Assembly: GCA_030832905.1 (NCBI GenBank)
Contig: JAURIG010000009.1
Coordinates: forward strand, 1-35,344
DNA from: Bacteroidota bacterium
GTDB taxonomy: Bacteria; Bacteroidota; Bacteroidia; NS11-12g; UBA955
Direction of reading: 5' to 3'
DNA length: 35,344 nucleotides
In this document: positions 1 through 35,344 of the stretch, piece after piece
Numbering within the stretch: position 1 is the first letter of the stretch
How the letters are laid out: each line of letters begins with the position of its first letter
Notes under the pieces: generated by a model
Seen by the model: only the letters and a program-made list of their open reading frames with translations
Databases searched by the model: none
What the model was told of the DNA's origin: nothing
Made by a program: the position numbers and the translations under genes

Positions 1-114
1 GGTAGAGACAGCAAAGGCACACCTTTAATGAAAGGAACTTACCTGATTTATTTAAACGTTAGAGATTTTGAAGGATATATGCATTATATCCGTCAAACCT
101 TTGAGATTTTGTAA
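1..114 (+). CDS. 3' end of a secreted protein gene (FlgD-like Ig tail)
   Basis: An open frame runs from base 1 to a TAA at 112-114 and encodes the last 37 residues of a protein whose start lies outside the window. The peptide begins GRDSKGTPLMKGTYLIYL, which matches the GRDxxGxPxxxGxY pattern of the last strands of FlgD-like immunoglobulin folds that end many Bacteroidota exported proteins, including T9SS components and substrates. The stop codon directly abuts the stop of the convergent DUF2279 gene with no base between. Too little is present to name the protein; PorU or another T9SS-linked protein is possible but unproven. Confidence 0.7.
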   Translation, partial: GRDSKGTPLMKGTYLIYLNVRDFEGYMHYIRQTFEIL

Positions 115-981
115 TCAGTAGTTGAATCCTTTAAGGTGCCATTTTTGTTGGTAGAAGCCAATGCCTGGCAGAGGGATTTTAATGCCATCTAAGATTTTAA
201 AAACAGTTTTAAGGCCTTTGCGATTGGTTTTTATAGCGCTCCAATGGATGTCTAAACCCAGGTAATAGGTTCTATATCTTGGGATATTGGTGTAATCAAA
301 AGTCTGTTGTTGTGCATTCTGCCACTTGTTTTCAAAGGCACCTAACATGCCTTTTGCCCCATACCCAAAAGCAATTGACCAAACAGGGTGTTTTTTAATA
401 GGTGAAAAACTCAACCAATAAGATTGTCCATTATAATCTTTTAATAGGCTTTCAGGCAAACTGCTGCCAAGTACATTTGGTCTAATTGATGCATAATTTG
501 TAGCTTGATACATGAACTTATATTGAATGCGCTGCTCATGCCATAATTGCTCTTGACCAATACACAGCGCTGTACCAATAGAGTTGGCCATTAAATCGCC
601 CCATGATGCGCCCCAACCAGCAGACAAGCCATCCCATATTTCAATGGGATCTTGAAATAGACTGCCAAAAAGGCCCCATTGCCAGATTTTATTTTTAGGC
701 ACTCCAGCTTTCTTCGCCATTTCCATACTGAGCACGCCTAAGTTATAGGCTGAATAAGCATGGCCTAATTTATCAATTTGTTGCCATTCTTTGTTGTCAT
801 TGAACCAATGAAATTTTGATTGAGGGTAGTCTGCATACCACAACTTAGCCAAGGCCAAATGGGTGAGGACTGTTGTGCCCAATTCAACGCGTCTTAGGTG
901 TTTTGACGTAAAACAACTGTCGGCTTTAAGTGTCTGATAAACACATAAAAGCAATAGCCCTATAAGCCATTTGGTTTTCAT
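115..981 (-). CDS. DUF2279 family exported protein
   Basis: This 288-residue protein starts with a clear signal peptide (MKTKWLIGLLLLCVYQTLKA). It resembles the DUF2279 (YfiM-like predicted periplasmic or lipoprotein) family. The features seen are a conserved N-terminal region with DKLGHAYSAYNLG (about residues 71-83), then FQDPIEIWDGLSAGWGASWGDLMANSIG (about 110-137), rich in Trp, Gly and Asp. There is no lipobox Cys, so it is probably soluble in the periplasm or attached to the outer membrane. Its ATG overlaps the stop of the upstream mutase gene by one base (TAATG), which implies translational coupling. It is the last gene of the operon starting at 4696. The molecular function of the family is unknown. 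Confidence 0.75.
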   Translation of the reverse strand: MKTKWLIGLLLLCVYQTLKADSCFTSKHLRRVELGTTVLTHLALAKLWYADYPQSKFHWFNDNKEWQQIDKLGHAYSAYNLGVLSMEMAKKAGVPKNKIWQWGLFGSLFQDPIEIWDGLSAGWGASWGDLMANSIGTALCIGQEQLWHEQRIQYKFMYQATNYASIRPNVLGSSLPESLLKDYNGQSYWLSFSPIKKHPVWSIAFGYGAKGMLGAFENKWQNAQQQTFDYTNIPRYRTYYLGLDIHWSAIKTNRKGLKTVFKILDGIKIPLPGIGFYQQKWHLKGFNY

Positions 982-2402
982 TAAAGAATAGCTGTCTTGC
1001 AGGCATCTAATATGGCAAATGCTTTAGCACTACTTTGACTTTCTGCATATACCCTTAATACTGGTTCTGTGCCACTTGGGCGAATCATTACCCATTCTTC
1101 ATTGCCTAAATGGAATTTAAAACCATCCATATCTTCTACCTTTTCGATGGTGTAAGTTCCAAATTGCTTATAAGTATTGTTTTTGCAGTTTTGAATGATA
1201 CTTTGTTTTTGCGCTTCTTGGATATGCAAATCGTAACGTTCAACAGCAAATGGCCCAACTATGGCGTATACTTCATCTATCAATTGTTCTATGGATTTGC
1301 CAGTTTCTGCCATGTATTCTAAAATGAGTAAGCCCATCCAAATACCATCTCGTTCAGGGATATGTCCCTTAACAGCAATGCCACCACTTTCTTCAGCACC
1401 AATGAGCACATCATCATTGATCATGTATTCACAAATGTATTTAAAACCAATTTTTGTGGTGATGGTTTCAAGGCCTAACACTTTAGCTAACTTGTCTACT
1501 TTCGAAGAGACTGAAAAACTCTTAACGATTTTACCACTTAAGCCTTTGTGTTGATGTAAGTATTGCATCAATAATAAGATCAAATGATGCGAATCCACGA
1601 ATGCACCTTTGCTGTTAAAAAAACCTATTCTGTCGGCATCGCCATCAGTAGCTAATCCACATTGAATTTGCGTTTGTTGAGCAATGGCTTCAGAAAATGG
1701 CATTAAATTTTTTAATATAGGCTCAGGCGCCACACCATTAAACCCTGGGTTGATTTCACAATGCATCAAAAAAGCCTCAGGCAATAATCGTCTGATCACA
1801 TTTTGACCGGCTCCATACATGGCATCATATGCAAATTGTGGGGCATAGGCTTTTAATTTTACAACATTGAATTTTTCTTCAATAGCATTTAAATACAATT
1901 GTTCGAAATCGGTGTATTCAATCAAACCTGATTCAACATAGTGTTCAAATGAAGCAATTGCAGGCAATGCTTGGTAATCTATTAAGGCTTCAACTTTGTC
2001 TATTTCAGAAGGTACAGCAGGTCCGCCATAATGGGCTTTAATTTTGTAGCCATTATAGCTTGGTGGGTTATGTGAAGCAGTAATGATAATGCCTGCATAA
2101 GTATTCAACTTGGTATTGGCTAAAGAGATCATTGGGGTTGAACAAACACCCTTGCTCAAATAGCATTTAATGCCATAAGAGGCCAATACTGCAGCTGTTG
2201 TTTCAGCAAACATTTTGCCTCCAAATCTACAGTCATACCCAACAGTGCAAGTATGGTTTTGTGTGGCCTTTAAAAGCCATTTAGTTGTAGCATGAGCAAC
2301 TCTGCTTACATTTTCTACAGTGTATTGGTCTGCAATGATTTCGCGCCAACCATCTGTGCCGAATTTAATGGTATAGGGTTTATTCTCTTGAGTATTTGAC
2401 AT
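981..2402 (-). CDS. phosphoglucomutase/phosphomannomutase family enzyme
   Basis: This 473-residue alpha-D-phosphohexomutase interconverts hexose 1- and 6-phosphates in the cytoplasm. All four family signatures are visible: the FGTDGWR opening (14-20), the phosphoserine loop TASHNPP (108-114, catalytic Ser110), the Mg-binding loop DGDADR (253-258), and the sugar-binding EESGG (337-341). The phosphate-binding RPSGTEP (441-447) closes the protein. The length is normal for the roughly 460-residue bacterial class. Substrate choice between glucose, mannose and glucosamine phosphates cannot be decided from sequence alone, so no symbol is given. The start overlaps the upstream unknown gene by 23 bases and the stop overlaps the downstream DUF2279 gene by one base, placing it in a coupled operon. 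Confidence 0.92.
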   Translation of the reverse strand: MSNTQENKPYTIKFGTDGWREIIADQYTVENVSRVAHATTKWLLKATQNHTCTVGYDCRFGGKMFAETTAAVLASYGIKCYLSKGVCSTPMISLANTKLNTYAGIIITASHNPPSYNGYKIKAHYGGPAVPSEIDKVEALIDYQALPAIASFEHYVESGLIEYTDFEQLYLNAIEEKFNVVKLKAYAPQFAYDAMYGAGQNVIRRLLPEAFLMHCEINPGFNGVAPEPILKNLMPFSEAIAQQTQIQCGLATDGDADRIGFFNSKGAFVDSHHLILLLMQYLHQHKGLSGKIVKSFSVSSKVDKLAKVLGLETITTKIGFKYICEYMINDDVLIGAEESGGIAVKGHIPERDGIWMGLLILEYMAETGKSIEQLIDEVYAIVGPFAVERYDLHIQEAQKQSIIQNCKNNTYKQFGTYTIEKVEDMDGFKFHLGNEEWVMIRPSGTEPVLRVYAESQSSAKAFAILDACKTAIL

Positions 2403-3498
2403 AATAACTAACTTTAGTCCAATAATAATTTTTTAGGGCTTTAATGTATATATCTGATTCGTTGTAAGGAATCAGATCTTGATTAATTTTGTATAGATGG
2501 TATTGAAAAGTTTTTTCTTGAAGTATATCTTCAAGTGTCTTGAAATTCATAAGTAATTGCCATTTGCTAATGTCGGCAAAAGCAATGGTTTGAAGTGGTT
2601 TGTTGTTGGCGAATAAACGAATAGATTGAACAGAACTTTGTATAGATTTATCAGTGCCTTGGGTCCAGATTTCTGTAACTTCCATCCTGGTAATTCGGAT
2701 GTCTAATAAACGGTTTTGATAATCAAAATATTGATTGCCTCCAAGGTTAAACAAAATCTCTTTGTTGTCATTCAAATAAGACTCAATTTGTTGAATGCAT
2801 AAAGTGCCTGCATCAGAACTATCAATATCGTTTGGCTCTATGACATAAGTTATGAGCTTGTCTTGTTTTACTTGGTAAACACCTTCGACCTTTTTCTTAG
2901 AATAAAATGCATCTTTTTTAATTCTAAAGGACTGAACTGGATCCTGAGAGAAATCTTGTTTGCCAAATTGAAGTAAATTAAATTGATAACGTCTGCTGTA
3001 CAAGGCCTCTAGATAAGTTATTTTAGCTGGGCCATTCACATTACAGGGGACATAATTCTGACTTAGACTAAGTAGGGCTTCAGACAGGTCTATATACCCT
3101 AATGATATTTTACCGTTTTTAGATTCGGTCAGGAAAGAAATCCCCATTATCACAAACTCTGTTTTACTCAGATTGCTCGTCCACAACTCATTGAAAAAAA
3201 TATGACGTTGTTTAGCAAAACTAACCTGATTGCTGGCTTCAATATTTTTGAGCGCTTCAGCACTAATGTTGAGCTGTTTTTTAGGAGAGTCCCAAAGCTT
3301 GATTTTCCCTTTGTTTATTTGATCGTATAAAAACGAAGGTAAACTTTGCACTAAATTAAAGCCAAAGGTGTCGTCTTGTTCAGTTTCTGCTAAATGGATC
3401 AGTGTTGGTATTTCTGTATAGATTTTCCTTGCATTTGCTGTTAAACAAATGAAAAGTAAACCCAACAAAAGTCCATATTTACCCAAATGCGTTCTCAC
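2380..3498 (-). CDS. unknown secreted protein, about 370 residues
   Basis: I do not recognise this protein. It has a strong signal peptide (GKYGLLLGLLFICLTANA, then RKIY), so it is exported. The mature part has no transmembrane segment, mixes charged and aromatic residues, and ends KNYYWTKVSYYVKYSRE. The frame has no ATG near its beginning: candidate starts are TTG at 3516, GTG at 3498 and TTG at 3486. I chose GTG 3498, which gives MRTHLGKYG followed by the hydrophobic core; the start is uncertain. Each choice overlaps the end of the acyl-CoA dehydrogenase gene, and its own end overlaps the mutase by 23 bases. A stretch near residues 70-110 (IKLWDSPKK, then KQRHIFFNELW) is loosely reminiscent of GldN/PorN-type T9SS proteins, but this is too weak for a call. 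Confidence 0.7.
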   Translation of the reverse strand: MRTHLGKYGLLLGLLFICLTANARKIYTEIPTLIHLAETEQDDTFGFNLVQSLPSFLYDQINKGKIKLWDSPKKQLNISAEALKNIEASNQVSFAKQRHIFFNELWTSNLSKTEFVIMGISFLTESKNGKISLGYIDLSEALLSLSQNYVPCNVNGPAKITYLEALYSRRYQFNLLQFGKQDFSQDPVQSFRIKKDAFYSKKKVEGVYQVKQDKLITYVIEPNDIDSSDAGTLCIQQIESYLNDNKEILFNLGGNQYFDYQNRLLDIRITRMEVTEIWTQGTDKSIQSSVQSIRLFANNKPLQTIAFADISKWQLLMNFKTLEDILQEKTFQYHLYKINQDLIPYNESDIYIKALKNYYWTKVSYYVKYSRE

Positions 3499-4696
3499 CA
3501 GTAATTTCCATACCAAGTATTAGTAAATGAATATCATGAGTACCCTCATAAGTGATTACACTTTCAAGGTTCATACTGTGTCTCATAATTGGATATTCAC
3601 CTGTAATGCCCATTGCACCATGAATCTGACGCGCTTCTCTTGCAATTTGTAAGGCCATGTCAACATTGTTGCGTTTGGCCATACTGATTTGAGCAGGCGT
3701 AGCTTTACCTGCGTCCATGAGCTGACCAAGTCTCCAACCCAGTAATTGTGCTTTGGTGATTTCTGTAATCATTTCGGCCAATTTCTTTTGTTGAAGTTGG
3801 AATGCGGCAATTGGTTTGCCAAATTGTATACGTTCTTTAGAATACCTTAACGCTGAATCATAGCAATCCATGGCTGCGCCAATCGCTCCCCAACTAATAC
3901 CGTATCTCGCAGAATTCAAACAAGTTAGAGGACCTCTTAAACCTTCTACATTCGGTAAAAGATTTTCTTTTGGCACTTTTACGTTGTCAAATACCAATTC
4001 ACCTGTTGCACTGGCTCTTAAACTCCATTTGCCATGGGTTTCAGGAGTAGTGAAACCCTCGTAACCTCTTTCAACAATTAAGCCTCTTACTTTTCCAGCT
4101 TCGTTTTTAGCCCATACTACAGCAATGTCTGCAAATGGGGCATTGCTGATCCACATTTTGGCACCATTCAATAAATAGTGGTCGCCCATGTCTTTGAAGT
4201 TGGTTAACATGCCACCAGGGTTGGATCCATGGTCAGGTTCTGTTAAACCAAAACAGCCCATCAATTCGCCTTTTGCCAATTTAGGTAAGTATTTGTGTTT
4301 TTGTTCCTCTGAACCAAATTTATAAATTGGGTACATCACCAATGAGCCTTGAACTGAAGCAGTCGAGCGAATACCACTGTCGCAACGCTCTAGTTCTTGC
4401 ATGATCAAACCATAGGTCGTGTAATCCATGCCGCCACATCCATATTCAGCAGGTAATTGAGGGCCAAATGCACCTATTTCACCTAAGCCTTTAATAATGT
4501 GATGAGGGAACTCTGCTTTTTGAGCACATTCTTCAATGATGGGCGATAATTCTCTTTTAACCCAGTCTCTTACTGAATTGCGTATGAGGATGTGTTCCTC
4601 GGTTAACAATTCGTCGATTTGGTAAAAGTCAGGTTGAGTAAATCTGTCTTTGCCTTGGTGGCGTTCTTTGAGGGCTTCAAAATCAATTGATGACAT
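3479..4696 (-). CDS. acyl-CoA dehydrogenase, glutaryl-CoA dehydrogenase type
   Basis: This 405-residue FAD enzyme of the acyl-CoA dehydrogenase family is closest in sequence to glutaryl-CoA dehydrogenase, which oxidises and decarboxylates glutaryl-CoA to crotonyl-CoA in lysine and tryptophan breakdown. Visible signatures are RCDSGIRSTASVQGSLVM (104-121, Arg110 at the place of the Arg that recognises the distal carboxylate), the flavin segment CFGLTEPDHGSNPG (148-161), NGAKMWISNAP (177-187), LRASATGELVFDNVKVP (226-242), LTCLNSARYGISWG (257-270), and TYEGTHDIHLLILG (382-395, Glu384 the expected base). The ATG at 4694-4696 is the first gene of a minus-strand operon; the next gene overlaps its end. 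Glutaryl specificity is inferred from motif resemblance; a related short-chain acyl-CoA dehydrogenase is the alternative. Confidence 0.88.
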   Translation of the reverse strand: MSSIDFEALKERHQGKDRFTQPDFYQIDELLTEEHILIRNSVRDWVKRELSPIIEECAQKAEFPHHIIKGLGEIGAFGPQLPAEYGCGGMDYTTYGLIMQELERCDSGIRSTASVQGSLVMYPIYKFGSEEQKHKYLPKLAKGELMGCFGLTEPDHGSNPGGMLTNFKDMGDHYLLNGAKMWISNAPFADIAVVWAKNEAGKVRGLIVERGYEGFTTPETHGKWSLRASATGELVFDNVKVPKENLLPNVEGLRGPLTCLNSARYGISWGAIGAAMDCYDSALRYSKERIQFGKPIAAFQLQQKKLAEMITEITKAQLLGWRLGQLMDAGKATPAQISMAKRNNVDMALQIAREARQIHGAMGITGEYPIMRHSMNLESVITYEGTHDIHLLILGMEITGENAFG

Positions 4697-4715
4697 GTGT
4701 TAATTTTATTTTTTG

Positions 4716-4723
4716 CAAAAATA
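4716..4723 (-). promoter_or_regulatory. possible -7 box for the acyl-CoA dehydrogenase operon
   Basis: On the minus strand this reads TATTTTTG, an exact fit to TAnnTTTG, the -7 element of the primary sigma factor in Bacteroidota. It lies 19 bases before the ATG at 4696. No clear TTTG -33 element is seen at the expected distance. This is AT-rich DNA, so a chance match is possible. Confidence 0.35.
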
Positions 4724-4746
4724 AATATTTTACTTTGATTGCGGGC

Positions 4747-4754
4747 TAAATTTG
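4747..4754 (+). promoter_or_regulatory. possible -7 box for folB
   Basis: TAAATTTG fits TAnnTTTG exactly and ends 9 bases before the folB ATG at 4764. This would give a leader of only a few bases. A second, imperfect box (TACTTTG, 4731-4737) lies upstream. No convincing -33 element was found. Confidence 0.4.
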
Positions 4755-4763
4755 TTGTTCACT

Positions 4764-5123
4764 ATGTCTGAAAACTTGGTCGGTAAAATCGCTGTTAATG
4801 CCTTGCAATTGCATATCAAAAAAGGTTTGTATGCCTCCGAACGCCAAATTGAAAATCATTTCAGCGTTAGTGCTGAGGTTACATACGATTCTAAAACTTT
4901 GCAAAATGGCACTTATTTAGATTATGAGCGACTAGCCGAGCTCTTAAGTGCAGAGATGCACAAAGATGTGCAATTATTAGAGCAAGTGGCTCAGAATTGC
5001 CTTTTGGCTATTCAGTCAGAATGGCCATTTGCAAATGGGGCTAAGGTTATCATAGAGAAACTTAATCCTGCTTTTAATGGCCTAAAATTAGCTTCAGTTA
5101 AGGTGGAATTGGCTTACCCTTGA
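4764..5123 (+). CDS. folB: dihydroneopterin aldolase
   Basis: This protein of 119 residues from the ATG at 4764 has the length and pattern of FolB. That enzyme cleaves 7,8-dihydroneopterin to 6-hydroxymethyl-dihydropterin and glycolaldehyde in folate synthesis. It shows the opening KIAVNALQLHIKKGLYASER (the family's V.G.E...hHGvyp.ER region, with LHIKKG in place of AYHG), then the DYERLAELL segment, the LLEQVAQNCLLAI helix and a terminal VKVELAYP strand. The longer frame begins with a TTG at 4752 inside the likely promoter, so the ATG is preferred. The usual His-Gly (YHG) is replaced by KKG, an atypical feature that could affect catalysis. It stands alone, divergent from the dehydrogenase operon. 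FolC is encoded elsewhere in the window at 14736-15965. Confidence 0.8.
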   Translation: MSENLVGKIAVNALQLHIKKGLYASERQIENHFSVSAEVTYDSKTLQNGTYLDYERLAELLSAEMHKDVQLLEQVAQNCLLAIQSEWPFANGAKVIIEKLNPAFNGLKLASVKVELAYP

Positions 5124-5163
5124 AATTATTAATATGTAATTTATTTGTGTAAATTGATATTGT

Positions 5164-5198
5164 TTTGTATAATTGTATAAGATGTTATATAGTCTTTG
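5164..5198 (+). promoter_or_regulatory. possible promoter for the lipoprotein gene
   Basis: A TTTG at 5164-5167 is followed, 22 bases later, by TAGTCTTTG at 5190-5198, close to the Bacteroidota pattern TTTG-N19-TAnnTTTG but with one extra base in the -7 box and a long spacer. It would leave a leader of about 45 bases before the ATG at 5247. The rest of the 123-base gap 5124-5246 is AT-rich and shows no other structure. Confidence 0.25.
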
Positions 5199-5246
5199 AA
5201 TAATTTCATCAAATAATTATATCCATTGAAACCAATTAAAAAAAAT

Positions 5247-5666
5247 ATGAATAAGCCATTTTTTATCCGATTATGTTATGGAATTGCACTCTTAAGTCTT
5301 TTAACCATGAACGCTTGTAAAAAAGATGATGACCACGACCATTCCTCAAGTTCTGACTCAGACAAACCTGTAATTACGATGTCATCTCCTTCAGATTCAA
5401 TGATGTACAACAATGGTGATACAATGTACATTAAAGGTACCGTAACAGACAACAGTCTTCATGAACTTTTAGTGACAGTTACAGACGCCAATGATTCAAT
5501 ATTGTACAGTCAAGCGCCTGTTGTTCATGATTTAACATCCTATACCATTGATATGAGTTGGAAGACCCAAGTAGGAAATCATACCAATGCTAGTATCATT
5601 GTTGTGGCTGAAGATCATAATGCCAATATTAGCTCTGATACCATTCATGTGCACATTATGCCTTAA
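5247..5666 (+). CDS. small lipoprotein with Ig-like fold, likely surface-exposed
   Basis: From the ATG at 5247 the protein has 139 residues. Its type II signal peptide ends LLTMNAC, making Cys24 the lipidated residue, followed at once by KKDDDHDHSSSSDSD. Acidic residues just after the Cys match the lipoprotein export signal that sends Bacteroidota lipoproteins to the cell surface. The rest begins KPVITMSSPSDSMMYNNGDTMYIKGTVTDNS and has the alternating strands of a bacterial Ig-like domain, resembling DUF4625-type lipoproteins. Histidines occur in the linker (DHDH) and at the end (IHVHIMP). The longer frame starts with TTG at 5226 and only adds a lysine-rich stretch, so the ATG is preferred. 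It is monocistronic, with a hairpin terminator after it. Its ligand is unknown. Confidence 0.78.
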   Translation: MNKPFFIRLCYGIALLSLLTMNACKKDDDHDHSSSSDSDKPVITMSSPSDSMMYNNGDTMYIKGTVTDNSLHELLVTVTDANDSILYSQAPVVHDLTSYTIDMSWKTQVGNHTNASIIVVAEDHNANISSDTIHVHIMP

Positions 5667-5689
5667 TGCATACTTTGAATTTTTATAAG

Positions 5690-5720
5690 AAAAGTTGTTG
5701 GCTAGCTAACAACTTTTTTT
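5690..5720 (+). terminator. rho-independent terminator after the lipoprotein gene
   Basis: AAAAGTTGTT (5690-5699) pairs perfectly with AACAACTTTT (5708-5717) around an eight-base loop, and a run of seven T (5714-5720) follows. It sits 24 bases after the stop codon at 5666. It is the clearest terminator in the window. Confidence 0.85.
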
Positions 5721-5732
5721 ATGCCGTTTGTG

Positions 5733-5740
5733 TAAATTTG
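5733..5740 (+). promoter_or_regulatory. possible -7 box directly before the hydrolase start
   Basis: TAAATTTG fits TAnnTTTG exactly and ends four bases before the GTG start at 5745, placing the expected transcription start at or next to the start codon. It follows the preceding terminator by 12 bases. The TAA inside it is also the in-frame stop that prevents any longer hydrolase reading frame. Confidence 0.4.
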
Positions 5741-5744
5741 CCAT

Positions 5745-6590
5745 GTGAATTCAGTGCTTAAACAAGAAATTAAAATTAACAATGCGCAAGGCATTGCAAT
5801 GACGGCAGACATCCATTTGCCGAAACGTAAAACGCCAGCACCAATTCTGGTGTTTTGTCATGGTTTTAAAGGTTTTAAAGACTGGGGGCACTTTAATTGG
5901 GTGGCAGAACAAGCAGCCCAAAGTGGTTTGGCCTTTTTGAAATTTAATTTTTCCAAAAACGGTGTTGTCGATCATCAACTTAATGAAATATCTGACCTTG
6001 AAGCTTTTTCCAATAACAATTATTCAACTGAAATTTCAGATTTGAAAGCCGTTATTGATGAGATAGAAAAACAAGCTGAAGCATGGCGCATTGACATGAC
6101 TCAATTGTTTTTAGTAGGACACAGTAGAGGAGGAGGCATTGCCTTGTTAGAGGCTTCAGAAGACAAGCGTGTTAAAGGCTTGGTGTTATGGGCTTCAGTC
6201 TCAGAATTTGCCTCTTTTTTCAGACCAGAAACCATTCAACAATGGGAAAAAGAGGGTGTTGTTTATGCACCCAATAAAAGAACAGGCGTTCAATTGCCTT
6301 TGAAAAAACAATTTTACGATGATTATACAGCCAATCAGTCAAGGTTAGATGTGAAAAAGGCGGCTAAATTGTTGTCTGTACCTTTGTTAATTATTCATGG
6401 TGATCAAGACGAATCTGTGAGCATGCAACACGCTGAAAATCTTTATAATATCGTACCACATTCCATATTGATCAAGGTTGAAGGGGGCACCCATACCTTC
6501 GGAGCACAACATCCATTTGATCCGGCAAATGATGTAACCCCTATGTTGGAGGAGCTCATCGAGAACACCTTTGAGTTTGTGACAGATTAA
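5745..6590 (+). CDS. alpha/beta hydrolase, serine esterase/peptidase-like
   Basis: This 281-residue cytoplasmic alpha/beta-hydrolase-fold protein has no signal peptide. It has the oxyanion region VFCHGFKGFKDWG (36-48), the nucleophile elbow GHSRGG (125-130, Ser127), the acid in HGDQDESV (219-225, Asp222 likely), and the histidine in GGTHTF (247-252, His250), giving a complete triad. It resembles the dienelactone-hydrolase/prolyl-oligopeptidase-like group. Substrate is unknown. The start is GTG at 5745: an in-frame TAA precedes it, the nearby ATG at 5743 is out of frame and meets a stop at once, and the next in-frame ATG is at codon 19, inside the first strand region. It converges on the DUF1003 gene with three bases between stops. 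Confidence 0.85.
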   Translation: MNSVLKQEIKINNAQGIAMTADIHLPKRKTPAPILVFCHGFKGFKDWGHFNWVAEQAAQSGLAFLKFNFSKNGVVDHQLNEISDLEAFSNNNYSTEISDLKAVIDEIEKQAEAWRIDMTQLFLVGHSRGGGIALLEASEDKRVKGLVLWASVSEFASFFRPETIQQWEKEGVVYAPNKRTGVQLPLKKQFYDDYTANQSRLDVKKAAKLLSVPLLIIHGDQDESVSMQHAENLYNIVPHSILIKVEGGTHTFGAQHPFDPANDVTPMLEELIENTFEFVTD

Positions 6591-6593
6591 AGC

Positions 6594-7145
6594 TTAGGCT
6601 TTGAGGTGTTTTTCTAATTTATCTTCAATTGATTTAAGCATTTTCATTTGTAATGCTTGGGTTTCAAACAAGGATTTAATTTGTTCTTCCTGTAATAAAT
6701 CTATTTTCTGATGTAAACTCCTGATTTGTATTTCTGCTTTTAAATTGATTAAGTAATCATTTTCACTGCGTTTGCGGTCTTTTTCCTCAACTCGGTTTTG
6801 GCTCATCATGATTATTGGCGCTTGTAAAGCTGCAATACAAGAGAGAATAAGATTGAGTAATATAAAGGGGTAAGGGTCAAATTTTTGAGCAGATAATGCC
6901 ATTACATTAAAGGAAATCCAAATGCACATTACCACTAAAAATGAAATAATGAATTTCCAACTACCACCAAATTGAGCCACTTTATCAGCAACCTTTTCGC
7001 TGGTACTTACAGTTTCAATAGGTGGATTTAATAGGTTTTGGGTAATCAAGTTTTCTTCACGAATTGAATTTTCTACAATGTCGTGAAGTTTGTTAAGCAA
7101 CTCAGTTTCGTTGTTTAAGATGGTTTGTATATCACGTTTAGACAT
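6594..7145 (-). CDS. DUF1003 family inner-membrane protein
   Basis: This 183-residue protein has two transmembrane segments (about 64-84 and 92-114) flanked by long charged cytoplasmic parts. The core pattern GGSWKFIISF, the FDPYPFILLNLILSCIAALQAPIIMMSQNR region, then KDRKRSENDYLINLKAE is the DUF1003 signature. The C-terminal 50 residues look like a coiled coil (LHQKIDLLQEEQIKSL). Function of the family is unknown. The gene starts one base after the stop of the PKD giant (stop at 7147-7149, ATG at 7143-7145), so the two are probably co-transcribed although no functional link is obvious. Confidence 0.88.
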   Translation of the reverse strand: MSKRDIQTILNNETELLNKLHDIVENSIREENLITQNLLNPPIETVSTSEKVADKVAQFGGSWKFIISFLVVMCIWISFNVMALSAQKFDPYPFILLNLILSCIAALQAPIIMMSQNRVEEKDRKRSENDYLINLKAEIQIRSLHQKIDLLQEEQIKSLFETQALQMKMLKSIEDKLEKHLKA

Positions 7146-7146
7146 A

Positions 7147-10100
7147 TTATCGAATTAGTTGAATACTGCCCTCAATCAATTTCGTTAGTTCTGGTTGTTC
7201 AGGTAAACGGTATTGGAAAATATAGTAATAGGTACCAGATGCACATTCAGCCCCCGTATTGTTGACTTTACCATTCCAATTGCGCGGGTCATTTAAGCCA
7301 TAATCCTCCTCTGAATAATATACTTGCTTGCCCCAACGGTCAAATATTTGAAGATTGTAATAGGTTTCATTTTCAATGATGATGTCGTATACATCGTTCA
7401 ATTGGTTTTGCTGGCCCGGTGTGAAGACGTTGAAAATGCCAAAATCAGGTAATCGATCATTAAAAACGACTTGGCAAAAAGTGTCTTTGCAACCAAATGG
7501 CAATTGAGCAATCAAACAAACTTGGTAATGCCCTGTGTCATTGCCATAATCTTTACTTGGATCAAACAAGGTAGAGCTGTCATTGTTGCCGAGTTGACCA
7601 AATTGCCATAACCATGTCGTTGGTGTAACAGGGCTGCTTAAATTATTGAATTTGAAAACAGGGGGTTTGCTACTTGGATCAATTTTAAAGTCAGCTTTGA
7701 CGCTTAAAACCGTCACTGATTTTTTGGTGGAATCTCTACAAAAATTATAAAGGCTTTTGTTGTAACTCGGTTTTAATTGGATCAGATAAAGACCAGATTG
7801 AGTATATCTGTGAGTAAGAGATAGTCCATCTGAACTGTCTTTTGTATTGTTATCACCCCATGTCCAAAGGTCTTTATTGTAGGCAGTATCAGATAAACTT
7901 TTAGCAGTAAAGCGCTCACCAACACAAACAGTATCTGGAGCTAACAAACCAGTGCGTTTAAATGGTAATACCAAAACCGTTCTGTGAGTGTCTTTTTGAA
8001 AAATAGGATCAGGGAAAGTCGTATAACAAGCTTGTTTTTGTTTAGTGAAAGGATTGTAAATGGTATCAATGCCAACCAATTGTATACTGTATCGACCAGG
8101 GCGATTGTAATTAAAATAAACGGGATTCAAATTGCTAACAAATTGAGATGATTTGGCTGAATCGCCGAATGACCAAATGTAATGTTTGCTGAAGCGCGAT
8201 TTATTGATGAACTCTGCATACAATGATTGGCAACCAATGGTGTCTTTAATGTAAAAGTATGGTTTAGGCCCTAAAGATTTTATGAAGAATTTAAAGGTGT
8301 CAACGCAACCCGAATAAGATTGTATGGCCAAAGAGGCTGGAATACTGTCTAAGGAAGTATTGATGGATTGCACAGGATTGCGCTTAATAGATGAGAAAGA
8401 ACCAGAGCCAAATTGCCATGCATAACTCTTAATGCTGTCTATGTAAAAATTGGGTTTGAATTTTCGCCAAGCAGGGTATTTATAATACGATGATGAATCA
8501 AAAAATTGTTTTAATTCTGCACAGTACAAAGTCAACCCGTTGCGTTTAATATTGGCATTTAAGTCTTGAACGAAGACGGAGTCTTGAATGGTGTCTTTGC
8601 AACCAAAACTATCAGTCACCACCATTTTGTAATCGCGTAAGCCTCCTGTTTTAAAGCTGTAGCAAGGATTGAATCGGGTAATTGGGGCAGAGGTGTCACT
8701 TAAAATCCAAGTAACATAATTTTTATTGGTGTTTTGAGTCCAATACATGCCAGTTACCATATCTCTGACTTGAGGATTGAAACACACTTTATTGTATAGG
8801 CAATTGACTGGTTTTAAAAAGGGCAGAGAGAGTAATTTGCCCAGGTTGACATCCATTCTGTAGCGGGTTTCGCAGCCATTGGCTGAAGTCAGTAGAATTT
8901 GTATAGGGGCTTGAACAGCACCATATGGATACACATGGAAAAACGAATCGATGATAGTGTCTTTTTTAAATTGTAAATCAACATTGTTTTTGTCTATCCA
9001 ATTGATGTAAATTTTTTCGCCCTTTTTGAAATGCCCATTTTTTAGGTGGATACTTATTCTATAAGGTTTGCAATGCCCGTATACCTTTAACGTAAATGTG
9101 TCAGCTTTGAGCGGATAAACCCTAAGGGTTTGCTGTCTGTATACTGTATCGTATTCTGTTATGGTATCGGAATGCAATCTTAAAGAATCGTCTCCGTAGT
9201 GTTCTGCCCATCCATAATTAGGCGTTTCAAAGGCAAAGCCAATGTCGTAATCGCCATGATAACTTGTGTCTAAAAACTGAGGATAGGTTAACCATGTTTG
9301 ACCGTGGTTCAAAGTGAACTTTTTGGGAACAGGTTGTTTCATGGTATCATGCATTAAGGTGTTTTGACACCTGAAAATGGTGTCAGGATTAAGGATGGGA
9401 GGGCAGTTGTGCATATTCACCCAATCTCTTGTGGTATCTAAACAACCTGTAACGGTGTCTGTTATGGTAAAAAAGACTTTTACTTTACCACTGCTAGAAG
9501 AGAACTTGTGTTTATCAAACCAATCCTTTGAAACATTACAGTTTTGATATTTGTTTATGTCTTTAATCCTTTGTTGAACGCAGTTTTGACCATAAGGGTC
9601 ATAAATTTCCCATTTGTAAGTACAGTGAGCTGGATTTACAAATTTTGAAGTGCTCACCATAAACACATCTTTATTTCTAAAGCACTGGTCTCTGTTGTAA
9701 ATTTTGATTTGAGCAACAGGGCCTTGCACCCTAAAAGGAGCAGTAAGGGTTGTAACACAAGAGCCTCTGTATATCTCCACTTTGACTTGGTAAATACCTG
9801 GCGCTTTCTGTGTAGTAAAATAATCAATATTGGTTTTTGTAAATGGGTCGTAAAAATCATCATACCATTTGATGTCATCACGAGCGACATTCTTTATGGT
9901 GGCCTCATTCAATGCATCATCTGAAAAACAACGAATCGTATCAAGGAGGTCAATTTTAGTAGGCAATGAATCAATCAATAAGGGAATTATTTTCGTAAAC
10001 GTATCGAAACAAACAGGATTTACAAAGCCAACCAATTGAATTTTAACCGATCTGGATTTGCCATATCTTACACATTTAGAATTAGTGAAATGGGGCATGG

Positions 10101-10824
10101 TATCTATTTGTGAGGTGTCAAACAACCATCTGAAACGCCCTTTGTTATTGGGGTAATCGAAGGAATTGTTTCTAACACAAATTTCAGCTTGGTAGCAATT
10201 GGTAAATTTCTGAGTAAAGGTAAAAGAGTCAGTGACGGTTTGAATGATATTAATATCATGCGCAACACTGTTTTTACAACCTTTGTTGTCTGTCAATTCC
10301 ATGCGAATGGTATACTTGTCTGCAATCGCATAAACATGGCAGGTGCTATCGCCTTTTTTGGGTAGGGTATTGGTTTCAAAGCCGCCATCGCCCCATACTA
10401 TCAATCTTGAAATGATTTTTTGGCCATTGACGCCAGGCGAACTTGTGTCGTAAACACAAATTTTGTTGCGGTTCAAACAAGAATCATTAAAAGGATTAAA
10501 ATAGAAAAAAGCTTTAGGCAAAGGCACTACTTCAACTGTAAGCGTCGCTTTAGATACTGAGGAATTGCTTAAAGTTGCGGTGGCTGTTATGACATAATTG
10601 CCTTCTGTAATATATTGATGACTGGGTGCTGTATTGCTGGAGGATCCACCATCGCCAAAATCCCAATTAATAGACGAAACAGTGCCGCCTGTGGGTGGTG
10701 TATAGGTATAACTTGCTATGCTGCCTAAGCAAATAATTTTAGGCCCATTGATGGTGTTTTGCGCCAAAATGGAATGGGCCAAGAAGCTTAACATAAGTAA
10801 GAAAAAAAACTTCTTTATCGACAT
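7147..10824 (-). CDS. giant PKD-repeat protein with T9SS gliding-type C-terminal domain
   Basis: The protein is 1225 residues from the ATG at 10824 (the frame can extend to TTG 10842, inside the promoter box). The signal peptide is MSIKKFFFLLMLSFLAHSILA. It is followed by PKD-type beta-sandwich repeats, recognisable from WDFGDGGSSS, VWGDGGFET, WSFGDSAKSS, WTWGDNNTKD and WLWQFGQLG, each with a nearby strand ending GCxDT or GCKNS. The last 90 or so residues (FGIFNVFTPGQQNQLNDVYDI, then LQIFDRWGKQVYY and a final EGSIQLIR) are the gliding-motility-associated/CHU_C type sorting domain. The protein should be exported by the type IX system and displayed as an adhesin or carbohydrate-binding scaffold. 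No catalytic domain is seen, and the ligand is unknown. Confidence 0.9.
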   Translation of the reverse strand: MSIKKFFFLLMLSFLAHSILAQNTINGPKIICLGSIASYTYTPPTGGTVSSINWDFGDGGSSSNTAPSHQYITEGNYVITATATLSNSSVSKATLTVEVVPLPKAFFYFNPFNDSCLNRNKICVYDTSSPGVNGQKIISRLIVWGDGGFETNTLPKKGDSTCHVYAIADKYTIRMELTDNKGCKNSVAHDINIIQTVTDSFTFTQKFTNCYQAEICVRNNSFDYPNNKGRFRWLFDTSQIDTMPHFTNSKCVRYGKSRSVKIQLVGFVNPVCFDTFTKIIPLLIDSLPTKIDLLDTIRCFSDDALNEATIKNVARDDIKWYDDFYDPFTKTNIDYFTTQKAPGIYQVKVEIYRGSCVTTLTAPFRVQGPVAQIKIYNRDQCFRNKDVFMVSTSKFVNPAHCTYKWEIYDPYGQNCVQQRIKDINKYQNCNVSKDWFDKHKFSSSSGKVKVFFTITDTVTGCLDTTRDWVNMHNCPPILNPDTIFRCQNTLMHDTMKQPVPKKFTLNHGQTWLTYPQFLDTSYHGDYDIGFAFETPNYGWAEHYGDDSLRLHSDTITEYDTVYRQQTLRVYPLKADTFTLKVYGHCKPYRISIHLKNGHFKKGEKIYINWIDKNNVDLQFKKDTIIDSFFHVYPYGAVQAPIQILLTSANGCETRYRMDVNLGKLLSLPFLKPVNCLYNKVCFNPQVRDMVTGMYWTQNTNKNYVTWILSDTSAPITRFNPCYSFKTGGLRDYKMVVTDSFGCKDTIQDSVFVQDLNANIKRNGLTLYCAELKQFFDSSSYYKYPAWRKFKPNFYIDSIKSYAWQFGSGSFSSIKRNPVQSINTSLDSIPASLAIQSYSGCVDTFKFFIKSLGPKPYFYIKDTIGCQSLYAEFINKSRFSKHYIWSFGDSAKSSQFVSNLNPVYFNYNRPGRYSIQLVGIDTIYNPFTKQKQACYTTFPDPIFQKDTHRTVLVLPFKRTGLLAPDTVCVGERFTAKSLSDTAYNKDLWTWGDNNTKDSSDGLSLTHRYTQSGLYLIQLKPSYNKSLYNFCRDSTKKSVTVLSVKADFKIDPSSKPPVFKFNNLSSPVTPTTWLWQFGQLGNNDSSTLFDPSKDYGNDTGHYQVCLIAQLPFGCKDTFCQVVFNDRLPDFGIFNVFTPGQQNQLNDVYDIIIENETYYNLQIFDRWGKQVYYSEEDYGLNDPRNWNGKVNNTGAECASGTYYYIFQYRLPEQPELTKLIEGSIQLIR

Positions 10825-10829
10825 GTGTT

Positions 10830-10837
10830 CAAATATA
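10830..10837 (-). promoter_or_regulatory. possible -7 box for the PKD giant
   Basis: On the minus strand TATATTTG fits TAnnTTTG exactly and ends five bases before the ATG at 10824. The predicted transcript would be leaderless. The longer TTG-started reading frame (10842) would begin upstream of this box and so would probably not be transcribed, which supports the ATG. Confidence 0.45.
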
Positions 10838-10912
10838 CTCAATTAAAAGGCGAAATCGTTTTTATGTGAATTAAAATTGACAATTACCCTGATTTTCAAT
10901 CAATAAAAAAAT

Positions 10913-10920
10913 TACTTTTG
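10913..10920 (+). promoter_or_regulatory. possible -7 box for menD-menB
   Basis: TACTTTTG fits TAnnTTTG exactly and ends seven bases before the menD ATG at 10928. It shares the 103-base divergent gap 10825-10927 with the promoter of the PKD gene. No good -33 TTTG was found at the usual spacing. Confidence 0.42.
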
Positions 10921-10927
10921 CAAGTAA

Positions 10928-12559
10928 ATGGGAATGCACCAAACCAATATTAATGCGCTGGCTTCTGCAGCTAAACTAATAGGGGTTAAAGATGTGGTGA
11001 TTTGTCCGGGAAGTAGAAATGCGCCTCTAGCTATGGCTTTTTGGCGTATCAATTCAATTCAATGCCATTCTATCGTAGATGAGCGATCTGCTGCGTTTTT
11101 TGCTTTGGGGCTGGCAAAAGCTTCATGTCAGACTGTAGTATTAATGTGTACCAGCGGATCTGCATTGGTGAATTTTTACCCTGCTATTTTGGAAGCCTTT
11201 TACAGTGAAATTCCCTTATTGGTTTTATCTGCAGATCGCCCACCAGAATGGATAGACCAATGGGATGGACAAGCCATTCATCAAAAGCAGATTTTCGGTA
11301 GCCATGTAAAGTGGAGCGAGGAAACTTCTTGTAACGATGAACTCAATCCTCAAGCTTATTTTAAGCTCATGCTTGATGGATTGCAAATAGCCAATTCAGA
11401 TCGTAAAGGCCCTGTGCATTTGAATGTGCCCCTCAGGGAACCTTTGTATGAAGCGACTTTACAAGCTTTTGAATATCCTGAGTTTCCAATTGCAACTATT
11501 CCTCAATCAAGCATTGAAAGTACTTTTCAGTGGCCAGAGTCTGTTGTAAACAGCAAACAAATACTCATTGTTCATGGGGCAGATCATACATGTAATAAAC
11601 ATTTACAAGCTTTACAACTTCCTGTTCTTAGTGATATTATTTCAAATAAGTTAGCCCAATGCAATGTCTTAGATTGGGAAAAAGTGCTAATGTTATCGGA
11701 TGAAGAAACACTTTCTAAGCTTCAAGCTGAGGTTTTAATCACTACGGGTAAAATGGTGGTAAGCAAACCCCTTAAACAGTTTTTAAGAAAGTTCAAGCCA
11801 AAGTTTCATTTTCACATAACGGATACACAGTATTGTGCAGATCCGTTTCAAACCAATCCAATCATAATTCATGGCCAATGGGCTTCAGTGCAAAATACCT
11901 TGCCTCCATCAACAGCTTATTTAGCTGCCTGGCAAGCTGCTGAAAACGCATTAGCGTCGAAGCAATTGGTACAATCTTTAGTAGCCTTAACAGAGCCAAA
12001 TGCTTTGGCCTTTATACTTCAACATTTACCTCATAGGACTATGGGCTTGCATTTCGCCAATAGCATGAGTATAAGATGGGCGTCCATGTTATTGCCTTTG
12101 TTTCATGATCAATGGCAGGTGTTTGCCAATAGAGGGGTCAGCGGTATTGATGGTTGTACATCAACTGCCCTTGGCATGGCCCTAAATTCAAACCATACAC
12201 AAATACTATTCACTGGTGATTTAGCCTTTGCCTATGATAACAACGCTTGGTTTCAATCTGTAATTCCGTCTCAATTAAAAGTAGTGGTCTTCAATAATTT
12301 TGGTGGGGGTATTTTTGATCAAATAGAAGGGCCTCGAAATATGCCTGAAAAACATTTGATACAAACACCTCACAAGTTTGGATTTGAACTACTGGCCAAG
12401 CATTATCAAATAAACTATGCATTGGTTCAAAGTGCTGAAGCATTAACAATACAATTCGAAAAGTTTCTGAATACAGATGGTCCTTGCGTGCTTGAAATTC
12501 AAACCAATAATTCAGATAATTATTTACAATTACAACAATATAAACAAGATAACCTATGA
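10928..12559 (+). CDS. menD: SEPHCHC synthase (menaquinone biosynthesis)
   Basis: This 543-residue thiamine-diphosphate enzyme joins 2-oxoglutarate and isochorismate to form 2-succinyl-5-enolpyruvyl-6-hydroxy-3-cyclohexene-1-carboxylate. Family marks are [15 protein letters not shown] (23-37), the ThDP-activating glutamate in [12 protein letters not shown] (50-61, Glu52), [13 protein letters not shown] (74-86), SADRPPE (101-107), and near the end the cofactor-binding [12 protein letters not shown] with [17 protein letters not shown]. The length matches the family (about 550). ATG 10928 is used; a second ATG two codons later is also possible. The stop overlaps the menB ATG by four bases (ATGA). 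Menaquinone is the usual respiratory quinone of Bacteroidota; no other men genes lie in the window. Confidence 0.96.
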
Positions 12560-13377
12560 GTCAAAGAGAATGGCAAACCATTAAACAGTACGACGAAATT
12601 TTATTTGAGTACTTTGAAGGCATCGCTAAGATTAGCATCAACAGGCCTCGTTACCACAATGCCTTCACCCCAAAAACCAATATAGAAATGATAGATGCTA
12701 TGGACTATGCCAGAGAACATCCGGATATCCAAGTGGTGGTTTTGACGGGCGTTGGTAAAGATGCCTTCTGCAGTGGAGGCGATCAAAACATTAAAACCAT
12801 TGGTGGTTATAAAGACGAGCATGGTGTGCCAAGGCTTAATGTCTTGGATTTACAAAAACGCATTCGTTCACTGCCTAAACCGGTGATTGCTATGGTAAAT
12901 GGTTGGGCCATTGGCGGCGGTCATGTATTGCATGTGGTTTGTGATTTATCCATTGCCAGTGAAAACGCCAGATTCGGTCAAACAGGGCCAAGAGTGGGTA
13001 GTTTTGATGGGGGATTTGGTAGCAGTTATTTAGCCAGAATTGTGGGGCAAAAAAAGGCCAGAGAAATTTGGTTTTTATGCAGACAATATACCGCTCAAGA
13101 AGCCTTAGATATGGGCTTAGTGAACAAAGTGGTGCCTCAAGACATGCTTGAAGATGAAGTCGTTCAATGGTGTCATGAAATGATGTTGTTGAGCCCAATA
13201 GCGCTCAGAATGATCAAATATGGCTTGAATGCAGAATTAGATGGTCAAGCTGGTATTCAAGAATTAGCTGGTAGTGCCACACTCTTGTATTACTTTACAG
13301 ATGAAGCGCAAGAGGGTAGAAATGCCTTTATTGAAAAACGCAAACCTGACTTTAAAAAGTACCCTAAATTTCCTTAG
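12556..13377 (+). CDS. menB: 1,4-dihydroxy-2-naphthoyl-CoA synthase
   Basis: This 273-residue crotonase-fold enzyme cyclises o-succinylbenzoyl-CoA in menaquinone synthesis. Diagnostic segments are FCSGGDQ (71-77, oxyanion hole), [17 protein letters not shown] (114-130), [22 protein letters not shown] (140-161, with the MenB-specific SFDGG), and [22 protein letters not shown] near the C-terminus, a MenB hallmark separating it from enoyl-CoA hydratases. Translation is coupled to menD by an ATGA overlap. The last 14 bases overlap the 3' end of the convergent hydroxylase gene. The two enzymes catalyse non-adjacent steps (menC and menE act between them). Confidence 0.96.
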
Positions 13378-14266
13378 TTGATTTTTGATTCAGCAGTTCT
13401 TCTCTCAGCGCTTTGCTGGTTTTGGTACTGCCATCATGGCTCCAACCCGGAGGGTTTATCAGATACTTAAAGGCGTGTAATAAGGAACTGCTTTTAAAGA
13501 CATCCTTCAATAATTTTTTCCATTCGTAGAACATGACTGTTAGTGGATTGTATGATTCGATTTTACTCGTTATGCCATATAAAGGGGCTTCTGTTTCAGT
13601 TTGAAATGTGCCAAATAGTTTATCCCAAACAATAAGAACTTGCCCCATGTTTTTGTCGAGGTAAATCACATTGCTGGCATGATGCACTCTGTGGTGCGAA
13701 GGCGTTACAAAAATGGCTTCGTACCATTTTGGGAGTTTGCCAATGAGTTCAGTGTGTAAAAAGAACTGGTAAACTTGGTTGACTGCATACATGAACATGA
13801 TGCTCATACCATCGAATCCTAAAAAGGCAACAGGAATATAAAACACGTAACGGTATAAAGGTTGAAGGGTAGATGACCTAAGGGCTACCGTAAAGTTGTA
13901 ATGCTCACTGCTGTGGTGATTGCTATGAACCGCCCACAAGGTTCTGTTGTAATGTTCAGCCCTGTGCAGCCAATAAAAACAAAAATCTTGACCAATGAAC
14001 AATAGCACCCAAGCCATAACAGGGTATAATTGAATTAAATTACTTTGAAAAATAGCATGGGCATTGCACCAATCTAAAACCCCTAAGGTTAAGTATTTAA
14101 AACCAAAATCAAAGGCGGCGCCAATGATGCCTAAACTGATGCTGACCAAACTGTCTTGCCACTGGTAATTTTTAAGTTGACGTTTTTTGCCGATGTAAAT
14201 TTCACTTACAATAAATAAGAGATACATCGGTACTGTGATCCACAATAAAAGAGATTCTCTACTCAT
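13364..14266 (-). CDS. fatty acid hydroxylase/sterol desaturase family membrane enzyme
   Basis: This 300-residue integral membrane protein has the di-iron histidine boxes of the fatty acid hydroxylase superfamily: HRAEH (101-105), HSNHHSSEH (114-122), a middle His171, and HHRVHH (191-196). Hydrophobic segments are seen near 6-24, 41-60, 82-100 and 140-172. Members hydroxylate or desaturate sterols, sphingoid or ether lipids, or carotenoids; the actual substrate here is not readable. It is the last gene of the eight-gene minus operon; its ATG overlaps the rnhA stop by four bases, and its end overlaps menB by 14 bases. The C-terminal 50 residues beyond the last box are polar. Confidence 0.87.
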
Positions 14267-14739
14267 AACAAGGATTGTTTTTCAGTGTTTTCATAGGCGT
14301 GGTCTTTACTCCAAGGACCTTGTTTGGCAATGGTAGTGGCCAATACATCACAGCGTTCGTTTTCTGGATGCCCGGCATGGCCCTTTACCCAATGTAAATG
14401 AACATTAAGTGTTTGTGCAACCTTCCAATACCTCATCCATAAATCAGGATTTTTCTTATCCTTAAAGCCTGTTTTAATCCACTTGTTTAGCCATTTTAAT
14501 TGGATAGCATCGTGTACATACTTAGAATCCGTATAAACCTTAATTAAGACATCTGGCTTTTTAATGCACTCTAATGCCACAATAACGGCCAATAGTTCCA
14601 TTCTGTTATTGGTAGTGTGCGCATAACCATGAGACATCTCTTTTACAGCTTTACCATATTTCATGACAATGCCATAGCCGCCTTTGCCAGGGTTGCCCAA
14701 AGCCGCACCATCAGTATATATTTCTAGTACATTGCTCAT
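14263..14739 (-). CDS. rnhA: ribonuclease HI
   Basis: This 158-residue enzyme degrades the RNA strand of RNA-DNA hybrids (R-loops, primers). The active-site carboxylates fall at textbook positions: Asp10 in IYTDGAALGNPGKGG, Glu48 in TTNNRMELLAV, Asp71 in VYTDSKYV, and Asp131 in NERCDVLA, with the catalytic histidine loop WVKGHAGHPENE (117-128). Length equals the E. coli enzyme within a few residues. It overlaps folC upstream and the hydroxylase gene downstream by four bases each (ATGA type), so expression is tied to those neighbours. Confidence 0.96.
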   Translation of the reverse strand: MSNVLEIYTDGAALGNPGKGGYGIVMKYGKAVKEMSHGYAHTTNNRMELLAVIVALECIKKPDVLIKVYTDSKYVHDAIQLKWLNKWIKTGFKDKKNPDLWMRYWKVAQTLNVHLHWVKGHAGHPENERCDVLATTIAKQGPWSKDHAYENTEKQSLL

Positions 14740-15965
14740 GATAAAATTTCTGCTACCACAAAAGTACTTCCACCAATGAATATCATATCCTGATCTTGGG
14801 CATTTTCTTCAGCAGCTTTTAAGGCACTTTTAACCGAAGTGTATTGCTTGCCTGTTAAACCATGTTCAGCAGCTTTTTGCTGCAGCAAATTGGCGTCTAG
14901 TGCCCGCATCAAATTAGGTTGACAAAAATAATATTGAGCCTGCTTCGGCAATAATTGAAGCACAGCATCCTGATCTTTGTCTTTCACCATACCAATTACC
15001 ATGTGAAGCTTATGATAGTTTTGCTTTTCAATTTGTTGAACCACCCAAGCAAGTCCATGGGCATTGTGGGCTGTGTCGGCAATGGTTAAAGGTTGGGTAT
15101 TGAGTTTTTCCCATCTGCCTTTGAATTGGGTTAATGCTTTAACTTGAAGCAGCGCTTTAGCCGTTGTAAAATCATTAATTGGGTAAGCCAATTGTTTTAA
15201 AATCTCAAGGGTCTGAAGTACAGTTACCACATTTTTTTGTTGGTAATCTCCTTCAAGGTCTAATTCAACTTCAGTGTTGTAAAACAAAGGATTTTGATCT
15301 GCAAAATAGATGTTGGCCTTCATTTCTGAAGCTTTCTGCTCAAAGACTGGTTTTGTTTCTTTGTGTGTTTCGCCAATCACCACAGGTGTTTGATGTTTAA
15401 TAATACCAGCCTTTTCAAAAGCAATTGCTGGCAAAGTATGACCAAGTAAATCAGTATGATCTAATCCTATATTGGTTATAACCGAAACTATCGGATCTAT
15501 TACATTGGTGCTGTCTAAACGACCACCTAATCCTGTTTCAATAATGGCAATGTCAATATTGGATTGAGCAAAATAATCAAAACACATACCCACCGTAATT
15601 TCAAAAAAGGAGGGTTGAATGATTTCAATTTGATCTTTGATTGTTTCTACAAAATCAATAACGGCTTGCTCTGGAATCATGTTGCCATTGATTCTGATAC
15701 GTTCTCTAAAATCAACTAAGTGAGGGGAAGTATACAAACCTGTTTTGTATCCATGCATTTGCAATACTGCAGCTAACATATTGCTACAGCTGCCTTTGCC
15801 ATTGGTGCCTGCTATATGAATGCACTTGAATTGTTTTTCAGGATGGCCTAAAAATTGACAAAGAGCAATGGTATTGTTTAAGTCGTTTTTAATGGCAGCT
15901 TTGCCATCGCGTGTAAAATAGGGGAGCTTTGAAAAGAGGAATTCAACTGTGGATGAATAATCCAT
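14736..15965 (-). CDS. folC: folylpolyglutamate synthase / dihydrofolate synthase
   Basis: This 409-residue Mur-ligase-like enzyme adds glutamate to dihydropteroate and to folates using ATP. It shows the P-loop IAGTNGKGSCSNML (51-64), the omega region YTSPHLVDFRERIRING, ETGLGGRLDSTN (about 142-153), the VITNIGLDHTDLLG segment with the metal-binding His, EKAGIIK, and GRWEKL...IADTAHNAHG in the C-terminal domain. Start ATG 15963-15965, six bases after the TonB-like gene. Whether both activities are present cannot be read from sequence, but one folC usually serves both roles in bacteria. The gene overlaps rnhA by four bases. Confidence 0.94.
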   Translation of the reverse strand: MDYSSTVEFLFSKLPYFTRDGKAAIKNDLNNTIALCQFLGHPEKQFKCIHIAGTNGKGSCSNMLAAVLQMHGYKTGLYTSPHLVDFRERIRINGNMIPEQAVIDFVETIKDQIEIIQPSFFEITVGMCFDYFAQSNIDIAIIETGLGGRLDSTNVIDPIVSVITNIGLDHTDLLGHTLPAIAFEKAGIIKHQTPVVIGETHKETKPVFEQKASEMKANIYFADQNPLFYNTEVELDLEGDYQQKNVVTVLQTLEILKQLAYPINDFTTAKALLQVKALTQFKGRWEKLNTQPLTIADTAHNAHGLAWVVQQIEKQNYHKLHMVIGMVKDKDQDAVLQLLPKQAQYYFCQPNLMRALDANLLQQKAAEHGLTGKQYTSVKSALKAAEENAQDQDMIFIGGSTFVVAEILS

Positions 15966-15971
15966 TGGTGC

Positions 15972-16721
15972 TTATCTCAATTTGAAGGTAAAGGTAATTG
16001 TGCCTTCAACACTTATAGCGTTTTCAGAGGCATTAAAGTTAGAGCTTCTTAAATAATTGATGGCCACTTTTTCAAGACAATCAGAACCATTTGATTTAGG
16101 GCTCACGTTGTCGAAACGGATTTTACCATCAGGCATTAAGGTCACTTCTAAAATGACTTTGCCTTCTTCATTACAATTGTTCTTGCCACTGCCAAGATAG
16201 AATTTTCTGACCCCGAAAGAATGGGAAGTACCTATGCCTCCACCACCTGTGCCACCTAATGTGCCATGAGGATCACCACCTTGTTTACCGTTAGGGTCAC
16301 CTTGTGCACCAAAATTAGGTCCATCACCTGAGGCAGAAGCTTTTTGGTTTTTCTTACCTGTCTTTAGACTGCTTAATAAATCGTCTTCTTGAGGCGTTTG
16401 ATTAGGATTTTGAGGCGTATTTGTGGTTGTTTCAGGGCTGCTTTTTTGAGCTACCGCATCAGCATCTTGAGTTTGCTCATAAGATTCTGGCATGTTGAGT
16501 TTCGGAACACTAGGAGCAGATTCAGCTTGAATAGGTACTTCCTCTGGTCCACCGTTGTTAGGATCGCCTAAACTAACTGCAACAGCTCCTTTGTCGTTAA
16601 TGACTGGGGCTAATTCATAATGAAAGTTGTAAAACCAAAATATCAATAATAGCAGTATACAGATAATACTGGTAGCTATACCTGAAATGATTCTATGTCG
16701 TCTTTCAATTTCTGGAGTCAT
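15972..16721 (-). CDS. TonB-like energy transducer
   Basis: This 249-residue protein has one N-terminal membrane span (about 12-31), a long periplasmic linker rich in Pro, Gln, Asn, Glu (35-130), a Gly/Asp-rich stretch (about 133-165, GGTGGGGIGTSHSFG) and a compact C-terminal domain (166-249, GKVILEVTLMPDGKIRFDNVSP and VEGTITFTFKLR) with the TonB C-terminal beta-alpha-beta pattern. It should transmit the proton-motive force from ExbB/ExbD to outer-membrane receptors. The N-terminus lacks a clear SHVxH-type histidine motif seen in classical TonB. It begins two bases after the exbD stop, so it is one functional unit with the two genes upstream. A TolA-like role is the alternative. Confidence 0.82.
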   Translation of the reverse strand: MTPEIERRHRIISGIATSIICILLLLIFWFYNFHYELAPVINDKGAVAVSLGDPNNGGPEEVPIQAESAPSVPKLNMPESYEQTQDADAVAQKSSPETTTNTPQNPNQTPQEDDLLSSLKTGKKNQKASASGDGPNFGAQGDPNGKQGGDPHGTLGGTGGGGIGTSHSFGVRKFYLGSGKNNCNEEGKVILEVTLMPDGKIRFDNVSPKSNGSDCLEKVAINYLRSSNFNASENAISVEGTITFTFKLR

Positions 16722-16723
16722 AA

Positions 16724-17131
16724 TTATTTTACTGTTTCTTTTTCTAATGCTAAAACCACTTTGGCACCTGAGCGATTGGCGATACTTACCAATTCCATCA
16801 CGCGTTCGTATACAACAGATTTGTCTGCGTGAATGCTAACTGCTGCATCTGGTTTTTTGCTTAATTCCTCCTGAAGCACAGAAGGTAAATCAGTAAAAGC
16901 AACATTTGTATGATTGTCAATAGCGTATTGACCATCGGCGTTTAAAAATATTCTAACAGGTTGTTTAACTTGAACCGCATCATTTACCCCTTTAGGCAAT
17001 AATACTTTTAAAACTGGTTCACGCACAACCGTTGAAGTCAGAATAAAGAAAATCAACAACAAGAAAATAATATCGGTCATACTGGCCATATTAAATTCAG
17101 TTGATATTTTACTTTTCTTTCTTAATGACAT
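16724..17131 (-). CDS. exbD: ExbD/TolR family proton-channel subunit
   Basis: This 135-residue protein has a basic N-terminus (MSLRKKSKIS), one membrane span (about 20-36, DIIFLLLIFFILTSTVV) with the conserved proton-path aspartate at its start (Asp20), and a periplasmic domain (40-135) ending GAKVVLALEKETVK. This is the standard ExbD/TolR layout and length. With ExbB (17144-17845) it forms the stator-like proton channel that powers the TonB-like protein encoded next. Only one ExbD is seen in this set, whereas many Bacteroidota operons carry two. Confidence 0.93.
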   Translation of the reverse strand: MSLRKKSKISTEFNMASMTDIIFLLLIFFILTSTVVREPVLKVLLPKGVNDAVQVKQPVRIFLNADGQYAIDNHTNVAFTDLPSVLQEELSKKPDAAVSIHADKSVVYERVMELVSIANRSGAKVVLALEKETVK

Positions 17132-17143
17132 TGTGAAATAAGA

Positions 17144-17845
17144 TTATTTGGTTGGTGTTTGAAGGATGTCAAGGAATTCTACTGAACTGGCTTCCATTTT
17201 GTAAACGATTTTTTCAATGGCTGCAGTTAATAAGTTAAAGGCTAAATAAGCAAAGATACCTACCACCAAACCAGCAACCGTAGTTACCATCGCTTCGTAA
17301 ATTCCACCGCTTAATTGACTGGCGTTAACTTGGTCACCAGCTCTGGCTATACCACCAAAGGTACTGATCATTCCTGTAACAGTCCCTAAGAATCCTAACA
17401 TTGGCGCTGCACCAGATATAGTGGCTAGCCAAGGCATGCCTTTTTCTAATTTGTAAACTTCTAGTTTACCAACATTTTCAACTGCAACTTCAATGTTTTT
17501 TAAAGGATTACCTATTCTTGAAATACCTTTTTCAATCATTTTAGCCATAGGCGTATTGGTTCTGCTGCATAAGGTTTGAGCGCCAACAATATTATCATTC
17601 AATACCATGTCTTTAATGCTTGACATAAAGTTAGCATCAATTTTACCAGCTTTGTTAAGGGTTAACCATCTTTCAATGGTAATGAAAATGGCAATTACAA
17701 ACATCACGCCAATAGGAATCATTACTATACCACCTTTTAAGGTAAGTTCCCAAAGGCCATTAGGTAATTGATTGGCAGGGCTTGCGGCTGCAGAAGTGTC
17801 AACTGCGACTGTGTTTGCCGCTTGAAGAAGGATTGATAGAAACAT
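17144..17845 (-). CDS. exbB: MotA/TolQ/ExbB family proton-channel subunit
   Basis: This 233-residue protein has three membrane spans: about 38-57 (IVMIPIGVMFVIAIFITIER), 142-164 (the GAAPMLGFLGTVTGMISTFGG segment) and 185-208 (AMVTTVAGLVVGIFAYLAFNLL). The signature GxLGTVxGMIxxF, typical of TolQ/ExbB/MotA, is clear. The protein begins with a hydrophobic stretch (MFLSILLQAANTVAVDTSAAA) that may extend into the periplasm or be a cleaved signal. The gene is the first of the exbB-exbD-tonB set, 12 bases before exbD and 27 bases after the HU/SPOR-like gene. Confidence 0.93.
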   Translation of the reverse strand: MFLSILLQAANTVAVDTSAAASPANQLPNGLWELTLKGGIVMIPIGVMFVIAIFITIERWLTLNKAGKIDANFMSSIKDMVLNDNIVGAQTLCSRTNTPMAKMIEKGISRIGNPLKNIEVAVENVGKLEVYKLEKGMPWLATISGAAPMLGFLGTVTGMISTFGGIARAGDQVNASQLSGGIYEAMVTTVAGLVVGIFAYLAFNLLTAAIEKIVYKMEASSVEFLDILQTPTK

Positions 17846-17872
17846 AGGTGTTTAACGTATTTAGTAGGTTAT

Positions 17873-18814
17873 TTATTTTATAATGATTTGGTAAAAACCA
17901 TCTTCAAAGATCAATTCAGCATTGATGCCTTTCTTTTGGAGATCCTTGAGGTGGAAGTTGGCGTTGATTTCAATTTTATATTTCGCTACAACCTGAGGTG
18001 GATTAACACTTACAGGAGAAGATTTAACTGTAGGCTCAGGAGTTGTTGGTTCAATGGTTTGAATTGTTTCAACAGGAGCTGTTTCTGTAATAACTTCAGC
18101 TTCAGGTGCTACTTCAACAGCAGGAGAATAGGAGAGTGAATCTATTGATTCTACAACAGGCGTATTTGGTAATTGAATAGAAGGAACAACAGCTGCTTGG
18201 TGTTGTTGACTTGGCATAGGAGCCAATTGGGCTTGTTCTAAAAACAAATAACCCACATGGAACAATATAGCCACAGACGCAGCCACTAACCAAGGCTTTA
18301 GTCTAGGTTTGCGCACATCAAGTGTAGCTATTGGCGCATTATCAATCAATGATTTGACCGGCGTTGGAAGAAGTACTTCTGTTTGAGCAACAGTTTGAAT
18401 TTGAATGCTCTCAAGACCGAAGCTATCTAAAGACAGGTTTAATTCATTGGCTGGAGCAAACCATATGTTGTTTTGACCATTATAAAAGACACCAAGACGG
18501 CCAAATTTGTAGGATTGTTCTGATTGGATTTGTGTTTGAAAGTCTGTTACAAATGATTGGCAAAGTGCAGAAGCTTCATTATAGCTCATGCTTTTTTCGT
18601 TTTGAAGGGCATGGCACAATAAACCATCGTTTTGAGTTAAATGCGGATTGAAAAATAAATTTCTAAAAGCCGGTTTAATCATGGACTTATCTGCAGTGAA
18701 ATTACATGGGCTGTCTCGCACGATAAATCCGCCAAGGCCAGGCAACACAACACATTCATGATTTAACAATAAATGTTCAATGATTTCAACAATTGAGGTT
18801 TGACTTTTAGACAT
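17873..18814 (-). CDS. HU-like/SPOR-like domain membrane protein of Bacteroidota
   Basis: The 313-residue protein begins with two HU-fold-like modules of the CCDC81/bacterial type: residues 1-60 (IVEIIEHLLLNHECVVLPGLGGFIV and AFRNLFFNPHLTQNDGLL) and about 65-140 (the YKFGRLGVFY segment). After a linker comes one membrane span (about 174-192), then a Pro/Val/Glu-rich periplasmic stalk (200-280) and a short C-terminal domain (YKIEINANFHLKDLQKKGINAELIFEDGFYQIIIK) that resembles a truncated SPOR domain. SPOR domains bind peptidoglycan lacking stem peptides, so a role in tying an inner protein to the cell wall is plausible. The SPOR part is short, so this is inference. It lies immediately upstream of exbB. 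Confidence 0.75.
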   Translation of the reverse strand: MSKSQTSIVEIIEHLLLNHECVVLPGLGGFIVRDSPCNFTADKSMIKPAFRNLFFNPHLTQNDGLLCHALQNEKSMSYNEASALCQSFVTDFQTQIQSEQSYKFGRLGVFYNGQNNIWFAPANELNLSLDSFGLESIQIQTVAQTEVLLPTPVKSLIDNAPIATLDVRKPRLKPWLVAASVAILFHVGYLFLEQAQLAPMPSQQHQAAVVPSIQLPNTPVVESIDSLSYSPAVEVAPEAEVITETAPVETIQTIEPTTPEPTVKSSPVSVNPPQVVAKYKIEINANFHLKDLQKKGINAELIFEDGFYQIIIK

Positions 18815-18846
18815 GGTATTCAGACCTCAAAAATAATGAAAAAATA

Positions 18847-19680
18847 TCAATGCTTTGTGAATTTTTTCCCAAGCTTGTGGATACTTAATTCAAGGGTTTG
18901 ATGGCTTTGTTTTTGCTGGGCTTCAAGTATGCCTAAACCAAAGAGTGCAAAATCGTATTTTACTGGATCTGTTTTACAATATTTTTTGAGTGCTTTAGTG
19001 AGCTCAATTGCATTGTTCCAATTGCTTTTATCGGTTTTAATTAATTGAAGTTTTTGAGCTTGGCGAATAACGTGCACATCGAGCGGGCAAACCAATTGAT
19101 GGGTTTGTATGCTTTTCCAGAGTCCAAAATCTATCCCTTTTTCATCTTCTCTGACCATCCATCGTAAATACATGTTTAATCGCTTACAGGCACTTCCGCT
19201 AAGTGGGCTTGAAAGGTGTTTTTCTGTTCTTTTAACATGGTAATCAGAGTTTAAATAGAGTTGTTTAAAACCTATGAGGGCTTTTTCAATGGTCTGGTCC
19301 TTGGGGTTCAAATGCATAGAAAAACCATGTTCCAATCCGCCCCAATCCGCATACAATGTTTTAATAAACCCAATCAAAGAAATAAGATCAGTGCTGTTAA
19401 ATGTTCTGTGAACAAAACGATCAAAGGCTTTTAAGTCTTTTACTTGGTGTTGGGTTATGAACTGATGGGGTTGTTGCTCCATAAGCTGCATTAAACTTTC
19501 GGCGCTTTTGATAATGCTTTTTCTATTCCCCCAAGCGATTAATGCTGTAAAAAACGCAGCAATTTCAATGTCTTCTTTAGCGGAAAATTGATGCGGAATA
19601 ACAATGGGGTCATTCTCAATAAAATTGATGTGATTCCATTGTTCGTATTGTTTGTCTAGTATGGTTTTTAAGCCTTTCAA
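18847..19680 (-). CDS. TIGR02757 (DUF2400) family protein
   Basis: Of about 277 residues, this protein matches the TIGR02757 family of conserved bacterial proteins of unknown biochemical role: EDIEIAAFFTALIAWGNRKSIIKSAESLM near the start, RFVHRTFNSTDL, SACKRLNMYLRWMVREDEKGIDFGLW in the middle, and CPLDVHVIRQAQKLQL with KYDFALFGLGI towards the end. These patterns (CPLDVH, RWMVR) recall the helix-hairpin-helix DNA glycosylase fold. The frame has no ATG in its first 60 codons: TTG at 19689 lies inside a TAnnTTTG promoter box, so I place the start at the next TTG (19680). It is the first gene of the exb-folC-rnhA operon. Confidence 0.85.
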   Translation of the reverse strand: MKGLKTILDKQYEQWNHINFIENDPIVIPHQFSAKEDIEIAAFFTALIAWGNRKSIIKSAESLMQLMEQQPHQFITQHQVKDLKAFDRFVHRTFNSTDLISLIGFIKTLYADWGGLEHGFSMHLNPKDQTIEKALIGFKQLYLNSDYHVKRTEKHLSSPLSGSACKRLNMYLRWMVREDEKGIDFGLWKSIQTHQLVCPLDVHVIRQAQKLQLIKTDKSNWNNAIELTKALKKYCKTDPVKYDFALFGLGILEAQQKQSHQTLELSIHKLGKKFTKH

Positions 19681-19686
19681 AGGGCG

Positions 19687-19694
19687 CAAAAATA
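19687..19694 (-). promoter_or_regulatory. possible -7 box for the TIGR02757-exb-folC operon
   Basis: On the minus strand TATTTTTG fits TAnnTTTG exactly and is flanked by GCGC on both sides. It ends six bases before the TTG at 19680, implying a nearly leaderless transcript for this eight-gene operon. It overlaps the alternative TTG start at 19687-19689. Confidence 0.4.
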
Positions 19695-19756
19695 GCGCTT
19701 AAAGTCATTAAATTGGACGCTAATTGTACAATTATTTATAAATGGTGAATATCCTT

Positions 19757-19789
19757 TTTGTGATGGAGTTGACAGACCAATATATTTTG
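19757..19789 (+). promoter_or_regulatory. possible promoter for the EVE-pyrR-pyrB-asparaginase operon
   Basis: TTTG at 19757-19760 is followed after 20 bases by TATATTTTG (19781-19789), close to the Bacteroidota pattern TTTG-N19-TAnnTTTG with one extra base in the -7 box. It is 16 bases before the ATG at 19806. A TTGACA at 19769-19774 inside the spacer is probably incidental. Confidence 0.42.
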
Positions 19790-19805
19790 CGTTCCTTTGC
19801 CCTTA

Positions 19806-20216
19806 ATGAACTACTGGCTTTTAAAATCTGAACCCGTCAAGTATGCTTGGGGTCAAATGTTGAAAGACAAAAAGACCTTTTGGGATGGGGTAAGGAATTA
19901 CCAGGCTAGAAACAATTTAAAGGCCATGCAAAAGGGCGATTTGTGTATGTTTTACCACAGTAATGAGGGTAAAGAAGTAGTTGGAATTGTTAAAGTGGTT
20001 AAAACAGCTTACCAAGATCCAACTACGGATGATAGCAATTGGGTTGTAGTAGATGTGGCACCATTTAAAGCGCTCAAGCAGCCTGTAACTTTAGAACAAA
20101 TAAAATCTGATAAACGTTTGGCAAATATCGGTTTGATCCGACAGGGGCGTTTAAGTGTAATGCCTTTAACACCTTTTGAATTTGATACCATTTTGGAATT
20201 GTCAGAACAATCATAA
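19806..20216 (+). CDS. EVE domain protein
   Basis: This 136-residue single-domain protein of the EVE family (PUA-like fold, related to human THYN1) opens MNYWLLKSEPVKYAW, continues with WDGVRNYQARNNLKAMQKGDLCMFYHSN (residues 27-54), and includes VVGIVKVVKTAYQDPT and WVVVDVAPFKAL. EVE domains bind modified bases in nucleic acids in other proteins, so a nucleic-acid-related role is likely but the ligand here is unknown. The ATG at 19806 is preferred over the upstream TTG (19797). It is the first gene of the pyr operon, with only two bases before pyrR, which links it to nucleotide metabolism by position only. Confidence 0.92.
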   Translation: MNYWLLKSEPVKYAWGQMLKDKKTFWDGVRNYQARNNLKAMQKGDLCMFYHSNEGKEVVGIVKVVKTAYQDPTTDDSNWVVVDVAPFKALKQPVTLEQIKSDKRLANIGLIRQGRLSVMPLTPFEFDTILELSEQS

Positions 20217-20218
20217 GC

Positions 20219-20755
20219 ATGGAAAATAAGCTGTTATACGATCACAAAAAACTCAATGCCACTATTACCAGATTGGCTTATGAGTTAATTGAAAACCATG
20301 ATCAATTTGCTAACACAGCTATCATTGGCCTTCAGCCAAGAGGGATTCAAATTGCCAGAATCATTAGGCAAAGGGTAGAGGAAATCATTCAAGCTAAGGT
20401 AAAGTATGGCGAATTAGACATCACTTTCTTTAGAGATGATTACCGCACTCACCACGATAAACAATTAGTAGCAAGCCCAATCCATATTCCTTTCAGTACA
20501 GAGAATATAAACATTATTTTAATTGACGATGTCTTGTATACCGGAAGAAGCATTCGGAGTGCTATGGATGCCATACTTGGTTTTGGGAGACCATCTAAAA
20601 TTGAGCTATGCGTATTAATTGATAGAAAATTTAACAGAGAGAATCCTATAGCGCCAGATTACACGGGCAAAGCCATTGACACCAGAGGTCAGGGACAACG
20701 TGTTAAAGTGCAATGGGAAACAGGGAATTATAATGTTTGGTTGATCAACGAATGA
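20219..20755 (+). CDS. pyrR: bifunctional pyr operon regulator / uracil phosphoribosyltransferase
   Basis: This 178-residue phosphoribosyltransferase-fold protein has the PRPP-binding loop IILIDDVLYTGRSIRSAMD (99-117), an IIGLQPRGIQIARII segment (35-49) and the PyrR-typical ELDITFFRDDYR (65-76). PyrR in Gram-positive bacteria binds pyr mRNA and controls attenuation, and has weak uracil phosphoribosyltransferase activity; in Bacteroidota the RNA-binding role is less established. I see no obvious anti-terminator/terminator pair upstream. The stop overlaps the pyrB ATG by four bases (ATGA). Confidence 0.94.
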   Translation: MENKLLYDHKKLNATITRLAYELIENHDQFANTAIIGLQPRGIQIARIIRQRVEEIIQAKVKYGELDITFFRDDYRTHHDKQLVASPIHIPFSTENINIILIDDVLYTGRSIRSAMDAILGFGRPSKIELCVLIDRKFNRENPIAPDYTGKAIDTRGQGQRVKVQWETGNYNVWLINE

Positions 20756-21681
20756 CACAATTATCTGTAAAACACTTATTGGGTATAAAAGACCTTAGAG
20801 AAGATGATATTCAGCTCATTTTTGAGACAGCTGATAATTTTAAAACCATCATCAACAGACCGATTAAAAAGGTCCCTTCTTTAAGAGATATTACTGTGGC
20901 GAATTTGTTTTTTGAGAATTCAACTCGTACTAGAATCTCATTTGAATTGGCTCAAAAACGATTGAGTGCTGATATCATTAATTTTTCTTCCTCAAGTTCT
21001 TCGGTTTCTAAAGGTGAAACCCTAATTGATACCGTTAAGAATATATTGAGTATGAAGGTAGATATGGTGGTAATGAGACATCCTAGCCCAGGAGCAGCTT
21101 TGTTCTTGTCTAAGCATATTGATGCCACTATTTTGAATGCAGGAGATGGTACCCATGAACATCCAACCCAAGCCTTGTTAGATGCTTATTCTATTAAAGA
21201 AACATTGGGAGATGTAGCTGGTAAAAAAGTGGTCATAGTGGGTGATATTTTACACTCGCGTGTAGCGCTGTCTAATATATACTGTTTACAAAAGTTAGGG
21301 GCAGAAGTAATGGTTTGCGGACCAAGTACTTTGATCCCAAGACACATAGAACAACTAGGTGTAAAGGTTGAACACAATCTCAGAAAAGCGCTTGAATGGT
21401 GCGATGTAGCTAATATGTTGCGCATACAGTTAGAAAGACAAGATATTAAGTATTTTCCAAGTTTAAGAGAGTACAGTTTACAATATGGCTTAAGTTTAGA
21501 CTTGCTTGACAGCATTGGCAAAGACATCACCATTATGCACCCAGGGCCAATTAACCGTGGGGTTGAAATCACCAGCGATGTTGCTGATAGTGATTACAGC
21601 ATTATTTTAGATCAGGTTGAAAATGGTGTTGCCATCAGAATGGCCTGTATGTTTTTATTAGCCAATCATGGCGAACAATAA
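20752..21681 (+). CDS. pyrB: aspartate carbamoyltransferase catalytic subunit
   Basis: This 309-residue enzyme condenses carbamoyl phosphate and L-aspartate, the first committed step of pyrimidine synthesis. Motifs are the carbamoyl-phosphate site ENSTRTR (55-61), the SSSSVSKGE loop (81-89), the GDGTHEHPTQALLD segment (131-144), the RIQLER segment, and HPGPINRGVEI near residue 260. The ATG at 20752 overlaps the pyrR stop; the longer frame beginning at TTG 20737 only adds residues read from pyrR. No regulatory pyrI subunit is present. An asparaginase gene follows after two bases. Confidence 0.96.
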   Translation: MTQLSVKHLLGIKDLREDDIQLIFETADNFKTIINRPIKKVPSLRDITVANLFFENSTRTRISFELAQKRLSADIINFSSSSSSVSKGETLIDTVKNILSMKVDMVVMRHPSPGAALFLSKHIDATILNAGDGTHEHPTQALLDAYSIKETLGDVAGKKVVIVGDILHSRVALSNIYCLQKLGAEVMVCGPSTLIPRHIEQLGVKVEHNLRKALEWCDVANMLRIQLERQDIKYFPSLREYSLQYGLSLDLLDSIGKDITIMHPGPINRGVEITSDVADSDYSIILDQVENGVAIRMACMFLLANHGEQ

Positions 21682-21683
21682 GT

Positions 21684-22694
21684 ATGAGTAATCCAGTTTT
21701 AGTAGAAGTTTATAGAGGTGATGTATTAGAGAGTTTTCACCGTGGTGTGATTTGTATAGTTGGTGAAGATGATGCCATTATTTACAGTCAAGGGGATGTG
21801 CAACAATTGTGTTATCCAAGATCGGCCCTAAAGTTTTTTCAACAAATTCCGCTATTGAGTTCTGGGGCCGTTGAACATTTTCAGTTTACTCAAAAAGAAA
21901 TTGCTATTATGTGTGGTTCTCACAATGGAGAAAGCCAGCATGTGGAAACAGTCAAATCCATATTAAGTAAAATAGGATTAACTGAAGCGGCTTTATTATG
22001 TGGTCCGCAAATGCCAACTTTGAAAGAAGATCAGGTGCAGTTAATCAAACAAGATTTACCTGCATTGCGCATTCATAACAATTGCAGTGGAAAGCATGCA
22101 GGTTTCTTAGCTTATTGCGTTTATCGCGGATGGCCGATTGATAATTACATCGATTCTAATCATGCCCTACATCAAGAGATATTAGACATTGTTGCTGCTT
22201 TTCACAAATACCCTAAAGAGCAGATTCAAACAGGTATTGATGGCTGTTCAGCGCCTATATTTGCCTTTCCTGTGATCAATCAAGCCATTGCTTATAGGCA
22301 ACTGATTGCGCCAAATGCTTTTTCAGCAGCCATTCAAAAAGCCTGTCAAATGATGTTTGATGCAGTCAATGCCTATCCAGAAATGATAGCAGGAGAAAAG
22401 CGTTATTGCACCGATTTGATGAGACAATCCAAAGGGCAATTAATTGGCAAAACCGGTGCAGATGGTGTTTATGCCATTGCTATTAAGCCACTATCCTATG
22501 GCATTTGCATTAAGGTAGATGATGGTAAAATGGGGCCTCAGTACAATATAGCTCAAGCATTGATTGAACAATTGTCTATTTTAGACCAAACTGCCATTCA
22601 TTCTTTAAGGCATTATGTGGTTCAAGAAAACAAGAATTTTGGTGGATTAAGCACAGGCTTTACCAAAGTCACTGCTAATGTTTTGCTAAAATAG
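21684..22694 (+). CDS. L-asparaginase II family (Rhizobium type)
   Basis: This 336-residue protein is of the asparaginase II family typified by the Rhizobium etli enzymes, which are unrelated to E. coli AnsA/AnsB and use Ser-Lys active sites with a bound zinc. The expected residues can be read: Ser47 and Lys50 in PRSALKFF, Ser79 in CGSHNGE, Cys134 and Lys137 in NNCSGKHAG, Cys188 in GIDGCSAP and Cys242 in KRYCTD. The first ones lie one position before those of ReAV by my recollection. The product, aspartate, is the co-substrate of the upstream PyrB. The start lies two bases after pyrB. Its final 20 bases overlap the convergent MFS gene. Confidence 0.9.
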   Translation: MSNPVLVEVYRGDVLESFHRGVICIVGEDDAIIYSQGDVQQLCYPRSALKFFQQIPLLSSGAVEHFQFTQKEIAIMCGSHNGESQHVETVKSILSKIGLTEAALLCGPQMPTLKEDQVQLIKQDLPALRIHNNCSGKHAGFLAYCVYRGWPIDNYIDSNHALHQEILDIVAAFHKYPKEQIQTGIDGCSAPIFAFPVINQAIAYRQLIAPNAFSAAIQKACQMMFDAVNAYPEMIAGEKRYCTDLMRQSKGQLIGKTGADGVYAIAIKPLSYGICIKVDDGKMGPQYNIAQALIEQLSILDQTAIHSLRHYVVQENKNFGGLSTGFTKVTANVLLK

Positions 22695-23871
22695 CATTGT
22701 CTGGATCTACGCCTTTTTCTTTTACAAATAAAAAATAAATGGCAATAAGAGCAGTTGTAATGCCGGTGTAAATCATTAAAGCTTGCCCTGACCAATTGTA
22801 CCAAATAATGCCTGCAATGGTACTTGATATTAAGGTAAATACGCTTTGAAATGAACTATAAGTACCAATGGCTGTAGCTGTTTCGTGTTTGTGCACAGCC
22901 TTGCTGATCCATGCTTTTGAAATGCCCTCGGTGGCAGCTGAAAAAATCCCATAGATGGCAAACAGTAAAATGATGATGCTAGTTTCATTGGTGTAACCTA
23001 AGCAGAAATATACGGTTGCAAATAAACTCAAACCAAAAGCATATACATATTTTAACCCGATCTTATCTGCCAATGCGCCTAATGGATAAGCTGCTACGGC
23101 ATACATGAAATTGTAAAATATATACAAGCCAATTACCATTTGATCAGAAATACCAAGCTCTTTGGCTCTGAGTAATAAAAATACATCTGAACTATTGATG
23201 ATGGCAAAGAGTAAAAATCCAATGACAGGCGATTTGTATTGTTGGTTGCTGCTTTTCCAGTATTTGAAAAACTCCCAAACTGAGACCTTGCCGGGTACCG
23301 GATGGATATTTGTTTTTTCTTTAATGAAATAAGTTAATAAGACCGCCAAAATACCAGGTATAAATGCCAATAAAAACAACTCTTTATAATGTTCCGGATA
23401 AAAATACAAAAACAATAAGGCCAATGAGGGGCCTAATACAGCACCAAAGGTGTCCATTGAGCGATGAAAGCCAAATACTTTTGCCTTGTTTTCTTTAGTC
23501 GATTCATCAGACAACAATGCATCGCGGGCACTTGTTCTAATGCCTTTGCCTAAGCGGTCTATGCTGCGTGCAAGAAATACCCAAATAGGATGGGAGAGTG
23601 CCACCATCATTGGTCTGGAAATAGCACTTAATAAATAACCAATTCTTACAAAAGGCATACGTTTGCCAATCACGTCCGACCATTTCCCAAAATAGGCTTT
23701 ACTAATGCCGGATAAACCCTCGGCAATACCCTCTAAAATGCCAATAAACACAATTGAAAAACCAATGTGTTTTAAATACAATGGCATAACTGGATAAAGC
23801 ATTTCGCTGGCCACATCCGTAAAAAAGCTCACGAATGATAATACTATAATGGTTCTGCTAATGATCTTCAT
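22675..23871 (-). CDS. MFS transporter
   Basis: This 398-residue major facilitator protein has about twelve hydrophobic spans. The loop between spans 2 and 3 contains the family marker as GKWSDVIGKRMPFVRIGYLLS (62-82), and the GALADKIGLKYVY segment repeats it in the second half (about 267-279). SIDRLGKGIRTSARDALLSD (108-127) is typical of a subgroup of uncharacterised MFS proteins found in many bacteria. The substrate is unknown. The gene follows the ferritin-VIT1 gene by four bases, so an iron or metal link is possible by position. Its last 20 bases overlap the asparaginase gene. Confidence 0.88.
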   Translation of the reverse strand: MKIISRTIIVLSFVSFFTDVASEMLYPVMPLYLKHIGFSIVFIGILEGIAEGLSGISKAYFGKWSDVIGKRMPFVRIGYLLSAISRPMMVALSHPIWVFLARSIDRLGKGIRTSARDALLSDESTKENKAKVFGFHRSMDTFGAVLGPSLALLFLYFYPEHYKELFLLAFIPGILAVLLTYFIKEKTNIHPVPGKVSVWEFFKYWKSSNQQYKSPVIGFLLFAIINSSDVFLLLRAKELGISDQMVIGLYIFYNFMYAVAAYPLGALADKIGLKYVYAFGLSLFATVYFCLGYTNETSIIILLFAIYGIFSAATEGISKAWISKAVHKHETATAIGTYSSFQSVFTLISSTIAGIIWYNWSGQALMIYTGITTALIAIYFLFVKEKGVDPDNAILAKH

Positions 23872-23875
23872 TTAC

Positions 23876-24976
23876 TTATCCTAAAACAGATACGCCAATG
23901 AGTTTGCCTATGCCAAAAGTTATAGCTGCAGCGAGTAAGCCAAATAAAACTTGTCTGAAACCTGAATACCAAATGCTTTTGCCTGTGAATAAAGTAATAG
24001 CTGCGCCAATAATGAATAAGCCTATTGCACTTAAGCCAACACATAAAGCAATGGCTTCAAAACCGCCAATAAAAAAGAATGGTAATACAGGAATGATTGC
24101 TCCCACAGAGAACAAAACAAATGAGGCAATTGCTGCTTCCATAGCAGAGCCTTTTAATTCCTCGGCATTGATACCTAATTCTTCTTTGATCAATACATCG
24201 TGGGCTTTTGCTTTATCTTTTATGATGTCTGCAGCCATGGTTTTTGCTTGGTCTTCAGGAATGCCTTTAGAACGGTAGATTAAAGCCAATTCTCTTTCTT
24301 CACCTTCAGGATTGCTCTCAAGTTCATCCATTTCTAACTGCATTTGGTTTTCGTATAATTCTTGAGAACTTTTAACTGAAATCCATTCGCCTAATGCCAT
24401 TGATAAGGCGCCCGCTAATAAGCCCGCAATGCCAGTTAATAATACCGTTGATTGCCCAGTACTTGCACCTGCAACACCCATCACCAAACTAAAGTTAGAA
24501 ACCAAGCCATCGTTACCACCTAAAACGGCCGCTCTCAGGGCATTGCCACCAACAGATTTATGTCTTTTTTCAAATCGGGCCAATTGTGCTCCAGCTATAT
24601 TGGGAGATTGATGTAAAATGTTTTTTAATATTGACACGTGAGCGGTATCAGATAATGAGGCTTCAGAAGCATGGGTTTTTCTGGCCGTTTGAATATTGGC
24701 CGACAACCTTTTTTCAGTATCCAATAAAACCCCTAAGATGTAATCATAGCCCATGATTTTGCCTATCTTAGCGAGTGTTTTGGCTCTGCCAGAAGGCTTA
24801 GGCATTTTGTCAATTGGCATACCATTCTTAGCCATAAAGGCTTTTGCATGGCCATATTCAATATCTGACATCTCTCTAAAAATCCCCGCAATGGCTGGGT
24901 CAGCTTCTTTTTCTGCAAGAAGTTGATATAAATACCCAGCGTCAATTTCTACCTGAATACTGTTTATATTGATCAT
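23876..24976 (-). CDS. MbfA-like ferritin-VIT1 fusion membrane protein
   Basis: This 366-residue protein has an N-terminal ferritin/rubrerythrin-like domain (about 1-140) and a C-terminal VIT1/CCC1 iron/manganese transporter domain (about 145-366). The first ferritin half has Glu10 and E40xxH43 (MSDIEYGHA). In the second half the ExxH position appears as D110TAH113, a departure from the usual glutamate. The transporter part begins AAVLGGNDGLVSNFSLVMGVAGAS and has the GLLAGALSMALGEWISVKSSQE signature. Proteins of this layout (MbfA/Er-VIT1) export iron from the cytoplasm in alphaproteobacteria. The gene lies between SulP-CA and MFS in one operon; a role in iron or manganese detoxification is inferred. 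Confidence 0.87.
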   Translation of the reverse strand: MININSIQVEIDAGYLYQLLAEKEADPAIAGIFREMSDIEYGHAKAFMAKNGMPIDKMPKPSGRAKTLAKIGKIMGYDYILGVLLDTEKRLSANIQTARKTHASEASLSDTAHVSILKNILHQSPNIAGAQLARFEKRHKSVGGNALRAAVLGGNDGLVSNFSLVMGVAGASTGQSTVLLTGIAGLLAGALSMALGEWISVKSSQELYENQMQLEMDELESNPEGEERELALIYRSKGIPEDQAKTMAADIIKDKAKAHDVLIKEELGINAEELKGSAMEAAIASFVLFSVGAIIPVLPFFFIGGFEAIALCVGLSAIGLFIIGAAITLFTGKSIWYSGFRQVLFGLLAAAITFGIGKLIGVSVLG

Positions 24977-24989
24977 AATCTTAGATTAT

Positions 24990-27149
24990 TTATTCATAAA
25001 AAATCACTTTGCCGTTTTCGATATGGTACATTGCTCCAACGATTTTGACTGTATTGTCTAGCATAGCATTGTTAATTAATGTGCTATTGGATTTGATGCC
25101 TTCTATCACTTGCATAACATTAATGGCTGCTACTTTGTCTACAAATTCATAATTGTCACCATCTCTATTATCAAGGACCGACGTTTCTGCATTAACCGCA
25201 GGTTGAATTTTTTCTAACAATTGCGATAGGTGCCCTAGCTCTAGATGGTTACATGCGCCGGCTATAGCGCCACATTTGGTATGCCCCAAAACTACAATTA
25301 ATTTAACTCCCATTTGATGAACAGCAAATTCCATGCTGCCTAATATATCTTCATTAAGGATATTGCCAGCTATTCTGACACTGAAGATATCACCAAGGCC
25401 CAAATCAAATACATGTTCTGTGGTAGTTCTGGAATCTATGCAACTAAGAATGATTGCAATAGGGTTTTGGCCCTTTGCAATATTGGCCAGTTGTTGATTT
25501 AAATTTTTAGTGTTATGTGTATTGTTAGTAAACCTATGGTTGCCTGCTTTTAGAATGGCTAAAACTTGATCTGCAGATAAACTTTTTTGCATTGCTTTGT
25601 CGAGATGCAATTTGAATTGACTGTCATTGAGTGCACTATTGAAACCAATTAGATTTAATGCAATGTTTTTTTGAGGGGCAATGTTGTTTTTAAACTCATT
25701 GACAATATCTATCACATCTTGGTCAATGTATTTAGCTCTTGTAGCGTCAATGGTCACTTTTGTGTTGTTTTGAATAGTCAATAAAGTGTTTTTGATTTTA
25801 GCTTTATTCAAAAAAGAAACTTGACTGTTTAATTCAATTATAAGATTTTCTTCTAGGTAATGTGAATTGGTTTTGATGGTAAATGGCGAATGGATATTGT
25901 TCTTAATGATGAATAATATACTGATGATTAAACCTATGCTGACACCAATCAATAAATCAGATAAGACAATGGCTAATATAGTAATAACAAATGGAATAAA
26001 TTGTTTGTAGCCTTTCTTAAACTCTTCTATGTACAAATTGAAAGCGGTTAATTTAAACCCTGTAAAAATCAAAATAGAGGCCAACGAGGCCAGAGGAATT
26101 AAATTCATGATGGGCGCTAAAAAGACAATTGCAATGAGTAAGAACAATCCATGTAATATACTAGAAAGCTTAGTTTGGGCACCCGCTTGAATATTGACAG
26201 AGCTTCTAACGATTACAGATGTAATTGGTAATCCACCAATTAATCCAGAAACAGTGTTGCCAATGCCTTGTGCAATAAGTTCACGATTGGGGTATGCAGG
26301 TCGCTTCTGTGGGTCTAAGTTTTCTAATGCTTCAATATTTAAAAGGGTTTCAATAGAAGCAACTATGGCAATGGTAAAACCAATAACCCATACTTTAGTA
26401 TTTACAATCTGATTGAAATCAGGGAAAGTGAATAATGTTTGTATGGAATTAATTTTAGGGATATTGACTAAATGTGATCCAGAGATAGCCAATGATGGAT
26501 TGATGTTGAGAAACAATAGATTAATTAAAACACCAACTATCACTACAATTAATGAGCTTGGAATTTGTTTGAAAAAAGGATTTCGAATCTTATTCCATAA
26601 TAACAAGATGCTGATTGAAACAATGCTAATGATTATTGCCCCCAACTGAATGAAATTAAGCATATGCATTAACTCAGTAAAGGTGTTCTCTCCATCTTTT
26701 TGATAAAAACTAAAATCTTCCTCAGGGTCAAAGTCGTAACCAACAGCGTGAGGAATTTGCTTTAAAATTAAAATGATCCCAATAGCGGCTAACAATCCTT
26801 TAATTACACTATTGGGTATAAAGTTCGCAATGAATCCAGATTTTAAAAACCCAAATAACAACTGAATAATACCTGCAATGAATACAGCCAACAAAAACCA
26901 TTCAAAAGAGCCAAGCTGGGTAATGCCAGCAAGCACTATAGTCGTTAAGCCGGCTGCCGGTCCACTAACACTGGTGTTTGATGCACTAAAATAACCAACT
27001 ACTATACCTCCAATTACCCCGGCAATTACCCCCGAGAGCAAAGGTGCACCACTTGCTAAAGCTACTCCTAAACAAAGAGGTAGGGCAACTAAGAAAACCA
27101 CTAAGCCAGCAACAAAATCTTTTTTTACCGTTAATGAAGACATATTCAT
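24990..27149 (-). CDS. SulP anion transporter fused to STAS and beta-carbonic anhydrase
   Basis: This 719-residue fusion has a SulP membrane part (1-420, about ten or more spans, with NTSVSGPAAGLTTIVLAG near the start and FTGFKLTAFNLY near the end), a STAS-like domain (about 432-515), and a complete beta-carbonic anhydrase (about 525-719). The zinc ligands are present: Cys570, Asp572 and Arg574 in SCIDSRTTTEHVFDLG, and His623 and Cys626 in GHTKCGA. Such fusions are thought to move bicarbonate and to convert it to or from CO2 at the membrane. ATGs at 27149 and 27143 are both possible starts. It is the first gene of the operon leading into the MbfA-like and MFS genes. Confidence 0.93.
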   Translation of the reverse strand: MNMSSLTVKKDFVAGLVVFLVALPLCLGVALASGAPLLSGVIAGVIGGIVVGYFSASNTSVSGPAAGLTTIVLAGITQLGSFEWFLLAVFIAGIIQLLFGFLKSGFIANFIPNSVIKGLLAAIGIILILKQIPHAVGYDFDPEEDFSFYQKDGENTFTELMHMLNFIQLGAIIISIVSISILLLWNKIRNPFFKQIPSSLIVVIVGVLINLLFLNINPSLAISGSHLVNIPKINSIQTLFTFPDFNQIVNTKVWVIGFTIAIVASIETLLNIEALENLDPQKRPAYPNRELIAQGIGNTVSGLIGGLPITSVIVRSSVNIQAGAQTKLSSILHGLFLLIAIVFLAPIMNLIPLASLASILIFTGFKLTAFNLYIEEFKKGYKQFIPFVITILAIVLSDLLIGVSIGLIISILFIIKNNIHSPFTIKTNSHYLEENLIIELNSQVSFLNKAKIKNTLLTIQNNTKVTIDATRAKYIDQDVIDIVNEFKNNIAPQKNIALNLIGFNSALNDSQFKLHLDKAMQKSLSADQVLAILKAGNHRFTNNTHNTKNLNQQLANIAKGQNPIAIILSCIDSRTTTEHVFDLGLGDIFSVRIAGNILNEDILGSMEFAVHQMGVKLIVVLGHTKCGAIAGACNHLELGHLSQLLEKIQPAVNAETSVLDNRDGDNYEFVDKVAAINVMQVIEGIKSNSTLINNAMLDNTVKIVGAMYHIENGKVIFYE

Positions 27150-27333
27150 TTTGTAAAGTTAAGCTTTATCATTTAATCGCTGCATAGTTTTTACAAACAG
27201 TCTAAAAACACTCACAAATTTTTGATTACTAAATTTGTATCTAGATGAAAGTGCTAAATAAAGGTCGCTATCAATACTTGCAAGGATTTAGATAATAAAT
27301 CGTCTAATTAGGTTTACTTTGTAATCGATTGAG
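27150..27333. other. 184-base divergent intergenic region
   Basis: This gap separates the minus-strand SulP-carbonic anhydrase operon from the plus-strand ECF sigma cluster. It contains a TAnnTTTG-like box on the plus strand (TAAATTTG at 27230-27237), the AAGGA-N14-CGTCTAA element described separately (27282-27307), and an AATCGATT palindrome near the sigma start. No ORF or RNA structure is evident in it. Confidence 0.5.
27282..27307 (+). promoter_or_regulatory. putative ECF-type promoter of the sigma gene
   Basis: AAGGA at 27282-27286 is followed by 14 bases and CGTCTAA at 27301-27307, itself preceded by AAAT. The same AAATCGTCTAA occurs before the YHYH gene at 30242-30252, with AAGGA 15 bases before its CGTC. 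A CGTC -10 is common among ECF-dependent promoters in other bacteria. It lies 33 bases (from CGTC) before the sigma ATG at 27334, so autoregulation is the natural reading. This is inferred from repetition and position only. Confidence 0.5.
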
Positions 27334-27861
27334 ATGCTGGATATTGAACAAACCTATATAGTTTATCATAAAATGGTGTTTAATACCGCTTTACATTATT
27401 TGCAAAACAAGGAAGATGCAGAAGAGGTTACACAAGATGTTTTTGTGACGGTATACAACAAACAAGCTGCTTTTGAGGGCCGAGCCAATTTGAAAACTTG
27501 GATCTACAAAATTTGCATCAACAGGTGTTTGGATTGTATTAAAGCCAAAAAAAGGAAAAAAAGATTGTCTAGTGTATGGACGTTTTTCAGTGATATGCCC
27601 TTACACAATGATATAGCTGTTGAGGCTTTTCATCCTGAAACAGCATTAGTGCAAAAAGAAGCCTTATTGCAATTAATGAATCAGATTCAGAAATTACCGG
27701 ATCAGCAAAAAACCGCTTTGATTTTGAGTAAGTTTGAGCAATTGCCCCAGTATGAAGTGGCTGAAATTATGGGGGTTTCAGTTAAAGCAGTGGAATCATT
27801 GTTATACAGAGCGAAACAAAATTTGAATAAAATGCGCCTAAAAAATGAAGGAAATGAATAA
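27334..27861 (+). CDS. ECF-type RNA polymerase sigma factor
   Basis: This 175-residue protein has only regions 2 and 4 of the sigma-70 family. Region 2 covers about 5-72, with NKEDAEEVTQDVFVTVYNKQAAFEGRANLKTWIYKICINRCLD the core/-10-binding part, and region 4 covers about 108-163, with LPDQQKTALILSKFEQLPQYEVAEIMGVSVKAVESLLYRAKQNL the -35-recognition helix-turn-helix. A basic linker (KAKKRKKR) joins them. It directs polymerase to a small regulon. The next gene overlaps its end (17 bases from the first ATG) and encodes a probable membrane anti-sigma partner. The putative promoter upstream contains a CGTC element repeated before the last gene of the cluster. Confidence 0.95.
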   Translation: MLDIEQTYIVYHKMVFNTALHYLQNKEDAEEVTQDVFVTVYNKQAAFEGRANLKTWIYKICINRCLDCIKAKKRKKRLSSVWTFFSDMPLHNDIAVEAFHPETALVQKEALLQLMNQIQKLPDQQKTALILSKFEQLPQYEVAEIMGVSVKAVESLLYRAKQNLNKMRLKNEGNE

Positions 27862-28144
27862 AATTAACGTCTTAAAGGATATGGAACTAGAGGATCAATT
27901 TTCACTTTTAGCCAATCATGAGCATATAGTGCCATCTAATAATCTGTTGAACAAAATTCAAGCACAAATCTTCTGGCAAGAACAAGCCTTGTGGTCTAAA
28001 CCCAAAACCATAGTGATGCTTTCCATAGTCCTTATTGTTATCATGTTGAATGTTTTGTTTATCTGGTCTGCCTATGTCAAAGGCCCAATAGATGCTTCGC
28101 AAATGTCTACAGAATTTACAATCAATAATCAATTGTATAAATGA
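27845..28144 (+). CDS. single-span membrane protein, probable anti-sigma factor
   Basis: This protein is 99 residues (or 96 from the ATG at 27854), with an acidic cytoplasmic part (1-54), one transmembrane helix (about 55-77, TIVMLSIVLIVIMLNVLFIW) and a short outer tail of about 22 residues. It has no recognised domain. Size, topology and place directly after an ECF gene match anti-sigma proteins such as CnrY of Cupriavidus (about 95 residues), which holds the ECF factor at the membrane until a periplasmic partner senses metal. It overlaps the sigma gene by 17 bases (8 from the later ATG) and the next gene by four (ATGA). The assignment is by context, not by sequence resemblance. Confidence 0.65.
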   Translation: MKEMNKINVLKDMELEDQFSLLANHEHIVPSNNLLNKIQAQIFWQEQALWSKPKTIVMLSIVLIVIMLNVLFIWSAYVKGPIDASQMSTEFTINNQLYK

Positions 28145-28575
28145 ATAAAATTAAATTTTTAAATTCTGCCTTATTGGTTTTGTTCTTGGCGAATTTAGCC
28201 TGGTTGTTTTTGTTTTTAAACAGACCCAAGCATAGGCCTGAAGGCCCCAAACAGCTTATTATAGATCAACTTCAATTTGATGCAGAACAGATTCAAGCCT
28301 ATGATGCGCTTATTCAAGTTCATAGAACACAAATTCGATCTCTTGATGACAGTATTCAAGTCTATAAATCCAGTTTATACAGGCATTTAGACAGTAAGGA
28401 TAGTTTAGTGCAAAACCACTATATTGAACACATAAATGCCTTTCAGAGACAAATTGAAAACACCCATTTACAACATTTTGTGGCCATTAGGCAGTTGTGC
28501 AAGCCTGAACAACAGGAGGCATTTGTTCAATTGCAATCAAAGTTGGCAGAATGGTTTAAACCGCATAAAAAGTAA
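28141..28575 (+). CDS. membrane-anchored Spy/CnrX-like periplasmic helical protein
   Basis: Of 144 residues: an N-terminal anchor (about 7-27, LNSALLVLFLANLAWLFLFL), then an all-helical periplasmic domain with LTxxQ-like echoes at FDAEQIQAYDAL (46-57) and LCKPEQQEAFVQLQ (119-132). This is the pattern of the Spy/CpxP and heavy-metal-resistance (CnrX, ZraP) families. Histidines at 61, 82, 93, 97, 109 and 112 are candidate metal ligands. In Cupriavidus, CnrX (148 residues) binds Ni/Co and relieves CnrY inhibition of the CnrH sigma factor; here the three sizes 175/99/144 parallel that set. It may sense a metal, probably copper given its neighbours. Confidence 0.7.
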   Translation: MNKIKFLNSALLVLFLANLAWLFLFLNRPKHRPEGPKQLIIDQLQFDAEQIQAYDALIQVHRTQIRSLDDSIQVYKSSLYRHLDSKDSLVQNHYIEHINAFQRQIENTHLQHFVAIRQLCKPEQQEAFVQLQSKLAEWFKPHKK

Positions 28576-28587
28576 TGGTATAGTCCC

Positions 28588-29229
28588 ATGATGCGTTTGC
28601 TCATTTTAATGTTATTGATAGCTGTTAATGGTTTTGCCAAACCCATCACCTGTACATTTAAATTAAGCTTGCCTTCCCAACAAGATTCATTTCAATTGGA
28701 AGTGTTTAAATGTTATCTGTCCAATTTTAGATTATACAGCCAGAGCAATGAATTGATATTCTCAGATACCAACGCGTTTTTAATTGAATTGTCCGACTCT
28801 GTTTTAACCCATACAGTTACAATTGATTGTCCTGTAAACGTTACCCCAAAAACCATTGTTTACAGCATTGGCTTAGATAGTGTATGCAATACTTCAGGGG
28901 CTTTGTCTGGGGCATTAGATCCCTTGAATGGTATGTTTTGGACCTGGCAAAGTGGATACATTCATCTAAAGTTGGAGGGAAAGTATTTTAAAAATTCAAG
29001 TCCAAAAACAGCATTGGAATTTCATTTGGGAGGGTATCGTTGGCCTAATGCAACTTTGATAGATAAACAGGTAGATATTAAGTCTGATAAAATCTTTGTA
29101 GATATACAATTAAATGTATTTTTAAAACATTTGAACGAAGGTGTTTCGACTAAAATAATGTCACCAGGCCCTTTGGCTAAACAAGTCTTTAATGCTTTTT
29201 CAAACAGCTTTGTACCTATGCAACCATGA
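28588..29229 (+). CDS. MbnP-like copper-binding protein
   Basis: This 213-residue exported protein has the signal peptide MMRLLILMLLIAVNGFA. The middle carries YSIGLDSVCNTSGALSGALDPLNGMFWTWQSGYIHLKLEG (92-131) and LEFHLGGYRWP (143-153), the core of the MbnP family. MbnP of Methylosinus trichosporium binds copper only after the di-heme enzyme MbnH oxidises one of its tryptophans to kynurenine. Here Trp118 and Trp120 in FWTWQ and Trp152 are the candidates, and His146 a possible ligand; which one is modified cannot be read. The stop overlaps the MbnH-like gene by four bases (ATGA). Methanobactin genes are not seen nearby, so this is a stand-alone MbnP-MbnH pair. Confidence 0.85.
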   Translation: MMRLLILMLLIAVNGFAKPITCTFKLSLPSQQDSFQLEVFKCYLSNFRLYSQSNELIFSDTNAFLIELSDSVLTHTVTIDCPVNVTPKTIVYSIGLDSVCNTSGALSGALDPLNGMFWTWQSGYIHLKLEGKYFKNSSPKTALEFHLGGYRWPNATLIDKQVDIKSDKIFVDIQLNVFLKHLNEGVSTKIMSPGPLAKQVFNAFSNSFVPMQP

Positions 29230-30242
29230 AACTTAAACTGTTCATGATATTGATTTTAATGGGCTTGCTAATGGCTTTCAAAGGTGTAAAACAGCATTAT
29301 TGGCCGAATTATTTCCCTGAACCTGTTCAAGCGCGAATTCAAACGACATACACTCCAGAAATGCGAGCATTGGGCAGAGTATTGTTTTACGACCCAATAC
29401 TCTCTGCCGATAGTTCTGTATCCTGTGCATCTTGTCATAATCCTTACACCGCATTTGCGCATACTGACCATGCTTTGAGTCATGGTATAGGTGATAGTAT
29501 AGGGAAAAGAAATGCCCCTGCTTTGTTTAATCTAGCATGGCAATCTGCTTTTATGTTAGATGGGGCGGTCAATCATATAGAAGTGCAGGCATTGGCTCCA
29601 CTAAGCGCCTCAAATGAAATGGCTGAAACACTTGAGCATGTTTTGACTAAGTTGAATCGATTGCCTCGCTATCAGGCATTATGTGCTTCCATACAACAGA
29701 GTAAAAGCATCAGTTCAAGCCTGTTTTTAAAATCATTGGCTGCTTTTGTTTTGTCATTAAATAGTTTCGAATCTAAATACGACAGTGTCAAACGGCATCA
29801 AAGCACTTTCACTACTCAGGAAGCCAAAGGGTATGAAAAGTTTAAACAGTATTGCAATGCTTGCCATGCAGAACCTTTGTTTACCAATTATACCTACCAA
29901 TACAATGGATTAAGCCTTGATCCTCAATATCCTGATTTAGGGCGCTATGCCATTAGTCTCAATCCAAAAGATTCTTTTGCGTTTAAAGTGCCCAGTCTTA
30001 GGAATATTTCTTATACCTATCCATATATGCATGATGGAAGATACAAGACCTTGCAAGCTGTATTGAATCATTATGCAGAAAAGCAAGTCAGTGCCAAACT
30101 GAACAATAACGTAACGACTGTTTTTCCACTCAGCGCCAATGATCAACTCGATATCATTGCCTTTTTGAAAACCCTCAATGATGTTCAATTCTTGTTCAAT
30201 AAAGACAATCTATTTCCTAATGACAAAGGAAATAATCCATAA
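29226..30242 (+). CDS. di-heme MbnH/MauG-like enzyme (cytochrome c peroxidase family)
   Basis: This 338-residue protein has an N-terminal membrane/signal segment (about 4-19, KLFMILILMGLLMAF). It carries two c-type heme motifs, CASCH (67-71) and CNACH (210-214), in the bacterial cytochrome c peroxidase/MauG layout, with the RNAPALFNLAWQSAFMLDG segment (95-113; Trp105 between the hemes) and the SYTYPYMHDGRYKTLQAVLNHY stretch (262-283; Met268 region as in the C-terminal heme pocket). Positioned directly after the MbnP-like gene, it is best read as MbnH, which oxidises an MbnP tryptophan to kynurenine using peroxide. A plain hydrogen-peroxide-scavenging peroxidase is the alternative. The YHYH gene follows after 31 bases. 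Confidence 0.86.
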   Translation: MKLKLFMILILMGLLMAFKGVKQHYWPNYFPEPVQARIQTTYTPEMRALGRVLFYDPILSADSSVSCASCHNPYTAFAHTDHALSHGIGDSIGKRNAPALFNLAWQSAFMLDGAVNHIEVQALAPLSASNEMAETLEHVLTKLNRLPRYQALCASIQQSKSISSSLFLKSLAAFVLSLNSFESKYDSVKRHQSTFTTQEAKGYEKFKQYCNACHAEPLFTNYTYQYNGLSLDPQYPDLGRYAISLNPKDSFAFKVPSLRNISYTYPYMHDGRYKTLQAVLNHYAEKQVSAKLNNNVTTVFPLSANDQLDIIAFLKTLNDVQFLFNKDNLFPNDKGNNP

Positions 30243-30252
30243 AATCGTCTAA
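30226..30252 (+). promoter_or_regulatory. putative ECF-type promoter of the YHYH gene
   Basis: AAGGA (30226-30230) lies in the last codons of the MbnH-like gene, then 15 bases, then CGTCTAA (30246-30252) within AAATCGTCTAA (30242-30252), identical to the element before the ECF gene. CGTC is 28 bases before the ATG at 30274, close to the 33 at the sigma gene. A primary-sigma TAAGTTTG box (30250-30257) overlaps it, so both polymerases could act here. Confidence 0.48.
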
Positions 30253-30273
30253 GTTTGTAAATCACCCTAAAAT

Positions 30274-31617
30274 ATGAAATCTATATTAGTCCTTTTCACC
30301 TGCTTCACACTCCAATTGAGTTATGCACAAGGTCCTGCAATTACTAGTTGGTTGCAAAATTCAACCATAAAAGGCTCACATTATGTGAATGGCAATTCTA
30401 CCGCTATAGCAGATACTGCTCTGGCCAATATTAGAACAGTATCGTATTCAAGTAACTGGGTTTACATTAAAACCAATGGGGTGCCAACATATACCACTGG
30501 GCCATTTTTAGATGGCAACCCCTCTTTAACAACAGCTCAAAATGCCATCTTTAAAATTTCCTTAAATCCTGTTAAAAACACAGGCACACCAAGTCCAACT
30601 ACAGGCGGCAATATCGGCCAATTTATTAATGGTGTGGCCTTGTTTGATTACAGAGATGGTGTTTCTTGGAGCAATACGGCTAATGCCTTAAAGGGTGGTC
30701 CTTTAGGTGGCATGGGAGATAATGTTTGGAACAGAGATGCGGTGGTTGCTGAGAAAAAAGGTTTCGATTGTTCAAAGGGACATCCTGCAATGGGTAATTA
30801 CCACCACCATCAAAATCCTTCTGCGTTCAAATTGGATCGTCAAGTGATTTCAAGCATTTGTAATTTGTACGATGCGGATGGTTTATATGCCATCGACACC
30901 ACTAAACATTCACCCTTGATAGGTTTTGCAGCAGATGGTTTTCCGATCTATGGTGCTTATGCCTATAGAAACATCAATGGCACTGGTGCCATTACCCGAA
31001 TCAAATCGGCTTATCATTTAAGAGCCATTAGCGTAAGAAATCAATATGCCAATGGCAGTAATGTAACGGCTGGCCCTGCAGTTAGTTCAACTTATCCTTT
31101 AGGGTATTTCAGAGAAGATTATGAATTTGTTCAAGACACTGCTCAAGATGTGCTTGATGCCAGTAATGGTAGATTCTGTATTACACCAGAATACCCCAAT
31201 GGCATATATTGTTATTTCGCTACTGTAGATGCCAACTGGAATTCTGCTTATCCTTATGTTGTTGGGCCAAATTTCTATGGCGTTAAAAATGGGGCAAAGG
31301 TGAACTCAATCACCGAACCCGTTACACAATATAAACCAACCACCAAGGTGCAAGCTTTAAGCGATGATGCATTTGAATGTTTATTGTTTCCTAATCCGGC
31401 TAATCACACTTTGGCTATTCAATACAAAGGATTGTTGTCTTCTGATTTAACCCTTCAATTAATGGATTTACAAGGCCAGTTGCTTCAAACCAAGCTACTA
31501 AAGCAGGGAAGTACTATTGTCTATTTTGATGTAGAAACTTTATATGCGGGTAATTATATTGTATTGATTCAATCTGAACAACAACAAATTGCCAAACGCA
31601 TTAGCATTCAGCATTAA
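30274..31617 (+). CDS. YHYH-domain protein with T9SS sorting tail
   Basis: This 447-residue secreted protein has the signal peptide MKSILVLFTCFTLQLSYAQ. The body contains the family motif as NYHHHQNP (175-182), preceded by DYRDGVSWSNT and CSKGHPAMG, and followed by GFAADGFPIYGAYAYRN and NGIYCYFATVDANW, the conserved core of the YHYH family (PF14240-type), whose function is unknown. The histidine cluster could hold a metal. The final 75 or so residues (FECLLFPNPANHTLAI ... GNYIVLIQSEQQQIAKRISIQH) are a T9SS type A sorting domain, so the protein should be released or anchored at the cell surface. It is the last gene of the ECF cluster and has its own copy of the putative ECF promoter. It ends two bases from the dnaE stop. 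Confidence 0.87.
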   Translation: MKSILVLFTCFTLQLSYAQGPAITSWLQNSTIKGSHYVNGNSTAIADTALANIRTVSYSSNWVYIKTNGVPTYTTGPFLDGNPSLTTAQNAIFKISLNPVKNTGTPSPTTGGNIGQFINGVALFDYRDGVSWSNTANALKGGPLGGMGDNVWNRDAVVAEKKGFDCSKGHPAMGNYHHHQNPSAFKLDRQVISSICNLYDADGLYAIDTTKHSPLIGFAADGFPIYGAYAYRNINGTGAITRIKSAYHLRAISVRNQYANGSNVTAGPAVSSTYPLGYFREDYEFVQDTAQDVLDASNGRFCITPEYPNGIYCYFATVDANWNSAYPYVVGPNFYGVKNGAKVNSITEPVTQYKPTTKVQALSDDAFECLLFPNPANHTLAIQYKGLLSSDLTLQLMDLQGQLLQTKLLKQGSTIVYFDVETLYAGNYIVLIQSEQQQIAKRISIQH

Positions 31618-31619
31618 GC

Positions 31620-34600
31620 TTATTTAAGTTGTATTTGATACACCAGCTCTGCGCGGTTTAATTCATCGAGTAATTCTGCGCAAAGATTGACTTTTTTGCT
31701 GCTGCTGAACATGTCAAACTGGTATTTTTTAACCTGATGATGAATGGTGAATTGTAAGGGCATTTCTCCAGGGTATTTGTCAATTAAACTGACCAAATCA
31801 TGCACCATGCCTTGGCTTAATAAGTCCACATCAATGGCAATGTTCAATCCTTTTATGTAGCGGTCTCTCACATCTTCCATTTTTTCGCCTGATACAATAT
31901 TCAATTCCCATGGATTGCCGCCTTCTTTGGCCCATCTTGGTTTTTCAATCCTGCATTTAAGCACAATGAATTGGTTGGGGTATAGAATCAGTCTCAATAA
32001 ATCAAAGGCATTGCCAAAGGCGAAAAAAGTATGTTGGCCTGAATAGTCTTGTAAGATGAATTTCGAATAATTCTTACCTGTTTTGGTAATCAAATGATCA
32101 ACTTTAATCACTATGCCAGCCACCGTCAGATTGGGTTTGGTTTTAACTAACTCATTGATGTTGTCGAGTTCGGTTAAGACGGTGTTAGTAATGGCATCGT
32201 ATTCTACTTTAAAGGTGTCCATAGGATGACGATTGATAAAGATACCAACCATTTCTTTTTCCATTTGACATTCCTCTAAAATGGTAAAGGGTTCAACTTT
32301 GGGTAATTGAGGGGCGGCTAAAGTGGTTTGAGCTGTTTCTCCAAACAATGAGCCTTGAGAACTGAATTCATTTTCTTGGCTTTTAGCCCCAAATTTAATG
32401 GCCAATTCAATGCCACTGCCCAATTCGCCTTCAACTAAATATTGCGCTTTGTGGTAACTGGTATCGAAATCAAAGCCTCCACCTTTTACTAAGGCCTCTA
32501 ATGCTTTCTTGTTGACATTTCTTAGGTTACAACGCTTACAGACATCAAAAATAGAACTGTAAGGGCCATTCTTTTCTCTTTCTTCAATGATGTTTGAAGC
32601 AGGCGCATCGCCTACGCCTTTAACCGCAGTTAATCCAAAGCGGATTTGACCTTTAAGATTAACAGAAAACAAACGGTCACTTTCATTCACACTTGGCCCC
32701 AGTACTTTAACCCCCATGCGATTGCATTCTTGCATCATTTGACTGATTTTGTCAATGTTGTTGCTGTTATTGCTAAGCACAGCAGCCATGTATTCCGCTG
32801 GGTAATGGGCTTTTAAATAACCAGTTTGATAAGCCACAAAAGCATAACAAGTTGAGTGCGATTTGTTAAAGGCATAGGAGGCAAAAGCTTCCCAGTCTTT
32901 CCAAATTTTTTCGCATTTGTCTTCAGGCAATTGCTTGCTTTTGATGCCAGCCATGAACTCATCTTTCAGTTTCATCAAGTCTGCGAGGTTTTTCTTACCC
33001 ATCGCTTTTCTTAAAGAATCCGCCTTGCCTTTACTGAAGCCCGCAAGCGATTGGCTCAACAACATTACCTGCTCTTGATATACAGTAATGCCGTAAGTAT
33101 CTGATAAGTATTCTGCTAATTCAGGAATATCGTATTCAACAGGTTCTAAGCCATGTTTGCGTTTGATGTATTTAGGAATGTATTCCATGGGCCCTGGTCT
33201 GTAAAGGGCATTCATAGCAATCAAATCTTCAAATTTATCTGGCTTTAGATCTTTTAAATATTTTTGCATACCAGGACTTTCAAATTGGAAAGTACCTGTC
33301 GTTTCTGCTTTTTGGTAGAGTTGAAAGGTGAGGGCGTCATCAAGCGGTATGCTGTCTATATCGATTTTGATGTTGTGGTTTTTTTCAATCAGTTCAAGTG
33401 CAGTTTTAATGATAGATAAGGTTTTTAAGCCCAAAAAGTCCATCTTAATAACCCCTGCATCTTCAATCACTTTGCCTTCAAATTGAGTCAAAAGGAGGTT
33501 AGAGTCTTTTGAAACCGCTACCGGAACAATTTCTGACAAATCTTTTGGCGCAATAATGATGCCCGCAGCGTGCACGCCAGTGTTTCTAACCGAACCTTCT
33601 AGCAACATGGCTTGTCTGAGGACTTCACCTTCTCTTTGATTCTTTAAATCATTGTGCCATTCTCTAAGTTGTTGAACCCCAGGAATATCCTCCTGACGCA
33701 GCAATATGGTGTTTTTGTCGTCTACCTCTTCTTGCTCATCATCAGCATCCAAAAGGTCTTCTTTAACCCCTTCAATTTTGGCATTGATCACTTGTTTTAA
33801 ACTTAACCCTAATGGTCTTGCAGGTACTAATTTTGTAATGTTGTTAGACTCTTCAACACTTAAATCCATTACCCTTGCCACATCTTTCAAGCTCATTTTG
33901 GCGGCCATTTTACCATAGGTAACAATTTGAGCAACTTGATTGCGGCCGTATTTGTCAACCACATAGTCAATGACTTTCTGACGGCCTTCATCGTCAAAGT
34001 CTGTATCAATATCGGGCATGCTTTTGCGTTCTGGATTTAAAAAACGCTCAAATAGCAAATCGTATTTGATGGGGTCAATATTCGTTATGCCAATACAATA
34101 AGCTACCGCACTACCTGCTGCGGAACCTCTACCCGGACCAACCACTACGCCCAATTCACGGCCAGCTTTAATGAAGTCTGATACAATTAAAAAATAACCA
34201 GCAAACCCCATGGTGCGGATGGTAAAGAGTTCGAATTTTAAGCGCTCTTCAATTTCAGCATCAATGTCGCCATAACGTCTTTTGGCGCCTGCCCATGTTA
34301 AAGCTTCGAGGTAATCATCTTGAGAGGCATAGTTATCTGGTACTGGAAAATTGGGTAAAAGAATGTCTTTTTTAAGATTCAAAGGTTCAATCTTTGATAC
34401 AATTTCAGCGGTGTTGTCCAAAGCCTCAGGAATGTCGTGAAATAAATCAGACATCTCTTTCTGAGTTTTGAAATAGAAGTTGTCATTCGGGAAGGCAAAG
34501 CGTTTTCCTTTAATGAATTTGTCATCATCTGAATCAATATCAGACATTTTGGGTGTGCTTTGTTTTTCACCTGTATTCACACATAAGAGAATGTCGTGTG

Positions 34601-35267
34601 CATTGTAATCCGATTGGTCTACATAATGGGAGTCATTGGTAGCAATCATCTTGATGTTGTGCTTTTGAGCAAATCCCATCAAGACCTTATTAACTTGATC
34701 TTGTTCATTGAGACCATGTCTTTGTAATTCAATGTAGAAGTCTTCGCCAAAAACATCCAACCACCATTTTAACTCTTCTTCAGCAGCCGCTTCGCCCTTT
34801 TTCATAATGGTTTTAGGAATGATGGCTCCTAAACAACATGAGGTAGCAATTAAGCCTTCATGGTATTGAAGAATGAGGGATTTGTCTATCCTTGGCCATT
34901 TGCTGTACATGCCTTCAATGTAACCCAATGAGCAAAGTTTAGAAAGGTTTTTGTAGCCTTCTGGGTTTTTGGCCAGTAACAATTGATGGTAGCGAATGTC
35001 TTTGTCCTCTTTCGTGAAAGATTTTCTGTGACGGTCTTCCACCATGTAAAATTCACAACCAACAATGGCTTTAATTTTTTCAGCACCTTTGTTGTGTTTG
35101 GCGGCTTCAGATACGAAATTAAATACCCCAAACATATTGCCATGGTCTGTAATGGCGACTGCTTTCTGCCCATCAGCAATGGCTTTGTTAAATAAACCAG
35201 AAATTGAGGCGGCACCATCCAATAATGAGAACTGAGTATGACAATGAAGATGAGAAAAATCGGGCAT
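31620..35267 (-). CDS. dnaE: DNA polymerase III subunit alpha
   Basis: This 1215-residue replicative polymerase is complete in the window. Order of parts: PHP domain from the N-terminus (FSHLHCHTQFSLLDGAAS, His7/His9/His41-type metal site, ATNDSHYV near 210), polymerase core with VVVGPGRGSAAGSAVAYCIG (374-392) and the catalytic MPDIDTDFDDEGR (417-429, Asp419 and Asp421), fingers with YNFNKSHSTCYAF-like FNKSHS, then a helix-hairpin-helix region (FGLTAVKGVGDAPA) and an OB domain (LTVAGIVIKVDHLITKTGKNYSKF). An acidic insertion (LLDADDEQEEVDD) lies near 510-525. The C-terminus carries extra sequence compared with the 1160-residue E. coli enzyme. ATG 35265-35267; the 77 bases beyond it to the window end hold no gene I can support. 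Confidence 0.97.
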   Translation of the reverse strand: MPDFSHLHCHTQFSLLDGAASISGLFNKAIADGQKAVAITDHGNMFGVFNFVSEAAKHNKGAEKIKAIVGCEFYMVEDRHRKSFTKEDKDIRYHQLLLAKNPEGYKNLSKLCSLGYIEGMYSKWPRIDKSLILQYHEGLIATSCCLGAIIPKTIMKKGEAAAEEELKWWLDVFGEDFYIELQRHGLNEQDQVNKVLMGFAQKHNIKMIATNDSHYVDQSDYNAHDILLCVNTGEKQSTPKMSDIDSDDDKFIKGKRFAFPNDNFYFKTQKEMSDLFHDIPEALDNTAEIVSKIEPLNLKKDILLPNFPVPDNYASQDDYLEALTWAGAKRRYGDIDAEIEERLKFELFTIRTMGFAGYFLIVSDFIKAGRELGVVVGPGRGSAAGSAVAYCIGITNIDPIKYDLLFERFLNPERKSMPDIDTDFDDEGRQKVIDYVVDKYGRNQVAQIVTYGKMAAKMSLKDVARVMDLSVEESNNITKLVPARPLGLSLKQVINAKIEGVKEDLLDADDEQEEVDDKNTILLRQEDIPGVQQLREWHNDLKNQREGEVLRQAMLLEGSVRNTGVHAAGIIIAPKDLSEIVPVAVSKDSNLLLTQFEGKVIEDAGVIKMDFLGLKTLSIIKTALELIEKNHNIKIDIDSIPLDDALTFQLYQKAETTGTFQFESPGMQKYLKDLKPDKFEDLIAMNALYRPGPMEYIPKYIKRKHGLEPVEYDIPELAEYLSDTYGITVYQEQVMLLSQSLAGFSKGKADSLRKAMGKKNLADLMKLKDEFMAGIKSKQLPEDKCEKIWKDWEAFASYAFNKSHSTCYAFVAYQTGYLKAHYPAEYMAAVLSNNSNNIDKISQMMQECNRMGVKVLGPSVNESDRLFSVNLKGQIRFGLTAVKGVGDAPASNIIEEREKNGPYSSIFDVCKRCNLRNVNKKALEALVKGGGFDFDTSYHKAQYLVEGELGSGIELAIKFGAKSQENEFSSQGSLFGETAQTTLAAPQLPKVEPFTILEECQMEKEMVGIFINRHPMDTFKVEYDAITNTVLTELDNINELVKTKPNLTVAGIVIKVDHLITKTGKNYSKFILQDYSGQHTFFAFGNAFDLLRLILYPNQFIVLKCRIEKPRWAKEGGNPWELNIVSGEKMEDVRDRYIKGLNIAIDVDLLSQGMVHDLVSLIDKYPGEMPLQFTIHHQVKKYQFDMFSSSKKVNLCAELLDELNRAELVYQIQLK

Positions 35268-35344
35268 TTAACAAGTTGGTATTTCGGATGTGAAATTAAT
35301 AAAATCGCTTCAATTAATCTGTTCTGTGTTGATAAATTCAAATG

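Follow-up and report, generated by a model that had tools for sequence, protein, structure and literature searches.

Organization of the locus

The window analysed here is a stretch of 35,344 nucleotides from a Bacteroidota bacterium (contig JAURIG010000009.1). It contains a cluster of six open reading frames, all on the forward strand, which encode in order an ECF sigma factor, a short single-span protein, a sensor with the CnrX fold, MbnP, MbnH and a YHYH protein with a T9SS tail (Table 1). A first-pass annotation had placed these six genes at 27334–31617, and the open reading frame coordinates, together with Pfam and NCBIfam matches, bear this out. Three copies of a promoter-like box lie within or just before the cluster.

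Table 1. Genes and promoter-like boxes of the locus, with positions in the window
Feature	Position	Strand	Basis
Promoter-like box AAGGA-N14-CGTCTAA, ahead of the ECF gene	27282..27307	+	One of 4 genome-wide matches
ECF sigma factor, 175 aa	27334..27861	+	Pfam Sigma70_r2 E=1e-13, Sigma70_r4_2 E=3.5e-16
Promoter-like box AAGGA-N15-CGTCTTA, sigma/anti-sigma junction	27848..27874	+	Position conserved in relatives
Putative class-II-like (CnrY-type) anti-sigma factor	27881..28144	+	Location and length; a single hydrophobic span
Periplasmic sensor of the CnrX fold (144 aa), membrane-anchored	28141..28575	+	AF2, Foldseek, VIA-align, profile alignment, conservation
MbnP family protein (213 aa) with a signal peptide and a GMxWxW motif	28588..29229	+	Exceeds the PF20243 cutoff (E=1.3e-29)
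Di-haem protein of the MbnH type (338 aa) with two CxxCH motifs	29226..30242	+	CCP_MauG E=2.8e-44
Promoter-like box AAGGA-N15-CGTCTAA, mbnH/YHYH junction	30226..30252	+	One of 4 genome-wide matches
YHYH-domain protein (447 aa) with a type A sorting tail of the T9SS	30274..31617	+	PF14240 E=1.4e-55; Por_Secre_tail PF18962 E=4e-11

The same gene order recurs in 13 relatives and in more than 20 named loci (some genomes are counted in both) and thus is not a chance arrangement. It is widespread in Bacteroidota, including the cultured Fluviicola chungangensis, and redoxin genes form part of the cassette in some relatives. Among related genomes without the cassette, 19 of 20 also lack this type of YHYH protein, and none of the 20 contains a match to the sensor stronger than 9e-7 (weak matches occur in four).

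Linkage to the sigma factor is variable: among the loci with enough upstream sequence, 22 have a linked ECF gene and 21 do not. The first-pass annotation had regarded a usual separation of the sigma trio from the MbnP-MbnH pair as evidence against common control. About half of these loci do have the two apart. A regulon is not thereby refuted, since the ECF/anti-sigma/sensor trio is found elsewhere in 12 of the 16 genomes tested that have MbnP-MbnH-YHYH without a linked sigma factor, and a GAAGG-type box is present at the sigma/anti-sigma junction in eight of these 12. In genomes with such a distant trio, the box is often found at both sites.

The sigma factor, putative anti-sigma factor and sensor

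The ECF sigma factor contains both region 2 and region 4, as in a CnrH-type module, and shares 23% identity with CnrH over 160 residues (pairwise E=3e-18). The next gene has no Pfam or NCBIfam family match above cutoff. Its product has a CnrY-like size and a single membrane span, and a C-terminal Tyr is present in 80% of 44 sequences of this putative anti-sigma factor. The gene was read earlier as 27845–28144, encoding 99 residues. A start at ATG 27881, giving 87 residues, is more likely, because the longer reading overlaps the junction box and the proteins of relatives (mostly 80–102 residues) begin downstream of it. Therefore, the previously reported overlap of the sigma and anti-sigma genes is probably a start-codon artefact, whereas the overlap of the anti-sigma and sensor genes at 28141–28144 is real. 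This protein of 87–99 residues is predicted to bind the sigma factor.

By sequence, the sensor matches Metal_resist (PF13801) with an E-value of 0.0014, under that family's cutoff, and has a weak match to Spy. Its AF2 model (pLDDT 87.5) has CnrX as its best structural match with both Foldseek and VIA-align. The Z score is 11.8 against CnrX and 8.3–9.0 against CpxP and Spy, on a scale where unrelated helical-bundle chains also reach middling values. The protein thus combines the membrane anchor and the fold of the sensor in a CnrH/Y/X-type module. The metal site is changed. In a profile alignment, H112 is equivalent to the CnrX ligand His119, the only one retained of the five nickel/cobalt ligands (His42, His46, Glu63, His119 and Met123); the other four positions are occupied by Lys, Ile, Ile and Ile, respectively. 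H61, H112 and C120 are conserved among 53 sequences, with the Cys at 96%, although conserved Cys and His residues are not diagnostic of which metal is bound.

The MbnP, MbnH and YHYH proteins

The mbnP gene starts 12 bases past the stop codon of the sensor gene and is joined to mbnH by an ATGA overlap. Trp118 and Trp120 of the MbnP WxW motif, as well as His146, are present in 65/65 sequences; no relative of solved structure was detected by sequence. MbnH is located beside MbnP and has the di-haem CCP/MauG fold with two CxxCH motifs. It matches the NCBIfam MbnH model TIGR04039 with an E-value of 3.4e-47 and 161.2 bits, which does not reach the curated equivalog cutoff of 362.85 bits. Residue 111 is Leu in the window protein, at the WDG position where 65 of 71 sequences have a Trp that we take to be the inter-haem Trp of MbnH/MauG proteins. 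As a result, the maturation of MbnP could be altered in this organism.

The YHYH domain scores well above its family threshold (188.7 bits versus a cutoff of 25), and His170, His177, His179 and His212 are invariant. The only sequence matches to solved structures were to the T9SS tail, none to the YHYH domain, and the AF2 model of the protein has a mean pLDDT of 47.8.

A promoter-like box shared by the sigma operon and partner genes

The box has the consensus ARGGA-N14/15-CGTCTWA and exactly four matches in the 1.95-Mb genome, with none for a reversed-pattern control. Since the pattern was derived from these same four sites, the test lies in the absence of any other match. Three sites are located in the window, ahead of the sigma gene, at its junction with the anti-sigma gene and ahead of the YHYH gene; the fourth, on another contig, is directly followed by a multicopper oxidase gene (G000:C10:3801). 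The first-pass annotation included neither the box nor the oxidase. A box-like match at window positions 71–97 was judged to be due to chance, and a generic scan for sigma-70 promoters and terminators performed no better than on shuffled sequences.

In relatives, the box occurs at both equivalent junctions, in 18/28 and 12/27 cases (0.16 and 0.24 expected). A whole-genome search of 22 genomes gave 38 stringent matches, 28 of them at sigma/anti-sigma junctions, MbnH/next-gene junctions or the starts of sigma, oxidase or YHYH genes. The reversed pattern gave about 29 matches in the same genomes, so stringent matches alone are not rare and it is their position that counts. In three further genomes, a box lies ∼50–60 bases ahead of an oxidase gene unlinked to the cassette. 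Additional box-like matches in relatives were judged to be due to chance, two of them (L101 and L103) being antisense within an apparent coding gene and one (L102) lying within a protease-like frame.

The −35 half of the box also varies with the sigma factor. A Lys in the region-4.2 helix pairs with A[AG]GG boxes (29/32 versus 2/16; Fisher p=1e-7, in a test confounded by shared ancestry), and a subgroup of sigma factors with Val or Ile at this position has GCCAGAA with the same spacing. Some cassettes, mostly those where Ser replaces the Lys, have no recognisable box. Thus, a motif common to the sigma operon and to target genes is present, as in ECF-type regulons, and we infer that the box is the promoter of this sigma factor.

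A predicted regulon and its signal

The first-pass annotation had proposed that the sensing module and the MbnP, MbnH and YHYH genes form one regulon, a view reinforced by the shared box in cis and in trans. Very probably, a single regulon joins the sigma module, MbnP-MbnH, the YHYH protein and the oxidase. The overall explanation that we favour, with a probability of roughly 0.7, is a compact ECF sigma regulon for copper-associated envelope proteins. It draws on the conserved gene order, the confinement of the box to these promoters, its occurrence in trans, the covariation of the −35 half with the recognition helix, and the CnrX fold of the sensor; the invariant WxW and His of MbnP and the multicopper oxidases suggest the link to copper.

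In the proposed mechanism, the sensor, anchored in the inner membrane and facing the periplasm, would pair with the short anti-sigma factor, which would hold the sigma factor inactive until the sensor meets its signal. The freed sigma factor would then transcribe from its boxes: the first, present in this genome ahead of the sigma gene, would drive that gene, the junction box the anti-sigma, sensor, mbnP and mbnH genes, the third box the YHYH surface protein and the fourth the multicopper oxidase. MbnH would convert one WxW Trp of MbnP into kynurenine and MbnP would bind copper, while the oxidase and the YHYH protein would act at the cell surface.

The box might instead be another conserved element, such as an RNA leader or a site bound by some other regulator, since it overlaps stop codons at two junctions and is missing from some loci. 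We consider this very unlikely, because its −35 half follows the sigma recognition helix and a copy in Fluviicola lies just behind a terminator-like hairpin, ahead of a YHYH gene; the intergenic copy before the ECF gene and those before unlinked oxidases rule out a coding constraint. Sensing of nickel/cobalt (or zinc), as in Cnr/Ncc, is suggested by the sensor fold and by H112 but is highly improbable: the replacement of four ligands and the presence of a conserved Cys instead argue against such a sensor, which we rejected for this ligand loss, and the cassette contains no efflux pump.

The odds that copper is the signal are about even; Cu(I) could perhaps be read by His61, His112 and Cys120. 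Induction by copper excess is possible, if doubtful. A regulon that is switched on when copper is scarce, with MbnP and its surface partners capturing the metal, is unlikely: metal binding activates sensors of the CnrX type, multicopper oxidases usually serve in tolerance or in copper-dependent metabolism, and no TonB-dependent receptor was seen among the cassette genes. Yet export of the partners to the surface would suit scavenging, and copper represses the methanotroph proteins CorA and MopE, which are kynurenine-copper proteins adjoining partners of the MauG-like type (PMC3912023). Rather unlikely, too, is an envelope or redox stress response, in which a Spy/CpxP-like sensor would use its conserved Cys to detect envelope proteins that are misfolded or oxidised, with the copper proteins as mere clients. 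The structural similarity to CpxP and Spy, the weak Spy sequence match, the lost ligands and the redoxin genes of relatives are consistent with this; however, CnrX outscores both CpxP and Spy, and the regulon as found comprises copper-associated proteins without proteases or general chaperones.

Returning to the copper-associated regulon, a broader and tentative form of it would be a phylum-wide copper-sensing system of Bacteroidota. Periplasmic Cu(I) would be read by a Cys-containing CnrX-type sensor. In cis and in trans, a single sigma factor would govern a kynurenine-copper protein together with its maturase, as well as two surface proteins, a multicopper oxidase and a YHYH protein, and these would jointly form a copper-handling or copper-oxidase system at the outer surface. 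The sigma factor, promoter box and partner genes are predicted from sequence across Bacteroidota, including the cultured F. chungangensis MAH-3, so the signal is directly testable. The predicted regulon places the YHYH family in a common context with a group of surface multicopper oxidases, the sigma/−35 pairs provide a natural series for studies of ECF promoter recognition, and the sensor exemplifies a CnrX fold whose metal site has changed.

Comparison with known systems

To our knowledge, no regulator is known for most MbnP/MbnH pairs. The open-licence literature on MbnP and MbnH contained no comparable regulon, and nothing was found there on YHYH with multicopper oxidases or on ECF factors with copper oxidases or peroxidases in Bacteroidetes, such absences being weak evidence; for CnrX with ECF factors in Bacteroidetes, only general work on anti-sigma factors was found. 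What is new here is the promoter-like box and its distribution.

The analogy with CnrH/Y/X drawn in the first-pass annotation holds in part. As in CnrYXH of Cupriavidus metallidurans pMOL28, an ECF sigma factor, a short single-span putative anti-sigma factor and a membrane-anchored CnrX-fold sensor that keeps the His119 equivalent are encoded together. Several features speak against a plain equivalence, however: the genes run in the order H-Y-X, not Y-X-H, the other ligands are replaced and a conserved Cys is added, and an RND efflux pump gives way to MbnP, MbnH, YHYH and the oxidase as predicted targets. The Spy/CpxP/ZraP family shares the helical hairpin and an LTxxQ-like end (LCKPEQ in the sensor), but the sensor is membrane-anchored, encoded with a sigma/anti-sigma pair and nearer to CnrX in fold.

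MbnP/MbnH pairs are known well beyond methanobactin producers, where they have been called "mysterious partners" (PMC3621798). The pair described here resembles those of TIGR04052/TIGR04039 (GenProp0940), CorA/CorB and MopE/SACCP in combining MbnP with a di-haem MbnH/MauG-type protein and in its conserved Trp motif. It differs in scoring below the NCBI equivalog cutoffs, in the absence of a methanobactin operon, and in its predicted control, along with a YHYH protein and a multicopper oxidase, by an ECF switch that has a sensor of the CnrX type. An ECF sigma factor adjoining a copper-related operon has a precedent in the FecI/FecR-type MbnI/MbnR system of Methylosinus methanobactin operons (PMC3621798), but there a FecR-type sensor acts together with a TonB-dependent receptor, whereas here the sensor is of the CnrX type.

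Cassette organization and distribution

All six genes assigned to the cassette in the first-pass annotation were confirmed, namely those encoding the ECF sigma factor, the putative anti-sigma factor, the sensor, MbnP, MbnH and the YHYH protein. The one correction is to the start of the anti-sigma gene, which had probably been placed too early: ATG 27881 (87 aa) is likelier than ATG 27845, because in relatives this gene starts downstream of a box that is conserved where the sigma and anti-sigma genes meet. A conserved Asn is found in both membrane spans, those of the anti-sigma (84%) and the sensor (98%), and could provide pairing contacts within the membrane. The C-terminal residue of the anti-sigma is a conserved Tyr.

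Features of the cassette, the box and the compared loci
Feature	Location	Strand	Remark
SulP-like fusion gene	window 24990-27149		divergent from cassette
Box match 1	window's genome		5′ of ECF gene
Box match 2	window 27848-27874		sigma/anti-sigma junction
Box match 3	window's genome		5′ of YHYH gene
Box match 4	window's genome, contig C10		5′ of multicopper oxidase gene
Anti-sigma gene	window 27881-28144	+	
Sensor gene	window 28141-28575	+	
MbnH gene	window 29226-30242	+	
Second MbnP/MbnH pair	G000:C66:15852-16214		no box, no sigma genes
Stringent box at arylsulfotransferase-like gene	L219, G060:C34:33687		48 bases 5′ of the gene
40-aa protein gene	L235 (pMOL28) 12905-13027		beside cnrY

MbnP-like genes are present in 38 of 39 related genomes, many of them in paralogous MbnP/MbnH pairs that lack a sigma factor. 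The complete arrangement from ECF to YHYH occurs in the window and in 13 relatives, which belong to two taxonomic families within a single taxonomic order. Some relatives carry extra genes between MbnH and YHYH or 3′ of YHYH, encoding a sulfatase, a redoxin and, both with T9SS tails, a multicopper oxidase and a 286-aa protein; the cassettes at loci L035 and L045 contain redoxins and a sulfatase with a T9SS tail. Scanning the named genomes with the YHYH alignment gave 80 loci. Nearly all come from MAGs with a Bacteroidota label; the only named isolate is Fluviicola chungangensis, and one MAG bears the label Kapaibacterium. Among MbnP-MbnH loci with sufficient upstream sequence, 22 are linked to an ECF gene and 21 are not. 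The window cassette is adjoined by a divergent gene for a SulP-like transporter/apparent beta carbonic anhydrase fusion (∼718 aa, named by eye), as at L034, L035, L036, L139 and L150.

A shared box and a probable regulon

Two identical copies of AAATCGTCTAA lie 5′ of the ECF and YHYH genes, each preceded by AAGGA at a near-constant distance. The pattern ARGGA-N14/15-CGTCTWA has exactly four matches in the window's genome (see table). In relatives, both elements recur at two sites, the sigma/anti-sigma junction and the junction between MbnH and the next gene. Among the named loci, the full box is found at 18 of 28 junctions of the first kind (0.16 expected) and 12 of 27 of the second (0.24 expected). 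Fluviicola has two near-identical boxes, AGCGAGGGTT...GTCGTCTAAC, one 5′ of the anti-sigma gene and one 5′ of a second YHYH gene, behind a terminator-like hairpin.

The strongest argument for a single regulon is that separated genes are still united by this common box. The full box follows MbnH in 8 of 28 loci without a linked sigma gene (0.25 expected). Twelve of 16 genomes whose MbnP-MbnH-YHYH genes have no nearby sigma gene encode a trio of ECF, anti-sigma and sensor elsewhere, eight of these with a GAAGG-type box at the sigma/anti-sigma junction. Sensor matches in trio genomes range from 1e-17 to 1e-36, compared with none stronger than 9e-7, and four weak ones, in 20 cassette-free related genomes; the YHYH type is missing in 19 of these 20.

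A stringent search over 22 whole genomes gave 38 box matches. Twenty-eight lie at the two junctions or 5′ of a sigma gene, multicopper oxidases or a YHYH lipoprotein; three of the oxidase genes are unlinked (G055, G059, G064) and two directly 3′ of MbnH (G039, G041). Eight of the remaining ten were examined. The match at L219 precedes a gene judged by eye to encode a secreted protein resembling arylsulfotransferases. In two close genomes (L206, L224), a common box lies ∼147 bases 5′ of a glycoside-hydrolase-like gene, which may be a further target or a chance match.

A[AG]GG boxes accompany 29 of 32 sigma factors with a recognition-helix Lys (xKAVES), compared with 2 of 16 of the others; this test is inflated by relatedness. 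One subgroup with Val or Ile at the Lys position has GCCAGAA at the same spacing, clearest at the sigma/anti-sigma junction.

Judged from sequence, the cassette and the boxed genes very probably form a real, conserved regulon (probability about 0.9), composed of already known kinds of parts. We did not find it described in the open-licence literature, a scope that makes this absence weak evidence.

Sensor fold and putative metal

The AF2 model of the sensor is confident (pLDDT 87.5). It is matched best by structures of CnrX and NccX, ahead of CpxP and Spy: Foldseek gives a probability of 1.00, a TM by target of up to 0.78 and an E of 0.02, and VIA gives Z scores of up to 11.8, with 106 residues at 2.5 Å. 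Profile alignment with pMOL28 CnrX is colinear. The CnrX ligand His119 is kept as H112, whereas His42, His46, Glu63 and Met123 correspond to Lys37, Ile41, Ile58 and Ile116. The modelled fold is thus CnrX-like without the Ni/Co site, and a Ni/Co sensor was rejected since four of the five ligands are replaced. Across 53 sensor sequences, C120 (96%), H61 (89%) and H112 (81%) are conserved, and C120 may be part of a soft-metal site. On pMOL28, a 40-aa protein annotated 'YHYH domain-containing' adjoins cnrYXH; it seems to share only its name with the cassette YHYH protein.

W118, W120 and H146 of MbnP are invariant (65/65 sequences), and both CxxCH motifs of MbnH are kept. The window MbnH has Leu at residue 111, in place of the Trp of a WDG motif that is present in 65 of 71 cassette sequences. 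Multicopper oxidases are copper enzymes. Copper is the most likely theme of the regulon, as suggested by these oxidases, by the conserved MbnP and MbnH motifs and by the likeness to methanotroph CorA and MopE, which bind copper near kynurenine and are repressed by copper (PMC3912023).
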